Assembly (NCBI GenBank): GCA_002238825.1
Contig: MPNC01000003.1
Coordinates: 62,001-126,000, forward strand
DNA from: SAR202 cluster bacterium bin87
GTDB taxonomy: Bacteria > Chloroflexota > Dehalococcoidia > Lucifugimonadales > UBA3495
Length of the DNA stretch: 64,000 nucleotides
Direction: 5' to 3'
The translations under genes and the position numbers were made by a program. The notes under the pieces are model-generated. The model ran no database searches. It had not been told where the DNA came from and saw only the letters and a program-made list of their open reading frames with translations. Position 1 is the first letter of the stretch. Each line of letters begins with the position of its first letter. Positions 1 to 64,000 of this stretch are shown here, piece by piece.

Positions 1-390
1 TTCCAGTTGTTCAACCGCGTTGATGACCCGGTCGGGGGTTTTCATCGCGACCGTCGTGCCCAAGTTGGACAACACCTGGTGGCACAGGCTGTGTATCGTG
101 GTAACGCGCAGGTTGGCGAGGTCCCCCGAATACCCGGCGGCTTGAGCGCCGGCGATGAGGCGCTGCCGCATCTCCAGCGCGGCGGCGCGCGTGAACGTGC
201 AGAGCAGCATATTTCGTGGAGTTGCCCTGCCCTGCAACAACAGGTTGACGGCGCGCAGGCATATGGATGCGGTCTTGCCGGAACCCGGACCCGCCAGGAC
301 GAGGGCGGGTCCGGTGTGATGGCCAATCACAGACAGTTGTTGGTCGTCCAGGTCGGGATGTTGATTGAGAATGGCGTCTGAGATGGTCAA
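1..390 (-). CDS. UvrD/Rep-type SF1 helicase, N-terminal part (runs off the left edge)
   Basis: The minus-strand frame encodes a typical UvrD-family N-terminus. There is a Q-motif-like stretch (DDQQLSVI), then Walker A (AGPGSGKT), motif Ia (CTFTRAAALEMRQRL) and a motif Ib-like TTIHSLCHQ. These are the ATP-binding and first ssDNA-contact elements of a 3'-5' DNA translocase; the rest lies outside the window. The frame has no ATG. The start I prefer is TTG at 390, giving MTISDAILNQHP; the frame is open back to the stop of the upstream NERD gene at 460-462, so a start up to about 23 codons earlier is possible. No strong ribosome-binding site is visible. It lies 69 bp downstream of the NERD-nuclease gene on the same strand, so the two are probably one operon. 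Family confidence is high and the start is uncertain. Confidence 0.82.
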   Translation of the reverse strand, partial: MTISDAILNQHPDLDDQQLSVIGHHTGPALVLAGPGSGKTASICLRAVNLLLQGRATPRNMLLCTFTRAAALEMRQRLIAGAQAAGYSGDLANLRVTTIHSLCHQVLSNLGTTVAMKTPDRVINAVEQLE

Positions 391-459
391 GATGTACTCG
401 ATCGTTGGAGGATGTTTTGAGGCTGGCGGCGTGCATGCACGCCAGCCAGCCTCAGCGTT

Positions 460-1392
460 CTAGCTGAATGGGTAAGCGTCGTCGAAGCCGTCGTCAACGA
501 CGACCTCAACCAACGGGTCCGGTTCGATGACGGGAGGATGGTCGTCGTCGCAGTCGCCGGGGACGCCGGGGACATCGGCAACCGGATCTGCGGTGGGAGC
601 AGCGTCGTCGCGCCCGGTCTTCGACACGGACACATCGTTGTGGGGCGCGAGCGTTTCCGAATCGGGGACGTTGATGTGCATCGTCCCGTAGTTGTAGATT
701 ACGAACTTGTACATGGCGGAGACGGGAGCGTCGGCACGGGCGGGCAATGCGGGATTGTTCGAGAGCGCCAGCAGGTCGGCGGACATGGTGGAATCGTCGG
801 AGCCTTTTTCCGCCGCCTCGCGCGATAGCCACTCTGCCGGCGGTTTGCTCTGCAGCAGCGCCGCCGCCGCCGCCGCCATGTCGAGTTCATCGGGCGGGTT
901 CCGATCGGGTTTGTCTTGGATGAACCGAAGCACTTGTTGCTCTTCGTTACCCGCTCCCCAAATTACGCTCACCCTGCTGTCCGCCGCGCATTTGGTGATT
1001 TCAGGATCCTCGACGTCCATGCTGGGCAGTACCAGGACGGCGTTTATCCACCATTCGGTACCTCCCAGGCGGGCTTTCAACGCGTCCCGTATCGCCATTG
1101 CGCCGGCTACTGCCTGATCCAGAGGCGAATCCTTCAGCATGGTTAAATTGCCGTTCGCTTCCCGTCGATAAAAGATGCCATCCTTCACCATATGATGACC
1201 GCCCTTAACCTCGACGGCGCCTCTCCACTCGCCGGGGATTTCGAGATACATGTCGATCTGCTTCCCCGCGCGTACGTCGTAGAAGAGATTGCCTTCCAGG
1301 TTGGTGGCGAGCAATGCGTCAAAGACGGCGATTTCTGCTTCGCGATCGCGTTCATTGCGCTGACTATCTGTGGGTTCCTTGATGGGCTTCAT
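460..1392 (-). CDS. NERD (nuclease-related) domain protein
   Basis: A 310-aa protein starting at MKPIKEPTDSQ, chosen because GGAGGC lies just upstream of the ATG; the longer open frame to 1638 is low-complexity and has no such site. Residues about 15-130 match the NERD fold: E20 in an N-terminal helix, D47 in QIDMYL, and E61-x-K63 in VEVKGG, the D...ExK layout of PD-(D/E)XK-like nucleases. The middle (about 150-230) is helical. The last 60 residues are acidic and proline-rich, ending DDGFDDAYPFS, probably a flexible tail. NERD domains are known as predicted nucleases often fused to or adjacent to DNA helicases, and here the next gene downstream is a UvrD-type helicase. Inference: DNA processing or defence. 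The exact substrate is unknown. Confidence 0.75.
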   Translation of the reverse strand: MKPIKEPTDSQRNERDREAEIAVFDALLATNLEGNLFYDVRAGKQIDMYLEIPGEWRGAVEVKGGHHMVKDGIFYRREANGNLTMLKDSPLDQAVAGAMAIRDALKARLGGTEWWINAVLVLPSMDVEDPEITKCAADSRVSVIWGAGNEEQQVLRFIQDKPDRNPPDELDMAAAAAALLQSKPPAEWLSREAAEKGSDDSTMSADLLALSNNPALPARADAPVSAMYKFVIYNYGTMHINVPDSETLAPHNDVSVSKTGRDDAAPTADPVADVPGVPGDCDDDHPPVIEPDPLVEVVVDDGFDDAYPFS

Positions 1393-2131
1393 TGTGCCTC
1401 CAGTTGATTGTGTGAATCCGTAAGCAGGGCGCTTAGCAGGCCGCCGCCGCCGGAAACCAAAAGAACGGCGGGGCGGTCGCAAAAACATCGCGACGAGGTG
1501 GCGCGTTCCCGATCTCAGGTCAATTTGGGATGCTCGCAATCGAAGCCTGGTCCAACGCGTGAGTGGTGGATTGGCTACCCATGTGCGACGAGAACGACTG
1601 ACCGCGTTCGAAGTCGACGACCGCCGGGCGACGCCCATATCCAGGCTGATTGTTGGGGTTCAAATTTGCCGCCCATGCACCGGCGTTTGAGATGTTCTTC
1701 CCGAGGTGACAGAGGCAGGCGTACCCATCTAAAGATGCATATTTCGCGTGATCCAGCGAACCGACAGCCGCTATTGGAAGCTCGCGGGGTCGGGTGTGGG
1801 TGTAGCAAGCGGTCTACGCCCAATTCAGTTCCACGTTGGAGGTCCAGCGGGAACTGATTGTATTCGCCCCGCGCTCGTTCAGAGCCTGTAGTCCAAAAGC
1901 TGAGCAGGCAATCTTGGGAACGTTGCGGGCTCTTTCAAGCCATCAAGTCGGGGTGCTTTCCCAGAATATCCGATGGGTCGTTACCCATCAGGCCAGCGAT
2001 GTCTCCAAGCACCCGTTTAGTCGTCACACGGGTCCTGACCGCACGAAATAGCTTACGTCGCCGTCGCGCAAAACGCGGTCAGCCCAGTCTAATTTATGGT
2101 GATGAGTACAGCACTCAGGAGGGTTATCACC
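1393..2131. other. 739-bp intergenic region between divergent genes
   Basis: This separates the minus-strand NERD/helicase pair from the plus-strand helicase block. No convincing gene is present. A short minus-strand frame (stop 1935-1937, GTG at 2027, ending SDILGKHPDLMA) reads like a natural C-terminus but is only 30 codons; it may be a remnant. A palindromic 13-mer (CATCTAAAGATGC, 1726-1738) recurs in inverse orientation at 7173-7185 on the far side of the block. Both divergent promoters should lie here but I see no clear -35/-10 pair. Confidence 0.4.
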
Positions 2132-4078
2132 GTGGCCTCGTCAGGAATCAACGTGCCAAAATACTCCATCGACCCCATCCAGCGTAAAGCGGCCGAATCC
2201 GGCTCTCGCGTGACGATCATCACCGGCGGACCCCAGACGGGCAAGTCCCATTCCGCCGTTTCCCGCGTGGCTTTTCTCCTGGAATCCGGTTGCCCACCCG
2301 AGCAAATCACGTGCATTGGTGCTACCCCGGAGCGGGTTGCCAATCTGAGCCTCCTCATGCGTAGCCACCCTCGTGTCCTGGCCAACTCCGACCGGCTCTT
2401 TGTGGGAACCGTTTTGGAGTTGGCCAATTCACTTGTCCGATTGTCCGAGGGATGGAAGGAACTGTCAGTGCCATCCAATTACAGCGTGTGGAACGATACC
2501 CAAACAGTTGAGGTCATCGCGCACGCGTTGGCCGGATTGGGAGGCATTGAAGTTAAAAGGACCGAGATACGCGAGGCAATAGCGTGGAGCCGGCGGAATC
2601 GATGGAGCGGCAAGGTTGATGAGGAGATACCAGCGGCGGATGCTCGGCTGGAGGAACTCGCAGATTTGTGCCAAAGGGAAAAATTATGGCTACGGGTTTT
2701 GGACACAGATGACGTTCTTTACACGGCCGCAGAAGCCGTGGAGAAATTTGGGAAAGGAGAGTTGGATGAATACAGTCATTGGCTCCGGTGCAACCATCTG
2801 TTGGTCGACGGCGTAGAGGACTTCAACCAGCGCGAAATCAAGCTGCTGGCGCTGTTGGCGGGTGGGAGCGACACCCTGACACTCACCACCGATGAGAACC
2901 AAAGGATCCGCGGCAGCTATTCGGGTTCAAAGGTCTACGGTGTACGTCCCCAGGATCGCGGCGCAGATGTTCACCACCTGGAGCTTACTCAAACGGGCAC
3001 CACTCCGCTGTCGGTAGCGGCGGCACTTCTACGCCGTTCCGATGAAATGGAGGGGTTGAGGGATTACGAACAGGTATGGGAGCGGGTGGCGGGTCCGAAC
3101 CCGAGGTTGGTCGAGGTGCCGGGAACCAACCGCGACATGGCCGTGCGTGTGGTGGCCGACGCCGTAGCGCGACACGACCAAGGGGTTGCGTGGAAGGACA
3201 TTGTCATCCTCTGCAAAACATCGACGGCGATGAAACCACTGCTGACGCTGTTGGTACACCGTGACACACCATACCGGATTGTGGGTAGGAAACCCGCTGA
3301 CCGGATCAGCGATGCGGACTGCGTCCGCGCCATGCTCACCTGCCTGATCAATCCCTACGATCTATATGCAGTCAGGGTCTCGGTCGGTGCCCGCCATCCC
3401 AATCGCGGTCTAAGTTTGAACGGGAAGACATCCGGAATGCTATGGAGGATGGCGAGGGCATTAGATCTGGACCTGGTCACTGCCGCGGAAACGTTCCTGC
3501 GGCAATGCGAAGAACCGCAACGGGCGGACCTGTCCTGGCTGGTAGAGAGCCATCGCCATCTGCGGTCAATACTGGAGGGTCCCGGATGTGATTTGACCAC
3601 TCTGCTGGCACATGCGCTGGTTCAGGTTCGTGGGCTGGCGGGTCCATGTTCGATAGCGGGGGACGAAACTGTGGTCGACTTCCGAACTGATCGGTTGTGG
3701 CAGGACGCAGCTCACAACGCTGCCCAAACCGATGGTGAGCCCCTGGAAAAACAACTGGTCCGCTTCCTTGACCGGACTTCGGCGGTCTTAGACGCAGACC
3801 GCGGAGCATCTGACCCGGATGCGTTGACCGTCAGCACATGGGACGCGATCAAGGGTCGACATTGGCCCGTGGTTTTGGTCTTCGACGTCAGCGATGAAAC
3901 CATCCCGGGCGGAGCGGGGGTCCGCGGCCGCCGCTATCAAGAGAGGCTCTGGTACACGATCACAACTCGAGCGACCCGAGAGTTGGTCTACTATTGTTTG
4001 ACAGACATCGGTCTGGGAAACAATAGTAGACCCACCAGGTATCTGGAGCCGCTTCGACCACTGCTGGAGGCGGAGTGA
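2132..4078 (+). CDS. UvrD/Rep-like SF1 helicase with degenerate Walker B
   Basis: A 648-aa protein. I place the start at GTG 2132 because AGGAGG (2117-2122) lies 9 bases upstream; ATGs at 2096 and 2102 lie before that site. SF1A motifs in order: Walker A GGPQTGKS (about 32-39), motif Ia around CIGATPER (61-68), motif II VDGVED (225-230), motif III TTDENQRI (252-259), a UvrD 2A-like ILCKTSTAMKPLL segment, motif V-like STWDAIKGRHWPVVLVFD, and motif VI-like WYTITTRATREL near 607-618. In the family motif II is normally DE-x-QD; here the catalytic Glu is Gly227 and the Gln is Glu, so ATP hydrolysis may be lost or altered. It heads a plus-strand block with two unknown genes. A perfect 15-bp inverted repeat lies inside its 3' end. 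Family is fairly sure; activity is doubtful. Confidence 0.8.
   Translation: MASSGINVPKYSIDPIQRKAAESGSRVTIITGGPQTGKSHSAVSRVAFLLESGCPPEQITCIGATPERVANLSLLMRSHPRVLANSDRLFVGTVLELANSLVRLSEGWKELSVPSNYSVWNDTQTVEVIAHALAGLGGIEVKRTEIREAIAWSRRNRWSGKVDEEIPAADARLEELADLCQREKLWLRVLDTDDVLYTAAEAVEKFGKGELDEYSHWLRCNHLLVDGVEDFNQREIKLLALLAGGSDTLTLTTDENQRIRGSYSGSKVYGVRPQDRGADVHHLELTQTGTTPLSVAAALLRRSDEMEGLRDYEQVWERVAGPNPRLVEVPGTNRDMAVRVVADAVARHDQGVAWKDIVILCKTSTAMKPLLTLLVHRDTPYRIVGRKPADRISDADCVRAMLTCLINPYDLYAVRVSVGARHPNRGLSLNGKTSGMLWRMARALDLDLVTAAETFLRQCEEPQRADLSWLVESHRHLRSILEGPGCDLTTLLAHALVQVRGLAGPCSIAGDETVVDFRTDRLWQDAAHNAAQTDGEPLEKQLVRFLDRTSAVLDADRGASDPDALTVSTWDAIKGRHWPVVLVFDVSDETIPGGAGVRGRRYQERLWYTITTRATRELVYYCLTDIGLGNNSRPTRYLEPLRPLLEAE
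3985..4032. repeat. Perfect 15-bp inverted repeat inside a coding region
   Basis: GGTCTACTATTGTTT (3985-3999) is exactly reverse-complemented at 4018-4032, with an 18-base loop. It lies in the last 100 bases of the helicase gene and can form a long hairpin in RNA or cruciform in DNA. It is AT-richer than a normal terminator stem and has no T-run. Confidence 0.85.
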
Positions 4079-4419
4079 ATTGCGTATTCCCCAGGCGGCT
4101 CGCGCCGCGCTTCAGTGCAAAATCATGGTTTCCGGTAGGCAATATCGTGATTGATAGAGAAAACCTGTGGTTAATCAGCGCGTTTGGGGCTCAGTCCCAA
4201 TACATGCGTAACAGTGCGCGTTGCTGAGATCAGAACTGTGGAGAAAACGAACCATCACCAGTGCCCGGTCCGGCAGTAGGGGGGCTATTAACCCTTGGCC
4301 TTAACGCCGAGTACAGACGGACCGTGGACGTGTGGTCACCGAGATAACGGCGCCCGGCAACGGCCTGGGCAAGTGAAAGGGTTGAAACCGATGGCGTCCA
4401 GCGGGATCAGGAGATAACC
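4079..4419. other. 341-bp gap between two plus-strand genes
   Basis: No gene is visible on either strand. It ends with the ribosome-binding site of the next gene (CAGGAGATAACC before the ATG at 4420). The length suggests the downstream genes have their own promoter, but I cannot point to clear hexamers. Confidence 0.4.
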
Positions 4420-6207
4420 ATGCGCAGCAAAATGGCAAGATTATGGGACTCGCTTACACCAACACAGCAGGTGGTGGTCGGTGTCCTACTGCGACTACCC
4501 CTGGCGAGCGACGCCGAGCTGGCTGCGTTCATAAGGCTACCTACCAACACAGTCTCCCGTGCGCTGAGAAATCTGCGCGCACGGGGGATCGTTGCTTCGG
4601 CCCTGCTGGGTTGTCTGCAATCGCCAGTGGAACGGTGGTGGTGGACCTCTCCTACCCGATCAGAATTGTTCCCGCGCGGGACCGATTGGCATCAACCAGG
4701 CTGCCGCGCCCGCCTGTTGGAAAGGCTCTCCTCCGTTGAGCATCTCTACACAGCAGCCACTCAGATTCTTGACCTCGGCCCCTTCCGGGAATGGCAATGG
4801 GTCGATGGGTTCAGTATGGACGCCGCCATACGTTGTGAGGACGGGTGGGCGGCGCTGTTTTGGGTGGGGCTGTTGCGGTCCGAATCCCGCCTGGCGGCCC
4901 TGATTGAAGATGTTGGCGGGGACTTGGAGTCTCTGGCCCAGGGCGACCCGCACCCACGCCCCAGTCTGCTGTGCTTCGTCGTATTGCGCGAGTGGCAGGT
5001 CGAGATGGTGCGTCGCGTCGCCCGGCGATGCGGGATCGAGGACTGGGTGCGCGTATGGTGCGCCAAGGACAACACTTGGCACGAAACGACGAATCGCCTG
5101 AACAGCCGGGGCTGGATACGCCAGCCCGCGTATCGGCGGACGATGAGTGAGACGTTATGGGAAACCCGGCTCACCAATTCGCTGTGGGCACGGGCGTACC
5201 TGCGAGATCCGGTGCGACTGTTGAGCCGGGTCAACAAAGCCATCATGGCCACCGCTCACGGCGATGACGCCTCTGCCCGGCTGGCCGCGGTACACGAGGA
5301 TCTCTTGGAGCTGTACGGCGACGAAGCAACCAGAAAGGCGATGACGCCAAGCGAGGTGATCCTGAATAACGATGGGTTGAGAGCGGCCGCGACGATCATA
5401 ACGAGTGTCGCCCGGGACATTGAACAGGAACGCCCGGGCGATGAGGCGGCTGCAATCCTGCGACGAACGGCCTCGTTCCTCGAAACCCCGGCACGGTGCA
5501 AACACTTGGGGCACGTGTTGCTGCTGAGCGTCGAGTTCTCCGGGTTCACCGTGGCGATGGGCCAGGTGGCTTTGGGTGAAAGTCGTAACGACCGGCGCGT
5601 GCAACACACTGCCGCTCTCCTGCGTGATTTCGGGCAAATAGTCAGTTGGATGGACGGCAAAAGGAACCGCTATCGGGTCAGTAGTGAAGCTTCCGACGCC
5701 CTGGCAACGATGGACCGCACCGAACCGGTGAATGTTTGGACTCGCCTTGAGATCGACCGCTGGAACGATCTGAAAAAGGTTGCGAAGCATGAACACGGTG
5801 TCCTGGACCTAGTCGCCGAGTTCATGGCTAGCGGCTGTCCAATAGCCCCCGGTTGGCCCATAGGGGAGAATTTCGGCGATGAAGGCGGGATCAAGCCGGA
5901 CGCTGCAGTTTACCTTCCCTCGGGCCCGTTCGGGGCGGGATGGTATTACATCGAGTATGAACTCAGTGCCCGAAGCTTCAAACGGATACAGCGAAAACTT
6001 CGTGGGTACCACTCCAAACGAAGGTCTGACCATTGGCCTCTGTTGGTGGTCTGCGCCACCGAACGGGCGGAAAAACACTTTCAGCAGGCTGCTTTCGAAA
6101 CCGGCGTAGATATAGCGACCACGACCGTCGCTCGTTTGAGAAAGCTTGGCGCGGTTGGCAACACAGAATGCTGGATGCTGGGCGGTCAGCCGGCGTCGCT
6201 CGTCTGA
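4420..6207 (+). CDS. Two-winged-helix protein with C-terminal nuclease-like domain (Replic_Relax-like)
   Basis: A 595-aa protein with a good GGAG site before ATG 4420. Residues about 12-62 form a winged helix-turn-helix (ELAAFIRLPTNTVSRALRNLRARGIV). A second winged-helix-like segment lies near 365-435 (VAMGQVALGES ... IVSWMDGKRNRYRVS). The C-terminus (about 480-565) has IKPDAAVYL, then YYIEYELSARSFKRIQRKL and WPLLVVCAT. This D...E-x-E layout followed by a basic helix resembles replication-relaxation/MobC-type proteins and PD-(D/E)XK-like folds. Those families bind DNA in plasmids and integrative elements. Neighbours are an SF1 helicase upstream and a 222-aa protein 29 bp downstream, pointing to a DNA-handling block. 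I am confident of the winged helix, less so of the nuclease-like domain and family assignment. Confidence 0.6.
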   Translation: MRSKMARLWDSLTPTQQVVVGVLLRLPLASDAELAAFIRLPTNTVSRALRNLRARGIVASALLGCLQSPVERWWWTSPTRSELFPRGTDWHQPGCRARLLERLSSVEHLYTAATQILDLGPFREWQWVDGFSMDAAIRCEDGWAALFWVGLLRSESRLAALIEDVGGDLESLAQGDPHPRPSLLCFVVLREWQVEMVRRVARRCGIEDWVRVWCAKDNTWHETTNRLNSRGWIRQPAYRRTMSETLWETRLTNSLWARAYLRDPVRLLSRVNKAIMATAHGDDASARLAAVHEDLLELYGDEATRKAMTPSEVILNNDGLRAAATIITSVARDIEQERPGDEAAAILRRTASFLETPARCKHLGHVLLLSVEFSGFTVAMGQVALGESRNDRRVQHTAALLRDFGQIVSWMDGKRNRYRVSSEASDALATMDRTEPVNVWTRLEIDRWNDLKKVAKHEHGVLDLVAEFMASGCPIAPGWPIGENFGDEGGIKPDAAVYLPSGPFGAGWYYIEYELSARSFKRIQRKLRGYHSKRRSDHWPLLVVCATERAEKHFQQAAFETGVDIATTTVARLRKLGAVGNTECWMLGGQPASLV

Positions 6208-6236
6208 CCCGCCGTACGCTGAAATCTTGGGAGACC

Positions 6237-6905
6237 ATGGAAATGAACGCACCGAAAAGTGGCTCTGAACCACAGCGAATGCTCAAGCAACTGTTGGAAT
6301 TCCGATCCCCAAGTCGCGTGTGCGAATTGTGCGGCATTGATGAAGACACGCTGGATGGTTTGTTAGACGATGCCATTCCATGGCCACCCGGCGTGTTCGA
6401 TGAAGTTCGTAAAGCTTTGGCGCGATATGTTGACCACGACATGCCCTCCATAACCGATCAGGCCGCCGAGCCCTGGGACGCAACCCTCGGCGATGGTTCT
6501 CTGGAAAGCGATGCGGCCAATCGCGAAGATGCCGCAGTATCGGAAGGTGTTCCGACGACGCCGAGCGCCGCGGTTCGAAGACCTGCCCCAAGTGTCGACG
6601 ACCGACAATCGGGCCCTCAAAAGTTGACCGCTCTCATATACCAACTGTGTGGCGAAGCCACTGAGATCTTGGATCGCGATGACGCGTCCAGACACCAGGA
6701 TCTGTGGACGTTGCGCACAAAACTCGACCGACTCAGCCGGATGACACTCGAGGCCAGTACCGTGAGTGAATCAGAGGATCAAGGTTTGGTTTGGGCCAGA
6801 TTGGCCGCTGACCGGGTAATCCGGAAGATTGATGCCAAGTTGCCCGGTTGGGAAAGGCAGTCCGGGGGCTGGTGGCAACGAATTAAGAACTGGATGCGGA
6901 ATTAA
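6237..6905 (+). CDS. Hypothetical protein, third gene of the helicase block
   Basis: A 222-aa protein. ATG 6237 is chosen for the GGGAG just upstream; another in-frame ATG lies at 6243. The first 60 residues (RMLKQLLEFRSPSRVCELCGIDEDTLDGLLD) look like a small helix-turn-helix or antitoxin-like DNA-binding domain. Residues about 70-135 are acidic and disordered. The C-terminal 90 residues are helical (LTALIYQLCGEATEILD ... LWTLRTKLDRLSRM ... LAADRVIRKIDAKL) and end in a Trp-rich tail (GGWWQRIKNWM). It follows the two-winged-helix gene by 29 bp and is likely co-transcribed. I do not recognise a family; a regulator or accessory subunit of the block is an inference. Confidence 0.6.
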   Translation: MEMNAPKSGSEPQRMLKQLLEFRSPSRVCELCGIDEDTLDGLLDDAIPWPPGVFDEVRKALARYVDHDMPSITDQAAEPWDATLGDGSLESDAANREDAAVSEGVPTTPSAAVRRPAPSVDDRQSGPQKLTALIYQLCGEATEILDRDDASRHQDLWTLRTKLDRLSRMTLEASTVSESEDQGLVWARLAADRVIRKIDAKLPGWERQSGGWWQRIKNWMRN

Positions 6906-7515
6906 TCCGGCGAATATTGACACGTAGGGCCGACGCAGTCAGCGCGGCATACTCCGCCACAGGCTTCCCGCCGTACCGGGTCCGCCTTCACCAACCGTTT
7001 CTTGGGACGCTACAGCACAAACCCCAGCTAAGGAAACTGACGCGCAGGCGCTTAATTTCAACGACAAAGTGCGGTTGGCGCGGATCGGGTTACAAATTGG
7101 CTATGCGCAGCGTGAGTGGGTGAGTAAGTCAACCCAGCATCAAGTGAGATTTCGATAGTCCCTGCGCAGCAAGCATCTTTAGATGATCCTCTGGAGACAT
7201 GGGGGCGCGGCATGAAGTCGGCAGTGGGAGTTTCTAGGGCGCACCGGCCGGAAAGTTGCGTACATGTGAAACACCGCGGACATGGAGCCAGTGATCGTCA
7301 ACAACTATGTACCACGCCAGCCGCGTGGCGATATTGATCAATATCAGTTGGTTGTTTCGGGATCAACCACGGCCACTTCGATCCGTGGCTAATGACGCAG
7401 TGTGCGATGGCGCATTACGGGCCTCGATGGTCCGGCTGTTCTCTGATGCCCGCTGTGCTTTGGACATATGCGGCAACTACGTGCGCAGCATGAACGTAGG
7501 GGGCATCGCCACGAT
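6906..7515. other. 610-bp intergenic region
   Basis: No secure gene. It holds a perfect 16-bp palindrome (GATATTGATCAATATC, 7330-7345), which could be an operator, and the 13-mer GCATCTTTAGATG (7173-7185), the inverse of the one at 1726-1738. A short plus-strand frame (7282-7392, MEPVIVNNYVPRQ..., 36 aa) overlaps the palindrome but has no ribosome-binding site, so I do not call it. Confidence 0.4.
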
Positions 7516-8867
7516 TCACAAATCGTCCATGGGCGGTGTGTCCGCCGGGATGATGAGCAGCCCGAAAGGTTCTCGGTTAGCCGTTCGTTCGATGAAGGAA
7601 CGGACACCCAGGGTGTCGCGGAACTGGTCGATGCGACGTTGGTACTTGACCTCTACTGGGATGTGGTGGTCGCCGACGTTCAAAACGATGTCGGCTTCTT
7701 GGTTATGGTCCTGCTCTGTTTGATAGGCGACGTCGAGGCGTGGTATTGCCAAGGCCGTAGAGCCGAGAGCGCTCTCCGCCATGTGTCCCGCCATGATCGC
7801 GAGCTCCGGACTGGCTGCCAGCACGTTGGGGTGCAGTGGGATGAGTTCCGGGAGCCAGCTTGTCCGGATGCTGTGGTCGGCGAGGCAAAGTTTTGGATTG
7901 CCTCGGGTGCGCTGGGGGCGTACTTCCAGCGGCATGATCAGTCTGACCAGCATGGTGTCGTCCTGAGCCTGCAGATGTCCCGTAACGCGCTGGGTGCTGA
8001 TGTTTCGTCCCGACGTGAGACGGTCTTCTCACGCGATGCGTTCGTACGACACCGATTGCCCTGCGTGGCGGCGGGCGAGTCTGAAAAGCCTTTTCATCAG
8101 AGCGGCGTCGCGTGTGTCTGCACCGAGCGCTGCGGCGATATCGCGTTGCAATACGGATTGGATGACGGTCTTGTTGAGTTGGTCGGCCAGTAGAGGCCAG
8201 TCGGAGTCGGCCTGGTTATGAGCGATGGGATAGGCCCCGCATTCGGAGAAGTACGTGAATGCCTCAGCTCGGGCTCCGGCGTTGTCGACGCCGGGTCGGA
8301 CGAGATACTGGCGGAACTCTTTGCGCAACAGGTTGGTCAGGCCGTTGTTTGGAAGGAACGGTGTGTAGCAGTTGAGACCTCGGAACTGGGAGATCTCGCT
8401 CAGCGAAAGGGCGGCAGCCTTGCCGGTGAGCAGGACCTTGGTGGATGTGCTGTCTACCGGGGATTCAAACCGGCCCCTCCAGCCGCGAATGTTCTGCACT
8501 TCGTCGACGAACAGGTGGGTGCTCTGTCCCTGGTGTGCCCGGTTGTTGAACGGCTCCGTGACAATGTTGGCTTTGAGTCCCCTGCGGGATGCGCAGTATC
8601 GGGTTGATGCTCCCTCCAATGTCGAGACCTCGTCCAACTGGACCCGCATGATGTTGTTGGGCGGTACGCCCTGGGCCAATAGGTCTTCGATGATCTGGAA
8701 CTGGATGGTCTTTTGCCGACTTGCAGTGGCCCGCGTACGGCGATGATGGGAGCTATCCTCGAGTCCAGGCGTCGCCGAACACGGTCGACCAGGTGGTGCC
8801 GCGTGGGTGGCGCGGCTGGGGGCTGGATGCCGGACCACCAAGGGTTGGACCGTCGTAGGTCGCCCAT
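7516..8867 (-). pseudogene. Frameshifted AAA+ ATPase of the DUF4143 family
   Basis: Three reading-frame segments join into one DUF4143-type ATPase. The N-terminus (from ATG 8867: MGDLRRSNPWWSG ... IIAVRGPLQVGK) carries Walker A. The frame then breaks at the T-run 8711-8714; one missing base would restore GKTT and the next segment TIQFQIIEDLL. That segment holds Walker B (HLFVDEVQNI) and the arginine/sensor region (KVLLTGKAAALSLSEIS), then stops after SYERIA near 8024-8028. A second shift leads into EDRLTSGRNISTQRV and the C-terminal PD-(D/E)XK-like DUF4143 domain (QEADIVLNV ... IPVEVKYQRRI), ending at 7516. Intact members are about 400-450 aa. Two lesions, one in the ATP-binding loop, indicate a dead gene unless they are sequencing errors. 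Confidence 0.78.
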
Positions 8868-8992
8868 CAGTGCGGCCGGGAGTTCGCTGTGTGGTCGAGT
8901 GGTCGATGCGGGCTCTTCACCTCCGGGCAGACGCTGGATGTGCGCTTTGCGGCGGCGCGTCTCCGATCGTCTCGGTTATAGGAAGCGTGCTT

Positions 8993-10273
8993 TCATATCC
9001 CGACGTATCGGAAACCCAGGCTCTGCATGTGAACGGGATCCAACGCGTTGCGGCCATCGAACACCAATCGAGGCGGCGACATCTGTTTGGAGATTTCACA
9101 CCAGTCGGCCTCGACGCACTCCTCCCACTCAGTGGACAAGATTACGGCCTGGGCTTGCACGGTCGCTCCCTCCGCGGTTGGGGCGAACCGAACTCCGCGC
9201 GGGAGTACTTTCCGAGCGTTATCAGTAGCTTGCGGATCGTAGGCAGTGACGATGGCGCCGTCGGCCACGAGCGCATTGATCAGATCTTCGGCGGGCGCTT
9301 CACGGACGTCGTCGGTGCCGGGCTTGAAGGCGAGGCCAAGCACAGCTACACCAACACCGGTTAAATTGCCAAACTCCTCGCGCACCGCGCACAGCGGGAG
9401 CAATCGCTGTCTGTTGTTGACGCTGATGACAGCGCGCAGCAACTCCAGGTTCACCCCAATGTCCAGCCCGATGCGGTCCAACGCCTGTACATCCTTCGGA
9501 AAACAGGATCCGCCATAACCCAGGCCGGCGTACATTTTCCCGCCGGTTCGCGGGTCCAACGTCAGTCCATCGCTCACGTTGTGAATCGAGGCGCCGACCC
9601 GGTCGCAGAGCAAGGCGATCTCATTGATAAAGGAGACGCGTGTGGCCAGGAAGGCGTTGCTGGCGTACTTGATCATCTCGGCGCTGGTGATGTCAGTGAT
9701 CATGTTGGGCGCGTCGATGCCCTGATGCATCGCCTTCACCATGGTGACCGCCCCATCATCACTGGCGTTGGCGCCAATGATAATCCGATCAGGGTGCTGC
9801 CAGTCGGATACAGCTTTACCTTCGCGGAGAAACTCTGGATTGGCGGCATAAGGCAGCCCGGTTGCGGCAAGGCACCGATCGGCAATTCGTTGGCCGGTTC
9901 CCGGCGGCACCGTGCTTTTCATCACGACAACGTTGCAGGACCGGCCCCTGGACTTGACCCACGACAACGCCGATTCAACCTGGCTCAAATCTGCACTGCC
10001 GTCCGGGGCCTGGGGCGTGCCGACCGTGATGAGAGCCACACCACCGACCGGGCTTTCAAACGCGTTGGCATGTTGGAACCGGATGCCGCCGGCGCCGATC
10101 CCGGCCTGGACGAGTTGTTCCAAGTCAGGCTCGTAAAACGGGACGACACCCGACTTCAGCTGATCCACTCGTCCCTGATCAACGTCGATACCGATTACGT
10201 TGTGGCCGGCGCGGGCGAGGTTTGCAGCCGCGACCGTGCCCACGAGACCGAGACCGATCACGGTGATTTCCAT
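8993..10273 (-). CDS. UDP-glucose/GDP-mannose 6-dehydrogenase family
   Basis: A 426-aa protein starting MEITVIGLGLVG. The family N-terminus begins directly with the Rossmann motif, so I prefer ATG 10273 to ATG 10303, which would add ten unsupported residues. The NAD site is GLGLVG near residue 7. The catalytic thiohemiacetal Cys lies in YGGSCFPKD, and STVPPGTG and NPEFLREG are family signatures. It oxidises a UDP-hexose to the uronic acid with two NAD+, giving precursors for polysaccharides or glycosylated products. It is divergent from the glycosyltransferase at 10529 and lies just downstream of the broken ATPase. The cluster context suggests it supplies UDP-glucuronate to the adjacent glycosyl transfer step. 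Substrate is inferred from family. Confidence 0.9.
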   Translation of the reverse strand: MEITVIGLGLVGTVAAANLARAGHNVIGIDVDQGRVDQLKSGVVPFYEPDLEQLVQAGIGAGGIRFQHANAFESPVGGVALITVGTPQAPDGSADLSQVESALSWVKSRGRSCNVVVMKSTVPPGTGQRIADRCLAATGLPYAANPEFLREGKAVSDWQHPDRIIIGANASDDGAVTMVKAMHQGIDAPNMITDITSAEMIKYASNAFLATRVSFINEIALLCDRVGASIHNVSDGLTLDPRTGGKMYAGLGYGGSCFPKDVQALDRIGLDIGVNLELLRAVISVNNRQRLLPLCAVREEFGNLTGVGVAVLGLAFKPGTDDVREAPAEDLINALVADGAIVTAYDPQATDNARKVLPRGVRFAPTAEGATVQAQAVILSTEWEECVEADWCEISKQMSPPRLVFDGRNALDPVHMQSLGFRYVGI

Positions 10274-10357
10274 GTTGTTGATAGTCTCCGTTCCGTCCAC
10301 CATCGTCGTCGCCGATCCGCCGAAATCGACAGTAGGGATCTGCTGATCGTCACCATT

Positions 10358-10396
10358 GTAACGATGCGATCCTCCTGCACTCCGGAGGATTCGTTA
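10358..10396. repeat. Interrupted inverted repeat in a divergent promoter region
   Basis: In the 255-bp gap between the divergent dehydrogenase and glycosyltransferase, GTAACGA...ATCCTCC is mirrored by GGAGGAT-TCGTTAC with an 8-base loop and a 4-base bulge on one arm. It could be an operator for either gene. No clear -35/-10 was found. Confidence 0.5.
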
Positions 10397-10528
10397 CATG
10401 CCCGAGCCTGGACGGGCATCGGTACGATCATCGGAACTGCAACCATTGTCGCCACCATTCGCGTCGCGATATGGGTTATTCTTTGGTGACCGTTCAATTC
10501 TACGACGCAAGAACTCGCTGGATCAGGT

Positions 10529-11839
10529 ATGAAAATCCTACAGGTCATCCACGGGTATCCCATGCGGTACAACGCCGGCTCTGAGGTTTACACCCAGGGT
10601 TTGTGCCAGGCGCTGGCGGATGACCACGAGATCCATGTGTTCACCCGCCAGGAAAATGCCTTTCTGCCAGAGTACGCAATGCAAAAAGAGCGGGATCCGG
10701 CCGACCCGCGGGTGGCCCTGCACGTCATCAACATGGCCCGTGCCCGCGATGGCTACAACCATCAGGAGGTGGATCACGCTTTCGCGGAACTTCTGGACGA
10801 ACTCGCGCCCGACGTTGTGCATGTGGGACACCTGAACCACCTGTCAACCTCGCTGGTGTTTCCGGCGAAGGAGCGGGGCATCCCGGTGGTGTTTACGCTC
10901 CACGACTACTGGCTGATGTGTCCTCGTGGCCAGTTCATCCAGATGTACGAGGACCCGGGCCAGCAGCCGTGGCCCGTTTGCGACGGCCAGGACGACCGCA
11001 AGTGCGCGGTGCGCTGCTACCGCAGGTACTTCGGCAACGATGATGATCAGTTCGAACGGGACGCAGCCTACTGGACGGGCTGGGTTGGTCGTCGCATGGG
11101 CCACATCCGTCAGGTGTGTGACGCCGTAGACCTGTTCCTGGCGCCGGCCAGGTACCTGCTGGGACGGTTCCGGGACGATTTCGGCATTGCCGATGACAAG
11201 CTCGTTTACCTGGATTACGGGTTTCACCGTCAGCGCATGACCGGCAGGGCCAGAACCCCGGATGACCCTTTCACCTTCGGTTACATCGGCACCCACATCC
11301 CGGCCAAGGGTGTGAACCATCTCATCCAGGCATTTGGCGAACTCGAAAGCCAGGCCCGCTTGAGAATCTGGGGGCGTGACCGCGGCGCTGAGACGGCAGG
11401 TCTGAAGCGCATGGCTGCGGAGTTGACTGGCGACGCCGGCGACCGGATCGAGTGGATGAACGAGTACCGCAATCAGGACATCGTTCCCGACGTGTTCGAC
11501 CGCTGCGACGCCATCGTGGTGCCGTCCATCTGGGCGGAGAACTCGCCCCTGGTCATTCACGAGGCGCTCCAGGCCGGCGTGCCGGTGATCACCGCCGATT
11601 ACGGCGGAATGGCCGAGTACGTGGGCCACGAACGGAACGGTCTGCTGTTCACTCACCGGGATCCAACCTCCCTGGCGCAGCAGATGCAGCGGTTGGTCGA
11701 CGCACCCCAATGGGCCCGGGAAATGGGCCGCCGAGGCTACCTGCAGTCGGACGACGGCAACGTGCCCGACATGTCTGAGCACGCCCAGGAGATCGCGAGG
11801 ATGTACGCCGATCTCCTGGCTCAGGGGAAAAAGCAATGA
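10529..11839 (+). CDS. GT4-family glycosyltransferase
   Basis: A 436-aa GT-B fold retaining glycosyltransferase. The N-terminal acceptor domain starts MKILQVIHGYPMRYNAGSE (the glycine-rich first loop) and carries VVFTLHDYWLMCPRGQ. The C-terminal donor domain starts near FTFGYIGTHIPAKGVNHLIQAF and has the EX7E-like nucleotide-sugar site in PSIWAENSPLVIHEALQAGVPVI. The insertion with CDGQDDRKCAVRCYRR, a small Cys cluster, is seen in some GT4 proteins. It transfers a sugar from an activated donor, probably in the cytoplasm or at the inner membrane face. Its last codons overlap the radical SAM gene by 4 bases (ATGA), so the two are translationally coupled. Acceptor unknown; with the dehydrogenase next door a uronic-acid donor is possible. 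Confidence 0.88.
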   Translation: MKILQVIHGYPMRYNAGSEVYTQGLCQALADDHEIHVFTRQENAFLPEYAMQKERDPADPRVALHVINMARARDGYNHQEVDHAFAELLDELAPDVVHVGHLNHLSTSLVFPAKERGIPVVFTLHDYWLMCPRGQFIQMYEDPGQQPWPVCDGQDDRKCAVRCYRRYFGNDDDQFERDAAYWTGWVGRRMGHIRQVCDAVDLFLAPARYLLGRFRDDFGIADDKLVYLDYGFHRQRMTGRARTPDDPFTFGYIGTHIPAKGVNHLIQAFGELESQARLRIWGRDRGAETAGLKRMAAELTGDAGDRIEWMNEYRNQDIVPDVFDRCDAIVVPSIWAENSPLVIHEALQAGVPVITADYGGMAEYVGHERNGLLFTHRDPTSLAQQMQRLVDAPQWAREMGRRGYLQSDDGNVPDMSEHAQEIARMYADLLAQGKKQ

Positions 11840-12918
11840 CATCTACTTCAACGCCGGTCCTGCCAGCGAACCACCCGGCCGGCCAGGGTTTTCAGGGCCC
11901 CTGGCGCATCACCTTCGACACCAACCCGGACGACTGCAACCTGCGCTGCATCATGTGCGAGGACCACTCGCCCTACAGCAACACGCAGCGGTACCGCCGG
12001 GCCGCCGGGCTGCCAAAACGGCGTATGGCCATCGATATGGTCAGACGCGTCCTGGCCGATGCAGCGGGCAACGGCCTTCGGGAAATCATCCCGTCCACCA
12101 TGGGCGAACCGCTGCTGTATCGCCACTTTGACGAGATTATTGACCTGTGCGGGGAATACGGCGTGAAGCTCAACCTGACCACCAACGGGTCCTTTCCCAT
12201 CAGGGGAGCCAGGGCCTGGGCGGAGCGCATCGTTCCGGTGGGTTCGGACGTCAAGGTGTCGTGGAACGGCGCCACCAGGGAAACCCAGGAAAGTGTGATG
12301 CTGGGATCCAACTGGAAGAGGGTGGTCGAAAACGTCCGGACGTTCATCGAAGTGAGGGACGAGCACGCACGCACCGGCGGCAACAGGTGCCGGGTAACTT
12401 TCCAGTTGACCTTCATGGAGATCAACCACGTCGAGATCCCGGCGGTGGTCGAATTGGCCGCCAATCTCGGCGTGGACCGCGTGAAGGGCCACCACCTGTG
12501 GGTGCATTCGCCCGAGATGCGGGGCCAGTCCATGCGGCGCGACCCCGAGGCCGTCACCACGTGGAACGACACTGTCGCCGCAGCCTACCGGGCCGCGGCT
12601 CGGTGCCGTCTGTCCGACGGCGCCCAGGTTCTGCTGGAGAACATCTTTCCCCTGGATCCGGATGGCGGCGACGACATCGCACCCGGCGGTGAGTGCCCGT
12701 TCCTCGGTCGGGAGGCATGGGTGGCTTCAGATGGGCGGTTCAATCCGTGCTGCGCCCCCGACGCGCTGCGCAAAACCCTTGGCGACTTCGGCAACCTCAA
12801 CGATCACAGCATCATCGAGATCTGGCAGAGCGCCGAATACAAGGACCTACGGAATAACTACATGAGCAAGCCCCTCTGCCAGGGCTGCAACATGCGGCGA
12901 CCCACCAGCGTGGTGTGA
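11836..12918 (+). CDS. Radical SAM/SPASM protein
   Basis: A 360-aa protein. The radical SAM [4Fe-4S] motif CNLRCIMC sits near residue 35-42, followed by the GGE-like STMGEPLLY. A SPASM-type C-terminus supplies further Cys: ECPFLGREAW, FNPCCAP and LCQGCNMRR. SPASM enzymes bind auxiliary Fe-S clusters and modify peptides, proteins or sugars by radical chemistry. It overlaps the glycosyltransferase by 4 bases and is 48 bp from the PhyH-WG-methyltransferase gene, so all three look like one transcript. There is no obvious short precursor-peptide gene beside it, so a RiPP role is not supported; a sugar or small-molecule substrate fits the neighbours better. Function is inference. Confidence 0.88.
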   Translation: MTSTSTPVLPANHPAGQGFQGPWRITFDTNPDDCNLRCIMCEDHSPYSNTQRYRRAAGLPKRRMAIDMVRRVLADAAGNGLREIIPSTMGEPLLYRHFDEIIDLCGEYGVKLNLTTNGSFPIRGARAWAERIVPVGSDVKVSWNGATRETQESVMLGSNWKRVVENVRTFIEVRDEHARTGGNRCRVTFQLTFMEINHVEIPAVVELAANLGVDRVKGHHLWVHSPEMRGQSMRRDPEAVTTWNDTVAAAYRAAARCRLSDGAQVLLENIFPLDPDGGDDIAPGGECPFLGREAWVASDGRFNPCCAPDALRKTLGDFGNLNDHSIIEIWQSAEYKDLRNNYMSKPLCQGCNMRRPTSVV

Positions 12919-12966
12919 TCGCCAGCCACGATCTTCTATACCCGGCCCTGACACCCGAGGAACCCA

Positions 12967-15501
12967 ATGGTCACGCCACCGTGGATGCCACAATTGCAAC
13001 GAGATGGTATTGTGCATCTGCCCGGAGTAATCGAGGCCGACGTTGCGGTCCGGCTCGCCATGCTGGCCTTGGGGTCATTGGATGACCACGAGTCCTCCGA
13101 CGATCTTGTGAGAACCGCGGACGGGGTGCCGGTCAAGCTGCTCTATCCGCTGGATAAGTACGATGAGTTCGTTTCTGTGCTGGGCAGCCAGCCAGTGCGC
13201 GAGGTGGTGGATGGGTTGTTGCCGGTTGGGGACTCGGTACTGACCTGGGAGGACGTCCTGATCAAGCCTCCATCCGTAGGGGTTGAGGTCGGAGTTCATC
13301 AGGACATAGGCTTGGATCCCACCCGAGATACGGTCCACAGCTTGGGAATTTCTCTGACCGCTGACGGGGATAACCCTGTGTATTTCCTCCCCGGAAGTCA
13401 CCGTATGGGGCCATTGACCAAGAGCGCGGTGGACGCGCTTTGGGCGGATTGCCGCGATCTGTTCCAACCGGTTGCGACCCAACCTGGAGACGTGGTCATA
13501 CACAATGTCCACGTTCTTCATCACTCCGAGACCAACCGTTCACCGAAACCGAGAGCGACGTGGTACCTGGAGTTCCGGAGCATGCGATCTCTCCTTGAGC
13601 ATGGCCCGTGGGATAGTGACTGGGTGCATCTCCGACGCGCAATCTGGGTTTATGCTCGGGCTATTGCCGGCGACCGCATCGGAGCTGATGAGATCGAGCC
13701 GGTGAGCACGGCGTTGAAGCAACTGAATTATGGGACCGGAACTCTCAGGGTTCCGCACGTCACGGAAACGGTTCGGTACGACATCACCAGCCCGTACAAT
13801 CATTTTTCTGCCCGAGAGGACGACTGGCGGCTGTGTACCGTGTCCGCCGATGGCACCCATCACGCCCGCGAGGGGCGGCCCGCGTATGATCATCGCTTCA
13901 CTGAGGTATTGAAGTTCCACGCGCCCGGCCTCGCGCCCGTGGTCGACGATACCGGCTCCTACCACATCCATCCCAACGGCAGCGCCGCGTACGTTGAGCG
14001 ACACAATCGCACGTTTGGGTTCTACGAGGGCATCGCCGCCGTGGACTCAGCGCAAGGCTGGCACCACATCCGACCGGACGGCACGCCGCTCTACTCCCAA
14101 CGCTACCAATGGTGCGGCAACTTTCAGGAGGGACGCTGTACTGTCAGGGACGCTGACGGACGCTACTTCCACATCGGCACCGATGGCGCTCCCGTTTATC
14201 CGGAAAGTTACCGGTATGCAGGTGATTTTCGGGATGGGCACGCCGTGGTGCAGAACGATGCCGGCGACCACACCCACATCGACCCGGAGGGCGTGTTCCT
14301 GCACGCCAGGTGGTTCCGCGACCTGGACGTGTTCCACAAGGGGTTCGCCCGGGCCGCGGATTTGTCGGGCTGGCACCATGTGGATATGGCGGGACAACCG
14401 CTCTACGCTCGTCGTTTCAGGACGGTGGAACCCTTCTATAACGGACAGGCGCGGGTCGAAGGACACGACGGCTCTCTGATGCTCATCGATGAACAGGGTC
14501 ATGAGATCGTCCGGCTCAGGAATTCGTCGGTGTCCACTCTGGAACGGTTATCCTCCGACATGGTTGGGGTGTGGAAGACCCAAACGATACGCGCCGCTGC
14601 GGAACTGGGCGTGTTCGAACTCTTGCCGGCCGATCCGGACGAAATCGAGCAAACTTTAGAACTGGCGCCGTCGAACGGGGCCAGACTGATGCGCGCGCTT
14701 CTGGAACTGGGATTGGCCCGAGTTGACGGCCAAGGAGTGTTCCACGCCACCCAGATTGGCGCTCACCTCAGGCTCGATCACGACCTTTCGCTGGCCACCG
14801 CCGCCAGCCACTGGGGAGACCCATCCGCCGACGCATGGAACGGGCTGGTGGAATCCTTGCGCACTGGTGATCCGAACCCGTCGGAGGCCGGCCAGGATTT
14901 CTTTGCCCGGTTGGCGGAGCTACCCGGCGAGTTGGCCGCAAGCCACAGCATGTTCGCCACCTACGCCCGGCACGATTACGCCTCCCTACCAACCGCGTGG
15001 AATTTCGGCGTCCATGATGCCATCCTGGATGCCGGCGGCGGCACCGGGGAACTGGCTTTCGCACTGCTCCGCGCCAACTCGGGCATGAACGCCACCGTGA
15101 TGGACCGCCCCGAGATTGAGGCTCTGTTCCGCCCTGCGGGAGACGTCGGCGAGCGGTGCCGGTTCGTCGCCGGCGACCTGTTCCGGAAATGGCCGGTGCG
15201 GTCGGATGCGGTGATCCTGGCACGGGTGCTCCACGACTGGCCGGACGACCACGCGCGTCGCATACTGGAGCGGGCCAGAGAAGCCATGCCGGTGGGCGGC
15301 AGTCTCTACTTGGTCGAGATGATCCCCGACGAGATGACGGGGTCGGGTGGCTTGCTCGACTTAAACATGCTGGTCATGACCGGCGGCAGGGAACGCACCG
15401 TGGAAGAATTCAAGGTACTGCTGACCGAGGCGGGCTTCGGCCTGCACAGGGTTGTCCCGACCAAGACTGTCAACTCCCTCATCGTCGCCGAAGCGCTTTG
15501 A
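12967..15501 (+). CDS. Triple-domain protein: PhyH dioxygenase, WG repeats, O-methyltransferase
   Basis: An 844-aa protein with GAGG before ATG 12967. Residues about 10-205 are a phytanoyl-CoA dioxygenase-type Fe(II)/2-oxoglutarate enzyme: H111-x-D113 (VHQDIG) and H186 (LHHSETN) form the metal triad, and an Arg near 196 can hold 2-oxoglutarate. Residues about 285-515 contain at least five WG-like beta-repeats of 35-45 aa (SYHIHPNG, WHHIRPDGTPLY, YFHIGTDGAPVY, HTHIDPEG, WHHVDMAGQPLY). Residues about 525-844 are an acetylserotonin-type class I methyltransferase: winged-helix dimerisation region, SAM loop DAGGGTG (688-694), VMDRP, and catalytic-base-like RVLHDWPD (H756). One chain could thus hydroxylate and O-methylate the same substrate. 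It follows GT4 and radical SAM genes and is nearly joined to a histidine phosphatase gene. No frameshift is seen. Confidence 0.88.
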   Translation: MVTPPWMPQLQRDGIVHLPGVIEADVAVRLAMLALGSLDDHESSDDLVRTADGVPVKLLYPLDKYDEFVSVLGSQPVREVVDGLLPVGDSVLTWEDVLIKPPSVGVEVGVHQDIGLDPTRDTVHSLGISLTADGDNPVYFLPGSHRMGPLTKSAVDALWADCRDLFQPVATQPGDVVIHNVHVLHHSETNRSPKPRATWYLEFRSMRSLLEHGPWDSDWVHLRRAIWVYARAIAGDRIGADEIEPVSTALKQLNYGTGTLRVPHVTETVRYDITSPYNHFSAREDDWRLCTVSADGTHHAREGRPAYDHRFTEVLKFHAPGLAPVVDDTGSYHIHPNGSAAYVERHNRTFGFYEGIAAVDSAQGWHHIRPDGTPLYSQRYQWCGNFQEGRCTVRDADGRYFHIGTDGAPVYPESYRYAGDFRDGHAVVQNDAGDHTHIDPEGVFLHARWFRDLDVFHKGFARAADLSGWHHVDMAGQPLYARRFRTVEPFYNGQARVEGHDGSLMLIDEQGHEIVRLRNSSVSTLERLSSDMVGVWKTQTIRAAAELGVFELLPADPDEIEQTLELAPSNGARLMRALLELGLARVDGQGVFHATQIGAHLRLDHDLSLATAASHWGDPSADAWNGLVESLRTGDPNPSEAGQDFFARLAELPGELAASHSMFATYARHDYASLPTAWNFGVHDAILDAGGGTGELAFALLRANSGMNATVMDRPEIEALFRPAGDVGERCRFVAGDLFRKWPVRSDAVILARVLHDWPDDHARRILERAREAMPVGGSLYLVEMIPDEMTGSGGLLDLNMLVMTGGRERTVEEFKVLLTEAGFGLHRVVPTKTVNSLIVAEAL

Positions 15502-15503
15502 CG

Positions 15504-16166
15504 GTGCCGGGGGACGAAGCCCGTACTCTGGCACTGCTGGACAGGCTGCCTGAAGGATTAGCGGCTGCCCTGGTGGTACGGCACGCCGAGCGAGAGGAAA
15601 TCCCGCCTGGAACCTTTGGCAATGATGTCCCACTGACGGACCGAGGACGGCACGCCGCCTATCGCCTTGGCGAGGGGTTGTCACACCGGCCTGCCGGTAT
15701 CGTAAAGACAAGCCCGCTCCCACGCTGCGTCCAGACTGCCGAATCCATCGTAGCAGGCTCGGGCTGGACAGCCGACGTGATTCCTGACATGTTGTTGGGC
15801 GATCCGGGGCCATTCGTCGTCGACAGCGAGCTGGCGGGCAGCCTAATCCTGGACATTGGCATCGCTGGGGTGGTGACGCAACAGTTGTCGGCAACCGAAC
15901 CGCCCGATGGCATGAGGTCCACATCGGAGGGCGTGCAGTTGGTTTTGGACAGCGTGGCCGAAGCCCTTTGCGCCCGGTGTGGCACCAGCGTTTTCGTCAC
16001 CCACGACGCCGTTCTCGCCGTGTTGGTGGGAACGCTATACGGGCGGTCTGTTGACAAGTTCCGCTGGCCTGACTATCTGGACGCCCTGGTGTTGTGGGCA
16101 GACTCAGACCGGATTCAGTTCCTCTGGCACGGGCTTGACGAGGGTTCGTACCCAATCGGCAGTTAG
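15504..16166 (+). CDS. Histidine phosphatase (phosphoglycerate-mutase-like)
   Basis: A 220-aa protein. The start is GTG 15504, three bases after the stop of the fusion gene, or TTG 15498 overlapping it; neither has a clear ribosome-binding site, so it is probably read by coupling. The phosphohistidine motif is ALVVRHAERE (RHAE in place of RHGE) followed by PLTDRGRHAA and KTSPLPRCVQTA, and the second catalytic His lies in VFVTHDAVLAVLVG. The family removes phosphate from small molecules such as sugar phosphates. Its position suggests it dephosphorylates an intermediate of the cluster's product. The last 63 bases overlap the convergent epimerase gene. Confidence 0.8.
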   Translation: MPGDEARTLALLDRLPEGLAAALVVRHAEREEIPPGTFGNDVPLTDRGRHAAYRLGEGLSHRPAGIVKTSPLPRCVQTAESIVAGSGWTADVIPDMLLGDPGPFVVDSELAGSLILDIGIAGVVTQQLSATEPPDGMRSTSEGVQLVLDSVAEALCARCGTSVFVTHDAVLAVLVGTLYGRSVDKFRWPDYLDALVLWADSDRIQFLWHGLDEGSYPIGS

Positions 16167-17123
16167 GCGCACCGCTTCTCTGGAAGACACCCTGGGCTCG
16201 TGCCCCAGCACCCGCCTGGCCTTTTCGTTGCTGAACGCCTCCCGCTGGCCCTCCTCACCAGGCCGGTAGCCGACATATTCGATGGGTACATCGGCGCCGG
16301 AGGCCTCAAGGCACCACTGAGCCAGCTCCTTCACCGTGCGCTCGTCGCCGTTGCCCACGAAGAACTTCTCACCGACCACGGCATCCGCGGGGGCATGGAT
16401 TGCTCGCATCCATCCTTCGACCACATCGTCGATGAACGACAGGTCTCGGGTCTGTTGTCCGCCCTCCACGACAATGGGCAATCCATTCATCGCGTTCCAC
16501 AGCCACTTGAAGATGAACACCTCCCTTCGCATCTGCGGCCCGATCACCACGCCGGTGCTCAACACCACTGCCGGCACACCGTAGGCCCGGTACCACGACC
16601 ACATCGCCAGCTCCGCGGCTGCCTTGGAGAATCCGTATGGGTTGTGGGGCGTCAGCGGATGGCTTTCGTCAATCGGAAGTTGCAGGGGCCGACCGATCTC
16701 GTTGCCGGAACCGGCAAATAACACCTTCTCAACGCCGTCGGCATGGCGGACGGCCTCCAGCAGTGCAACGGTACCCTCAATGTTCTGCATCACCGTGTAA
16801 CGTGGAGAGTCGAACGCCAGAGGTGTGTCGGCCTGCGCCGCCAAGTGCGCGATCACCGCGTGTCCCTCGATGTCGCTGGGCAAGATGTCCTGCACGCTCT
16901 TCCAAATGTAGCGGAAGTCAGGGTGACGCATTTCGCGCTGCAGCAGGCCGGCATGGAGCGGCGGTACCACGTCCAGACCGGTCACTTGGTAGCCGCACCC
17001 CAACAGTCGCCTAACCAGATGGGAGCCGCCGAACCCGGCGGCACCGGTGACCAAGGCCGTATGGGAGTGCCCATCAGTCGCTTCGGTCAGTTGATCGTCG
17101 CTTTCGGGTTTCAAACCTACCAA
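16104..17123 (-). CDS. NAD-dependent epimerase/dehydratase (extended SDR)
   Basis: A 339-aa nucleotide-sugar SDR. The Rossmann glycine motif is TGAAGFGGSHLV, the catalytic YxxxK is in NPYGFSKAAAELA, and GSGNEIGRP and RDLSFIDDVVEGW are family landmarks. It probably epimerises or dehydrates a nucleotide sugar. The start is uncertain: TTG 17123 is used because no ATG precedes the Rossmann motif in frame, and TTG 17114 is equally possible. It runs toward the plus-strand phosphatase and overlaps its 3' end by 63 bases, unusual for unrelated genes. Cluster context (UDP-glucose dehydrogenase, GT4) supports sugar metabolism. Confidence 0.85.
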   Translation of the reverse strand: MVGLKPESDDQLTEATDGHSHTALVTGAAGFGGSHLVRRLLGCGYQVTGLDVVPPLHAGLLQREMRHPDFRYIWKSVQDILPSDIEGHAVIAHLAAQADTPLAFDSPRYTVMQNIEGTVALLEAVRHADGVEKVLFAGSGNEIGRPLQLPIDESHPLTPHNPYGFSKAAAELAMWSWYRAYGVPAVVLSTGVVIGPQMRREVFIFKWLWNAMNGLPIVVEGGQQTRDLSFIDDVVEGWMRAIHAPADAVVGEKFFVGNGDERTVKELAQWCLEASGADVPIEYVGYRPGEEGQREAFSNEKARRVLGHEPRVSSREAVRLTADWVRTLVKPVPEELNPV

Positions 17124-17529
17124 ATCCCGGAACTGGCGAATGGGCGATTAGGGACGACCTGAGTGTCCCAACCGAGGTAACACGATCCTCGGGCAAGTCC
17201 ACGGCCGACCTAAAATGTTTGAGCCTTCGATAACATCCTACGGTCAGGCAATGGGAAATATCCGAAGTCAGCGCACCAGATTGGGGGGAATGCCTCCGCC
17301 TTCACTGTGGTGAGGGAGGGCACTGCGTCTCGCGGCAGAGATAACCGTATCCGGGTAATGCGCCACGGTCGGGCTGAATCACTGCCGACTTGGCAGCGCT
17401 ACGACACCCGCATGCCTTTTCGAGAAGTGGTAACCGACATCTTTTCGGTGGATTGGGGGTTAGCCTTGTTGGGTGTGGAACGCTGATCGATTGCCGTCCG
17501 GGATTCCAATCACCGATTGATGACCGTGG
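17124..17529. other. Intergenic region at the edge of the accessory block
   Basis: About 400 bases without a credible gene on either strand. It lies between the epimerase start and the terminator that follows the tRNA-Phe gene. I see no integrase remnant or clear promoter. Confidence 0.4.
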
Positions 17530-17566
17530 AAAAATCAGATCGCGCCCGGTATTTCGCGGGCGCGAT
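17530..17566 (-). terminator. Intrinsic terminator of the tRNA-Phe transcript
   Basis: On the minus strand ATCGCGCCCG and CGGGCGCGAT (17557-17566 and 17539-17548) form a 10-bp GC-rich stem with an 8-base loop. CTGATTTTT follows (T-run at 17530-17534). It lies about 150 bases downstream of tRNA-Phe. Confidence 0.75.
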
Positions 17567-17714
17567 TGATAGTCCGAATACTGTGGGTTGCAGCCCGGTG
17601 CTGTAGACCTCTGGGAATTTGTCCAGCATTTGTCCAGCAAAATGGGCCCAATCCTGGTGGTTCACCTCTTATTGATACTGCCTTTGTATTTGCAACCGTC
17701 CTTTGTTGCGAAAA

Positions 17715-17791
17715 TGGTGCCGAGGGGCGGATTCGAACCACCGACACCGGCATTTTCAGTGCCGTGCTCTACCAGGCTGAGCTACCTCGGC
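17715..17791 (-). tRNA. tRNA-Phe (GAA)
   Basis: The minus strand folds as a full cloverleaf. Acceptor arm GCCGAGG/CCTCGGC; D-arm GCTC...GAGC; anticodon stem CGGCA/TGCCG with loop CTGAAAA (anticodon GAA at loop positions 3-5); T-arm GGTGG-TTCGAAT-CCGCC. The discriminator is A and CCA is encoded at 17717-17715. It is transcribed leftward and marks the boundary between the accessory DNA on its 3' side and the core genes on its right, a common integration position. Confidence 0.95.
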
Positions 17792-18131
17792 TAATCGGAC
17801 TTTAATCATAGACGGACGTGTCAACCGTGTCAATTCAGTCCGCTTCTTCGGCACGAGAATCGCGTTTGGAACGGTTGCCTTCCGACGTTCCGGCTTTCGA
17901 GGAAATCCAGTGGGGGACCAGGCTTGTCTCGCCGACGTTATTCCTGCTCCGGTGGGCCCGAAGTGAGGCTTTCGCCGCGCCTCGCGCTTCGCGGTTGCAA
18001 TTTGCGTGCGGTATAAGTATTATTAGGCAGGCGAATTGTGGGGAAAGTGATCCAAGCGAGAACGAAGTACCTGCTCGACCTATGCGGCCGCGCCAACCGG
18101 CCGTAAGCAAGAGTAAGGAGCAAGTTAACTG
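17792..18131. other. 340-bp leader/intergenic region before rpsA
   Basis: Upstream region of the S1 gene. The open frame across it (17818-18132) has no ribosome-binding site and an unlikely composition. Contains the promoter at 17995-18023 and ends with AAGGAG before ATG 18132, leaving an untranslated leader of about 100 bases. Confidence 0.5.
17995..18023 (+). promoter_or_regulatory. Sigma70-type promoter of rpsA
   Basis: TTGCAA (17995-18000), 17-base spacer, TATTAT (18018-18023). Good spacing and match. It leaves roughly a 100-base leader before the S1 gene, room for autoregulation by S1, which is known in other bacteria but only inferred here. Confidence 0.65.
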
Positions 18132-19232
18132 ATGGTAGCCCAGGACCCGAACGTAGTCGAAGTCACCGACATGTCGCAACTCCCGGAATCGGCGTTTTCG
18201 CCGAGGGAGTATCGCAGGGGCGACTTGGTGACCGGCGAGATAGTGCGCATCGATGACGAGGGTATGGTCATCAGCGCCGGCCTCAAGACCGAGGGCATTG
18301 TTCCGCCACAAGAAATGCGGACACTCACCGACGAAAAGCGCGAGCAAATGCAACCGGGTTCCAGTGTGATTGTCATTCACCTGAACAATCGCGGTCCGGG
18401 GGGAATGGCGGTATTCTCATTCGACCAGGCACAGGAGAAGCAGGTCTGGGAAGAGCTGATTGAACTGCACAAGCAGGACTCCGAGCTTTCCGCCAAGGTG
18501 GTCCAGCACAACAAGGGCGGCCTGGTGGTCGACTGGGAAGGAGTGCGTGGGTTCGTGCCCTTCTCCCAGATGGCGCCGGTGCCGAAAGAAGGCCGTGTCG
18601 AACACCTGGACGCCCGGATCGGTGAGGACGCCCGGTTCAACATCTTGGAGCTGGACGCTCAACGTGAGAAATTGGTGCTGACCGAGCGACGTATCTGGCG
18701 TCAGCTGCGCAACGCCGCCAAGGAACGCCTCCTGGAAGAACTGCAGGAGGGCCAGATCGTGCAGGGCACGGTCAGGTCCATGCGCGGGTTCGGGGCGTTT
18801 GTGGACCTTGGCGACGCCGAAGGGCTGGTGCCCATCTCTGAGTTGTCCTGGTCGATGATCAAGTCTCCCGAGGAAGTGGTCAGCGTGGGCGATGAGCTGA
18901 CGCTCAAGGTGCTGCGTGTGGACCGGGAGGCCAGCAAGATCTCCCTGAGCCTGAAGCGCACCCAGCCGGAGCCCTGGGACACGGTGCCGGAGCGATACCA
19001 CGTTGGTGATATTGTCGACGGGACCGTCACGCGGCTGATGGACTTTGGCGCCTTCGTCAAGCTGGAAGACTGGGTCGAGGGCCTGGTGCACATCTCCGAG
19101 CTGTCGGCTCGCCGGATGGAGCACCCCCGGGAGATCGTCTACCAGGGTCAGCTGATCAAGGTGCAGATCCTGAGCATTGACACGGAACGGAAGCGGATGA
19201 GCCTGAGCTACCGCAAGGTGTACGGACTGTAA
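18132..19232 (+). CDS. rpsA: 30S ribosomal protein S1 (four S1 domains)
   Basis: A 366-aa protein with four tandem S1/OB domains. The first begins at RRGDLVTGEIVRIDDEGMVISAG (about 28), the second near DSELSAKVVQHNKGGLVVD (120), the third near EGQIVQGTVRSMRGFGAFVDLG (208) and the fourth near VGDIVDGTVTRLMDFGAFVKLEDWVEGLVHISEL (293). S1 binds mRNA leaders and helps 30S initiation. Four domains (instead of six) are normal for many non-proteobacteria. AAGGAG lies 11 bases upstream of the ATG. It has its own promoter and a strong intrinsic terminator directly after the stop, so it is monocistronic. Confidence 0.93.
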   Translation: MVAQDPNVVEVTDMSQLPESAFSPREYRRGDLVTGEIVRIDDEGMVISAGLKTEGIVPPQEMRTLTDEKREQMQPGSSVIVIHLNNRGPGGMAVFSFDQAQEKQVWEELIELHKQDSELSAKVVQHNKGGLVVDWEGVRGFVPFSQMAPVPKEGRVEHLDARIGEDARFNILELDAQREKLVLTERRIWRQLRNAAKERLLEELQEGQIVQGTVRSMRGFGAFVDLGDAEGLVPISELSWSMIKSPEEVVSVGDELTLKVLRVDREASKISLSLKRTQPEPWDTVPERYHVGDIVDGTVTRLMDFGAFVKLEDWVEGLVHISELSARRMEHPREIVYQGQLIKVQILSIDTERKRMSLSYRKVYGL

Positions 19233-19263
19233 GCGTAAACTCCGCGCCGCGGCAGAACGTTAC

Positions 19264-19297
19264 AGGGGCGACGACCGTCGCCCCTATTTTATTTTTT
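19264..19297 (+). terminator. Intrinsic terminator of rpsA
   Basis: AGGGGCGAC (19264-19272) pairs with GTCGCCCCT (19277-19285) around a GACC loop, followed by ATTTTATTTTTT. The right arm overlaps the stop codon of the convergent gene at 19284. Confidence 0.92.
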
Positions 19298-20075
19298 GCA
19301 ACGCCGGCAGGTCGATGTCGTTCATGACGAAAAGGCCCGGATCGGAGGCATTCCCATCGTCGCGCAACTCGCGGAGCCGCTCCAGGCCGCGTCGCGTATC
19401 GCTGGCTACACGAGCCGGATGCCACTTGCGGATGCGACGCTTGAACAGCCAATAGGTGAACTCCTGCCAGGCGACCAGGGACAGATTCTGCGCATCGTAG
19501 CCCCAGATTCCCTCAGCATCGGACAGAAATTGAGGCACCAGGTTGGTGCGCGTCTCGCCGTAGAGATGGCGGTGGGCGTCTTCGACCACGTCGTCGCTGT
19601 CACCGTAGCAGCGGGCCAGCCGACTCTTGCGGATGGAGTCTTCCGTCACCAGTTGCAACGCCTCTTCGACCACCACGCCGTACCAGAAATTCAGGTGGGC
19701 GGTGTAACGGTATGGACCGATGAGCTGGCGGAATCGCTCCGGGCCGATGTCCTCGGGCAGACGCCCGTAAAACAGGAGGGCCTCCAGTTCGTCAGGAGGA
19801 ACCACATCGGGGATGGACAGGCACAGACGATGGGCCAGGGTGATCCAGTCCAGCGCTTCGCCGCCGATGACGTAGCGCCAATTCCGCCCCCAAAGCTCCT
19901 CGTTGGGGAGGCTCCAGCGACCGATGGCGTCCAGCAACGCGATATACCATGGTTCCACCAGGCCTGCCCGGGACCGCAGCCGCTCGATGACGTGGTCGTA
20001 AGCCGGCAGGGCTCCGCCTTCGCCGCCCGCCGGCGAGATGACAGCGACCCCGGTGTCGTCCACCGTGAAAGTCAT
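19284..20075 (-). CDS. Conserved hypothetical protein coupled to polX
   Basis: A 263-aa protein starting MTFTVDDTGVAVIS at ATG 20075, whose ATGA overlaps the polX stop by 4 bases, a sign of translational coupling. A longer frame reaching 20156 would run inside polX and is not needed. The sequence is soluble, rich in Trp and Arg, with helical segments (LVEPWYIALLDAIGRWSLPNEELWGRNWRYVIGGEALDWITLAHRL) and no signal peptide or membrane segment. I do not recognise a family. Linked expression with a repair polymerase is the only functional hint. The stop codon sits in the stem of the rpsA terminator. Confidence 0.75.
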   Translation of the reverse strand: MTFTVDDTGVAVISPAGGEGGALPAYDHVIERLRSRAGLVEPWYIALLDAIGRWSLPNEELWGRNWRYVIGGEALDWITLAHRLCLSIPDVVPPDELEALLFYGRLPEDIGPERFRQLIGPYRYTAHLNFWYGVVVEEALQLVTEDSIRKSRLARCYGDSDDVVEDAHRHLYGETRTNLVPQFLSDAEGIWGYDAQNLSLVAWQEFTYWLFKRRIRKWHPARVASDTRRGLERLRELRDDGNASDPGLFVMNDIDLPALQKIK

Positions 20076-21871
20076 GGTCGGGATGCCGCAGCGCTTCGGG
20101 CCCCTGCCATCGCCGCGAAACGATCGGGTCGTTGCCCTTTCGGGGCGCGAAGCCAACCGAGAAACTCGCCTGTCGGATAGGTGTTCAGGACATGCTCAGG
20201 GCCACACCAGGCGCGTCGGGCCACGGCCACCCCGAAGGTGCGGTTCGTAAGTCCGTCAACGTGGTGTGAGTCGGTGTTGATGACCAGCGGGACGCCCAAC
20301 TCGCGAGCGCGGGCCGCGTGCGTGTCCTTGAGGTCCAGGCGCTCCGGAGCCGCGTTGATTTCCATCGCAGTGCCGGTGTCGCGGGCGGTTTGCAGCAGGG
20401 CTTCGATATCGAACTCAACCGGGTCGCGGCGGCCGAGCAGGCGCGCGGAGGCATGCCCGATGACGGTGACGTAAGGGTTCTCCATGGCGCGGGTGATACG
20501 CCGGGTCATGGTGTCACGGTCCTGGCTCATGGCGTTGTGAACGGATGCGATGACCCAGTCCAGCATGCCCAGCACGTCGTCGGGGAAGTCCATGGCGCCA
20601 TCGGCGCGGATGTCCACCTCTGAGCCGCAGAGGATGGTCATTTCGTAGCGCGACTGGAGGTTCCTGAGGATTTCGATCTGGCGGGCGAGACGGTCGGTGG
20701 TCAGGCCGTTGGCGACGCCCAGGCCCTGGGAATGGTCGGTGAGCGCCATGTACTCGTAGCCCATGGCGGCCACGGCGGCAACCATCTCCTCCAACGGAAA
20801 CTTGCCGTCGCTCCAGTCGCTGTGGAGGTGCAGATCACCGCGCAGGTCGGTCTCCGTAATCAGGTTGGGGAGACTTCCGTCACGGGCAGCGTCCAACTCG
20901 TCGGCGCCGCGGCGGAGTTCCGGGGCAATCCAGGGCAGATCCAGGCGGCCGTAGAATGATTCTTCGTCAGGGAAACGCTCCGTTTCGCCGCTTTCGATCA
21001 CCGTGATGCCGTACTCGTTCAGGGACAAACCCCGGCGGTTGGCGTAGTCACGCAAGCGGATGTTGTGCTGCTGGCTGCCGGTGAAGTACTGGAGCATCGC
21101 GCCCATGGCGTCGGGCTCGCCGATGCGGAGATCGATCTGGATGCCCGGGTCGACAACCACGGAAGTCTTGGAGTCGCCCTGGACCAGGACTTCGCGAACC
21201 GACGTCAGGGCGGCCAGGGCCGGGCCGGTTTCGGCCGGGTTCTCCGACACGGCGATGAGGTCCAGGTCGCCGATGGTCTCCTCCCAGCGGCGCAGCGAAC
21301 CGGCCGGGGTAATGCTCACCAGCCCGGCGCAGGCGTCGAACAGCTGGGCAGTTACGGCGGCGCAGGTCTCGGAAGCGATGCCCAGGGGTGTGCGATCAGA
21401 GCGCATCCGCTGGGCCTGGATGTGACGCAGGATGTTTGCCACGGAGCGCTTCCCCATTCGGGGCAGCTGTTCGAGCCGTCCGTCGGTCGCGGCCTGCTCC
21501 AGTTCGGCCACGGAACCGATGCCCAACTCGTCCACGGCAGCTTTCACGGTTTTTGGCCCCATACCGGGGACTTCCAGCAGCTCCAGGACCGTGGGAGGCA
21601 ATTCCTCGGCCAGGCGGTCATAAGCGGCCACGTGGCCCGTCGCCACGTACTCCTGGACCTTTTCGCTGATGGCCTTGCCTACGCCCGGGATTTTCTTCAG
21701 GTCATCGCCGGCGGCAGCCGCTGCGGCCAGCGACCAGCTGAGTTGCTCGATGGTGCTGGCGGCGCGCTGGTAGGCGCGAATCTTGAAGACGGTATCGCCC
21801 TTGATCTCCAGCATGGCGGCCATGTTGTTGAACAACTGGACGATGTCTTCGTTGGTGATCTGCGTCGTCAT
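20072..21871 (-). CDS. polX: Family X DNA polymerase with PHP exonuclease domain
   Basis: A 599-aa protein starting MTTQITNEDIVQLFNNMAAML at ATG 21871. Residues about 1-140 are the 8-kDa/HhH region (KKIPGVGKAISEKVQEY, LEVPGMGPKTVKA). The pol-beta palm carries the metal aspartates in ETIGDLDLIAV and QIDLR (about 215-275). The C-terminal PHP domain begins at LRGDLHLHSDWSDG (about 340) and keeps the His/Asp metal ligands (ALTDHSQGL, IGHASARLL, NTDSHHVDG). Known bacterial PolX enzymes do gap filling in base excision repair with a 3'-5' PHP exonuclease. The length fits the family (about 570-600). It overlaps the downstream unknown gene by 4 bases and lies 123 bp after the aconitase stop. Confidence 0.92.
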   Translation of the reverse strand: MTTQITNEDIVQLFNNMAAMLEIKGDTVFKIRAYQRAASTIEQLSWSLAAAAAAGDDLKKIPGVGKAISEKVQEYVATGHVAAYDRLAEELPPTVLELLEVPGMGPKTVKAAVDELGIGSVAELEQAATDGRLEQLPRMGKRSVANILRHIQAQRMRSDRTPLGIASETCAAVTAQLFDACAGLVSITPAGSLRRWEETIGDLDLIAVSENPAETGPALAALTSVREVLVQGDSKTSVVVDPGIQIDLRIGEPDAMGAMLQYFTGSQQHNIRLRDYANRRGLSLNEYGITVIESGETERFPDEESFYGRLDLPWIAPELRRGADELDAARDGSLPNLITETDLRGDLHLHSDWSDGKFPLEEMVAAVAAMGYEYMALTDHSQGLGVANGLTTDRLARQIEILRNLQSRYEMTILCGSEVDIRADGAMDFPDDVLGMLDWVIASVHNAMSQDRDTMTRRITRAMENPYVTVIGHASARLLGRRDPVEFDIEALLQTARDTGTAMEINAAPERLDLKDTHAARARELGVPLVINTDSHHVDGLTNRTFGVAVARRAWCGPEHVLNTYPTGEFLGWLRAPKGQRPDRFAAMAGARSAAASRP

Positions 21872-21945
21872 GGTCAATACCTTACCACCGGCCAACAAGG
21901 GCGGGCAAGGCAAGGATCCGGCGTCGCGTGCTCGGACAAACTCAA

Positions 21946-21969
21946 GGGCGCCTGCTTTCGCGGGCGCCC
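21946..21969 (-). terminator. Hairpin terminator after aconitase
   Basis: GGGCGCC and GGCGCCC arms pair around a 10-base loop, 25 bases beyond the aconitase stop on the minus strand. Only a weak T stretch (TTGAGTTTG) follows, so termination may be partial. Confidence 0.55.
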
Positions 21970-21994
21970 CTGGACGTTCCGAATGTTAACTCGG

Positions 21995-24277
21995 CTAACT
22001 GCTGGCGCCCTCCAGGTTCTTCATGTGGTTCATGGCGCTGCCGGCCCGGAACCACGCGATTTGGGCGTCGTTCAGCGTGTGACGCAGGTTGAGGGTTTCC
22101 TCACTGCCGTCGGCATGTTTGAGGATGGCCTGCACGGGCCGGTCGGGGGCCAGGTCGCTGAGACCGACCAGGCTCATGCGGTCGTCCTCCAGCACGCGAT
22201 CCCAGTCCGCCGGGTCCTCGAAGGTGAGGGGCAGGAGCCCCTGCTTCTTCAGGTTCGACTCGTGGATGCGGGCGAAGCTGCGGGTGATGATGGCCGCGGC
22301 GCCCAGCATGCGCGGCGACAGGGCGGCGTGCTCGCGGCTGGAGCCCTCGCCGTAGTTCTCGTCACCGATGGCGACCCAGCGGATGCCCTGGGCGCTGTAC
22401 GCGCGGGCGATCTCCGGAATGGGCATGATCTCCTCGCCGGAGAGCTGGTTCTTGCCGGTGCCGGTGTCGTCGGTATAGGCGTTGTTGGCGCCGAGGAACA
22501 TGTTGTCGCTGAGGTTGTTGAGGTGGCCACGGAAGCGCAGCCAGGGACCGGCCGGCGAGATGGAGTCGGTGGTCGTCTTGCCCTGGGTCTTCACCAGGAC
22601 GGGGATGTCTTCGAAGTCGTTGCCGTCCCACGGTTCCCACGGATCCAGCACCTGCAGCCGGTTGCTGCTGGGGTCTACGCGAACGTCAACGTCGCTGCCG
22701 TCTTCCGGCGGCTCGACGTACATGTCGGTGCCCGGGTCAAAGCCGGTGGGCGGCACCTCGGGCGCCTCGGACGGCGGCTGGAGCATGAACTCGTTGCCGT
22801 TGGCGTCCACCAGCGGGTCGGTGAGGGGGTTGAACGACAGGCTGCCGCCCAGTCCCATGGCCACGGCCAGTTCCGGGCTGGCGATGAAGTTCATGGTGCC
22901 GGCGTTGCCGTCATTGCGGCTGGGGAAGTTGCGGTTGTAGGAGGTGACGATGCTGTTGTCGGTGCCGCGAGCCTCGGGCCGGTTCCACTGGCCGATGCAG
23001 GGACCGCAGGCGTTGGCCAGCACCGTCGCGCCGATGGCCTCCAGGGCGGCCTGCTGACCATCGCGTTCGATGGTGGCGCGGACCTGCTCGGAGCCGGGGG
23101 TAACCAGCAGGCCGGACGCGGCAGAAACGCCCCGAGCCGAGGCCTGTCGGGCCACGTCGGCGCAGCGTTCCATATCCTCGTAGGAGGAGTTCGTGCAGCT
23201 GCCCACCAGGGCCACGGACACCCGTTCCGGGAAGCCTTCCTGCTTGGCCTCGGCGGCCAGTTCGGAGATGGGCCGGGCGCGGTCGGGCGAATGGGGGCCG
23301 GTGACGTGAGGTTCCAGCGTGGACAGGTCGATCTCGACGATCTGGTCGTAGAACTGCTCGGGCTGCGCCTCGACCTCAGGGTCGGACTGGAGCAGATGCT
23401 TGTACTCCTCGGCGATCGCGACCAGGTCCTCGCGGCCGGTGGCGCGCAGGTAGGTGGCCATGCGCTCGTCGTAGGGGAACACGTCGCCGGTGGCGCCCAG
23501 CTCGGCGCCCATGTTGCAGATCGTGCCCTTGCCGGTGGCGGAGATGGAGGCAGTGCCGGATCCGAAGTACTCGATGATGGCGTTGGTGCCGCCGGACACG
23601 GTGAGCTCGTAGGCCAGCTTGATGATGACGTCCTTGGGCGCGGTCCAGCCGCTCATGGAGCCGGTGAGCTTGACGCCGATGATGCGGGGGTACCGGACTT
23701 CCCAGGGCAGGCCGGCCATAACGTCGGCAGCGTCCGCGCCGCCCACGCCAATGGCCAGGGATCCCAGACCGCCTCCGTTGACGGTGTGGGAGTCGGTACC
23801 GATGATCAACGCTCCGGGGAAGGCGTACTTTTCCAGAACCACCTGGTGGACAATGCCGGAGCCGGGCTTCCAGAATCCCATGCCGAAGCGGCGGCTGGCG
23901 GACTCGAGGAACTGGTAGACCTCGTTGCTCTCGTTGAGAGCGTCCTGGAGGTCGGAGGAAGCGCCCACGCGAGCCTGGATGAGGTGGTCGCAGTGGACGG
24001 TGGTCGGGACGGCGACGCGGTCGCGGCCGGACTGCATGAACTGCAGGATGGCCATTTGACCGGTGACGTCCTGGTGAGCGACGCGGTCGGGGCGAAGGTT
24101 GATGTAGCTGTCGCCAGGGCGCAGATCAGCGTCGTCCACGTCGTCCAGATGGGACAGCAGCAGCTTCTCGGTCATGGTCAGGGGACGGTTGAGCCGGGCC
24201 CGAACCTGGGACAGCTTTTCGTCCATCTTGCGGTAGGTTTCCCGCACGAATTCCGGAGTGGAATCGATATTGCTCAT
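21995..24277 (-). CDS. acn: Aconitate hydratase
   Basis: A 760-aa protein starting MSNIDSTPEFVRETYRKM at ATG 24277, with GGAGG upstream. The [4Fe-4S] ligands lie in VGSCTNSSYEDM and NACGPCIGQW. Substrate-binding landmarks include VPTTVHCDHLIQA, IIGTDSHTVNGGG and the C-terminal swivel domain GDENYGEGSSREHAALSPR. It interconverts citrate and isocitrate in the TCA cycle. Length and architecture match the mitochondrial-type aconitase of bacteria. The gene is followed by a hairpin and then polX. A 1510-codon open frame lies opposite it on the plus strand, which I regard as a codon-bias artefact. Confidence 0.94.
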   Translation of the reverse strand: MSNIDSTPEFVRETYRKMDEKLSQVRARLNRPLTMTEKLLLSHLDDVDDADLRPGDSYINLRPDRVAHQDVTGQMAILQFMQSGRDRVAVPTTVHCDHLIQARVGASSDLQDALNESNEVYQFLESASRRFGMGFWKPGSGIVHQVVLEKYAFPGALIIGTDSHTVNGGGLGSLAIGVGGADAADVMAGLPWEVRYPRIIGVKLTGSMSGWTAPKDVIIKLAYELTVSGGTNAIIEYFGSGTASISATGKGTICNMGAELGATGDVFPYDERMATYLRATGREDLVAIAEEYKHLLQSDPEVEAQPEQFYDQIVEIDLSTLEPHVTGPHSPDRARPISELAAEAKQEGFPERVSVALVGSCTNSSYEDMERCADVARQASARGVSAASGLLVTPGSEQVRATIERDGQQAALEAIGATVLANACGPCIGQWNRPEARGTDNSIVTSYNRNFPSRNDGNAGTMNFIASPELAVAMGLGGSLSFNPLTDPLVDANGNEFMLQPPSEAPEVPPTGFDPGTDMYVEPPEDGSDVDVRVDPSSNRLQVLDPWEPWDGNDFEDIPVLVKTQGKTTTDSISPAGPWLRFRGHLNNLSDNMFLGANNAYTDDTGTGKNQLSGEEIMPIPEIARAYSAQGIRWVAIGDENYGEGSSREHAALSPRMLGAAAIITRSFARIHESNLKKQGLLPLTFEDPADWDRVLEDDRMSLVGLSDLAPDRPVQAILKHADGSEETLNLRHTLNDAQIAWFRAGSAMNHMKNLEGASS

Positions 24278-24394
24278 TATGTTCGCTCCTCCTCGAGTTT
24301 TGCCCCGCTGGGTCGATCCTGCCGGCGCGCCATCGATCACGAAAGTGACCCGTGTTGCAGCGTGCGTCGGAGGACTACCAGGCCCGGGGAGATG

Positions 24395-25222
24395 TTACAG
24401 GGTTACCCTTTCGCCATACTTTTCAATGAGGTCCATGAAGAGCCGATGGCGCAGCGGATCGTTCGCCGGGTTTTCCGAGCGGCGCAGGTAGATGCGGTAT
24501 ACGGTAGCCAGGTCGTCGTCCCGCAGCCAGATGGAGTAGCTGGGCAGCCCGTTACGCAGTTGGCGGTAGAGAAACTCAACCTGGCGGATGCGGCTGAGTT
24601 GCAGGGCCACCTGCCCGTCGCCGTCAGTGGTGAGCAGGGCGATATCCCCCAGTGGGTGGGGGTTCCCGCTGCCATCCACGAACTGCAGGTTGTCCAGTGT
24701 GGCGGGAATGGACACGGTGGCCGCCGCGTTGTGCACCATGATCACGGACTCGGCCAGCCCCACGCCGGGATCTGCCGACCCGCGGCTGCAGTCAGACAGA
24801 ATACGGCGCAGCAGGTCAACATCGGCCGGACGGCTGGCTCCGCCAAGAGATTGGATGGGAACGGAGGTTTCTTCCAGGTGATCGGAAAGCGCCTGCTCCA
24901 GGTTATCCGGAATGACGGCGAAACGGACGCGACCTCGCCGGGTGATGACAGCCTCTCCCGTAATGGAGCCGTAGAGCGTCTTTTCGCCGGACCAACGGCG
25001 GGCGACGTCGAATCTCGGACCGTAGGTGCAGCCCAGGATGCATCCGGCCGTGGTGACCTGCACGCGTTCGCCGTCCAACCGGTCCGCGGCGGCCTGCAGT
25101 TCGCCCAGCACGGCCTCGGCGTTGCGGCCCCGATGGTACCAGCGCCCGCACCCGTACTCGTCGGTGCAGACGACAACGTTGACTTCAGGGCGAGCGGAGC
25201 GCTGCGGATCGATAGCGGACAT
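24395..25222 (-). CDS. Two-domain protein with N-terminal thioredoxin-like [2Fe-2S] ferredoxin domain
   Basis: A 275-aa protein starting MSAIDPQRSARPEVNVVVC; ATG 25222 is preferred over TTG 25237. Residues about 15-75 carry the Cys pattern of thioredoxin-like [2Fe-2S] ferredoxins (VVCTDEYGCGRWYHRG ... TTAGCILGCTYGPRF). This domain shuttles electrons in several small redox systems. The remaining 180 residues include LLRRILSDCSRGSADPG, IVMVHNAAATV-like and HPLGDIALLTTDGDGQVALQLSRIRQVEFLYRQLRNGLP, and recall haem-utilisation ChuX/HutX-like folds, but I cannot assign them firmly. The gene lies between aconitase and an 80-aa ferredoxin, so an iron or redox role is a reasonable inference. Confidence 0.7.
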   Translation of the reverse strand: MSAIDPQRSARPEVNVVVCTDEYGCGRWYHRGRNAEAVLGELQAAADRLDGERVQVTTAGCILGCTYGPRFDVARRWSGEKTLYGSITGEAVITRRGRVRFAVIPDNLEQALSDHLEETSVPIQSLGGASRPADVDLLRRILSDCSRGSADPGVGLAESVIMVHNAAATVSIPATLDNLQFVDGSGNPHPLGDIALLTTDGDGQVALQLSRIRQVEFLYRQLRNGLPSYSIWLRDDDLATVYRIYLRRSENPANDPLRHRLFMDLIEKYGERVTL

Positions 25223-25245
25223 CAGAGAAAGTGTCAACCGTTAAA

Positions 25246-25277
25246 CGTGCGCCCGGCAGCAAAGCGCCGGGCGCACG
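25246..25277 (-). terminator. Strong hairpin terminator after the ferredoxin gene
   Basis: CGTGCGCCCGGC (25246-25257) and GCCGGGCGCACG (25266-25277) form a perfect 12-bp stem with an 8-base loop. On the minus strand TTTAA follows. It separates the ferredoxin gene from the downstream [2Fe-2S] protein gene. Confidence 0.7.
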
Positions 25278-25309
25278 ACGGGGTCGGTGTACGCCGGTCG
25301 GCGCGACGA

Positions 25310-25552
25310 CTACTTGCTGAAGTAGTCGTAGTTGATCTTGATATAGTCTTCGTACATGGACGGTACCGCTTCCTCTGCGAATATGGCCGTAACCGGGCAT
25401 ACCGGTTCGCAGGCGGCACAGTCGATGCACTCATCGGGGCTGATGAAGTACATGTCATCGTCGTCGGTGGTGTAGATGCAGTCCACCGGGCAAACGTCGA
25501 CACACGCGGCGTCTTTTACGCCCACGCATGGCTCGGTAATGATGTAGGTCAT
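25310..25552 (-). CDS. FdxA-like 7Fe/8Fe ferredoxin
   Basis: An 80-aa ferredoxin starting MTYIITEPCVGVKDAACVDVCP at ATG 25552 with GAGGG upstream. The first cluster motif is C-x7-C-x3-CP and the second is CIDCAACEPVCP, as in FdxA-type 3Fe-4S/4Fe-4S ferredoxins of Actinobacteria and Chloroflexota. It transfers low-potential electrons between cytoplasmic oxidoreductases. It has its own promoter (25631-25658) with a leader of about 70 bases and a strong terminator, so it is monocistronic. Confidence 0.93.
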   Translation of the reverse strand: MTYIITEPCVGVKDAACVDVCPVDCIYTTDDDDMYFISPDECIDCAACEPVCPVTAIFAEEAVPSMYEDYIKINYDYFSK

Positions 25553-25630
25553 AGCGGCATTCCCTCGGGTGATGTGGTGTGGGTCGACAGTGGCTAACCG
25601 AACTTCGGGCCACAACTCACGGGTGCGGAA

Positions 25631-25658
25631 ATTATAGCACGGCACATAGGCAATGCAA
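25631..25658 (-). promoter_or_regulatory. Sigma70-type promoter of the ferredoxin gene
   Basis: On the minus strand TTGCAT (25658-25653), 16-base spacer, TATAAT (25636-25631). Confidence 0.7.
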
Positions 25659-25708
25659 ACGCGGAGGACGCCCGGCCTCGCCGGTCCGGACCGCAGGATG
25701 CAGCGGTT

Positions 25709-26143
25709 TTACACCCGGGTGAAGCGCTTTTTGGTGGACAGCGTGACGAAGGTCTGGGTCTTTTGCACTCCTTCGATAACGCCGATGCGCGTGCGCAGGA
25801 AATCACCCAGACTTTCGGCCGATTCCAGGGCAGTCCAGACGAAAACATCGTAGGGGCCGGTGGCGACTACGACATAGTGCGCTTCGTCGAGGTTGGCGAT
25901 GCATTCCGCCACGGCATCGGACTTGCCCGGGCCGGTTTCCAGACCGATGAGCGCGGTGGTGCCGTAGCCCATTTTTTCCAGGTTGGGGACTGCCACCACA
26001 TGGACGATGTCTTCTTTGATGAGACGGCGCAACCGCCGCCTCACGGTGCCTTCGCTGACACCCACAGCGCGCGCAATCTTGGCGTTGGACGCACGCCCGT
26101 CCGATTGCAGGATACCGATGATCTTCAGGTCAAGTTCGTCCAT
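25709..26143 (-). CDS. Lrp/AsnC-family transcriptional regulator
   Basis: A 144-aa protein. The N-terminal winged helix (MDELDLKIIGILQSDGRASNAKIARAVGVSEGTVRRRLRRLIKE) is followed by the RAM ligand-binding domain (TTALIGLETGPGKSDAVAECI ... YDVFVWTALESAESLGDFL). These regulators form octamers or dimers that respond to amino acids and control amino-acid or central metabolism. The length is standard. The promoter at 26214-26242 sits in an AT-rich stretch that could hold an autoregulatory site. Neighbours are ferredoxin downstream and a DMT transporter upstream. Confidence 0.92.
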   Translation of the reverse strand: MDELDLKIIGILQSDGRASNAKIARAVGVSEGTVRRRLRRLIKEDIVHVVAVPNLEKMGYGTTALIGLETGPGKSDAVAECIANLDEAHYVVVATGPYDVFVWTALESAESLGDFLRTRIGVIEGVQKTQTFVTLSTKKRFTRV

Positions 26144-26213
26144 TAGTTGGCAGACTCCGTGCTAGGTATGCAGTCATGTCTCTACGCCCAATGGCGCAGA
26201 TACTTGGCCTACG

Positions 26214-26242
26214 ATATTATTCGTTCTGGCTGCGGTTGTCAA
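26214..26242 (-). promoter_or_regulatory. Consensus sigma70 promoter of the Lrp-family gene
   Basis: On the minus strand TTGACA (26242-26237), exactly 17 bases, TAATAT (26219-26214). Flanking DNA is AT-rich and contains a near-palindrome around AATGATAAACATT, a candidate autoregulatory site. Confidence 0.78.
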
Positions 26243-26366
26243 CTATCAATAAGACAATGATAAACATTATCGTTTTATTCGCGACGGATTCGCTGCTTTT
26301 ACGCCGCATCGGACGCATCATAAACGTAACGACCAGGGGGATATTCGGGAATTCCCGTTTCGTGTT

Positions 26367-27323
26367 TCAGCCCACGCTGAGTGTGCCCACGCCACCTACA
26401 ATCATCACTATGGACGCAGCTTTTACCGACAACACTCGTGGGTTGAGCGACTCATCCAGGAATTGCCAACGCATTCGCGAGAGCAGTGTGGACGCGATGA
26501 ACACGAAGAGCGGCCGGGTCGCCAGCACCGCGGCCACCAGGGAGGCGGGACCCAGGCTGTACGCGTAGACGCCCAGTAAAATCGACACCGCCGGCATCAG
26601 GGACTCGCCGAACAGGAGCATTGCCAGAACGCCGGGTTCCTTCACCGCCCTCCACAGGCGGGGACCTCCGCTCAGGCCGGCGCAAAAGAACACCGCGCCC
26701 ACCGTGGCCTGCTGGATCCCGAATACCGTCAGCACGGGCAGGTCGGCGTTCAGGGCGGCCTTGGTCACAACGAAACTGGCGGCGGCGCACATCGCGCTGA
26801 CGATCAGCAGGCCCGGTCCATAGATTGTGCTGCGGTCGCGCAGGTCGAAAACCGCGGTGCTCGGAACGGTCAAACCTGCGCCGATGCGTCCGAAGGGCCG
26901 TTCCTGGAACAGCCGCACGGAGATCAGCGCCGCGCCGGCGACTACCAACGCGATGCCGCACCATTGGGCGGGCGAAACGTGCTCATCCAGGAACAGCAGC
27001 GCCAGAATGGCGACGAATATCGGATTGGTCTGGGAAATGGCGACGGCTCGCGACGCCTCCATGAGGCGCAGACCCCGGAACAGGAGGACCACGGAGCAAC
27101 CCATGAACAGGCCGGCCACAACGGGAGTCGCCCCCACCTGCCAGGTGGTGCCGGCCGGAACCCCCACGATTGCGGCCACGATGGTGCCGTAGATCAGTCC
27201 GGTGGTCCCGCACCACAGGCACAGGGGCGGCACGCCATTCAGGTGGAACGACAGCAGCCGTTTGTCGCAGACGCTGACGAAGCAAAAGGCCAGGGCCGAG
27301 CCCAACGCGAGTAAAGGCCACAT
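26367..27323 (-). CDS. EamA/DMT-superfamily transporter
   Basis: A 318-aa integral membrane protein with ten hydrophobic segments in two EamA repeats. The first starts MWPLLALGSALAFCFVSVCDKRLL and ends ISQTNPIFVAILALLFLDEHVSPAQWCGIALVVAGAALI; the second starts YGPGLLIVSAMCAAASFVVTKAAL. Drug/metabolite transporters export or import amino acids, bases or metabolites. The linker between repeats is long and hydrophilic (about 150-185). Substrate unknown. It lies upstream of the Lrp-family regulator on the same strand but about 220 bp away, so it may or may not be regulated by it. Confidence 0.88.
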   Translation of the reverse strand: MWPLLALGSALAFCFVSVCDKRLLSFHLNGVPPLCLWCGTTGLIYGTIVAAIVGVPAGTTWQVGATPVVAGLFMGCSVVLLFRGLRLMEASRAVAISQTNPIFVAILALLFLDEHVSPAQWCGIALVVAGAALISVRLFQERPFGRIGAGLTVPSTAVFDLRDRSTIYGPGLLIVSAMCAAASFVVTKAALNADLPVLTVFGIQQATVGAVFFCAGLSGGPRLWRAVKEPGVLAMLLFGESLMPAVSILLGVYAYSLGPASLVAAVLATRPLFVFIASTLLSRMRWQFLDESLNPRVLSVKAASIVMIVGGVGTLSVG

Positions 27324-27473
27324 TACGATTGAACGGCCTCGCGACGGATTCCCTGGCTGGCGCGATACGCCGGCAGGCGTCCGGACATGAACCGGGACGC
27401 TACGAGCACGTGCTGTCCGCAGCCCGGGTTAACTGACATGCGTCGAGGATCCTTGCGGGACCTGCCAATGGTC

Positions 27474-27851
27474 TCAGACGCGGCAATGACCGTCGCACCG
27501 TCCCAGCCAGTTGCTGATGCGCATCCGGTTGCGCGCGAACCCGCGGTAGAAGAGATCGAAGGCGGGGCGCGCCGGCCACCACTGCGTCCACGCGAGCACC
27601 CAGCCCAGGCCGGCCAGGCGGTAGCCCTCGCGCAGACTCTCCATTCCCACCGTGACGGTACCGTCCGGCCTGATGCCGTACATGGCGGACTGGACCTGGT
27701 CGGCGTCCAGGCCCCATGCGGTGGCGTCGAAATCCTCGGCGGAGATATCCACGGGCTCGATGGCCTCCGGGCGCCGGCGGTACAGATTGAGCACCTCCCG
27801 GCTGCACATGGGACATGACCCGTCGTATAGCATGCGGAAGCGGTCACTCAT
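27474..27851 (-). CDS. DUF393/DCC-family thiol-disulfide oxidoreductase-like protein
   Basis: A 125-aa protein starting MSDRFRMLYDGSCPMCSREV at ATG 27851, with GAGG nine bases upstream. The DxxCxxC signature (YDGSCPMC) near the N-terminus defines the family. It continues with RPEAIEPVDIS and GMESLREGYRLAGLGWVLAW, and ends with RNRMRISNWLGRC. Members are small, thioredoxin-like proteins of unclear role. It sits 39 bp downstream of nothing in operon terms: the next gene upstream (27891 onward) ends 39 bp before it, so co-transcription with the lyase is likely. Confidence 0.85.
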   Translation of the reverse strand: MSDRFRMLYDGSCPMCSREVLNLYRRRPEAIEPVDISAEDFDATAWGLDADQVQSAMYGIRPDGTVTVGMESLREGYRLAGLGWVLAWTQWWPARPAFDLFYRGFARNRMRISNWLGRCDGHCRV

Positions 27852-27890
27852 CGCCAGCATCCTCGGTGAGGCTTGGGTGCGCAAGATCGG

Positions 27891-28817
27891 TCAGTCGTCC
27901 GCCGGGGTGAGCACGGCAGCGTCGGCGGCCATCTGGGCGGCCTGTGCGGCGGCCAGGCCCGCCACGTCGGTGCCCACGTCCTGCACGCCGTATTTCTTTT
28001 CCAGCTCGTAGATGGAGTCCAGGCCCAGCACCGAAGCGACGTCCCAGCGGGTGCCGTAGCGGTCCGGGCTCACCATGCCGTCGCTCATGAGCTCTTCATA
28101 CGCGGCGCGCACCTGCTTGTAAATGAGCCAGATGGTGCTACCGCAGATCATGATCTTGTAGCCCAGTTCGTCCATGGTCCGGGTCGTGGCCAGATCGCCG
28201 TTGTACATGCGGGGCACGTCGGCCAGGTCGACGGCGTAGCGTTGGATGTCGTCCTGGGACTTGATGCCGTCAACGAATACCAGGTCGGCGCCGGCCTCGA
28301 CGTAGGCCCGGCACCGCCTGACGGTATCCTCCCAGCCGGTGACGGCGTAGGCGTCGCAGCGGGCGATGATGACGAAATCGGGATCGGTGCGTGCGTCCAG
28401 GGCGGCGCGGATCTTCTGGACGTGTTCCTCCACCGGGACCACCTGTTTGCCCGCGAAGAAACCGCACTTCTTGGGAAACACCTGGTCCTCCAGGTGGATG
28501 GCGGCCACGCCGGCGGACTCGTACTCGCGGACGGTGCGGTGCACGTTGAGCGGGTTGCCATAGCCGGTGTCGGCGTCGCAGATCACCGGGATGTTGATGG
28601 CGTCTGCGATGTACTTGGCGTTGGCGACCATCTCGGTCATGGTGAGCAGGCCGACATCGGGAAAGCCGCGCTCGGCGGCGGTGCCGGCGCCGGTCATGTA
28701 GACAGCCTGGTGTCCAACGTCCTCGGCGATGCGGGCGTGCAGGGCGTTAAGGACGAAGGGGGCGACGACCAACCGGTCGGAAGCGAGCATCTGGCGCAGC
28801 TGGGCAGTGGCTTTCAT
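27891..28817 (-). CDS. Isocitrate lyase/PEP mutase superfamily enzyme
   Basis: A 308-aa TIM-barrel protein starting MKATAQLRQMLASDRLVVAPFVLNALHARIAE at ATG 28817, with GGAGG upstream. Metal-binding ICDADTGYGN and the catalytic-loop motif KKCGFFAGK (family KKCGH) are clear, as are HLEDQVFPKK and IIARCDAY. This points to a 2-methylisocitrate-lyase-like or oxaloacetate/carboxyphosphonoenolpyruvate-type C-C lyase. The His of KKCGH is Phe here, so the exact reaction is uncertain. No methylcitrate-cycle partners are adjacent. Probably co-transcribed with the DCC-family protein. Confidence 0.85.
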   Translation of the reverse strand: MKATAQLRQMLASDRLVVAPFVLNALHARIAEDVGHQAVYMTGAGTAAERGFPDVGLLTMTEMVANAKYIADAINIPVICDADTGYGNPLNVHRTVREYESAGVAAIHLEDQVFPKKCGFFAGKQVVPVEEHVQKIRAALDARTDPDFVIIARCDAYAVTGWEDTVRRCRAYVEAGADLVFVDGIKSQDDIQRYAVDLADVPRMYNGDLATTRTMDELGYKIMICGSTIWLIYKQVRAAYEELMSDGMVSPDRYGTRWDVASVLGLDSIYELEKKYGVQDVGTDVAGLAAAQAAQMAADAAVLTPADD

Positions 28818-28902
28818 AGTTGCAATACCTCCCTTGAGTTGTCGAGAAATTTGCATGGATGATCAGGATGGATGGGATGATTCTATGTTCGGCAGAGACA
28901 GT

Positions 28903-29292
28903 CTATCTTTCATCCTTGGAGTGTTCACGTCTGGTCAAGCGGCGATATTGGAGCTTGGGCTGTCCGAAGTTCATCAGGAGTCCTACTTGCACGCCGGTTG
29001 CGTTCAGGTAGTTGATCAACTGTGCTTCGTGTATTGGAGCCAATGGTGATGGCACGGCCTTAAGTTCGACTATCACTTTGTCGTCAATCAACAAATCGGC
29101 GTAAAACTCGCCCACAACCTGACCACGAAACAGTACCTCAATAGGCGCCTGGGTTCTGACCCGTAGACCCGCTTCGGAAACGGCGATGGCCATTGCTTTT
29201 TCGTAAACAGATTCCAAGAATCCCGGCCCGAGCTCATTCAGAACATCAAACGCGCAACCGATGATGATCCGAGTCAAATCGGAATGTAGCAT
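28903..29292 (-). CDS. GxxExxY protein
   Basis: A 129-aa member of the GxxExxY family. The signature GPGFLESVYEKAM gives G-x-x-E-x-x-Y. The C-terminal half has ADLLIDDKVIVELKAV, a D...ExK arrangement typical of PD-(D/E)XK nucleases, then LINYLNATGVQVGLLMNFG. Function in the family is unproven. It stands between the lyase and an esterase on the same strand. Starts at ATG 29292 without a strong ribosome-binding site. Confidence 0.88.
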   Translation of the reverse strand: MLHSDLTRIIIGCAFDVLNELGPGFLESVYEKAMAIAVSEAGLRVRTQAPIEVLFRGQVVGEFYADLLIDDKVIVELKAVPSPLAPIHEAQLINYLNATGVQVGLLMNFGQPKLQYRRLTRREHSKDER

Positions 29293-29339
29293 CGAAATCT
29301 TGGTCTATCCTGTGCATTCATGCCAATCTCCGTTCGGGG

Positions 29340-30047
29340 TCAGAAGATGCGGTCGGTTTCTGCCACCAGGGGCGGGAGCAGGGCTTCCATCCACGGGACC
29401 ATGTCACGCAGCACTTCCACCGGTATTTCGTGGCCCATGTTGTACTCGTTATAGGACAGGTTGTAGTTCTCCGCATCCAGGAACTCGCGGGTGCGGCGCG
29501 CGCTGTCCATGGAAACCATCTGGTCGTGGAGTCCGTGGGCGACGAAAACCGGCTGCTCGCGGTGATCTGGCAGGCGCGGTCGCAGTATCTCGGGATCCGG
29601 CAAGGAGGCGCTGAGCGCGACCAGGGCCACGAACTTGTCCGGCCGCTCCAGGCCCATGCGGTATGTCATGCCGCCTCCCTGGGAGAAGCCTAGCAGCACG
29701 GCGCGGTTCTTTTGGGCCCGAAACTCTTGCAGCACCTCCGAAAAGAAGGCATCCAGCAGCGACTCGGCCTGGTCGAAATGCTCCTCGGTGGCCTGGCCGC
29801 GCGGTGGGTGCCAGCCGTAGCCAACCATGCCGGGGGCCAGTTCGAAGGGTATGGGCGCGTTGGGGCACACGTACACGTAGCCCTTGCGGTTGATGGACGG
29901 CGCGAGGCCGGCGAGGTCCTGCATGTTGGCGCCAAAACCGTGCAGCATGACCACCAGCGGGTAATCGGCGTCGGCGTCGTAATCGTCAGGAAAGATGACG
30001 AGATAGTGAAGACCTTCGTCGGCTACCCTGCGCTGTTCGGCGTGCAT
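29340..30047 (-). CDS. Alpha/beta hydrolase, carboxylesterase/phospholipase type
   Basis: A 235-aa protein. The nucleophile elbow is LLGFSQGG (Ser near 131), the oxyanion region is VMLHGFGAN, and the Asp (HGLHDQMVS) and His (YNMGHEIP) complete the triad near 187 and 219. This layout fits the carboxylesterase/acyl-protein thioesterase group (PF02230), which hydrolyses short-chain esters or thioesters in the cytoplasm. AAGGAG precedes ATG 30047 by 9 bases. No signal peptide. Confidence 0.9.
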   Translation of the reverse strand: MHAEQRRVADEGLHYLVIFPDDYDADADYPLVVMLHGFGANMQDLAGLAPSINRKGYVYVCPNAPIPFELAPGMVGYGWHPPRGQATEEHFDQAESLLDAFFSEVLQEFRAQKNRAVLLGFSQGGGMTYRMGLERPDKFVALVALSASLPDPEILRPRLPDHREQPVFVAHGLHDQMVSMDSARRTREFLDAENYNLSYNEYNMGHEIPVEVLRDMVPWMEALLPPLVAETDRIF

Positions 30048-30175
30048 CAGTCAGGCTCCTTGGTGTCGATACGCGATGGGGACTAGCCCAATCGTAACAT
30101 ATCGAAGCGCGGGGACCCTTCAGAGAGCGGATCCCGGAAGCAGCCGCCGGGCACGCCGGCGTCGGGTCAGCGCCG

Positions 30176-30376
30176 TCAACAGCCGGGTTGGCCGTAGTTG
30201 CCGCAGCACCCCCGCCGGTTCGCCACCTTCAGCCGCATGTTGGAGGCTACCAATGCCAGCACCCGATGCCACGGCAGCCCGGTGCCGCGCAGGTTCGAAA
30301 ACGCGGACCACAGGCTGTCCGGGCCGTTGTGTTGATGCCCGTGGGGATGGCCGTGTTCCGGCTCCTGGTCTGCCAT
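30176..30376 (-). CDS. Small His-rich protein with C-terminal Cys motif
   Basis: A 66-aa protein. The N-terminus is His-rich (EPEHGHPHGHQHN) and the C-terminus is NRRGCCGNYGQPGC, three Cys in a fixed-looking motif. The middle (LWSAFSNLRGTGLPWHRVLALVASNMRLKVANRR) is an amphipathic basic helix. The pattern suggests metal binding, but no function is known to me. It is between the esterase and the queuosine-precursor transporter genes on the same strand. Base composition is consistent with a real gene; the motif makes chance unlikely. Confidence 0.6.
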   Translation of the reverse strand: MADQEPEHGHPHGHQHNGPDSLWSAFSNLRGTGLPWHRVLALVASNMRLKVANRRGCCGNYGQPGC

Positions 30377-30398
30377 TGGGAAGATATCCCCTTCGAGT

Positions 30399-31208
30399 TC
30401 AGGCCCGAGTAGCGGCGGCGTTGGTATCTCCGCTCCCGAACACGCCGAAGGGATTCAGCGAACGCGGCGCGTCATAAACGTCCATCTGCTCGGTGCGCTT
30501 CAGCCAGCCAACCACGATGTAGGTCAGCGGCGTGGCGACGATCTCGTATACCGACTTGGCGATCCACGCACAGACCGCGGCGTTGAACACTGGCAGCCAC
30601 GAGCCGTCCGGTCCGACCCACAGGCCGGAGACACCGAAGGCGATGGTGAAGAACAGGATGGAGTCGATGCCCTGACCGACTACGGTGGAGGATATGGTAC
30701 GCAGCCAGAGGTAGCGTCCCTGCGTGCGGTTCTTGAGCAGTACCATGACGACGGCGTTGGAAAACTCGCCGACGATGTAGGCGACGAACGAGCCCAGCAG
30801 GATCCAGCCGGTGGCGCCCAGGATGGCCTCGTAGGCGTGTTCGCTGGGCAGGTTGGCCACGACGTTGCCGGCGTCGTCAGTGATGATCACGGGTTCCACC
30901 GACCAGAACACCGCGCCCGGGATCAGGTCGCCGACCCAGAACAGTAACACCATCACCAGGTTGCATACGAATCCCAACCAGATCACGCCGCGAGCGACAC
31001 GGAAACCGTACACCTCGGTCAGGATGTCGCTGATGATGTACCCGATGGGGAAACAGACGATGGCAGCGGAGACCACGAACAGATTGCTTCCGATGAAGTC
31101 GAAAGGCAGTGTAAACAGAGATACCGGCTTGGTGGCGATGATGTTGCTGACCAACAGCACCGTCACCGCCAGCGCGGCAATGATCACCAGTTTCCCGGAG
31201 AATTGCAT
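30399..31208 (-). CDS. Queuosine precursor transporter (VUT family)
   Basis: A 269-aa membrane protein starting MQFSGKLVIIAALAVTVLLVSNIIATK at ATG 31208, with AGAGAGG upstream. Six to seven hydrophobic segments, VFPIGYIISDILTEVYGF-like (CFPIGYIISDILTEVYG) and GQGIDSILFFTIAF are hallmarks of the YhhQ/VUT family, which imports preQ0/preQ1 for tRNA queuosine modification. The C-terminal 25 residues are hydrophilic. It follows glnA by 29 bp on the same strand and may be co-transcribed with it. Confidence 0.9.
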   Translation of the reverse strand: MQFSGKLVIIAALAVTVLLVSNIIATKPVSLFTLPFDFIGSNLFVVSAAIVCFPIGYIISDILTEVYGFRVARGVIWLGFVCNLVMVLLFWVGDLIPGAVFWSVEPVIITDDAGNVVANLPSEHAYEAILGATGWILLGSFVAYIVGEFSNAVVMVLLKNRTQGRYLWLRTISSTVVGQGIDSILFFTIAFGVSGLWVGPDGSWLPVFNAAVCAWIAKSVYEIVATPLTYIVVGWLKRTEQMDVYDAPRSLNPFGVFGSGDTNAAATRA

Positions 31209-31237
31209 GGTCGTCCTCTCTGGCAGGGGCGCCAGAC

Positions 31238-32578
31238 CTACAGCAACGGGAGGTAACGTGAAATCTCGTAGTCGGTGACCGTGGAGCGGTATTGCTCCCA
31301 CTCCTGTTTCTTATTGCGGATCAGGGTTTCGTAGACGAACTCGCCCAGTGTCTTGCGCAGCAGGTCGCTGTCTTCCGCCAATGCTATGGCCTCGCCCATG
31401 CTGGTGGGCAGGCGTCCGATGCCGCGGGCGGTGCGCTCCTCGCCGGACATGGACGCCACGTCACCGGTGATCGGCGACGGCAGCGGGTATTCCTCCTCGA
31501 TGCCCTTGAGGCCGGCGGCCAGCAGGGCGCTGAACGCCAGGTACGGGTTGCAGGCCGGATCAGGGGCGCGGTACTCAACGCGCAGGGAGGTTTCATAGCC
31601 CGTCTTGTACGAAGGAACCCGTATCAGGTCCAGGCGGTTGGACATGGTCCACGACACGTGCACCGGCGCTTCGTAGCCGGGCACCAGGCGCTTGTAGGAG
31701 TTCACCCACTGATTGGTCACCAGGGTGATTTCCGGAGCGTGGCGCAGCAGGCCGGCGATGAACCGCTTGCCGATAACGGACAGGTGCAGTTCGTCATCGG
31801 GGTCGTAGAAGGCGTTGTTGTTGCCACGGAACAGCGACTGGTGGGTGTGCATCCCGCTGCCGTTGGCCGTGGAAAATGGCTTGGGCATGAACGAAGCGTA
31901 AACGCCCTGCTGCTGGGCCAGTTCCTTGATGACCATGCGGGCGGTCATGACGTTGTCGGCCATGGTGAGGGCGTCGGTGTACTGGAGGTCGATCTCATGC
32001 TGGCTGGGCGCGCCCTCATGGTGGGAATATTTCACCGGGATACCCATTTCGGCAAGGTTGAGCACGGTGTCCCGACGGAGATCTGAAGCGGGGTTGCTGG
32101 ACAGCTGGTCATAGTAACCGTAGGTGTCCAGGGGTTCCGGCGTTTCGGCGTCGCGCAGGTAGAAATATTCCAGCTCGGGACCCACGTAGTAGATGTATCC
32201 CAGGCTGGCCAGACGCTCCAAGTTACGCTTCAGGACGTGGCGCGGATCTCCGATGAAGGGCTCCCCCCGGGGGGTGCGCACGTCGCAGAAGATGCGGGCC
32301 ACGGCGTTGCGGCGGGGACGCCAGGGCAACAGCGTGAAGGTGGTCGGGTCCGGGAACGCGCGCATGTCGCTTTCCGTGTCGGTGCTATAGCCCTCGATGG
32401 CCGCGCCGTCGAAGCCGACGCCCAGTTCCAGGGCGTCCTCCAGGTCATCCACGGTGATGGCGAACCCCTTGAGGTTGCCGAGGATATCGGTGAACCACAG
32501 GCGGATGAACTTGACGTCGAAGTCACGGGCGCTGCGGAGCACGTACTCGCGCTCGGCGGCGTGGTGGTCAGTCAGCAC
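31238..32578 (-). CDS. glnA: Type I glutamine synthetase
   Basis: A 446-aa protein. GTG 32578 is the best start because AGGAG lies 7 bases upstream, and the product begins LTDHHAAEREYVLRSARDF as expected. Signatures: DDLEDALELGVGFDGAAIEGY, the metal-binding PELEYFYLRD, KYSHHEGAPSQHEIDLQ, and the ATP-binding KPFSTANGSGMHTHQSL. It makes glutamine from glutamate, ammonia and ATP. The length is that of GSI-alpha; no canonical adenylylation-loop Tyr is apparent. The gene lies just downstream of an ammonium transporter, consistent with nitrogen assimilation. A GC-rich hairpin and an extended -10 promoter lie in front. Confidence 0.94.
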   Translation of the reverse strand: MLTDHHAAEREYVLRSARDFDVKFIRLWFTDILGNLKGFAITVDDLEDALELGVGFDGAAIEGYSTDTESDMRAFPDPTTFTLLPWRPRRNAVARIFCDVRTPRGEPFIGDPRHVLKRNLERLASLGYIYYVGPELEYFYLRDAETPEPLDTYGYYDQLSSNPASDLRRDTVLNLAEMGIPVKYSHHEGAPSQHEIDLQYTDALTMADNVMTARMVIKELAQQQGVYASFMPKPFSTANGSGMHTHQSLFRGNNNAFYDPDDELHLSVIGKRFIAGLLRHAPEITLVTNQWVNSYKRLVPGYEAPVHVSWTMSNRLDLIRVPSYKTGYETSLRVEYRAPDPACNPYLAFSALLAAGLKGIEEEYPLPSPITGDVASMSGEERTARGIGRLPTSMGEAIALAEDSDLLRKTLGEFVYETLIRNKKQEWEQYRSTVTDYEISRYLPLL

Positions 32579-32630
32579 GGGATATCTCCTGAAGCATGGG
32601 TTCACGTCGCGCCACTCGTGGCTGCGCGAC

Positions 32631-32639
32631 ATTGTAACA
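32631..32639 (-). promoter_or_regulatory. Extended -10 promoter of glnA
   Basis: On the minus strand TGTTACAAT (TG-N-TACAAT), about 50 bases before GTG 32578. A 10-bp hairpin lies directly upstream where a -35 would be. Confidence 0.45.
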
Positions 32640-32666
32640 GCAGGGGCGGTTCGAACCCGCCCCTGC
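32640..32666 (-). terminator. GC-rich hairpin between amt and glnA
   Basis: GCAGGGGCGG (32640-32649) pairs with CCGCCCCTGC (32657-32666) around TTCGAAC. It probably ends the amt transcript, though the following sequence has only a short T stretch. Confidence 0.55.
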
Positions 32667-32695
32667 CGGAAGGGCCGTAATTGACCGGGTCGCGA

Positions 32696-32881
32696 TCAGG
32701 CGTCGAAGTGCTTGAAGAGTTCGATGGAATGTGGGCCCAGGCGCGGGTCATCCCCGTCGCTCTTCTTGCAGTCCAGCTAGGTTCCTATGCGGTCGCAGAC
32801 CCCGGTGAGGTCGTCGGTGAAGACGCTGCCCCGCATGAGGAACTCGTTGCCGAAATCGATGACTTCACGCCGACAAATCAA
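32696..32881 (-). pseudogene. Decayed coding fragment after amt
   Basis: One minus-strand frame reads ICRREVIDFGNEFLMRG-SVFTDDLTGVCDRIGT, a TAG, then LDCKKSDGDDPRLGPHS-IELFKHFDA and TGA. It looks like natural protein sequence interrupted by one stop codon. I do not recognise the family. Could also be the 3' end of a gene whose N-terminus was lost when amt was placed here. Confidence 0.4.
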
Positions 32882-32882
32882 T

Positions 32883-34103
32883 CTAGATGTTCATCCTCTC
32901 GCCGTGCTGCGTCAGGTCAATGCCAATCTCCTCTTCCTGGCTGGAGACCCGCAAGCCGATGGTGTACTTGAGGGCCAGCAGGATGATGGCGGAGACCACG
33001 AAGGACCAGGCGAAGGCGGCTCCGATGCCGATGATCTGGTAGAAAATTTGCTCAATGCGCGTGACGTCGGCCTCCAGAGCGCCGAAGCCGATACCGACGA
33101 AGATGCCGGTGGCCAGCGCGCCCCACATGCCGCCGATGCCGTGAATGCCGAACACGTCTAGCGAGTCGTCAATGCGGAACTTGTGGATCAGTTCAACGGC
33201 GATGAAGCAGGCTCCGCCGGCGCCGGCGCCGATGATGATGGCGGGCATCACGCCCACGAAACCGGCCGCCGGGGTGATCGCGACCAGGCCGGCCACCGCG
33301 CCAGCTGCGGCGCCGCTGGCCGATGGGCGCTTGGTGATAAACCAGGAGATGATGGACCACGAGGACATGGCGGTCGCCGCGGCCACGTTGGTCACCACGA
33401 AGGCGTTGGCCGCGCTCTCGGTGGACAGGTCGAAACTGCTGCCCGCGTTGAAGCCGAACCAGCCGAACCAGAGCAGGCCGGCGCCCAGCAGCACCAGCGG
33501 AACGTTGTCGGGGGCCAGGGTCGCCGTGCCGAAGCCGCTGCGACGCCCCACGATCAGCGCGGCGGCCAGGGCGGCCGTGCCTGACGCGATGTGGACCACG
33601 GTTCCGCCGGCGAAGTCCAGCGCGAACCCGGCCTCGCTCATGCCCAATATGCTGCCCAGGTTGCCCAGCCAGCCTCCGCCCCAGACCCAGTGGCACAGGG
33701 GCGCGTAGACGATGGTCACCCACAGCGCGGCGAAGATGATGTAGGACTGGAACTTGAACCGCTCGGCAAAGCCGCCGGCGATCAGGGCAACGGTGATGAT
33801 GGCGAACATGCCCTGGAAGATCATGAATGCCTGTTCGTCCAGCCCGACGCCTATCATGCCGAACTTGCCCAGGTCGCCCACGAAGCCCAGGCCGCCGACG
33901 CTGGTGCTGAAAGCAAGGCTGTAGCCCCAGAGCACCCAGAGCACGCTGACCACCCCGATGGCGGTGACGGAGTGCATCATCGTGCCGATAACGTTCTTGT
34001 GGCGCACCAGCCCGCCGTAGAACAGGGCCAGGCCGGGCACCATAAGGAACACCAGAGCGGCTGATATCAGGAACGAGAATACTTCCAGTTCAGTGAATTC
34101 CAT
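32883..34103 (-). CDS. amt: Ammonium transporter (Amt)
   Basis: A 406-aa membrane protein starting MEFTELEVFSFLISAALVFLMVPGLALFYGGLV at ATG 34103 (AAGGAGAC just upstream). Eleven hydrophobic segments with the Amt signature residues: the outer Trp/Phe gate region (PLCHWVWGGGWL), DFAGGTVVHIASG with the first pore His, and DVFGIHGIGGMWGALATGIF with the second. It conducts NH3/NH4+. No signal peptide precedes the first segment. glnA follows 300 bp later. No GlnK/PII gene is adjacent, unlike many amt loci. Confidence 0.94.
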   Translation of the reverse strand: MEFTELEVFSFLISAALVFLMVPGLALFYGGLVRHKNVIGTMMHSVTAIGVVSVLWVLWGYSLAFSTSVGGLGFVGDLGKFGMIGVGLDEQAFMIFQGMFAIITVALIAGGFAERFKFQSYIIFAALWVTIVYAPLCHWVWGGGWLGNLGSILGMSEAGFALDFAGGTVVHIASGTAALAAALIVGRRSGFGTATLAPDNVPLVLLGAGLLWFGWFGFNAGSSFDLSTESAANAFVVTNVAAATAMSSWSIISWFITKRPSASGAAAGAVAGLVAITPAAGFVGVMPAIIIGAGAGGACFIAVELIHKFRIDDSLDVFGIHGIGGMWGALATGIFVGIGFGALEADVTRIEQIFYQIIGIGAAFAWSFVVSAIILLALKYTIGLRVSSQEEEIGIDLTQHGERMNI

Positions 34104-34644
34104 GTCTCCTTCTCCCCTCTGCTGTTGGCCGCCAATCGTGATTAGTCGCATCGCCGTCGCGGCCCGCTCGGGAGCGGATGACCATGCCGGGAACGGTGGC
34201 ACCGCGATGCGTGGATCGGCCAAGGATTTGCCGCAAAATTTTAGTTATCCGGTGTTACGTACTAATGACGTAATTGTTACAAAGATGTTTCGTGCAACCG
34301 GGATTGGGCCATTCCCCGCAACGCTGCAAGGGTGTCGATCCGCTCCTGTGCTCCAATTTAGTCATCGCGAGGCGCCTGAGGACCTGCCACGATCTTAGTC
34401 GGAAGGCACGTCCGGTGTTATGTACGGCCGCACCGGAGGATCGTCGGTTGTGATCAATGCATGCCGCGGGCAGCGCATATCGGCCGGCGTCGCCAAGGCA
34501 CGAGCCGGGAAGTGGCGAGTCGCTTGTGTCTAGCCGCCAGCATCGGAGGTACGGTGTGCGCCGAGCTGGTCATCCCACCCAGCGGGGTGGGGCACTAGGA
34601 CGTACGGGCGTACGGGCGGGCGACGGTTGTGACGCAGACGAAAA
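34104..34644. other. Intergenic region upstream of amt
   Basis: About 540 bases with no credible gene. It contains the inverted repeat at 34255-34273 and should hold the amt promoter, though no clear hexamers were found. The right half borders the lower-GC P63C gene. Confidence 0.4.
34255..34273. promoter_or_regulatory. Inverted repeat upstream of amt
   Basis: TTACGT-ACTAATG-ACGTAA, a perfect 6-bp dyad with a 7-base spacer, about 150 bases before the amt start. Candidate operator for nitrogen control; the binding protein is unknown. Confidence 0.35.
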
Positions 34645-34696
34645 TGCAAGCAATGTGGCTGTTATGCTTGCAAAGTGATATTTGTTGGGGCATAAT
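34645..34696 (+). promoter_or_regulatory. Promoter with overlapping operator-like dyad for the P63C gene
   Basis: TTGCAA (34668-34673), 17-base spacer, CATAAT (34691-34696). The dyad TGCAAGCA (34645-34652) / TGCTTGCA (34665-34672) has a 12-base spacer and its right arm covers the -35 box, a classic repressor-site geometry. Confidence 0.65.
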
Positions 34697-34734
34697 ACGG
34701 TGTATGCTTACAGTGCGGCACTACAGGGGATCAA

Positions 34735-35751
34735 ATGATGACCGACGCGAACGAAGATAGTAAATCTCGAGGTGGGAAAGCGCGGGCAACGAAACTTTCC
34801 GCCACGGAAAGGTCAGAGATTGCGAAAAAGGCAGCGAATTCTCGGTGGGCTGAGTTGCCTAACGCGGTCTGCGCCACATCTGAAGGGCAACCGCTGCGAA
34901 TAGGCAATGTTGAATTGGAATGCTACGTCTTGGAAGACGGGACCCGTCTACTATCCCAAGCGGGGTTCCTCAGTGCGCTAGGCCGCCACAGAAAGGCAAA
35001 CGTTCGCCGAGAACGAGCACCTGCGATCCTTCAAGGAAAAGCCATCGGTCCTTTCATATCCGTGGACACTTTGGAGAAGAGCTCGCCTATTGCGTTTAGG
35101 ACCCCTCATGGGGTTAGAGCCAGTGGCTACCGAGCGGAGTTGCTACCCGAGGTTTGCGAGGTGTATCTAAAAGCGCGGGACGCCAACGCGCTACCACCCA
35201 ACCAGATCCATGTCGCCAAACAGGCCGACATCCTGATGAGAGGCTTGGCCCATGTCGGTATAATCGCCCTCGTCGATGAAGCAACGGGTTATCAAGACCT
35301 TAGAGCACGTAATGCTCTTGCCGCAATCCTAGAGCAGTTCATTGCCAGGGAACTGAAAGCGTGGGTGCGGACGTTCCCAGACGATTATTACCGTGAGATG
35401 TTTCGGCTGAGAGGCCTACAATATCCTGCCGATACCGTGAAACGGCCGCAGTACTTCGGGACTCTAACGAATGACATCGTTTACGCCCGACTCGCGCCAG
35501 GGGTGTTGAACGAATTAAAAAAGGTTACCCCCCGTACTGAGGCAGGTAACTTGAAGCATAAATTGTTCCAACGCCTTACGTCCAATATTGGATATCCCAA
35601 ACTTCGTGAACATCTGGGTTCCGTGGTAACCATAATGAAACTGAGTCGATCGTGGAACGAGTTCAGGGACAACCTGAACAAAATTCATCCGAAATACGGA
35701 GATACGATACCTCTAGACTTGATCTTTGACGACTCCGGCAAAGGGCTTTAG
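34735..35751 (+). CDS. P63C domain-containing protein
   Basis: A 338-aa protein starting at ATG 34735 (a second ATG follows directly). The N-terminus is basic and helical (SRGGKARATKLSATERSEIAKKAANSRWAEL), like short DNA-binding or partner-binding tails. The rest contains the P63C signature in the C-terminal half (LKAWVRTFPDDYYREMFRLRGL ... PQYFGTLTNDIVYARLAPGVLNELKKV ... HLGSVVTIMKLS). P63C proteins are known from phages and mobile DNA, with unproven function. Codon use is clearly less GC-rich than in the neighbours, suggesting recent transfer. It is a single gene with its own promoter/operator. Confidence 0.88.
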   Translation: MMTDANEDSKSRGGKARATKLSATERSEIAKKAANSRWAELPNAVCATSEGQPLRIGNVELECYVLEDGTRLLSQAGFLSALGRHRKANVRRERAPAILQGKAIGPFISVDTLEKSSPIAFRTPHGVRASGYRAELLPEVCEVYLKARDANALPPNQIHVAKQADILMRGLAHVGIIALVDEATGYQDLRARNALAAILEQFIARELKAWVRTFPDDYYREMFRLRGLQYPADTVKRPQYFGTLTNDIVYARLAPGVLNELKKVTPRTEAGNLKHKLFQRLTSNIGYPKLREHLGSVVTIMKLSRSWNEFRDNLNKIHPKYGDTIPLDLIFDDSGKGL

Positions 35752-35823
35752 CAATTCCTTGCAGAATTCAGATACCGCGAGTATTGCCCCAACGCCTCAG
35801 TGGATGTGCCACCGGACCTTCCC

Positions 35824-36948
35824 TCAGTGGTCTAATTGAAACCGCCGCTGCGAGGCTCGGGTGCACGAAAAGTTGACCGTCACCGCCTCCCATTCCCCCG
35901 GCGCGTCTTCCGCCTTTGTAACGTCTCGATCGAACACCCGCACCGGCGTATTTCCCGCCACGTCCTCCAAGCGCGGTTTGACTACCAGCCGGTACTCTCC
36001 GGTTGTCCACGGAATGTCCGGCGCGAAGCCCCAGATGCGCTCGCCCTTGCCAATCTCACCTGCGCCCTCGATGGTCCTACCGTCGCCGTCCTGTAACGAG
36101 AGGCAGTGCTGCAATAGCCCGTGGTCGAGGGGCCGGTCGAACTCGACCAGCAACGGTTCCCGGGAGCCGGCGGCGGGGGCGGTCAATCGCCAAGAGTGCG
36201 GGTCGAGGCGCGAGCGCAGCGCCGGCCCGATGCTATAGCTCCGTTCGGCTCCGGCCCGCAGCGGCTGACCCGTGGCGTCGCGGAAGGCCGGGTCGATGGT
36301 GATGCGGACCGTCGTGCCCTCCACCAGCGGGTAGCCGAACTCCAGGTTGGGCACCAGGCCCCGCTTGATGCGGCCCGGGTCCAGCAACATGGTCAGGCGT
36401 TTGCGTTCGGCATCCCATAGCTCCGGCTCCGGCGGGAGGAAGACGTCGTCCAGGGTTTCGCCGGTGTCAGCGCGACTGACCGTTATCGCGCGCGCCGCCC
36501 AGCCCTCGCTCATCGGGGCGGAGAAGTGCACGTACACGCGCAGCAGGTTGACCGGAAGCTCGGCGGCAGTGGGGTAGATCACCAGCGCCTCAGTGGTGGC
36601 CGACCCTTCCGAGGATGGCCGCCGGATATCCCAAGCCTCCGCGCCGTCCGCCTCGCTGGCAGACCGAACCAGCAGGGAGTAGCTCACTCCGTCGACAAAG
36701 GGAAAGCGGGGCACGAACCAGGCCGCTTCGCCTTCGATGAGGAAACGACCAGCCACCGGCGGAACGACCGGCCAGCCCTCGTCTTGAGGCACTGCCTCGC
36801 TGGGATACAGGGCGAGACGCCGGGACAGCGCCCCGGCGTCCTGCTTCTCCAACTCGCGAAGTTCAGCCTCGATCCAGCCGCTGATCTTCAGGCAGTCGCG
36901 CCCCTGGTATTGCGCCCACTCCAGTTGCAGGTGGCGGCCCGGGGTCAC
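35824..36948 (-). CDS. Hypothetical protein with Ig-like repeats
   Basis: A 374-aa protein of unknown function. Repeating beta-strand segments fit bacterial Ig-like/SbsA-type domains: YVHFSAPMSEGWAARAITVSRADTGE, LLVEFDRPLDHGLLQHCLSLQDGDG and TTGEYRLVVKPRLEDVAGNTPVRVF. These look like the 'big Ig-like' fold often found in surface proteins, yet no signal peptide is visible. ATG 36948 overlaps the stop of the upstream gene by 4 bases (ATGA), so the two are coupled. Role in binding or recognition is an inference. Confidence 0.7.
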   Translation of the reverse strand: MTPGRHLQLEWAQYQGRDCLKISGWIEAELRELEKQDAGALSRRLALYPSEAVPQDEGWPVVPPVAGRFLIEGEAAWFVPRFPFVDGVSYSLLVRSASEADGAEAWDIRRPSSEGSATTEALVIYPTAAELPVNLLRVYVHFSAPMSEGWAARAITVSRADTGETLDDVFLPPEPELWDAERKRLTMLLDPGRIKRGLVPNLEFGYPLVEGTTVRITIDPAFRDATGQPLRAGAERSYSIGPALRSRLDPHSWRLTAPAAGSREPLLVEFDRPLDHGLLQHCLSLQDGDGRTIEGAGEIGKGERIWGFAPDIPWTTGEYRLVVKPRLEDVAGNTPVRVFDRDVTKAEDAPGEWEAVTVNFSCTRASQRRFQLDH

Positions 36949-38036
36949 AGCGTCGCGGTGGCGTAGGTGCGGAGATGCGAGCGCCCGTCCTCGTCCTGCT
37001 GGAGCATCAGCACGCCGTTCCCGTTCAGGTTGGCCATGCGCTTGACACCGGGATGGGGCAGCAGTTCCCGCGGCACGCCCACGCCCGGGGTGACCGGGTC
37101 GGCCGGCGATGCGTCCATCGAATCATCGGGCTCGGTCAGCGGACCCTGCACATCAATGTCCTTGCAGGCGACTTTGAAGAGCGGGTGCCGGTCGTTGCAG
37201 ACCAGCAGGTACTCCCCGCCGTCGTGCTCGTAGGAAATCAGGTCAATCGGATGGTTGTGGGAACCCAACTCGGCCACGGTCTTGCCCATGACATGCTTTT
37301 CGGTGTCGAAATCGGCGAGAGTGAACTGCACCACCGGAGTGCAGGTGTAGCTGGCCAGGATGCTGGTGTTGCCCTGGTACGGCACGAAGGCGCGGATGGG
37401 CGCGGCCGTCTCGTACACGCCGTGGGAGACGTGGAAGATCTCCAGGGAGTTGGATTTGGCCTCGCCGTTGAAGGGGAAGGGAATGCGCCGCAGCGTGGAG
37501 GTGAACTCCTCGTTGGAGGTGCCCGCCACAAGCAGCAGCCCGTCGACGTAGGACATGTCCGTGACCGTCACCGTGCGCAGCTGCATGCGAGTCACCAGGC
37601 GAGGGTCGTCGGCGTCCGCCGCGTCGGTGATGTCGTATTGGGAGAAGGCCACGTCGTCCAGCGCCACGTCCCCGATGGAACCGTCGCCGGACACCCTGAT
37701 GATCACCGGCGTCGCCGCGTCGCCGCTGGCACGCATCACTGAGCAGTACACGTTGCCCGAGGTCGGGTGCGCCACGATATCCCGGATGGTCACATCCTCG
37801 CGGGAGCAACCCAGGTAGGACGCCAGGGACGCGTCGAAGTTCTCGAGGTTCACGTCCTGCGGCTCACCGTCGGCGGTGTCTCCGACGTCGATGGCGAAGA
37901 TGGACGCGCTCACGTTGTCGGCGGCAAACAGCACGCCCCCGGGTCCGAAGGCCAGCGGACCAACCGATTTGAACGCCGGCGTACCGACGACGAGGCCGAG
38001 ATTTGCCAGACTTGTCGCAGTTCCGAGGTCAACCAT
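36945..38036 (-). CDS. Hypothetical beta-propeller-like protein
   Basis: A 363-aa protein with AGGAGG before ATG 38036. Repeated blades can be seen: AFGPGGVLFAADNVSASIFAIDV, IRDIVAHPTSGNVYCSVMR, VTDMSYVDGLLLVAGTSN and LISYEHDGGEYLLVCNDRHPLFKV. This is the pattern of a six- or seven-bladed propeller such as the NHL/quinoprotein-like folds. No signal peptide. Coupled by a 4-base overlap to the Ig-like protein gene downstream, so the pair probably act together. No family name recognised. Confidence 0.7.
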   Translation of the reverse strand: MVDLGTATSLANLGLVVGTPAFKSVGPLAFGPGGVLFAADNVSASIFAIDVGDTADGEPQDVNLENFDASLASYLGCSREDVTIRDIVAHPTSGNVYCSVMRASGDAATPVIIRVSGDGSIGDVALDDVAFSQYDITDAADADDPRLVTRMQLRTVTVTDMSYVDGLLLVAGTSNEEFTSTLRRIPFPFNGEAKSNSLEIFHVSHGVYETAAPIRAFVPYQGNTSILASYTCTPVVQFTLADFDTEKHVMGKTVAELGSHNHPIDLISYEHDGGEYLLVCNDRHPLFKVACKDIDVQGPLTEPDDSMDASPADPVTPGVGVPRELLPHPGVKRMANLNGNGVLMLQQDEDGRSHLRTYATATL

Positions 38037-38128
38037 AACTGCCTCCTACGCTTTTCGTATCCAGATTTTCGCCAGTGTAGCATCGCGTCGACTGCCGGGC
38101 TACCGCCGGGCCAAACACGACGCGGTTT

Positions 38129-38137
38129 TGCTATACT
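38129..38137 (+). promoter_or_regulatory. Extended -10 promoter of the Rieske gene
   Basis: TGCTATACT (TG-N-TATACT), about 64 bases before ATG 38201; no good -35, as is usual for extended -10 promoters. Confidence 0.45.
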
Positions 38138-38200
38138 CCGGCCGGTAAGCACCACCGGTAAACATCAAAGGAATTTGACGACCGCCGCGAGGAGATCGCC

Positions 38201-38569
38201 ATGACTACCGAACGTCGCCGAGGAACCGTTACCCTCCGCCAGGTGAGCGGCTCCGCCCGCTCGAAGAAGGTCAGGGTCGAACTGGGAGAGGAATCCGCCT
38301 TCACCGACCTGCCGGCGCCCGTGAAGGTGGGCGATGCCCGGTACTTCCTGGTGCGTGGGCGCGACGGCTACAAGCTGCTGTCCACAATCTGCCCCCACCA
38401 GGGCGGCGAGATCGAGGACGAGGGCGACGAAGTCTTCGTCTGCGACGGCCACGGCTGGCAGTACGAGAAGGGCGAGGGCACCTGCGTCAACCAGCCCGAC
38501 TTCCGCATGAAGGCGTTCCTCGTCACCCAGCAGGAGGGCCGGCTGGTGGCGCTGGTCCCGGACGAGTAG
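38201..38569 (+). CDS. Rieske [2Fe-2S] protein
   Basis: A 122-aa soluble Rieske ferredoxin. The cluster motifs are CPHQGG (C-x-H) and CDGHGW (C-x2-H), near residues 65 and 87. The N-terminal 30 residues are basic. Similar small Rieske proteins feed electrons to ring-hydroxylating or ether-cleaving oxygenases, but no oxygenase lies next to it here. No transmembrane anchor is present, so it is not a bc1-type Rieske protein. Confidence 0.9.
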   Translation: MTTERRRGTVTLRQVSGSARSKKVRVELGEESAFTDLPAPVKVGDARYFLVRGRDGYKLLSTICPHQGGEIEDEGDEVFVCDGHGWQYEKGEGTCVNQPDFRMKAFLVTQQEGRLVALVPDE

Positions 38570-38664
38570 GCCAGCCAGACAAGCTGCTCGGCCATCGCAA
38601 TGAGTTCGGCCCCGGGACGCAGGTTCCCGGGGCCGTTCACGTCGTATCTGAGTTCCCTCAAACT

Positions 38665-38774
38665 GTCATTGCGAGCGCAGCGCGGCAATCTCGATGGTGC
38701 GTTGCCGAACCTCGCGAGATTGCCACGTCGCTCTGCTCCTCGCAATGACCGTTCTGATCAAACTGGGCACGCGT
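38665..38774. repeat. MITE-like dispersed repeat, copy 1
   Basis: Palindromic element with core ends GTCATTGCGAG...CTCGCAATGAC (38665-38749) and a right flank AAACTGGGCACGCGT matching the outer ends of copies at 42921 and 44923. The inner arms (GCAATCTC...GAGATTGCC) pair with each other. Confidence 0.8.
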
Positions 38775-38803
38775 CAGCAAACCGCATTGCTTCCGATGCC
38801 GCA

Positions 38804-40480
38804 CTATCCGACCATGTCGTAGCTGCGCAGCAACTTGCCCGGCAATTCTCCCGTGCACTCGTTTTCCACGAAGGTCACGGTGCCGTTGACCAGGATGTAG
38901 CGGATGCCCGTGGGCTTCTGCACCAGCCGCTTCTCGCCGCCGGGGAAGTCGGTCTCGAACCGGGGCTTGTCGTACAGCAGTCCCAGCTCGTCCATGTTGT
39001 AGATCATCACGTCCGCATAATCGCCGACGCGCAGGGTGCCACGACCCTTCATGTCTGAGAACGCCGCCGGCAGCGCGCTCATCTTCTGGTGCGCCTGCTC
39101 CAGGGTCATCAGCTCGTTGTCGCGGATCCAGTGACCCAGGAAGTACACCGGCCACACGCTGTTGACCAGGAACCGGGTGTGTGCGCCGCCGTCCGACACC
39201 GAGATGTGGACGAAGGGATTGACCAGCCGCTCGGCCCGCGCGTCGTCCCCCTGCCCGCCGGCCGGATGCGCGAACTCGGTCTCGAGGTCCTCGTCCAGCG
39301 CGATGTCCAGGAACACGTCCAGCGGGTGCTTGCCCTCGGCCTCGGCGATGTCGGCGATGGACAGCCCCTCGTACTTGAGGTTCCGCTCCAGCGCCACCTC
39401 GACCACCTGCACCTGCGTCCAGTCGGTGCGCGCGTGGGGTCGCTCGATGACGTCGCGCTTCATGCCCGAGCGAATGCCGTCCTCGGAGAGCTTGGCGATG
39501 CGCTCCTCCTTGCTGCCCACAAGCGGCTGCACCCAGTTCGGCATGTAGTCAAACAGGTTGTACTCGGAGAGCTTGAACTCGGCGATGGTCGGCACCGAGC
39601 CCTGCTGCGCCAGGACAGGCAGCCCCTCCTGCCGGACTTCCTCCAGCCAGTCGTAGCCCTCCTCGTCGCCCAGCGCGACGTGCAGCGGGCGCCCGCTCAT
39701 GCGAACCATCTCCGCCAGCATCTCCCGCTGACCCGGTCGGTCGTCGGAGATGCCGATGGTCCAGCCCAGGTGACCCACGCCAAACTGGCTCAGCACCTGG
39801 GACAGGGCGTAGAACTCCTCGGGCGAGGCCACGTGGCTGGGCAGCCAGCTGCCGTCCTCGGGCCGGTCCTCCAGGTTCTTGTCGGCGGACAGCCCGAAGG
39901 CTCCGGCCTTCATGGAGTCGTGCAGGATCTGCTTCATCTGGTTCAGCTCGGCCTCGGTCACGGAGGTCCGCTCCCGCGCCGGAATCATGCCCAGAACGTA
40001 GCCCCGCAGCGGCGAGAAGGGCACCAGAGCGCCCACGTTGACCCCCAGGCCCTGTCGATCCAGGCTATCCATGTATTCGGGGAAGGTCTCCCAGTCCCAG
40101 CGCATGCCCAGCCGCATCGACTCCAGTGGGATCGCCTCGATGCGGTTCATCATGCGCATGTTCAGGTCCCGGTCCTCCGCACGGGTCGGCGCGAACCCGA
40201 AGCCGCACTGCCCCACGGTGAGGGAGGTCACGCCGAACCATCCCGACAGCGACGCGTAGGGATCCCAGTTCAGTTGAGCGTCGTAGTGGGTGTGCAGGTC
40301 CACCGCGCCCGGGGCCACGATGCATCCACTGGCGTCCAGTTCCCTGGCGCCGGCCGAGTTGATGCGCCCGCTGATCATGGACACCCGGCCGTCCTTGATG
40401 CCTACGTCGGCGCGGACGCGGGGCAGGCCGGTGCCGTCGATTACGGTTCCACCGCGAATTACCAAATCAAATTCCGGCAT
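38804..40480 (-). CDS. N-acyl-D-amino-acid deacylase-type amidohydrolase
   Basis: A 558-aa protein starting MPEFDLVIRGGTVIDGTGLPRVRADVGIK at ATG 40480, with GGGAGG upstream. The metal site is VDLHTHYDAQ (H-x-H) and later HxxD-like SDGGAHTRFL; TSLTVGQCGFGFAP is typical of the D-aminoacylase/N-acyl-D-amino-acid deacylase group. It hydrolyses amide bonds of N-acylated D-amino acids or related cyclic amides. The consensus promoter at 40558-40586 drives it. Length matches the family (about 480-570). The substrate could be any of several amides. Confidence 0.87.
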   Translation of the reverse strand: MPEFDLVIRGGTVIDGTGLPRVRADVGIKDGRVSMISGRINSAGARELDASGCIVAPGAVDLHTHYDAQLNWDPYASLSGWFGVTSLTVGQCGFGFAPTRAEDRDLNMRMMNRIEAIPLESMRLGMRWDWETFPEYMDSLDRQGLGVNVGALVPFSPLRGYVLGMIPARERTSVTEAELNQMKQILHDSMKAGAFGLSADKNLEDRPEDGSWLPSHVASPEEFYALSQVLSQFGVGHLGWTIGISDDRPGQREMLAEMVRMSGRPLHVALGDEEGYDWLEEVRQEGLPVLAQQGSVPTIAEFKLSEYNLFDYMPNWVQPLVGSKEERIAKLSEDGIRSGMKRDVIERPHARTDWTQVQVVEVALERNLKYEGLSIADIAEAEGKHPLDVFLDIALDEDLETEFAHPAGGQGDDARAERLVNPFVHISVSDGGAHTRFLVNSVWPVYFLGHWIRDNELMTLEQAHQKMSALPAAFSDMKGRGTLRVGDYADVMIYNMDELGLLYDKPRFETDFPGGEKRLVQKPTGIRYILVNGTVTFVENECTGELPGKLLRSYDMVG

Positions 40481-40557
40481 ACAGTTACCTCCCAAAGGCA
40501 ATGTGCTGTAATTTCGTCGCGATCTGCCCGACGATATGAGTAAATCCAGGTGGCCGC

Positions 40558-40586
40558 AGTGTAAGTGCGCTGTAAATGACTGTCAA
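40558..40586 (-). promoter_or_regulatory. Sigma70 promoter of the amidohydrolase gene
   Basis: On the minus strand TTGACA (40586-40581), 17-base spacer, TACACT (40563-40558), about 75 bases from the start codon. Confidence 0.75.
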
Positions 40587-40726
40587 TTTTGTGACGGATA
40601 TCGCAATTATTATGCAAAGCCGCGCAGTTTTACTACCAGGATAGCGGCCGGACGCCGCCGGTTCACCCAGCCACCGTGGACGCCTGATACCATTGACTGC
40701 ACCAGATAATAAGGAGCTACACTCCG

Positions 40727-41611
40727 ATGGCAGACCAGCAAATCTCCGCCGCCGATCCCCATCCCAGACGCCGGGTCCAGGCCCTCGACGTGGAACTCGC
40801 CACCGTCGATACCGGTCAGGGCGACCCGGTGGTGTTCCTGCATGGCAACCCGACCTCCTCCTACCTGTGGCGCAACATCATCCCCCACGTGGCCGGCGCG
40901 GCCCGCTGCCTGGCCCCCGACCTGCTGGGCATGGGCGAGTCGGACCGCGCCCCCGACGGGTCCTACCGCTTGGTCGACCACGCCCGCTACCTGGACGCCT
41001 GGTTCGACGCCCTGGGACTGACCGAGAACGTCACCCTGGTCGCCCACGACTGGGGGTCGGCCCTGGCCTTCCACTGGGCCCATCGACACCAGGAGCGCGT
41101 GAAGGGCGTCGTCTACATGGAGGCCATCGTGCGGCCCCTGGCGTGGGAGGAGTGGCCCGAGCGCTCCCGCGGCTTTTTCCAGTCCATGCGCTCACCCGAC
41201 GGCGATCAGATCATCCTGGAGCGCAACATGTTCGTCGAGCGCATCCTGCCGGCCAGCGTGATACGCGGACTGACCGAACCGGAGATGGAGATCTACCGCC
41301 GGCCCTACCTGGAGCCTGGGGAGTCCCGCCGTCCGACCCTGACCTGGCCTCGTCAGATCCCCCTGGACGGCGAGCCGGCTGACGTGGTGGAGATCGTCGA
41401 TGCCTACTCGCAGTGGCTGTCGTCGAGCGATGTGCCCAAGCTGTTCATCAACGCCGACCCCGGGACCATTCTGACCGGCGCCCAGCGCGAGTTCTGCCGC
41501 GCCTGGCCCAACCAGCGCGAGGTCACCGTCCCCGGCTACCACTTCATCCAGGAGGACTCCCCCGCCGAAATCGGCCAGGCTATCGCCGAGTGGCTTGCCG
41601 AGCTGGGGTAG
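40727..41611 (+). CDS. Haloalkane dehalogenase (HLD-II type)
   Basis: A 294-aa alpha/beta hydrolase with all haloalkane dehalogenase residues visible: halide-binding N41 in HGNPTSSYLWRN, nucleophile D108 and second halide-binding W109 in VAHDWGSALAFHWA, catalytic E132 in VVYMEAIVRP and base H272 in GYHFIQEDSP. The Glu acid and Asn-Trp halide pair are those of the DhaA/LinB (HLD-II) subfamily. It hydrolyses carbon-halogen bonds to alcohol, halide and proton. AAGGAG precedes the ATG. A decayed copy of its C-terminal part lies at 47495-47575. Confidence 0.93.
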   Translation: MADQQISAADPHPRRRVQALDVELATVDTGQGDPVVFLHGNPTSSYLWRNIIPHVAGAARCLAPDLLGMGESDRAPDGSYRLVDHARYLDAWFDALGLTENVTLVAHDWGSALAFHWAHRHQERVKGVVYMEAIVRPLAWEEWPERSRGFFQSMRSPDGDQIILERNMFVERILPASVIRGLTEPEMEIYRRPYLEPGESRRPTLTWPRQIPLDGEPADVVEIVDAYSQWLSSSDVPKLFINADPGTILTGAQREFCRAWPNQREVTVPGYHFIQEDSPAEIGQAIAEWLAELG

Positions 41612-41632
41612 CGATGCCGCCCTTGGGCCCGT

Positions 41633-42784
41633 TCAGAAGAGGGCATATCCCGGACGCGGCCGCAGCAAAGCGCCACCTCCGGCCAGGCGGTCCAGGCTGC
41701 TCATCGGCTTGCGCCGGTTTTGACGCAGGGGAGCGCTCACCGCGTGCATATGGCTCAGTATCTCTCTAATGGACCGCCAGAAACCCGTCTCGTGATAGAT
41801 GACCCCGTGGTCGGCGCAGAACGCCCTGACCACGGGCCTGGCATCCTTCAACCGGTTGCGGGGCATGTTGGGAAAGAGGTGGTGCTCAATCTGATAGTTC
41901 AACCCGCCGTACATGTAATCTACGACCGGATTGGGCAAGACGTTGCGGGACGTCAGCACCTGTTGCCGCAGGTGATCGAGCACGGTATCGGGGCCCAGGA
42001 TCGGCATGCCCTTGTGGTTGGGAGCAAACACTGAGCCCACGTGCAATCCGGTCAGGGCCCGATGGACCACGATGAACAACACCCCGTGCCAGAAGGGCAG
42101 GAACGTGAAAACCAGCGCCAGATAGGCCGCGATTGCGGTCGCCACGACGATGGGTTCCAGGACCGGATGTTTCACCTCGTTCGGTCGCGCCAGGAAAACG
42201 ATGCCCGCGAACAGCAAGCTGAACGACGAGAGCATGAGCATGGGATAGAACCAGAAGGCCTGATGGCGGATGAAGAACCGCGCAACTCCCCACGACTCCA
42301 GCGCCTGCTCGCGGGTGAAAGCAAAAACCGTGATTTCGATGTCGGCGTCATGCCCGATCTGGTTGGGGCTGACGTGGTGCTTGATGTGCTTTTCCCGCCA
42401 CCAGCTGGGCGCCATGCCCGTGACCAGCGCCGCCAGCAACATGAGATTGTCGTTCCGCTTCACCGACCGGAAGACCTGGCGATGTCCGGAGTCGTGCCCG
42501 AGAAAAGCGAACTGGCTGAACGCGACCGCCATCAGGGCCGCGTTCGCCATCTGCACCCACAGGCTGTCAAAAACGACCAGTATGGCTGCACTGGCGATGA
42601 GAAGCGCGAAAGCGGTTGATACCTTGACTGCGTAATACGCGTATTGGCGGTCCAGAAGCCCGTGCTCTAGTATCAAACGCCGTAGCTTGAAATATTCCTC
42701 GTTGCGCTGCCGTTTATCCAAAATCCCCGCCGTAACGTCTGCGAGTTCCCGGTTGCTTGCTGGCTCGCTGTTCGGCGGGCTCAC
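41633..42784 (-). CDS. Fatty acid desaturase
   Basis: A 383-aa membrane desaturase. The three His boxes of the FA_desaturase superfamily are present: HDSGH, HIKHH and QIEHHLFP. Four hydrophobic segments lie between them. The QIEHH form of the third box is typical of front-end/sphingolipid-type and related acyl-lipid desaturases. The start is uncertain: GTG 42784 gives a normal N-terminus (SPPNSEPASNRELADV); the frame stays open to 43078 through a dispersed repeat, which cannot be coding, and no ATG precedes 42784. It introduces a cis double bond into acyl chains using a di-iron centre. Confidence 0.85.
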   Translation of the reverse strand: MSPPNSEPASNRELADVTAGILDKRQRNEEYFKLRRLILEHGLLDRQYAYYAVKVSTAFALLIASAAILVVFDSLWVQMANAALMAVAFSQFAFLGHDSGHRQVFRSVKRNDNLMLLAALVTGMAPSWWREKHIKHHVSPNQIGHDADIEITVFAFTREQALESWGVARFFIRHQAFWFYPMLMLSSFSLLFAGIVFLARPNEVKHPVLEPIVVATAIAAYLALVFTFLPFWHGVLFIVVHRALTGLHVGSVFAPNHKGMPILGPDTVLDHLRQQVLTSRNVLPNPVVDYMYGGLNYQIEHHLFPNMPRNRLKDARPVVRAFCADHGVIYHETGFWRSIREILSHMHAVSAPLRQNRRKPMSSLDRLAGGGALLRPRPGYALF

Positions 42785-42920
42785 TGTATCGTTGGTGATA
42801 ATCTTTCTCTCTTTATCTCCTGCTGCGGAGCGGTCGACACCTCGTGTCCGGACATGCAGTATGAAAGTGTGGCGCAGTATACCGCCGCGGGTTTGAGGAG
42901 TGCCAGCAACGACGTCGCCA

Positions 42921-43067
42921 CACGCGTACCCAGTTTCGCTGGAACCGTCATTGCGAGCGAAGCGCGGCAATCTCGTTGGGGCAAGGAACGCTACTGAAGG
43001 AAATCTACTGCGGGAACTGGATCGCCACGTCGCTACGCTGCTGGTGATGACAAAGTGGGTAGGCGTG
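42921..43067. repeat. MITE-like dispersed repeat, copy 2
   Basis: Outer ends CACGCGTACCCAGTTT and AAAGTGGGTAGGCGTG; inner core starts GTCATTGCGAGCG (42947) and ends near 43051. Same family as copies at 38665 and 44923. Confidence 0.8.
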
Positions 43068-43119
43068 AGCGAGACCACTTCACGCGTGCCCGGTTTGCGG
43101 CGTGGAGGAACGTCAGAAT

Positions 43120-43219
43120 CCAGATTTACGGGATTTTATGATTTGGCATTGATTGGGAGCCCCATCACAGAACGGTTCCAATCCTGATAATCCCCGAATC
43201 TTGAAAATCCTGATTCTGG
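43120..43219. repeat. Second dispersed repeat family, copy A
   Basis: Starts CAGAATCCAGATTTACGGGATT and ends AATCCTGATTCTGG, so the ends are inverted. It shares the AATCC(T/C)GATAATCC pattern with the copy at 45056-45146. Confidence 0.55.
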
Positions 43220-43409
43220 CGATTCACGAAAGCAGCTGCGCATGAAACCGCAATAACTCTGGCTACTGCGGGACGCTGTTACAATATGCAGGTCCGACAA
43301 ATCGCATTGATGGTTTTTGCAGCTACGAACCTCATTATAATGCACCGTTTTGCTCGGCGCGAGGCGCGTCGCATCCTTTTCCTCCCGAGACCAAGGAGTC
43401 TTCCTCTAT

Positions 43410-44885
43410 ATGCCATTGCAACCCCGTCAGGCCGGTACCCGTTCCAACAATCGCCAACATACCAACAGCCCACAGATCAACCGACCACAGCAGCACCCCG
43501 CCATTTGCGCGGACTGCCAAGACGCCACCACCGTTCCTTTCCGGCCGACAGAGGGTCGGCCCGTTTATTGTTCGTCCTGCCTGTACCTGCGGCGGAATGG
43601 GGTCGCCTCTTCCCGTCCGGCGCAGGATCGCAAGTCGGCATCTCCGGCGGCCGCTGCCGGCGCAAGCCGGTCTGACGCCGCGGCACACGAATCCGTCTTT
43701 CGCGGCATGGTGCTGAATCCCGGGACCCGGGCCGCCATCGCCGGCATGAACATCTCCGATCCCACGCCCATCCAGGAACAGTCAATACCGCCTCTGCTGG
43801 AAGGCCGGGATCTCATCGGCCAGGCCCGCACCGGATCCGGCAAAACCCTGGCCTTCGCTGTACCGCTGGTGGAACAGTGCGATGCCACCGCCAGGCAGGT
43901 GCAGGCGCTGGTCTTGGTGCCGACCCGCGAGCTGGCCATCCAGGTGGGCGGCGTCGTCGAGGACCTCGCCCGGCCACAGGGCCTGCACGTTACCCTGCTG
44001 TACGGCGGGCGGTCGCTGGGCAAGGACCATCGGGCGTTGCAGCAGGGCGCGCAGATCATCATCGGCACCCCGGGCCGGACCCTGGATCACGTCCGGCAGG
44101 GCAGCCTGAAGTTGAGATCAGTGCGATTTCTGGTGCTGGACGAAGCCGACGAGATGCTCGATAGAGGCTTCGCCCGCGACGTCGACGCCATCTTGAGCGA
44201 GACTCCGACCCAGCGGCAGACCGCGCTGTTTTCGGCCACCGTGCCGGACTGGGTGGCGAAGACCGCCAGGAAGCACCTCCACGACCCGGTCACCGTGGCC
44301 GTGGACGCCGATCTGGAAACCCTGCCCAGCGTGGAACACCTGGTTTACAGCATCCAGAAGACCGACAAGATGGAGGCGCTGCTCATCCTGCTGGACCGCC
44401 GGGACGGCGCGCCCGTCCTCGTGTTCGGCAAGACCAAGCACGGTGTCAAAAGATTGGCCCGACAACTGGATGAGGCGGGTTACCCCGTCGGCGCCCTGCA
44501 GGGCAATCTCAGCCAGGTCGCCCGTGAGCGGGTGATGCAGGATTTCCGCTCGGGGGTCGCGCCAATCCTGGTCGCCACCAACGTGGCCGCGCGAGGCCTG
44601 GACGTCGAGGGCATCGGACAGGTCATCAACTACGACCTCCCCGACTCCGAGCAGCTGTTCACCCACCGCGTGGGCCGCACCGGCCGCATGGGTCGCGCCG
44701 GCGAGGCCATCACGTTCATCACGCCGGACGAAGACCGCAAGTGGCGCGAGATCGAGCGCGGCCTGGGTCGCGAGTTCACCCGCAAGTCGTGGACGCGGGA
44801 GCGTCGTTCTAGCGACCGCCGCCAGACGACAGAAGCCGAACGAAGCGTCGAGGCCAGACCAGTGCGGCTCAAGCCGGCCCGGTAG
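43410..44885 (+). CDS. DEAD-box RNA helicase with N-terminal zinc ribbon
   Basis: A 491-aa protein starting MPLQPRQAGTRSN at ATG 43410, with AAGGAG upstream. Residues about 33-60 form a CxxC...CxxC zinc ribbon (ICADCQ ... PVYCSSC) as seen in several Chloroflexota proteins. The helicase core has the Q motif (PTPIQEQSIPPLL), motif I ARTGSGKT, Ia PTRELA, II LDEADEML (DEAD), III FSATVP, V ATNVAARGLDV and VI HRVGRTGRMGR. The C-terminus is basic. It unwinds structured RNA, probably in ribosome assembly or RNA turnover. The promoter -10 TATAAT is at 43336. Confidence 0.93.
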   Translation: MPLQPRQAGTRSNNRQHTNSPQINRPQQHPAICADCQDATTVPFRPTEGRPVYCSSCLYLRRNGVASSRPAQDRKSASPAAAAGASRSDAAAHESVFRGMVLNPGTRAAIAGMNISDPTPIQEQSIPPLLEGRDLIGQARTGSGKTLAFAVPLVEQCDATARQVQALVLVPTRELAIQVGGVVEDLARPQGLHVTLLYGGRSLGKDHRALQQGAQIIIGTPGRTLDHVRQGSLKLRSVRFLVLDEADEMLDRGFARDVDAILSETPTQRQTALFSATVPDWVAKTARKHLHDPVTVAVDADLETLPSVEHLVYSIQKTDKMEALLILLDRRDGAPVLVFGKTKHGVKRLARQLDEAGYPVGALQGNLSQVARERVMQDFRSGVAPILVATNVAARGLDVEGIGQVINYDLPDSEQLFTHRVGRTGRMGRAGEAITFITPDEDRKWREIERGLGREFTRKSWTRERRSSDRRQTTEAERSVEARPVRLKPAR

Positions 44886-44922
44886 GCTGCGCCGGCAGCC
44901 TGTTTCGTCCGGATTGGATACA

Positions 44923-45050
44923 GGCGTACCCAGTTTCACAAGAACTGTCATTGCGAGCGAAGCGCGGCAATCTCGTTGAGGCAAGGAACGCTGTTGCAGG
45001 ATCGAGATCGCCACGTCGCTTTGCTCCTCGCGATGACAAACTGGGTACAC
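44923..45050. repeat. MITE-like dispersed repeat, copy 3
   Basis: Outer ends GGCGTACCCAGTTT and AAACTGGGTACAC; core GTCATTGCGAGCG (44947) to CGATGAC (45037). It lies directly after the DEAD-box helicase stop. Confidence 0.82.
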
Positions 45051-45055
45051 ATGAG

Positions 45056-45146
45056 CATGATTACGGGATTGACCGGATCGAGACCATTTGCGGCAGACCG
45101 CTCCCAATCCCGATAATCCATAAATCCCGCAAATCCTGCTTCTGAC
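45056..45146. repeat. Second dispersed repeat family, copy B
   Basis: Shares ATTACGGGATT at the left end and AATCCCGATAATCC plus AAATCCTGCTTCTGAC at the right end with copy A at 43120-43219, in the same orientation, again directly beside a MITE-like copy. Confidence 0.55.
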
Positions 45147-45175
45147 CATTTCCAAAACCGGGTACGCGTGAGGGC

Positions 45176-45892
45176 CTACCCCACCACCGCCCACACCAGC
45201 GTGATCGCTCCCGCCGCCACCAGCGATCCCGCCCACAGCAGGTCGAGGTTGATCCAGCCCCGCCGCAGGAACGCCAGGCCGACCCGGTAGTAGACGACCA
45301 CCGCCGCCGCCAGCATCGCCGCCAGCATGACGACGGTGTGCATCAGCAGCCCGACCACCCACCATATGGGGGCATCGGTCAGGGATAGAAAGCCGCCGTG
45401 CTCGCCCAGGTCGCCGACGATGCCCGACGCGGCGTCCGGGCGGGTCAGGGAGAGCACCACCGGAGCCAGCATCAACCCCGCGCCGTGGGCCGACGCCATC
45501 AGAAATGACCAGGCGATCAAGTCCCGTCCGCCCACGTTCATCCCCACCCAGCGGGGGTGTCGGTAGTATCGGACCAGCCGGTAGAAGCCGAAGCCCAGCA
45601 GGATTGCGCCCGAAGCGATGCGCACCCATTTCAGGGGCAGGAATGCGCCGGCCAGGACCAACGCGGCCATGATGATCGCCACCGACGCCAGGTGACCGAT
45701 TGCGATATATCCCGTCGCCGTGTACAGCTGCATCGGCCGCTGCCGCTGCAACGCCAGCGCCACGGCGAACAGCCACCCCATCGCCGGGTTCAGCCCGTGG
45801 AATATTCCCAGCGCGGCCAGGCCCAGCCACGGGCCCAGCGATGCCAGGGCCGCCGGATCGGGAATGAGGGCGTGCAGCAACACTGCCGACAC
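45176..45892 (-). CDS. Polytopic membrane protein of unknown function
   Basis: A 238-aa protein with six to seven hydrophobic segments. The second half of the first segment contains IFHGLNPAMGWLFAVALALQ, and another has AIGHLASVAIIMAALVL and MASAHGAGLMLAPVVL. The conserved HG(L)NP and AHGAG elements, each placing a His in a membrane helix, recall NicO/UreH-type metal transporters, but the match is weak. It stands between the DEAD-box gene and the selenium-binding protein gene; metal handling is only a guess. Confidence 0.75.
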   Translation of the reverse strand: MSAVLLHALIPDPAALASLGPWLGLAALGIFHGLNPAMGWLFAVALALQRQRPMQLYTATGYIAIGHLASVAIIMAALVLAGAFLPLKWVRIASGAILLGFGFYRLVRYYRHPRWVGMNVGGRDLIAWSFLMASAHGAGLMLAPVVLSLTRPDAASGIVGDLGEHGGFLSLTDAPIWWVVGLLMHTVVMLAAMLAAAVVVYYRVGLAFLRRGWINLDLLWAGSLVAAGAITLVWAVVG

Positions 45893-45955
45893 TGCCGGTC
45901 CGGCGGCCCTGGAGCCGTTTGTTACGTTTTACGATTTGTGAACGGCGGTGTCGCG

Positions 45956-47338
45956 CTACGGGAAGCAGTACGTATCGGACGAGGCGTCGCCGCCCTGCAG
46001 CCGCACCTGGTGGGTGCGCGTCTTCCCGTAATCGACGAAGAAGTCCTCGTTCACCGACATTCCGCCCTCGGGGTTCACGTCGATGCGGCTGAGCCAGCCG
46101 TTCAGCCCGTCGGGGTAGAACTGGTCATCCCACGAGGAATAGAGCGAGTTGGTCAGGTACACCCGCCGGCCGTCCCGGCTGATCTCCACCATCTGCGGGC
46201 CGCCCGTGAGGGTCGCGCCGGTGGGATGCGCCGCCTTGCGCACCACGCCGCCCATCTCCAGCTCGCCGGTCTGCACCGGGTTGAAGGGGTCGGACACGTC
46301 GTACTGCAGCAGCTTGCCGGTCCCCCAGCACGACACGTAGAGGAACCGGTCGTCCAGGGAGAGGTCGATGTCGGTGATCAGCGGCGGCACCGCGCCCAGG
46401 GGTTGCAGGGCCGGCGGCAGATCCGCGGCTTCCGCCGGTTCAGCTGGCACGGAGATGATCTTGCGGGCGGCCCATTCGTCGCCCTCCCGGTACCAGACGA
46501 AGATTGAGCCGGAAAGGTCCTCGGTGCTCACCACCACCCCGCAGAATCCGTAGTGCCGCGTCGGGTTGTGCGCCGGACGCAGCTCCAGGGCCATCTGATG
46601 CTGTGCCCCCAGGTCAACGGCCTGCTGGTGAGTCCGGCGGCGCATGTCCCAGAAGTGCAGCATGTGGCCGTAGTTCTGTCCCACCACGTCCTCCAGCCGG
46701 GCCCCGCTCTCGAACATCTCGGGGGTGCCCCACTCGCTGGTCATCATGGTGTCGATGCCGATATGCCACCAGAAATCGTAGGCCAGTTCCTGCGGCCCGC
46801 GGTCCAGCTCCCACGGCCCGATGGGCTCGAAGGTGTAGTGGTCCAGCATCATGATCCCGCCGGGACGGTCGCCGTCTGCGGAGCCCAGGGCGCTGACGTA
46901 GATCGCGTCCGGCCCGCAGTGCACGGTGTGAGGGCGACTGTAGCCCGCCCGTCGCACCTGCTCGGCCTCGATGGTCTTGACGATCCGCGGCCGCTGCGGG
47001 TCGGGTTGGGTGTCGATGATGTAGATCCGGCTGTTGGCCAGGCTCGGGACCACCAGGTAGCGGCGCTCCAGGTGGGGATGCGCCGACGACGGGCAGAGGG
47101 CCGCGCTGCAGGCGTTCCAGTTGAAGTGATGCAGCTCGTCGCCCACGTGGGGCATTTCCAGCGAGTGGACCACCTGCGAATACGACGCCGAGTTGGGATC
47201 GCAGTCCACCACCGTCATGGCGTCCGGCTCGCCGGTGCCGGGATTGAGCACGGCGACATAGGCCAGGCGTTCCTGCGGAGCCTCCATGGCCAGGCGCGCC
47301 GAGGGGTAAAAGGTCGGGTCGGGTCTCCAGAGGGCCAT
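45956..47338 (-). CDS. SBP56 selenium-binding protein / methanethiol oxidase family
   Basis: A 460-aa protein starting MALWRPDPTFYPSARLAMEAP at ATG 47338 (GGAGAG upstream). It matches the SBP56 beta-propeller family along its length: ELHHFNWNACSAALCP, ALGSADGDRPGG, YDFWWHIGIDTMMTSEWGTPEMF, FVWYREGDEW, and LITDIDLSLDDRFLYVSCWGTGKLLQYDVSDP. Bacterial members have been shown to oxidise methanethiol to formaldehyde, sulfide and peroxide. The conserved metal-binding His and Cys (HHFNWNAC) are present. Downstream of it is the membrane protein gene. In marine Chloroflexota this would fit sulfur-compound catabolism. Confidence 0.92.
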   Translation of the reverse strand: MALWRPDPTFYPSARLAMEAPQERLAYVAVLNPGTGEPDAMTVVDCDPNSASYSQVVHSLEMPHVGDELHHFNWNACSAALCPSSAHPHLERRYLVVPSLANSRIYIIDTQPDPQRPRIVKTIEAEQVRRAGYSRPHTVHCGPDAIYVSALGSADGDRPGGIMMLDHYTFEPIGPWELDRGPQELAYDFWWHIGIDTMMTSEWGTPEMFESGARLEDVVGQNYGHMLHFWDMRRRTHQQAVDLGAQHQMALELRPAHNPTRHYGFCGVVVSTEDLSGSIFVWYREGDEWAARKIISVPAEPAEAADLPPALQPLGAVPPLITDIDLSLDDRFLYVSCWGTGKLLQYDVSDPFNPVQTGELEMGGVVRKAAHPTGATLTGGPQMVEISRDGRRVYLTNSLYSSWDDQFYPDGLNGWLSRIDVNPEGGMSVNEDFFVDYGKTRTHQVRLQGGDASSDTYCFP

Positions 47339-48041
47339 CTCTCCACTCTCCTTGCGTCTCACGCCGTCACTCGGCGAACTCCGGCGCCACGCGCTGCCGG
47401 CCCGCGTATCCTAACTTGCAAGTACGGCTGCGGCAAGGCGCGTTGCGACGCCGCCTGAACGGCTGCGGCCAGCTGGCGGCCTTGCGCGGAGACTGGCGAC
47501 CTGCCCAAGCTGTTCATCAATGTGGACGCGGGCGCCAACCTGACCGGGGAGCAGCGCGAGTTCTCCGGCGCCTAGCAAGGGTGCAACAATGCGGTCGAAA
47601 GCACCTGGCTCTAGAGTACCAAAGTTCATTAGCGGCCCCGACATGCGATCGTCGGGAGGCCTAGGAGTCGTGCTCACGTTTGCGGCAGGAATTCTCCCAG
47701 ACCGCGAAAAACGACTGAGTTTCCATTGAATTCGGACGTTGTTAGAATGGATGCTTGCCATCTTGCGTAAATTCTGGAGGGTCCAGAGATCGATGCATAT
47801 GGCGTCAGCGATGGCTGGTGTCGGTCGTATCATCCCTTTGTTATGGGTCAGTTAACCGAATGGAGGGATATTCGCACTTCATAGCCAAGTTGTCGACCGT
47901 GTGATAATCAAAGGTGCGGATCTCGGTGGCTTCAGTTTCGCTTAGTGCTGGGCCTACGGCGCTCAAGGTTGGTTGATCCAGTCAGAGTAACCCGTTGCCT
48001 GAAATGCCGGGTGCTAGACGACAACGCTTTGGTCGAGGACC
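47339..48041. other. 703-bp intergenic region with a gene remnant
   Basis: Contains a haloalkane dehalogenase remnant (47495-47575). The right half is of lower GC and leads into the defence operon. A TGTGATAAT (47900-47908) is a possible extended -10, about 130 bases before the ParB-like gene. Confidence 0.45.
47495..47575 (+). pseudogene. Remnant of a haloalkane dehalogenase
   Basis: The frame reads GDLPKLFINVDAGANLTGEQ, REFSGA, stop. The intact dehalogenase at 40727 has DVPKLFINADPGTILTGAQ, REFCRAW in the same order, a clear match over 25 residues. Everything upstream and downstream is gone, so this is a decayed second copy or a piece of a lost paralogue. Confidence 0.75.
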
Positions 48042-49139
48042 ATGACTACAGACATTTTTCAGGAAGAATTCAAAGAGGTTCATCTCGATCAACTCGAGCT
48101 GGATCCCGAAAACCCCCGATTGCCAAGAGATCACGATTGGCAGGCAACCGTTGACGATGGCTTTCTGAAGGAGTTCGTGCGGCGTTACAACCTTATCGAA
48201 TTGGCGCGATCAATAGCCGATAAGGGTTTCAGCCCTCGCCATGCGGAGGCACTGCTCGTGATCGAGCACCCGGTCAAGGGAGACCATTATATCGTCGTTG
48301 AGGGGAACCGCAGGCTTGCTACCCTGAAGCTATTGGCAAACTCCGAAACCAGGACGACGGTGGGAGCGACTAGTTCCGAATGGTCGGAACTAGCCGAGGA
48401 TGCGGCTGGCATTATGGATTGGGCGCACATACCCGTAATTGTCTATCCAGATCGGCCCTCTTTGGATGAATACCTCGGATTCCGGCACATTACTGGGCCT
48501 TCATCTTGGCGGCCCGAAGCAAAGGGTCGGTTCATCGCCAAATTGTTGTCGTCAGGACGAACTGTACGAGATGTCGTTAGGAGCATCGGCACCAGTTACA
48601 GAATGGTACGACGATACGCCGAAGCCCATGCCATATATACGCAAGCACTGGCCGAAGGCATTCCAATGGACCGGGTAGAGACCGGATATGGAGTGTTCTA
48701 CAATGCCCTAGACCAACCTGGTGTCAGGGAGTTTCTTCGTCTCGGGCGGCAGGTCGAAATCGATGCCTTGCCAGTTTCTCCGGTCCCGACAGATCGGTTA
48801 GAGCAACTCAGGGACCTGATCATTTTGCTCTTTGGGGATCCCGAAAGCGGTGTCCCGCGGGTGATAAACGAGTCGCGCGACCTCAACACACTAGGAACTG
48901 TGCTAGCGAACGAACGGGCGTGCGCAAATCTATTGCGAGACAGGGATCTCGACAGAGCATGGAGGATCAGTGGAGGCGGCCGAAATGACCTACTTGGCCT
49001 CCTTTCTGACCTGCATTTGCGCCTCGCCCAAGTCAATGGGCAAGCGCGGGAGTATGCGGATGATGAAGAAATCAGGGAAGAGGTACGGAGAATCTGCGAT
49101 TTGGTGAACGACATGGCCGTCCGGTACGGAATCTTCTGA
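48042..49139 (+). CDS. ParB/Srx-fold protein, first gene of the defence operon
   Basis: A 365-aa protein with GAGG before ATG 48042. The N-terminal 100 residues fit the ParB-like nuclease/CTPase fold: VHLDQLELDPENPRLP, LIELARSIADKGF and VVEGNRRLATLKLL (EGNRR at 87-91). The rest is helical with a helix-turn-helix-like segment (GRTVRDVVRSIGTSYRMVRRYAEAHAIY) and an acidic C-terminus. ParB-fold proteins bind CTP and DNA; copies in defence loci are thought to act as DNA- or substrate-sensing parts. The stop overlaps the next start by one base (TGATG). Base composition is below the window average. Confidence 0.85.
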   Translation: MTTDIFQEEFKEVHLDQLELDPENPRLPRDHDWQATVDDGFLKEFVRRYNLIELARSIADKGFSPRHAEALLVIEHPVKGDHYIVVEGNRRLATLKLLANSETRTTVGATSSEWSELAEDAAGIMDWAHIPVIVYPDRPSLDEYLGFRHITGPSSWRPEAKGRFIAKLLSSGRTVRDVVRSIGTSYRMVRRYAEAHAIYTQALAEGIPMDRVETGYGVFYNALDQPGVREFLRLGRQVEIDALPVSPVPTDRLEQLRDLIILLFGDPESGVPRVINESRDLNTLGTVLANERACANLLRDRDLDRAWRISGGGRNDLLGLLSDLHLRLAQVNGQAREYADDEEIREEVRRICDLVNDMAVRYGIF

Positions 49140-50137
49140 TGTACCAGCCACCGAAATTCGCCGTGGGGCTTTCCGATGACCCGATACAAATTGCCGATTG
49201 GGTTGAGCTCAATTTGCTAACTGAAGAGGAGACCTTATTGTCGGTCCACAGCGTCACCGACGAGTTGGCTGACAATCCTCCGGATGATGCCAACCAAAGC
49301 GAAACGCGTTCTGGTTACGACCCGCTTGAAGATACCAACGGACAATCTGTCCCGGGCTTCTGGGTTTCTGCGGAAGATCGCGCTGCCACCGCATTCCTTG
49401 AGCTACAGGAAAGATCAAATTGGTTGGGGGAACGCTACCCGCTCGCGATCGACCGCGAGACCGCAGTGATCAACGACGGCGGTATTTCGGGGGACATTTA
49501 CCGGTTTTTGGTCCTGCTGAGAGCTCGGCACCTCTATCCTATGGGCTTGGACGACGATGGCGAGGTATCAGGACTACTTTTTGAAGAATTGGCCAAATGT
49601 GCGATAGGAGCCTATATCGGAACAATTTCGGCGAGTCGCGCGCGGTTCGGTGTGGCTGGCGGATCCAGAGGAGATGGACTGCCAGCTCCGCTGGCAGACG
49701 CTGTGGCCGAACTCAGCGACCGCATGCATGAAGGGCCGGGAGAATTCGATAAATTAGCACTCGGAGACTTTGGAGGGGATGCACTGGCATGGAAACCGTT
49801 TGGTGACAGCCGTCCTGGACAGTTGACCGTGGTCTGCCAAGCTACCATCTCCGAACGGCGTTGGAAAAGAAAGCAGCCGGCCAACGAATGGACCGACAAA
49901 CAACCGGCTTCGTCGCGCTTAATTCGCTTCGTAGCCAGACCAGTTACGGCAGTTGCTTTCCCAGAAACCTTGTCACTAACCAAACCGACTGAGTTGGATG
50001 GCCTTTCCTTCTCAAGCATCCCGTTCGACCGCCTCCGCTTGCTCAGTGCCTTGTACGACGACCCCCCGCCCGATTGCTTGCTGCAACGAATGAACGCATG
50101 GGGCCAGGTAATAGCACAGCGGATCCCGACCGTATGA
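49139..50137 (+). CDS. Restriction-endonuclease-like protein
   Basis: A 332-aa protein coupled on both sides: it starts in the TGATG of the ParB-like gene and its stop overlaps the methyltransferase start by 4 bases (ATGA). The middle has LLFEELAKCAIGAYIG (E149/E150), then a D...Q-x-x arrangement: GGDALAWKPFGDSRPGQLTVVCQAT with D214 and Q234, followed by a basic tail (RRWKRK). This is the metal-binding layout of PD-(D/E)XK-like restriction enzymes in which the second acidic residue can be Gln. The position next to a C5-methyltransferase supports a restriction role. I cannot name a family, so the call is inferential. Confidence 0.6.
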   Translation: MYQPPKFAVGLSDDPIQIADWVELNLLTEEETLLSVHSVTDELADNPPDDANQSETRSGYDPLEDTNGQSVPGFWVSAEDRAATAFLELQERSNWLGERYPLAIDRETAVINDGGISGDIYRFLVLLRARHLYPMGLDDDGEVSGLLFEELAKCAIGAYIGTISASRARFGVAGGSRGDGLPAPLADAVAELSDRMHEGPGEFDKLALGDFGGDALAWKPFGDSRPGQLTVVCQATISERRWKRKQPANEWTDKQPASSRLIRFVARPVTAVAFPETLSLTKPTELDGLSFSSIPFDRLRLLSALYDDPPPDCLLQRMNAWGQVIAQRIPTV

Positions 50138-51558
50138 CGGACCCCAAAAAACAACAAGGAAGCTGGGTTAGTGGTGTTAATCGCTGGCTGAGCAAAGACC
50201 GATCGTTGGGTTTTCGGGTTCTGGATCTTTTCTGTGGTGCGGGTGGGCTATCACTTGGTTTTTGGGCCAAGGGGTTTGACGTACTGGGCGTAGATAAGAG
50301 CCTGGACGCAGCGAGGACTTACTCACAAAACTTGGGCCCTGCGAAATGCGATGATCTCAACAACCAGACGGATTTTCCTTTCGTCGACGTTGTTATTGCG
50401 GGGCCACCATGCCAGCCTTGGAGTCGGGCAGGTAAACGGCTTGGGGAAGAGGACCACCGCGATGGTTTAGATGTCATAATTCGATCTGTGGAGACTATTA
50501 GACCGACCGCGGTAGTCGTAGAAAACGTTCCAGAGCTGGGCCGATCGACCGGCAGGCAATACTTAGATCGCTTCAAAGATAGTTTGCACGTTTTGGGGTA
50601 CGCCGTGGCAGAGTTCGAATTGAACGCAAACGATTATGGAGTGCCACAGAATCGAAAGAGGCTATTCGTAACAGCGGTGCTGGGAAACGAGCCCCTGAAT
50701 AAACCTGACCCGTGGACCAAAAAGATCAAGGTGCGCCAAGCCATACCTAGCACGTATTGGCGCAACAGCAAACAAGCACGTATGGTGTCCGAAGGTATGA
50801 GCGCCTACATAGAACGATATGAGCAGGCGTCCGGTTGTAGAACCCCCCGGGATTTGCACATAGACAGGCCGTCCAGGACGTTGACGACCAGGAATCTGAG
50901 CGGGTCGACCGGAGATATGCTCCGTATCAGATTGCCTGATGGAACGAGAAGGACACTCACGGTCAGAGAAGCCGCCCGACTGCAATCGTTCCCTGATTGG
51001 TTTCGTTTCTACGGGAGCGAACGTAGCAAATTCGAACAGATCGGGAACGCCGTACCTCCTCTATTGGCTCGCGCGGTTGCAGAGTCAGTCAGCGACCGAC
51101 TGATCGGTGCTCGATCTGACGGCGAACGGAATTCGCCTCCTCGGCCAATTCCGTCAAGTGCAGTTGCATCCGCGACTATGCGAGCTAATCGACGTCGGGA
51201 CACCAAACCAGAAATCGTTCTGCGCTCTGCCCTACACCGCAAAGGATGGCGGTTCCGTGTGGATTTTCCAGTCGTTACAGCGACGCGGAAAGTCCGCCCA
51301 GACGTCGTTTTCCCTAGGCGGAAAGTTGCAGTTTTTGTCGATGGGTGCTTCTGGCATTCATGCCCTACGCATGGACAACGACCCAAGGCCAACGCACCTT
51401 ATTGGGATACCAAGTTGAAGCTGAACAAAAACCGGGATTTGGCCGATACTCAGGCTCTACTAACCGGTGGCTGGGAAGTGGTGAGAGTGTGGGAGCACGA
51501 ACCCACAGACCACGCGGTCGCTAGGGTTGAAATCGCGTTAGCGTCGCGGCCAAGTTAA
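50134..51558 (+). CDS. Fused DNA cytosine-C5 methyltransferase and Vsr mismatch endonuclease
   Basis: A 474-aa fusion. ATG 50134 overlaps the previous stop by 4 bases; the frame is open to 50074 but the extension lies inside the neighbour. Residues 28-325 are a C5-methyltransferase: motif I VLDLFCGAGGLSLGF, IV GPPCQPWS (catalytic C93), VI VVVENVPEL, VIII NDYGVPQNRKRLF, and X IGNAVPPLLA, with a short target-recognition region near 190-260. Residues 350-470 are Vsr: RRRDTKPEIVLRSALHRKGWRFR, RPDVVFP (D390), VFVDGCFWHSCPTHG, YWDTKLKLNKNRD and VVRVWEHEP. Vsr nicks T:G mismatches that arise by deamination of m5C, so the fusion couples methylation with repair of its own damage. Confidence 0.93.
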   Translation: MTDPKKQQGSWVSGVNRWLSKDRSLGFRVLDLFCGAGGLSLGFWAKGFDVLGVDKSLDAARTYSQNLGPAKCDDLNNQTDFPFVDVVIAGPPCQPWSRAGKRLGEEDHRDGLDVIIRSVETIRPTAVVVENVPELGRSTGRQYLDRFKDSLHVLGYAVAEFELNANDYGVPQNRKRLFVTAVLGNEPLNKPDPWTKKIKVRQAIPSTYWRNSKQARMVSEGMSAYIERYEQASGCRTPRDLHIDRPSRTLTTRNLSGSTGDMLRIRLPDGTRRTLTVREAARLQSFPDWFRFYGSERSKFEQIGNAVPPLLARAVAESVSDRLIGARSDGERNSPPRPIPSSAVASATMRANRRRDTKPEIVLRSALHRKGWRFRVDFPVVTATRKVRPDVVFPRRKVAVFVDGCFWHSCPTHGQRPKANAPYWDTKLKLNKNRDLADTQALLTGGWEVVRVWEHEPTDHAVARVEIALASRPS

Positions 51559-51755
51559 TGAGTACGGACATTTCGAATACCTGGGCCCGGTCGATGTCTT
51601 TTGTTTCGCGCTGGGCGTGGCTACGAAGATAGCTAGAACAGCGATGAACACCGGTAGGACCCGGTGCGATCGCCAAAATCCACACCCCCAAAACCACCCA
51701 TCGAGCCCCCGAAACAGCCCGTTGAGCCCCCGAAAACGGGGTGGTGAGATCGGCC

Positions 51756-51796
51756 AAAAATACGAGAGCCGGAGGTGGCCACAACCCCCGGCCCTC
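51756..51796 (-). terminator. Intrinsic terminator of the second amt gene
   Basis: Two arms of 13 bases (51764-51776 and 51784-51796), with two G-U pairs and a 7-base loop, followed on the minus strand by TATTTTTGG. It lies just beyond the amt stop. Two copies of GAGCCCCCGAAA lie nearby. Confidence 0.75.
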
Positions 51797-51843
51797 GCAA
51801 TGAGGAGAGGAAAAATGTCGTTGGTTGGCGCGCGCGTCGTGCG

Positions 51844-53205
51844 CTAGCTGGTCGCCGCCGACTCGGGGTAGGTCTGGATGCCGTGCTCGGAGATGTCCAG
51901 CCCCTGCCTCTCTTCCTCCTCGCTGACCCGCACGCCCATGCTGAACTTCAGCAGGTAGAACAGGGCGAAACCGGTGACCAGCGACCACACCACCACCGCC
52001 ACGATGCTGACGATCTGCGGGACGAAAAGCGTCGCGCTGCCGCCCACCAGGCCGCCGTCCTTGGCGAAAATCGCAATGGCCAGCAGGCCCCACAGACCGG
52101 TCACGCCGTGCACGCTGATCGCGCCCACCGGATCGTCGATCTTCAAGACCCGCTCCATCAGCATCACCGAGCCGTACATCACGGGCGCGGCGATGGCGCC
52201 GATGACCACGGCTGCCCACGGGTCCACAAAGTTCACCGGCGCCGTGATGCCAACCAGGCCGGCCAGCGCGCCGTTGCAGGCCATCAGTATGTCGGCCTTG
52301 CCCTTTACGATAAGCGTAATGTACATGGCGACTACCGCGCCGGTCGCGCCGGAAAGCAGCGTGTTCACCGCGTTCAGCCCGATGTCGTCGCCCCAGCCGA
52401 TGTTGAAGCCGAACCAGCCGAAGAACAGGATGAACGTGCCCGCCACCACGAAGGGCGTGCTGTGCGCCGGCAGCTCCTGGGCGCGCCCATTGATGAACTT
52501 GCCCATGCGGGGACCGACCACCACCGCGCCAGTGAGTGCGACGAATCCGCCCACCGCGTGCACCACGCCGGAACCGGCATAGTCCAGGGCGCCCATGTCG
52601 GCCAGCCAGCCGCCGCCCCAGACCCAGTGCCCGTAGATAGGGTAGATCAGCGAGGAGACGATGAAGCTGTACGCCAGGTAGGTCTGCAGCTTGGTCCGTT
52701 CGGCCATGGCGCCCGCGACGATTGTCGCCGCGGTGGCGGCAAACACCATCTGGAAGATCCAGCCCACATAGTCGCCGCTGGTCAGGAACCAGCCGGTCAG
52801 CCCGATGAACCCGCCGGCGGTGTCACCCAGCATGAACGCGAAGCCGAAGGCCCAGAAGCCCAGCGACGCGATGGCAAAGTCCATGAAGGATTTCGTAAGG
52901 TAGTTGGTCGTGTTCTTGGACCGGATCAGACCCGCGCCGAGAAACGCGAAACCGGCCTGCATGAAGAACACCAGCGCCGCCGCAACCACGGTGACGATGT
53001 TGTCGGAGTAGCCGTTGAGCCACTCGGTGGTGGGCCCGTCGTCCTGCGCGAACACCGCGTTGTACGACGCCAGCAGACCAACCGCCAGCAGACCAACCGC
53101 CAGCGCCAGCAGCGTCCGCCGCAGCGAGAATGGGTACTCCCTCACCGCGGCGACGCCGTGATTGAGCACCCCGTTACCAAAAAGTGATTTCGTGGCCGAA
53201 AACAT
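51844..53205 (-). CDS. amt: Ammonium transporter with cleavable signal peptide
   Basis: A 453-aa protein starting MFSATKSLFGNGVLNHGV at ATG 53205 (AAGGAGG upstream). A signal peptide is visible (LRRTLLALAVGLLAVGLLASYNAVFA), followed by the mature Amt with eleven segments: YIYGHWVWGGGWLADMGALDYAGSGVVHAVGG-like pore entrance with the first pore His, NIGWGDDIG and AISVHGVTGLWGLLAIAIF with the second. Only about the core residues are shared with the first Amt at 32883, so they are distinct paralogues. A short in-frame tandem duplication produces LLAVGLLAVGLL in the signal peptide. No GlnK gene is adjacent. Confidence 0.93.
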   Translation of the reverse strand: MFSATKSLFGNGVLNHGVAAVREYPFSLRRTLLALAVGLLAVGLLASYNAVFAQDDGPTTEWLNGYSDNIVTVVAAALVFFMQAGFAFLGAGLIRSKNTTNYLTKSFMDFAIASLGFWAFGFAFMLGDTAGGFIGLTGWFLTSGDYVGWIFQMVFAATAATIVAGAMAERTKLQTYLAYSFIVSSLIYPIYGHWVWGGGWLADMGALDYAGSGVVHAVGGFVALTGAVVVGPRMGKFINGRAQELPAHSTPFVVAGTFILFFGWFGFNIGWGDDIGLNAVNTLLSGATGAVVAMYITLIVKGKADILMACNGALAGLVGITAPVNFVDPWAAVVIGAIAAPVMYGSVMLMERVLKIDDPVGAISVHGVTGLWGLLAIAIFAKDGGLVGGSATLFVPQIVSIVAVVVWSLVTGFALFYLLKFSMGVRVSEEEERQGLDISEHGIQTYPESAATS

Positions 53206-53449
53206 GTGTGCCTCCTTGCGGATTTGAGGCGTCGTCGCGCAGCGCGTGACCTGAACGCTGTGGACCGGCGTCCCATGTGGATGTGACAATCGGTAGGCTA
53301 GGCGCAGGGTGTTAAACGTCCGTTGCGAGCCGATTAACAAATTATTTCGGCTGGGTTACTTTTCTGTTTCGCGGCCCTCCGCAACGTCGCCTCGCGCCCG
53401 TTACAAGTCTGCCCGAGTTGCACTCGCCTGAACCGCTCGATTTTGCCTG

Positions 53450-53458
53450 TGCTACCCT
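53450..53458 (+). promoter_or_regulatory. Extended -10 promoter giving a leaderless HI0074-type mRNA
   Basis: TGCTACCCT (TG-N-TACCCT) ends 6 bases before ATG 53465, so transcription would start at or next to the start codon. No ribosome-binding site precedes the ATG. Confidence 0.45.
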
Positions 53459-53464
53459 TGACAA

Positions 53465-53878
53465 ATGACCTCCGACGTTGACTTGCAAACTTTCCGGGAC
53501 GCCCTCTGCCGCTTGGAAGAAGCCCTGCGAGACCGCGCCGCCGAGCCCGGGAATACGTACCTGCGGGACGCGGTGATCTTGAGGTTCACCCTCACCTTTG
53601 AGGCGGCCGCGTCGGTGCTGGCACGCTACCTGCAATTTGTGGCCGCCGTACGGGACCCAAATCGTATGTCTCCCCGACGTCGTTTGCGGGAAGCAGCCGA
53701 CCTGGGGCTGATTGCGGAGTGCTCCGATTGGCTGCGGCACATGGAAAACCGCGATCGAGTGTCCCATGCGTATCTGGAATCCATGGCGATAATGGTTGCC
53801 AAAGGCGCACCCCCCTTCGCCGCTGACGCTCGGGCATTGCTGTCCGCCATGGAGCGGGGCATAGCTGATGGCGGATGA
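53465..53878 (+). CDS. HEPN/HI0074-family protein (nucleotidyltransferase substrate-binding)
   Basis: A 137-aa all-helical protein of the HI0074/HEPN type. The RxxxxH-like motif sits in RHMENRDRVSHAYLE (R112...H117 region). Family pairs with a minimal nucleotidyltransferase form toxin-antitoxin modules in which the HEPN protein is the toxin and the MNT enzyme modifies it. Here the partner overlaps by 11 bases. The gene seems to be read from a leaderless mRNA. Confidence 0.85.
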   Translation: MTSDVDLQTFRDALCRLEEALRDRAAEPGNTYLRDAVILRFTLTFEAAASVLARYLQFVAAVRDPNRMSPRRRLREAADLGLIAECSDWLRHMENRDRVSHAYLESMAIMVAKGAPPFAADARALLSAMERGIADGG

Positions 53879-54185
53879 GGTAGCGCGGGCCATCGACCTG
53901 CCCGAAGCGCACCAAAAGCAGGTCCTGGAGATCATCCGCGCCCGGTTGCCGGATGCCCGGGTGTGGGTGTACGGCTCACGGACCAAGGGGCGCGCGCGAC
54001 GCTACTCTGACCTGGACCTGATGCTGGACGACCGGGGCCGAGAAATACCCTGGTCCGTCATGGGTAGCCTGGACGAGGACTTCGACGAATCCAGTCTCCC
54101 AATCATCGTGGAACTGCATGACATGGCCGCAACCGACGCGAAGTTCCTGGAGCGGGTGCAGAAGGACTTCCTCCTGTTGGATTGA
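53868..54185 (+). CDS. Minimal nucleotidyltransferase (MNT), partner of the HEPN protein
   Basis: A 105-aa protein with the pol-beta-type nucleotidyltransferase motif VYGSRTKGRARRYSDLDLMLDD (GSR-x-x-G ... SD-x-D). The C-terminal ESSLPIIVELHDMAATDAKF gives the third acidic position. In known HEPN-MNT modules this protein is the antitoxin. It starts inside the upstream gene with an 11-base overlap, so the two are coupled. Confidence 0.9.
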   Translation: MADEVARAIDLPEAHQKQVLEIIRARLPDARVWVYGSRTKGRARRYSDLDLMLDDRGREIPWSVMGSLDEDFDESSLPIIVELHDMAATDAKFLERVQKDFLLLD

Positions 54186-54216
54186 ACCGTGTACCGGGTC
54201 CGTTCCATCCGCTGTG

Positions 54217-54222
54217 TATAAT
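54217..54222 (+). promoter_or_regulatory. -10 box before the rhodanese gene
   Basis: Perfect TATAAT, about 80 bases before ATG 54303. The -35 is not obvious. Confidence 0.4.
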
Positions 54223-54302
54223 GAACCGGCCGGCCGCGAAGGCCGGAGATCAGAAAACAAAACACCGTCCCGACCGCATTTCCCATAAGGAGAGGTGTAC
54301 AC

Positions 54303-55151
54303 ATGGCTGAATACGCGCATCCCGAATCGTTGGTAACTACAGATTGGGTGGCCGAGCACGGCGGCGACGCCAACGTGCGGCTGGTGGAGGTCGACGTCGA
54401 TACGTCCGCCTACGAGCAGGGCCACATCGCCGGCGCCGTCACCTGGAACTGGCAGAGCCAGCTGCAGCAGAACGTGGCGCGCGACATCGTCTCGCGCGAT
54501 GAAATGGAAGGGCTGCTCAGCGGCAGCGGCATAGGCCCCGATACCACCATCATTTTGTACGGCGACAACAACAACTGGTTCGCCGCCTGGGCCTTCTGGC
54601 AGCTGCGCTACTACGGCCACCAGGACGTGCGTCTGATGAACGGCGGACGCGCCCTGTGGCTGGCGGAGAACCGGCCCACCACCACCGACGTGCCGTCCTA
54701 TGCCGCCACCAGCTACAGCATCACCACGGAGAACAGCGACCTGCGCGCCCTGCGGGACTACGTGCTGCAGGCCGTCAACAGCGGGTCCCACGCCCTCGTC
54801 GACGTGCGCTCGCCCGACGAGTTCTCCGGCGCGCTGAACGCCCCGCCGAATCTGCCCCAGGAAGGCTCCCAGCGCAACGGGCACATCCCCGGCGCGGCCA
54901 ACATCCCGTGGGGCCAGGCGGTCAACGAGGACGGCACCTTCAAGTCGGCGGACGAGCTCAGCGCGCTCTACGGCGGCAGGGGCGTGGACGGCGGTCGCGA
55001 GACCATCGCCTACTGCCGCATCGGCGAGCGGTCATCGCACACCTGGTTCGTGCTCAGCCAGCTGCTGGGCTACGACAACGTGCGCAACTACGACGGCTCG
55101 TGGACCGAGTGGGGCAGCATCGTCGGTGCGCCCATCGAGCGGGACGTGTAG
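54303..55151 (+). CDS. Thiosulfate/3-mercaptopyruvate sulfurtransferase (rhodanese)
   Basis: A 282-aa tandem rhodanese protein with AGGAGAGG upstream. The first domain starts VTTDWVAEHGGDANVRLVEVDVD and is inactive; the second carries the active loop CRIGERSSHTWFV with catalytic Cys near 240. It moves a sulfane sulfur from thiosulfate or mercaptopyruvate to cyanide or other acceptors. No signal peptide, so cytoplasmic. A strong perfect-palindrome hairpin follows. Confidence 0.92.
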   Translation: MAEYAHPESLVTTDWVAEHGGDANVRLVEVDVDTSAYEQGHIAGAVTWNWQSQLQQNVARDIVSRDEMEGLLSGSGIGPDTTIILYGDNNNWFAAWAFWQLRYYGHQDVRLMNGGRALWLAENRPTTTDVPSYAATSYSITTENSDLRALRDYVLQAVNSGSHALVDVRSPDEFSGALNAPPNLPQEGSQRNGHIPGAANIPWGQAVNEDGTFKSADELSALYGGRGVDGGRETIAYCRIGERSSHTWFVLSQLLGYDNVRNYDGSWTEWGSIVGAPIERDV

Positions 55152-55184
55152 CGGCGCTACGGCGTCAAACACTCGTAACTGGCT

Positions 55185-55212
55185 GTGGGGGCGAATGATT
55201 ATTCGCCCCCAC
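55185..55212 (+). terminator. Perfect-palindrome hairpin after the rhodanese gene
   Basis: GTGGGGGCGAAT and ATTCGCCCCCAC pair completely around GATT, 33 bases beyond the stop. It has no T-run, so termination efficiency is uncertain, but the stem is very strong. Confidence 0.65.
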
Positions 55213-55319
55213 GAGTTCAAGCGCACTTCCTGGCTGGAAAACACTGAGCAGCGTGGACATCGTGCCATAACAGCGCATAAACTGGCGTTCGATAATCACT
55301 ATCGCATAGAGGAGCCAAA

Positions 55320-56396
55320 ATGGCCGAATACAACCTGGCCGTCATCGCCGGCGACGGCATCGGGCCGGAGGTGATTTCCGAGGGACGCAAGGTGCTGGAC
55401 ACCGTGGCCGCGCAGACCGACGGCCTGTCCTTCCGCGCCGTCGAGTACCCCTGGGGCAGCGACTACTACCGCGAGACCGGTCGAATGATGCCCGAGGACG
55501 GGCTGGAGCAGATTTCGTCAAGCGACGCGGTGCTCTTCGGCGCGGTGGGCGACCCCAACATTCCCGACCACGTGACCCTGCAGGGCCTGCTCCTGCCCAT
55601 GCGCCGGGCCTTCGACCAGGCCATCTGCGTGCGGCCAGCGGTGCTGTTCCCGGGCGTGGAATCGCCCATCGCGGGCAAAGCCGCCGGCGACGTGGACATG
55701 GTCATCTTCCGGGAGAACACCGAGGGCGAGTACGCGCCCGTGGGCGGCCGGCTGTACGCGGGCACCGCCCACGAGACGGTCATCCAGAGCGGCGTGTTCA
55801 CCCGGCGGGGCACCGAGCGGATCATCCGCGCCGCCTTTGAGCACAGCGTCCGGCGCGGCGGCAAGAACAAGGTGACCTCGGTGACCAAGTCCAACGCCCA
55901 GGCCTTCAGCATGGTGTTCTGGGACGAGGTTTTCGAGGACGTTGCGGCCGAGTATCCCCAGGTGCAGACCGAATCGCTCCTGGTGGACCGGGCGGCCATG
56001 GACCTGGTGCGGTGGCCGGAGGATTTCGACGTGATCGTCGCGTCGAACCTGTTCGCCGACATCCTGTCCGACATCGCCGCGGTGGTGACGGGCAGCATGG
56101 GCCTGGCCCCCAGCGCCAACATCAATCCCGAGGGGGCATTTCCCTCGATGTTCGAGCCGGTACACGGCGCGGCCTTCGACATCACCGGCAAGAGCCTGGC
56201 CAACCCGCTGGCGACGATCTTCGCGGTGGCCATGATGCTGGACCACCTGGGCGAGACGGATGCGGCGGATCGGGTGAACGCGGCGGCCCTGCAGACGCTG
56301 AACGAGCGCAGGGTTGTCACCGGCGACCTTGGCGGCAGCGCCAGCACCCAGCAGGTGGGTGACGAGGTGGTGCGAATCCTGCAGAGCTCCGGTTAG
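55320..56396 (+). CDS. Tartrate dehydrogenase / D-malate dehydrogenase (decarboxylating) family
   Basis: A 358-aa NAD-dependent beta-decarboxylating dehydrogenase with GAGGAG before the ATG. Signatures: IAGDGIGPEV, WGSDYYRETGRMMPEDGLE (typical of tartrate/D-malate dehydrogenases rather than LeuB), FRENTEGEYAPVGG, and the Mg-binding DVIVASNLFADILSDIAA. It oxidises and decarboxylates D-malate, tartrate or a close homologue. No leucine-pathway genes are nearby, supporting the catabolic reading. It is followed by a repeat element. Confidence 0.88.
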   Translation: MAEYNLAVIAGDGIGPEVISEGRKVLDTVAAQTDGLSFRAVEYPWGSDYYRETGRMMPEDGLEQISSSDAVLFGAVGDPNIPDHVTLQGLLLPMRRAFDQAICVRPAVLFPGVESPIAGKAAGDVDMVIFRENTEGEYAPVGGRLYAGTAHETVIQSGVFTRRGTERIIRAAFEHSVRRGGKNKVTSVTKSNAQAFSMVFWDEVFEDVAAEYPQVQTESLLVDRAAMDLVRWPEDFDVIVASNLFADILSDIAAVVTGSMGLAPSANINPEGAFPSMFEPVHGAAFDITGKSLANPLATIFAVAMMLDHLGETDAADRVNAAALQTLNERRVVTGDLGGSASTQQVGDEVVRILQSSG

Positions 56397-56414
56397 CCAA
56401 CCTGTGATGGCACT

Positions 56415-56540
56415 CACCCGTACCCGATGTGTCATCGCGAGGAGCGTAGTGACGTGGCGATCTCGTTCTCTCATTGTCGTTTTTACCCCAACTGGATTGC
56501 CGCGCTTCGCTCGCAATGACATTTTTTACAATTCGGGTGC
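56415..56540. repeat. MITE-like dispersed repeat, copy 4
   Basis: Outer ends CACCCGTACCCGATGT and ACAATTCGGGTGCGC; core GTCATCGCGAGGAGCG (56431) to TCGCAATGAC (56520). Diverged member of the family. Confidence 0.7.
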
Positions 56541-56574
56541 GCATCAGGCGACGTCAACGGCGAGGTAAGCGGAA

Positions 56575-57192
56575 ATGGGCATGAGATGGGAGCGGCAGGA
56601 GTTCAACCTGCCTGAAGACCACGGGTGGACGGCGAAACCGGGCAACCGGGTCTTCGTGGGGAATCAGGGGGCAGTACGATTTGAGGTGCCGAACACCTGG
56701 ATACTTGAAATGCCCAAGGGCTCACGGTCGTTCGTTTTTTTGGACCGGAAACCGGAGGCCGACGCCGATATCCGGCTGGACGTCCGCGTCATGCCGTTGG
56801 CGGCGGCCCGGCCCGACGTGGACTGGTCGCAGTTGCAGCCGTGGGACGAGCCGCCCATCGCCGATTGGCTGAAGAAGAACCTCGCTGCCGACGAGCGTGT
56901 TCCCACCCGGGTGGGCAACCCGCTCACCCTGCGCCTCGACGGCACCACCATCGTCTGGGCGGAGATGGACTTCATCGACCCGGTGGAAAAACGACCGGCC
57001 CACACCCGGCTGTGCTACGCGATGAAAACCCAGGCGGCGCTGCTGGCGATGATCGGCATGGACTACTGGGATGATCACGCCGACCGGGCCAAGGCGGCCT
57101 GGAACGACATTCTCGGCACCCTGAAGGTGGGCGAGTTCATCGAAAGCCCATTTCGAGGGCCGGATCGCCGGTCTCGGCGGAAACAGCGATAG
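56575..57192 (+). CDS. Hypothetical protein
   Basis: A 205-aa soluble protein beginning MGMRWERQEFNLPEDHGWTAKPGN, with alternating beta and turn segments (RVFVGNQGAVRFEVPNTWILEMP, FVFLDRKPEADADIRLDVRVM) and a helical part near ADRAKAAWNDILGTL. The C-terminus is basic (GPDRRSRRKQR). ATG 56575 and ATG 56581 are both possible. No family recognised. It lies 54 bp before the M20 hydrolase on the same strand, so it may belong to the same unit. Confidence 0.65.
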   Translation: MGMRWERQEFNLPEDHGWTAKPGNRVFVGNQGAVRFEVPNTWILEMPKGSRSFVFLDRKPEADADIRLDVRVMPLAAARPDVDWSQLQPWDEPPIADWLKKNLAADERVPTRVGNPLTLRLDGTTIVWAEMDFIDPVEKRPAHTRLCYAMKTQAALLAMIGMDYWDDHADRAKAAWNDILGTLKVGEFIESPFRGPDRRSRRKQR

Positions 57193-57246
57193 CGTCGTCA
57201 GCGACCACTAACACTCGAATACAACGACTGGACAACGGCAGGTAAC

Positions 57247-58497
57247 ATGACAGCTACACCCGCATCGGCCGCCATCAACTCCGCCCGCCTCGATGACCAT
57301 CTGAATGCCCTGGGACAGATCGGCCGTGACGAATTCGGGATGCAGCGGGTAGCGTTCTCCCGGCAGGACGTCGCCGGCCGCGACTATGTCAGTAACCTGA
57401 TGCGCGGCGCGGGCATGTCCGTCCGCATCGACCCGGCGGGCAACATCATCGGCCGCACGGAAGGCGCCGACCCGACTCTGCCCGCCATCGTCCTCGGATC
57501 CCACACCGACACGGTGCCCAGCGGAGGCGCTTACGACGGAGCGCTGGGCGTCATCGCGGCCATCGAGGTGGTGGAGGCGCTGCGGGACGCCGGGCACACC
57601 CCGCGGCATCCCATCGAGGTGTTGGTGTTCACCAATGAGGAGGGCACCAGCTTCCACCGCTGGCTGTTGGGCAGTCGGGCCGTGGCCGGACTGTGGGAGC
57701 CGGAGGACTTCGCGGCTGTGGACGATGATGGAGTGACCCTGACGGACACCCTGCCGAGCATCGGTGGCAACATGTCCCGCGTCGAGGCGGCGCGCCGTCG
57801 GCCCGAAGAGTTCGCCTGCTACTTTGAACTGCACATCGAACAGGGGCCGACGCTGCACCGGGGCGGCTTTCCCATCGGAGTGGTGACCGGCATCACGGGG
57901 CGCTCGGTGTACCACGTGGACATCGTGGGCGAGGCGAACCATGCCGGCACCACGCCCATGGCGCTGCGACGGGACGCCATGTCGGCGGCCGCGCAGATCG
58001 CCCTGGCCGTGCGTCGCATCGCCGGCGAGATGGAAGTATGCCGGGTGGGCACCGTGGGCTCCATGGACGTGCATCCCAACGCGGGCAACGTTATCCCCGG
58101 CCGCGTCCAGATGGGTGTGGAGTTTCGCGACGAGCGGATGGAGTCGCTGGCCGCCGCCGAGGTGGAGTTGCGCCGCACCGCGGAGGAAGTGGGTCACGCC
58201 GAGCAGGTGGCAATTGCCGTGACGGCCCAGCGCAACACCCCGTCGGTGCCCATATCGGGAAATATGCAGCAGCTGATCGCGGACGCATCGGAGATGGCGG
58301 GCCTCGAGCACGTCAGCTTGCCCAGCGGAGCCGGCCACGACGCACAGGCGATCGCTGCGGTAACGCCGGCGGCCATGGTTTTCGTGCCCAGCGTGGGTGG
58401 CATCAGCCACGCGCCGGCAGAATTCAGCACGCCCGAAGACTGCGCCAACGGTGCCCAAGTGCTGCTGAACTCGGTGCTGCTGGCCGATGATCGCTAG
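57247..58497 (+). CDS. M20-family Zn-dependent amidohydrolase (allantoate/N-carbamoyl amino acid type)
   Basis: A 416-aa M20/ArgE-Dap peptidase-like amidohydrolase. Metal ligands: GSHTDTVPSGGAYDGALG (H and bridging D), NEEGTSFHRWLLGSR with the catalytic EE, and HIEQGP with a further ligand. A dimerisation domain (ITGRSVYHVDIVGEANHAGTTPM) and the C-terminal GGISHAPAEFS His complete the set. This subgroup cleaves N-carbamoyl-L-amino acids, ureidoglycine or allantoate. Which one cannot be read from the sequence. Same-strand neighbours are unknown proteins. Confidence 0.88.
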   Translation: MTATPASAAINSARLDDHLNALGQIGRDEFGMQRVAFSRQDVAGRDYVSNLMRGAGMSVRIDPAGNIIGRTEGADPTLPAIVLGSHTDTVPSGGAYDGALGVIAAIEVVEALRDAGHTPRHPIEVLVFTNEEGTSFHRWLLGSRAVAGLWEPEDFAAVDDDGVTLTDTLPSIGGNMSRVEAARRRPEEFACYFELHIEQGPTLHRGGFPIGVVTGITGRSVYHVDIVGEANHAGTTPMALRRDAMSAAAQIALAVRRIAGEMEVCRVGTVGSMDVHPNAGNVIPGRVQMGVEFRDERMESLAAAEVELRRTAEEVGHAEQVAIAVTAQRNTPSVPISGNMQQLIADASEMAGLEHVSLPSGAGHDAQAIAAVTPAAMVFVPSVGGISHAPAEFSTPEDCANGAQVLLNSVLLADDR

Positions 58498-58579
58498 ACG
58501 TTGGTCCAAGGGTGTCCGGCGCGGGTCAGCAGAGTAGAGGACGGCGGCATTCGCCCGATGACCAACGACGAGAGGGTAT

Positions 58580-59263
58580 ATGGGACCTCCGGGAATTGAC
58601 GCGTTGTTCCCCGGCGGGTTGAGCGTGGACGAAGCGCTGCGGGTTTTGGGACCCGTGGCCGTGTACGCGCTGGGCATGGCGATTTATGCTGTGTTTATTT
58701 TCAGGTTTTACCGGTTCATCGCCGCGCGGGACATTTTCAACCTGGACTTTTCGAAGCACGACAACTCGAGCATACCGGCGCTGCGTGATTTGCTGCACCT
58801 CATCGGTTACATCCTCAAGTATGTAATCCTGTTTCCGGCCTTCGCGTTTTTCTGGTTCGCGGTACTGACCCTCATGCTGTCTTTCCTGTCGGAAGGGCGG
58901 GACATGTCGAACATACTCCTGATTGCGTTGGCAACCGTCAGCACCATTCGCGTGTGCGCTTACTACGACGAAGACCTGTCCCGGGACCTGGCGAAGATCC
59001 TGCCCTTTGCGGTACTCGCGATCTTCCTTATAGACACATCGTTCTTCAACGTGGAGGCGTCGCTGGAAGTTTTGAGACAGGCACGCGGTCTGTCGGAGAC
59101 AATCTTCTACTACCTGGCGTTCCTGGTGGCGCTTGAATTCGGGCTCCGGTTCGTCTACGGAATGTTCCGCGCGGTGTTCCCGGCAAAGAAAGAGGAGACC
59201 CGAGGCCGTCAGGAAGACGGGGGCCGTAACCCGGCAGAAGCGCCGACTGCGTCGGACAACTGA
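58580..59263 (+). CDS. Hypothetical integral membrane protein
   Basis: A 227-aa protein with GAGAGGG before ATG 58580. Four hydrophobic segments are visible: VLGPVAVYALGMAIYAVFIF, YILKYVILFPAFAFFWFAVLTLML, ILPFAVLAIFLIDTSF and IFYYLAFLVALEFGLRFVYGMF. The C-terminal 30 residues are polar (KKEETRGRQEDGG). I recognise no family. A hydrophilic loop between segments 1 and 2 (RDIFNLDFSKHDNSS) is on one side of the membrane. Confidence 0.7.
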   Translation: MGPPGIDALFPGGLSVDEALRVLGPVAVYALGMAIYAVFIFRFYRFIAARDIFNLDFSKHDNSSIPALRDLLHLIGYILKYVILFPAFAFFWFAVLTLMLSFLSEGRDMSNILLIALATVSTIRVCAYYDEDLSRDLAKILPFAVLAIFLIDTSFFNVEASLEVLRQARGLSETIFYYLAFLVALEFGLRFVYGMFRAVFPAKKEETRGRQEDGGRNPAEAPTASDN

Positions 59264-59312
59264 TCCCGATCCATTTGTCGGGCGATCCTGGTCAATGTGA
59301 AGTTGCTGCGCC

Positions 59313-59321
59313 TGCTATAAT
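59313..59321 (+). promoter_or_regulatory. Extended -10 promoter giving a leaderless coxG mRNA
   Basis: TGCTATAAT (TG-N-TATAAT) ends 9 bases before ATG 59331. Transcription would begin within two or three bases of the start codon. No Shine-Dalgarno sequence precedes the ATG. Confidence 0.6.
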
Positions 59322-59330
59322 CGGCCCGCT

Positions 59331-59765
59331 ATGGAACTTTCCGCCGATTACCATTTCGACAAGGAACCGCAGGCCGTCTGGGACGCGCTGATGAACCCCG
59401 ACGTGCTGGCCGGCTGTATCCCGGGTTGCCGCGGCATCGAGCCCGACGGGCCGGACCGGTACCGGGCCAGCGCGACGGTGCGGGTGGGACCCATCAGCGG
59501 GAACTTCACGGCGACCGTGGCACTGTCGGAGCTCAATCCGCCCCATTCCTACACGATGGCTATCGAGGGTTCCGGAAACCTGGGCTTCGCCAGCGGCGTG
59601 TCCAGCGTGACCCTGACCCCCGGTGCGAATGGCGGGACCGACCTGCACGTGGACACAGACGGCCAGGTGGGCGGATCGGTGGCCCGGGTCGGCCAGCGCA
59701 TGATGGGCTCGGTAGCCAAGGGGATGATGGACCGGTTCTTCGGCTGCCTGGCCGAGTCGGCCTGA
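59331..59765 (+). CDS. CoxG/SRPBCC-family protein
   Basis: A 144-aa SRPBCC-fold protein of the CoxG group: MELSADYHFDKEPQAVWDALMNPDVLAGCIPGCRGIE, then RVGPISGNFTATVALSEL and a C-terminal helix (MMGSVAKGMMDRFFGCLAE). CoxG-like proteins bind lipids or membranes and are linked to carbon monoxide/xanthine dehydrogenase-type molybdoenzymes, but no such enzyme lies nearby. The full-length C-terminal anchoring extension of typical CoxG (about 30 more residues) is absent. Probably leaderless. Confidence 0.85.
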   Translation: MELSADYHFDKEPQAVWDALMNPDVLAGCIPGCRGIEPDGPDRYRASATVRVGPISGNFTATVALSELNPPHSYTMAIEGSGNLGFASGVSSVTLTPGANGGTDLHVDTDGQVGGSVARVGQRMMGSVAKGMMDRFFGCLAESA

Positions 59766-59777
59766 GTCGATCCTGTT

Positions 59778-59865
59778 GTCATTCCGGAGGAGCGTAGCGA
59801 CGCGGCAATCCGCGTAGACGGACGCCGTTAATCCGACGAGATTGCCACGCTCCGCTCGCAACGAC
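59778..59865. repeat. MITE-like dispersed repeat, copy 5
   Basis: GTCATTCCGGAGGAGCGTAGCG to GCTCGCAACGAC, with an inner GAGATTGCCACGCTCCG, diverged member of the same family. Confidence 0.65.
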
Positions 59866-59885
59866 ACCTCAATGGAGCAAGCGAT

Positions 59886-60815
59886 ATGCCTTTCGCCGAC
59901 GAACTGCGCGCCAAGTATCACGACCAGTGGGAATCCATGGTCACGCATCCCTTTGTGCTGGAGATGGGCGACGGGAGCCTGGACATCGCCAAGTTCCGGA
60001 ACTACTTCCGTCAGGACTACGTCTTCTGCAAGGACCTGGTGAAGCTGACGTCGTTCGCCATCGCCAGGGCGGCGCCGGACTACGAGGCCGGCAAGATACT
60101 TAACGGGTTCCTCTCCAACTTCCTGTCCGCCGAGAACGATCTGTTCCTCAACGGCTTCCACGACCTGGGCGTCACGGCGGAGCAATATCTGGAGACCGAA
60201 GCCAACCCGGTTACCCAGGGCTTCGGAGATTTCATGGTGCGTACGGCGCTGGAGGGCGACTTCGACGACCTCATCGCCCTCTTCTACGTGACCGAGGGCA
60301 CCTACCTGGACTGGGCGGAACGGCTCCTCAACTCCGGCACGCAACCCAACAACGCCGTCTACCAGGGCTGGATCGACATCCACAGCCCCGACGTGCTGGG
60401 CGACGTGGTGGCCTGGTTCACGGAGCGACTGAACGACGCCGGCGAACGTGCTAATGCGACCAAGCGGGCCAACCTCGAGCGCATCTTCCGCACCACGCTG
60501 CGCTACGAGTACCAGTTCTGGGAAGCCTGCTACCACGGGCGGGACTGGCACGACGTTGGGATGGCCAGCGGGGTACTTGCCACGGAATATGCCGCCTATG
60601 AAAAGATGCGGGCCGAGCTTGAAGCCAAATATACCGACGAATGGGTAGTCGTCCACGGCGAAGAATTGGTCGGAGTCTACACGGAGTTCAACGACGCGGC
60701 TCGAGAAGCCGGCCAGCGTTTTGGCAGGGGACCATACCTGATTCGGCAGGTCGCGCCGACCAATTGGACGGAATACGCCAGAGAACTATGGCAGCGGCGT
60801 TATGCCAACGATTGA
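59886..60815 (+). CDS. TenA-family protein fused to a DUF5678-like C-terminal domain
   Basis: A 309-aa protein with GGAG before ATG 59886. Residues about 1-225 are TenA/thiaminase II: FADELRAKYHDQWESMVTHPFVLEMGDGSL, FRNYFRQDYVFCKDL, and FWEACYHGRDW near the end. In TenA_C enzymes the catalytic Cys sits in a PCxWxY motif; here the site reads FYVTEGTYLDWA, so this is the TenA_E type, which salvages the thiamine pyrimidine. Residues about 230-295 (EKMRAELEAKYTDEWVVVHGEELVGVYTEFNDAAREAGQRFGRGPYLIRQV) match DUF5678, a small domain usually encoded as a separate gene next to a retropepsin-like protease, exactly what follows here with a 14-base overlap. Confidence 0.85.
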   Translation: MPFADELRAKYHDQWESMVTHPFVLEMGDGSLDIAKFRNYFRQDYVFCKDLVKLTSFAIARAAPDYEAGKILNGFLSNFLSAENDLFLNGFHDLGVTAEQYLETEANPVTQGFGDFMVRTALEGDFDDLIALFYVTEGTYLDWAERLLNSGTQPNNAVYQGWIDIHSPDVLGDVVAWFTERLNDAGERANATKRANLERIFRTTLRYEYQFWEACYHGRDWHDVGMASGVLATEYAAYEKMRAELEAKYTDEWVVVHGEELVGVYTEFNDAAREAGQRFGRGPYLIRQVAPTNWTEYARELWQRRYAND

Positions 60816-61266
60816 TTGCGTTTCCCCAGACTTGCCCGATATGGGCGTCCGGCGCGCGTTGTTGGCCGAAGCAGGGCCAACCATCCCGGTTCAAATCGGG
60901 CACGACCCCGGGTTTGACGAATACGCGGACCTGAAGCCGGTCGTACCACCGGATTTGTATCCAGCATTGGTGGACACCGGTGCGAGCGGCAACAGCATCG
61001 ACAACGAGTTGGCCGTTGCGCTGGGTCTGCCCGTGGTCGAATATGCAGTTACGGTATCCGGTTCCGTTGGAGAGCACACCACAAACGTCTACCTGGCCCA
61101 TATCCACATAGCCGAACTGAGTCGGACCATCGCCGGCCGATTCACTGGGGTGGCATTGGCCGCCGGTGGTCAACTTCATCGTGCCATCATTGGCCGATCT
61201 TTTCTGCAAGACTTCGTTCTGCATTACGATGGTCGCACCGGTCTGGTCACATTGAGTGACGATTGA
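60802..61266 (+). CDS. Retropepsin-like aspartic protease (clan AA)
   Basis: A 154-aa protein starting inside the TenA fusion gene (ATG 60802, 14-base overlap). The single D-T/S-G motif ALVDTGASGNSIDNELAVALGLP near residue 58-80 and the C-terminal RAIIGRSFLQDFVLHYDG (the (h)G-R/D flap-like motif) define clan AA peptidases, which work as dimers. It is short and cytoplasmic. In many Chloroflexota and archaea such genes sit directly behind a DUF5678 gene; here the DUF5678 domain is fused to TenA instead. Its substrate is unknown. Confidence 0.83.
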   Translation: MPTIDCVSPDLPDMGVRRALLAEAGPTIPVQIGHDPGFDEYADLKPVVPPDLYPALVDTGASGNSIDNELAVALGLPVVEYAVTVSGSVGEHTTNVYLAHIHIAELSRTIAGRFTGVALAAGGQLHRAIIGRSFLQDFVLHYDGRTGLVTLSDD

Positions 61267-61371
61267 CGGTAGCTGACATCGCGCCTCCCTTGCCATTCCC
61301 ATCGCACAGTGGCAACCTTGCGTCGAACGCAACCAGCGCGGCAGTGAACGCGCCGTTACGGAGGGACGCAC

Positions 61372-62295
61372 ATGACCACCAACCGACAAGATCCCAGCAA
61401 AGAGGAAGTCCTCGGTTATCTTAAGGATGACGTGAACTGGGGCCGCTGGGGCCCCGACGACCAGAAGGGCGCGGTCAACATGGTTGACGACGCCAAGCGC
61501 CTGCGCGCCGCCGGCCTGATCAAGACCGGACGTGCCGTGTCACTGAGCCGGGAGTTCCCCGTGACGCCGGCCCCCAACAACCCCACGCCGGCCATCCACT
61601 ACATGCGTAAGGGCCCCCGCGAGCCGGGCGGCGGCATGTCCACCGACTACTACGGCATCTCCTACCACGGCACGGCGACCACGCACCTGGACGCCCTATG
61701 CCACGTCTGGGACCACAACGGCATGTGGAATGGCAAGGATCCCAACGAGATGATCCAGTTCGATGGGGCCAAGTACGGCTCCGTGGAGCACTGGAAGGAA
61801 GGCATCATCACCCGGGGCGTCCTGCTGGACGTGCCACGGCACCGGGGCACCGACTACGTGACCCAGGAAACCCCGATCCACGCGTGGGAACTGCGGGATA
61901 TCTGCGACGCCCAGGGAGTCCAGATGGAGCCGGGCGACGCGCTGGTGGTGTACGGCGGACGCGAGAAGTGGAACGCCGACGGCAACGCCATCTGGGGTAG
62001 CGACCCCACGCAGCGGCCCGGGCTCCACGCCTCGTGCCTGAAGTTCATCCGCGAGAGCGACTGTTGCGTGCTGGTGTGGGACATGATGGATCACACGCCC
62101 AACGGCTACGACCTGCCGTGGTCGGTACACGGCAGCATCTTCGCCTATGGCATCGGCCTGCTGGACAACGCACTGCTGCAGCCCCTGGCCGAAGCGTGCG
62201 CCGAGGAGGGCCGCTGGGAGTTCATGCTGACCATCAACCCACTACGCGTGGTGGGCGGCACCGGCTCCCCGGTGAACCCGGTGGCAATTCTATAG
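61372..62295 (+). CDS. Cyclase-family (kynurenine formamidase-like) hydrolase
   Basis: A 307-aa protein with GGAGGG before the ATG. The metal motif HGTATTHLDALCHVW (H-x-G-T-x-x-D-x-x-x-H) is the cyclase family signature, preceded by a Cys/Trp-rich N-terminus (VNWGRWGPDDQKGAVNM) seen in this subgroup. Related enzymes hydrolyse N-formylkynurenine or cyclic carboxylic substrates. The GDALVVYGGREKW segment forms the second ligand region. Cytoplasmic. Adjacent genes suggest a catabolic role. Confidence 0.9.
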   Translation: MTTNRQDPSKEEVLGYLKDDVNWGRWGPDDQKGAVNMVDDAKRLRAAGLIKTGRAVSLSREFPVTPAPNNPTPAIHYMRKGPREPGGGMSTDYYGISYHGTATTHLDALCHVWDHNGMWNGKDPNEMIQFDGAKYGSVEHWKEGIITRGVLLDVPRHRGTDYVTQETPIHAWELRDICDAQGVQMEPGDALVVYGGREKWNADGNAIWGSDPTQRPGLHASCLKFIRESDCCVLVWDMMDHTPNGYDLPWSVHGSIFAYGIGLLDNALLQPLAEACAEEGRWEFMLTINPLRVVGGTGSPVNPVAIL

Positions 62296-62335
62296 AACGG
62301 GCGCAGACTGGGCTTCACACTGCGCCGCTAGACCG
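62296..62335. terminator. Weak hairpin between convergent cyclase and amidohydrolase genes
   Basis: GGCGCAG (62300-62306) pairs with CTGCGCC (62320-62326), loop 13 bases, no T-run on either side. It may act weakly in both directions. Confidence 0.3.
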
Positions 62336-63541
62336 CTAACTGGACGGCCGCTTGTCGGAGACGACGCGGCCGTTTTTGATGACCAACTGCAATTGCCGCA
62401 GGTTGTTGATGTCTTCCAGCGGGTTGGCGCCCACCACGATCAGGTCGGCGAGCTTGCCCGCCTCGACGGTGCCCAGCTGATCGCCGACGCGGCATAGCTC
62501 GGCGGCGTTGCGGGTGGCGGCCACCAGCGTCTGCCAGGTGGTGGCGCCGTCCCTGACCCACAGGCCCATCTCCAGGAGCGCGGCCTCACGCAGGGGGCGG
62601 ATGTCGGAGCCCAGGGCCATCTTCGCGCCGGAGTCCAGAGCGCGGCGGAACCAATAGGCGTGCTCGCCGGATGCGGCGTCGGCGCGGCACTGCAACTCCT
62701 GGGCGATGTTGCGCTGGGCCAGCCATCGTTGCTCGTACTCGTTCTGCGCCTGGCCCTCGGTGAGGTGGGATATGGCCAGTGTCGGCACGTACCAGGTGGG
62801 CGACTCCGATAGGGTGCCGATGCACTCCTCATCCATGATGTAGCCATGCTCCACGGTATGCGCGCCCAGGCGCAGGGCCGACTTGACGGCGTCCGGGTTG
62901 GCGGCGTGGGCCATGACCGGAAACTCGCGCTGACGGGCGATGGCGAAGGCGGCGCTCAGTTCCTCCTCCAGGAAGAAGGAGTGCCAGTGTCGGTCCCAGT
63001 CGGGCCCCATGATGCCGCCGGTGAGATTGAGTTTGATGTGGTCGACACCGTTCTTGATCTGCTCGCGGATGGCCTGGACGAAACCGTAGGGTCCGTCGCA
63101 CTCGCGCGCCTGCCCCGAGGTGAGAAAGTGCCCGCCGGTGGTGGTGAGGAAGTAGCCCGAGGCGAAGACCCGCGGGCCAACCACGTCGCCGGAGTCGAAG
63201 GCCCGCTTCCAGGCCACGTCCATGAAGTGGGCCGCGCCGCCGCAGCGCACGGCGGTGACACCGCCCTCGGTCAGCGCCAGGGAAAGAGCGCGGCCGAAGT
63301 TGGCCGTCTCTTGGGCCACTGTCATACCGGGCGGGACCGGATACTCGGGATGGATGTGCACGTCCCACAGGCCCGGGAGCAGGAACGCGCCGCGCAGGTC
63401 GATTACCGTGGCGCTGGGCGATGTGGCGGTGCCGGAGCCGACCTCGGCTATACGATCGTCGTCAATGACCACGGTGGCATCGGGCTTCACGCCTTCGTTC
63501 GCGCAGTCGATCAGGTTGGCGTTGGTCAGTATCAGGGACAT
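62336..63541 (-). CDS. Amidohydrolase family protein
   Basis: A 401-aa protein starting MSLILTNANLIDCANEGVKPDATVVIDDDR at ATG 63541 (GGAGG upstream). The metal site is LPGLWDVHIHPEYPVP (H-x-H), with VMAHAANPDAVKSALRLGAHTVEHG for the other ligands and ALGSDIRPLREAALLEMG near the end. Members hydrolyse amides, lactams or related rings. The N-terminal beta-sandwich is of the imidazolonepropionase/aryldialkylphosphatase type. Substrate unknown. It faces the cyclase gene convergently. Confidence 0.87.
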   Translation of the reverse strand: MSLILTNANLIDCANEGVKPDATVVIDDDRIAEVGSGTATSPSATVIDLRGAFLLPGLWDVHIHPEYPVPPGMTVAQETANFGRALSLALTEGGVTAVRCGGAAHFMDVAWKRAFDSGDVVGPRVFASGYFLTTTGGHFLTSGQARECDGPYGFVQAIREQIKNGVDHIKLNLTGGIMGPDWDRHWHSFFLEEELSAAFAIARQREFPVMAHAANPDAVKSALRLGAHTVEHGYIMDEECIGTLSESPTWYVPTLAISHLTEGQAQNEYEQRWLAQRNIAQELQCRADAASGEHAYWFRRALDSGAKMALGSDIRPLREAALLEMGLWVRDGATTWQTLVAATRNAAELCRVGDQLGTVEAGKLADLIVVGANPLEDINNLRQLQLVIKNGRVVSDKRPSS

Positions 63542-63720
63542 GCTGGAACCTCCGGCGGACGGCATTATACGGCACGGTGCGAGGGAGGAATGCGCACCTA
63601 GGGGCGCGACTAGGGGAAGCCGGAGGCGATTGGTGGCGCCCTTCCCATCTCGGGCGGTTGGCAGGATTATGCCCAGCGACAGCGCCCCGAGACGGCAGGA
63701 CGTGTGCCCGACCGCCGGCC

Positions 63721-64000
63721 TCAGTACAGGTGGCAGGCCACCTGATGCACGGCAGTGAGTTGCCTGGTCTCGGGGTCATCCACGGAGCAGCGGTCCATCA
63801 CCATGGGGCAGCGGGGGTGGAAGTGGCAGCCCGACGGAGGGTTCAGCGGCGACGGCACCTCTCCGGATATGACCATCTCCTCGCGCACGGTGTCGGGATG
63901 CGACGGCAGCGAGGCGGCGATCAGCGCCTTGGTATAGGGATGGCTGGGGTTGGCGAAGAGGTCGCGGGTGGGCGCTTCCTCGACCATGCGGCCCAGGTAC
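63721..64000 (-). CDS. Peptide/nickel ABC transporter ATP-binding protein, C-terminal end (runs off the right edge)
   Basis: Only the C-terminal 93 residues are in the window. They contain the oligopeptide/dipeptide transporter C-terminal signature: YLGRMVEEAPTRDLFANPSHPYTKALIAASLP, and GCHFHPRCPMVMDRCSVDDPE with two Cys. This is the OppD/OppF-type domain found after the ATPase core. The rest of the gene and the permease genes should lie to the right. Family confidence is high. Confidence 0.9.
   Translation of the reverse strand, partial: YLGRMVEEAPTRDLFANPSHPYTKALIAASLPSHPDTVREEMVISGEVPSPLNPPSGCHFHPRCPMVMDRCSVDDPETRQLTAVHQVACHLY

Follow-up and report, generated by a model that had tools for sequence, protein, structure and literature searches.

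A PhyH, WG-repeat and O-methyltransferase fusion protein in a SAR202 gene cluster related to the core of the Undecim cluster of phage WO

Results

Gene content of the locus

The window analysed here, 64,000 nucleotides of contig MPNC01000003.1 from SAR202 cluster bacterium bin87 (Chloroflexota), encodes a protein that joins a PhyH domain, a WG-repeat domain and an O-methyltransferase (OMT) in one chain, set within a cluster of glycosyltransferase (GT4), radical SAM/SPASM (rSAM), phosphatase and nucleotide-sugar genes (Table 1). Several of these genes overlap: the rSAM gene overlaps the GT4 stop, the start of the histidine phosphatase overlaps the stop codon of the fusion gene, and the epimerase/dehydratase gene is convergent with the phosphatase gene, their 3' ends overlapping. 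The wider neighbours are ordinary chromosomal genes, e.g., ribosomal protein S1, PolX, and aconitase. A UvrD-type helicase is also encoded near the cluster (window 2096-4078), and its homologue lies near the cluster of genome G022 (L048 1479-3464).

Table 1 Features of the fusion gene and its cluster in the window
Feature	Position	Strand	Basis
UDP-glucose 6-dehydrogenase-type nucleotide-sugar dehydrogenase	8993..10303	-	NCBIfam TIGR03026, 375 bits vs cut-off 190
GT4 glycosyltransferase	10529..11839	+	Pfam PF00534, 4.9e-28
Radical SAM/SPASM protein, CNLRCIMC motif	11836..12918	+	Pfam PF04055, PF13186
PhyH::WG repeats::O-methyltransferase fusion, 844 aa	12967..15501	+	ORF, Pfam, G060 counterpart 59% identical
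PhyH domain, Fe(II)/2-oxoglutarate dioxygenase type	12967..13815	+	Pfam PF05721, ligand alignment, GC3
WG-repeat domain, six full ~35-aa repeats and partial seventh	13837..14526	+	Periodicity, invariant columns, AlphaFold model
O-methyltransferase, dimerisation and Methyltransf_2	14527..15498	+	Pfam; PDB 6c5b E 5.4e-44
Histidine phosphatase	15498..16166	+	Pfam PF00300, 1.8e-14; conserved neighbour; WG-fused in L105
NAD-dependent nucleotide-sugar epimerase/dehydratase	16104..17123	-	Pfam PF01370, 4.4e-41; conserved neighbour

The best profile matches of the rSAM protein are peptide and protein maturases (W_rSAM_matur, PqqE), although it falls below every curated maturase-family cut-off. Its identity as a BlsE-like cytosylglucuronate decarboxylase was rejected, the match being weak (22.5 bits vs a cut-off of 400). 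An anti-phage defence role was likewise discarded, since the PADLOC matches were weak and generic (viperin to the rSAM, 7.9e-7; mads_2 to the OMT, 1.7e-4).

Domain organization of the fusion protein

The original prediction described an uninterrupted 844-aa frame without frameshift, and this is confirmed: the ORF starts with ATG and is open throughout, and its GC3 profile is coding-like over the full length, which rules out a frameshift or an overlapping-gene error. The three domains are genuinely part of one chain, with catalytic motifs intact in both enzyme domains and with PhyH, Dimerisation, and Methyltransf_2 all above curated Pfam cut-offs. A full-chain AlphaFold model, based on a 4-row alignment, reached a mean pLDDT of 58 with poor PhyH and OMT parts, and does not allow domain packing to be judged.

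The PhyH domain matches PF05721 across residues 11-197 (E 3.7e-14, 54.0 bits vs a cut-off of 22). Alignment with five other PhyH proteins places the metal triad at H111, D113, and H185 and the 2-oxoglutarate arginine at R196, so that two of the iron ligands initially proposed stand while the third, given as H186, was one residue off; H185 sits within an H-x-S motif, and position 186 is Y in the homologue from genome G060. The domain is thus a putative Fe(II)/2-oxoglutarate oxygenase, with R196 fitting the 2-oxoglutarate arginine. Its nearest solved chain by sequence search of the PDB is EvdO1 (4xbz, E 1.4e-9, residues 53-226), with a further match to 4xab (E 1.1e-4), and its closest stand-alone relative is encoded in the metagenome-assembled genome (MAG) locus L007 (12683-13516, 37% identity). 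The PhyH stretch also differs in composition: its GC3 is 0.664, below the range of 0.724-0.845 covered by all 283-codon segments of the GT4, rSAM, WG, and OMT frames. This PhyH contrast is absent from G060, in which the OMT is lower.

The WG repeats span residues ~291-520. At 24.4 bits, the window protein falls just below the cut-off of 25.6 for WG_beta_rep (PF14903), but the call of at least five WG-like repeats is sound, and six full repeats plus a partial seventh can be recognised. Homologues clear the cut-off (33.0 bits in L007, 28.7 in Wolbachia, and 48.7 in L105), tblastn with the WG segment alone matches proteins annotated as "WG repeat-containing", and the lag-35 BLOSUM autocorrelation of residues 291-515 is +0.126, a value that 1000 shuffles approach to at most -0.34. 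One histidine is invariant in five of the repeats (H333, H367, H402, H437, and H471). Modelled alone with AlphaFold, the segment forms regular strand pairs (mean pLDDT 89), and a fold search with this model retrieved beta-propeller proteins at TM 0.4-0.5 (Z 7-10 and rmsd 5-9 A in a second comparison). Because these fold-comparison scores are modest, we describe the modelled domain only as probably propeller-like.

The OMT occupies residues 532-843, comprising a Dimerisation domain (residues 532-598, E 3.2e-8, 33.7 bits vs a cut-off of 25.6) and a Methyltransf_2 domain (PF00891, residues 677-824, E 6.5e-30, 104.5 bits vs 22.3). SAM motif I (D688AGGGTG694) and H756, both named in the original prediction of an acetylserotonin-type SAM O-methyltransferase, are present.

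Distribution of the cluster and its relatives

The same three-domain order was sought in other genomes and was found in G060, a member of a different genus within the same family, which encodes PhyH::WG::OMT in one ORF with 59% identity over residues 4-843. Because G060 holds an independent copy, the fusion is not an assembly artefact. In G060, the fused cluster is preceded upstream by a gene for a Prok-E2/ThiF/JAB protein of the ubiquitin-like conjugation type (L072 221-2437). A first IMG/VR scan with the whole 844-aa protein as query returned no matches.

Relatives of the cluster were identified in ~20 genomes of the window's order, in other bacterial MAGs, on an Arsenophonus plasmid, and in Wolbachia phage WO. 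The gene order GT4-rSAM-WG is preserved in ~30 loci across several lineages, and its carriers beyond the window's order include G324 and G365 from the same phylum, a Desulfobacteraceae MAG and its relatives, the MAG at L007, and the Arsenophonus plasmid. Identity between window and phage WO proteins reaches 48% for GT4 (GT half), 57% for rSAM (rSAM half), 41% for the dehydrogenase, 32% for the WG-OMT, and 26% for the epimerase. By gene content, the phage WO region corresponds to the Undecim cluster, a set of eleven genes (WD0611-WD0621) of unknown function that is highly expressed and laterally transferred (PMC9203015), has moved repeatedly between symbionts, and underwent duplication in an obligate Wolbachia strain (PMC9203015, PMC12801941). 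Taken singly, the domains and the cluster core belong to known kinds. In a literature search covering few subscription journals, we did not find the three-domain fusion, a link between free-living clusters and Undecim, or WG as a constant core described; nor did we find a paper combining WG repeats with a methyltransferase or with cluster terms, or anything on an Arsenophonus plasmid with PhyH or on aminoglycoside biosynthesis in Rickettsia or Wolbachia.

The genome of the window also carries unfused versions of the cluster on short contigs (C62, C55, and C52, i.e., L036, L037, and L038), which comprise GT4, rSAM, WG-OMT, phosphatase, and epimerase at 90-93% identity and look like strain variants in the MAG or recent copies. 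On C52 (L038 2304-4294 and 4579-6284), ~2 kb with a TMEM260/PMT-like ORF separates the phosphatase gene into two parts, and the reading frame of the WG-OMT is disrupted at about residue 766. Elsewhere, the WG-OMT of G1001 occupies two frames, WG plus dimerisation followed by the catalytic part, possibly through a frameshift (L104 3825-5254), and a single in-frame TAG interrupts the copy at L069 (G539:C24:5694-7379).

WG as the constant element

Conservation is unevenly distributed along the protein. Between the window and Wolbachia, identity is 47% for WG vs 22% for the OMT, and 56 of 237 WG columns are invariant across 15 proteins vs 23 of 324 OMT columns, which makes WG, judged on sequence, the best-conserved part. 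SAM motif I is degenerate (GVGRSAK) in the L007 and Arsenophonus OMTs, and in Wolbachia both this motif and the catalytic histidine are gone. In the phage WO UC4 protein (L082 14028-15623), the Methyltransf_2 profile is not reached and only the WG part is well preserved.

WG is the constant companion of GT4 and rSAM, while the enzyme attached to it varies: usually an OMT, PhyH plus OMT in the window and G060, a histidine phosphatase without OMT in L105 (G958; 6775-9776), where a carbamoyltransferase and an epimerase adjoin, and none in L084, an IMG/VR contig with phage-type replication genes that carries a GT4::rSAM fusion followed by WG alone. The initial view of WG as a spacer is thus not supported: a segment that is both most conserved and a constant partner of GT4 and rSAM genes, and that also occurs enzyme-free or bearing a phosphatase, probably does more than separate two enzymes. 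In L084, the GT4::rSAM and WG genes have on either side a gene for a small protein of unknown family (4653-5312 and 8739-9422), and these two proteins are related to each other. Some loci carry a carbamoyltransferase, or a MATE or ABC transporter.

Origin of the fusion

Among carriers of the family, PhyH precedes WG only in the window and G060, and all others begin at the WG domain. PhyH genes adjoin WG genes in three further loci, namely L007, the Arsenophonus plasmid, and phage WO; L007 holds two, of which the one at 12683-13516 is related to the window PhyH and the other groups with the Arsenophonus and WO proteins. On Arsenophonus plasmids, SHMT-like and threonine-aldolase-like genes come after the PhyH gene (L051 13042-15382), a set that suggests amino-acid transfer chemistry. 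Because PhyH is paired with SHMT there, nucleoside chemistry of the LipL/LipK type was considered for the window, and was set aside as the window has no SHMT.

The window and G060 PhyH domains are 63% identical. The WG-OMT part of the window protein, however, groups with unfused copies from the same genus, and the topology that makes the window and G060 WG-OMT parts sisters is rejected (AU p 2.4e-55). A single shared origin of both fusions followed by plain descent is therefore rejected; the PhyH part must have been gained more than once, transferred as a domain, or lost several times. The simplest reading is that it was gained or transferred, with repeated loss a possible alternative.

Discussion

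A candidate tailoring enzyme with a proposed substrate-holding hub

We propose, with a probability of about 50%, that the fusion protein acts as a tailoring enzyme within a conserved cluster, built around GT4, rSAM, and WG, that makes a UDP-glucuronate-derived glycoside, with WG serving as a substrate-holding hub. The dehydrogenase would convert UDP-glucose to UDP-glucuronate, and the epimerase/dehydratase would then reshape the sugar. GT4 would transfer this sugar to an acceptor, the rSAM would introduce a modification by radical chemistry, and a phosphate would be lost through the histidine phosphatase. WG, whose fold is probably propeller-like, may hold the glycosylated intermediate and present it to the attached enzyme, a binding role suggested by its conservation. 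That enzyme would usually be an OMT, to which the window protein adds a PhyH-type oxygenase in front, so that one chain could apply two independent decorations, oxidation and O-methylation, to one bound substrate. A glycoside of this kind, decorated stepwise, is favoured by the sequence matches of the PhyH domain to the orthosomycin oxygenases EvdO1/EvdO2, which act in the biosynthesis of oligosaccharide antibiotics, and by the likeness of the cluster to the avilamycin pathway, where UDP-xylose is employed together with a radical SAM epimerase, O-methyltransferases, and PhyH-type oxygenases (PMC8234114).

The main rival, which we consider rather unlikely, is that a cell-surface polysaccharide or glycolipid is decorated instead of a released small molecule, the fusion modifying surface sugars. 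UDP-glucuronate enzymes and GT4 are frequent in capsule and LPS loci, and exopolysaccharide or LPS roles have been proposed for Undecim (PMC9203015). However, the cluster has a single glycosyltransferase, the transporters seen are of MATE, ABC, MFS, and EamA types, and the scanned neighbours include no gene recognisable as a polymerase, flippase, or ligase.

An improbable alternative is the relay originally envisaged, in which PhyH would place a hydroxyl on a carbon for the OMT to methylate, with WG as a spacer. Both catalytic motif sets are intact within one chain, and the fusion occurs in two genera. Most WG-OMTs nevertheless lack PhyH: the order's remaining WG-OMTs (56-71% identical) show neither type of PhyH within the retrieved flanks, and the OMT therefore does not need a PhyH product. 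Conversely, in the Arsenophonus/L007/Wolbachia lineage, where PhyH is adjacent, the SAM motif is degenerate, and the conservation of WG is unlike that of a spacer.

It is more doubtful still that WG itself is the substrate, a scaffold modified by the SPASM rSAM and glycosylated by GT4, with OMT, PhyH, and phosphatase as finishing enzymes. The smallest module (L084) consists of GT4::rSAM and WG alone, five repeats share an invariant histidine, and the rSAM most resembles maturases, but it lies below their curated cut-offs, and precursor-like or modified residues are not known. Least credible is a passenger PhyH domain joined by chance and adding nothing. Its presence in only 2 of ~30 relatives and its GC3, unlike that of the rest of the window operon, speak for this reading; against it stand the retention of metal and 2-oxoglutarate residues in two lineages with non-sister WG-OMT parts and the 63% PhyH identity between them.

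More broadly, and tentatively, the hub reading may extend to the whole family: GT4, rSAM, and WG could form an unrecognised biosynthetic module of free-living bacteria, symbiont plasmids, and phages, with WG as the central carrier of the substrate (or as the very substrate being modified), with OMT, PhyH, and histidine phosphatase as exchangeable partners, and with the window protein as its most elaborate form.

Comparison with known systems

The window and Undecim share a homologous core, namely the epimerase (UC2), GT4 and radical SAM (UC3), the WG-OMT-like UC4, and the UDP-glucose dehydrogenase (UC10), and the window holds homologues of these members only of the UC1-UC11 set. GT4 and rSAM are fused as UC3 in Undecim but separate genes in the window, which also differs by its histidine phosphatase. 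Similarly, the PhyH gene UC5 follows UC4, whereas the window PhyH is fused to the WG-OMT, and the two PhyH proteins have no BLAST match. UC1, UC6-UC9, and UC11 are absent as neighbours, a search for UC5, UC6, and UC7 homologues in the window found none, and the surroundings are chromosomal, the cluster lying in no WO prophage or WO-like island of the kind carried by Wolbachia and other symbionts. UC4 has been described under "methylation", a label that is questionable for Wolbachia, whose protein has lost the SAM motif retained in the window OMT but has kept WG. This comparison shifts attention to the WG domain and puts the methylation role of UC4 in question for Wolbachia. Wolbachia is hard to manipulate, and free-living bacteria that carry a homologous core are a more tractable setting in which to look for the product.

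With acetylserotonin-type small-molecule OMTs (DnrK, MmcR, CalO6, and DtpM), the window OMT shares the Dimerisation plus Methyltransf_2 architecture over ~300 aligned residues, but differs by its N-terminal WG and PhyH domains. HygX, grouped with EvdO1/EvdO2 in a previous study (PMC8234114), was not matched by name in the structure search. EvdO1/EvdO2 are the best solved matches of the window PhyH, yet distant ones, and the window PhyH differs in being fused to a WG-OMT. Also matched is chain 6ec3, which the structure search names only "Methyltransferase domain-containing protein" and which we take to be EvdMO1. As in the window protein, it unites a methyltransferase and a PhyH-superfamily oxygenase, although the oxygenase similarity is weak (E 0.0033), no WG match was reported, and the order is opposite, with the oxygenase match at residues 318-461 of 471 in 6ec3 and the oxygenase N-terminal in the window. 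EvdMO1 is a methyltransferase-oxygenase fusion of everninomicin biosynthesis (PMC10338323). The statement that no characterised protein has the order seen here therefore needs qualification: the order is rare, occurring in 2 of the ~30 relatives examined, but a methyltransferase joined to a PhyH-superfamily oxygenase, in reverse arrangement, has been characterised in EvdMO1.
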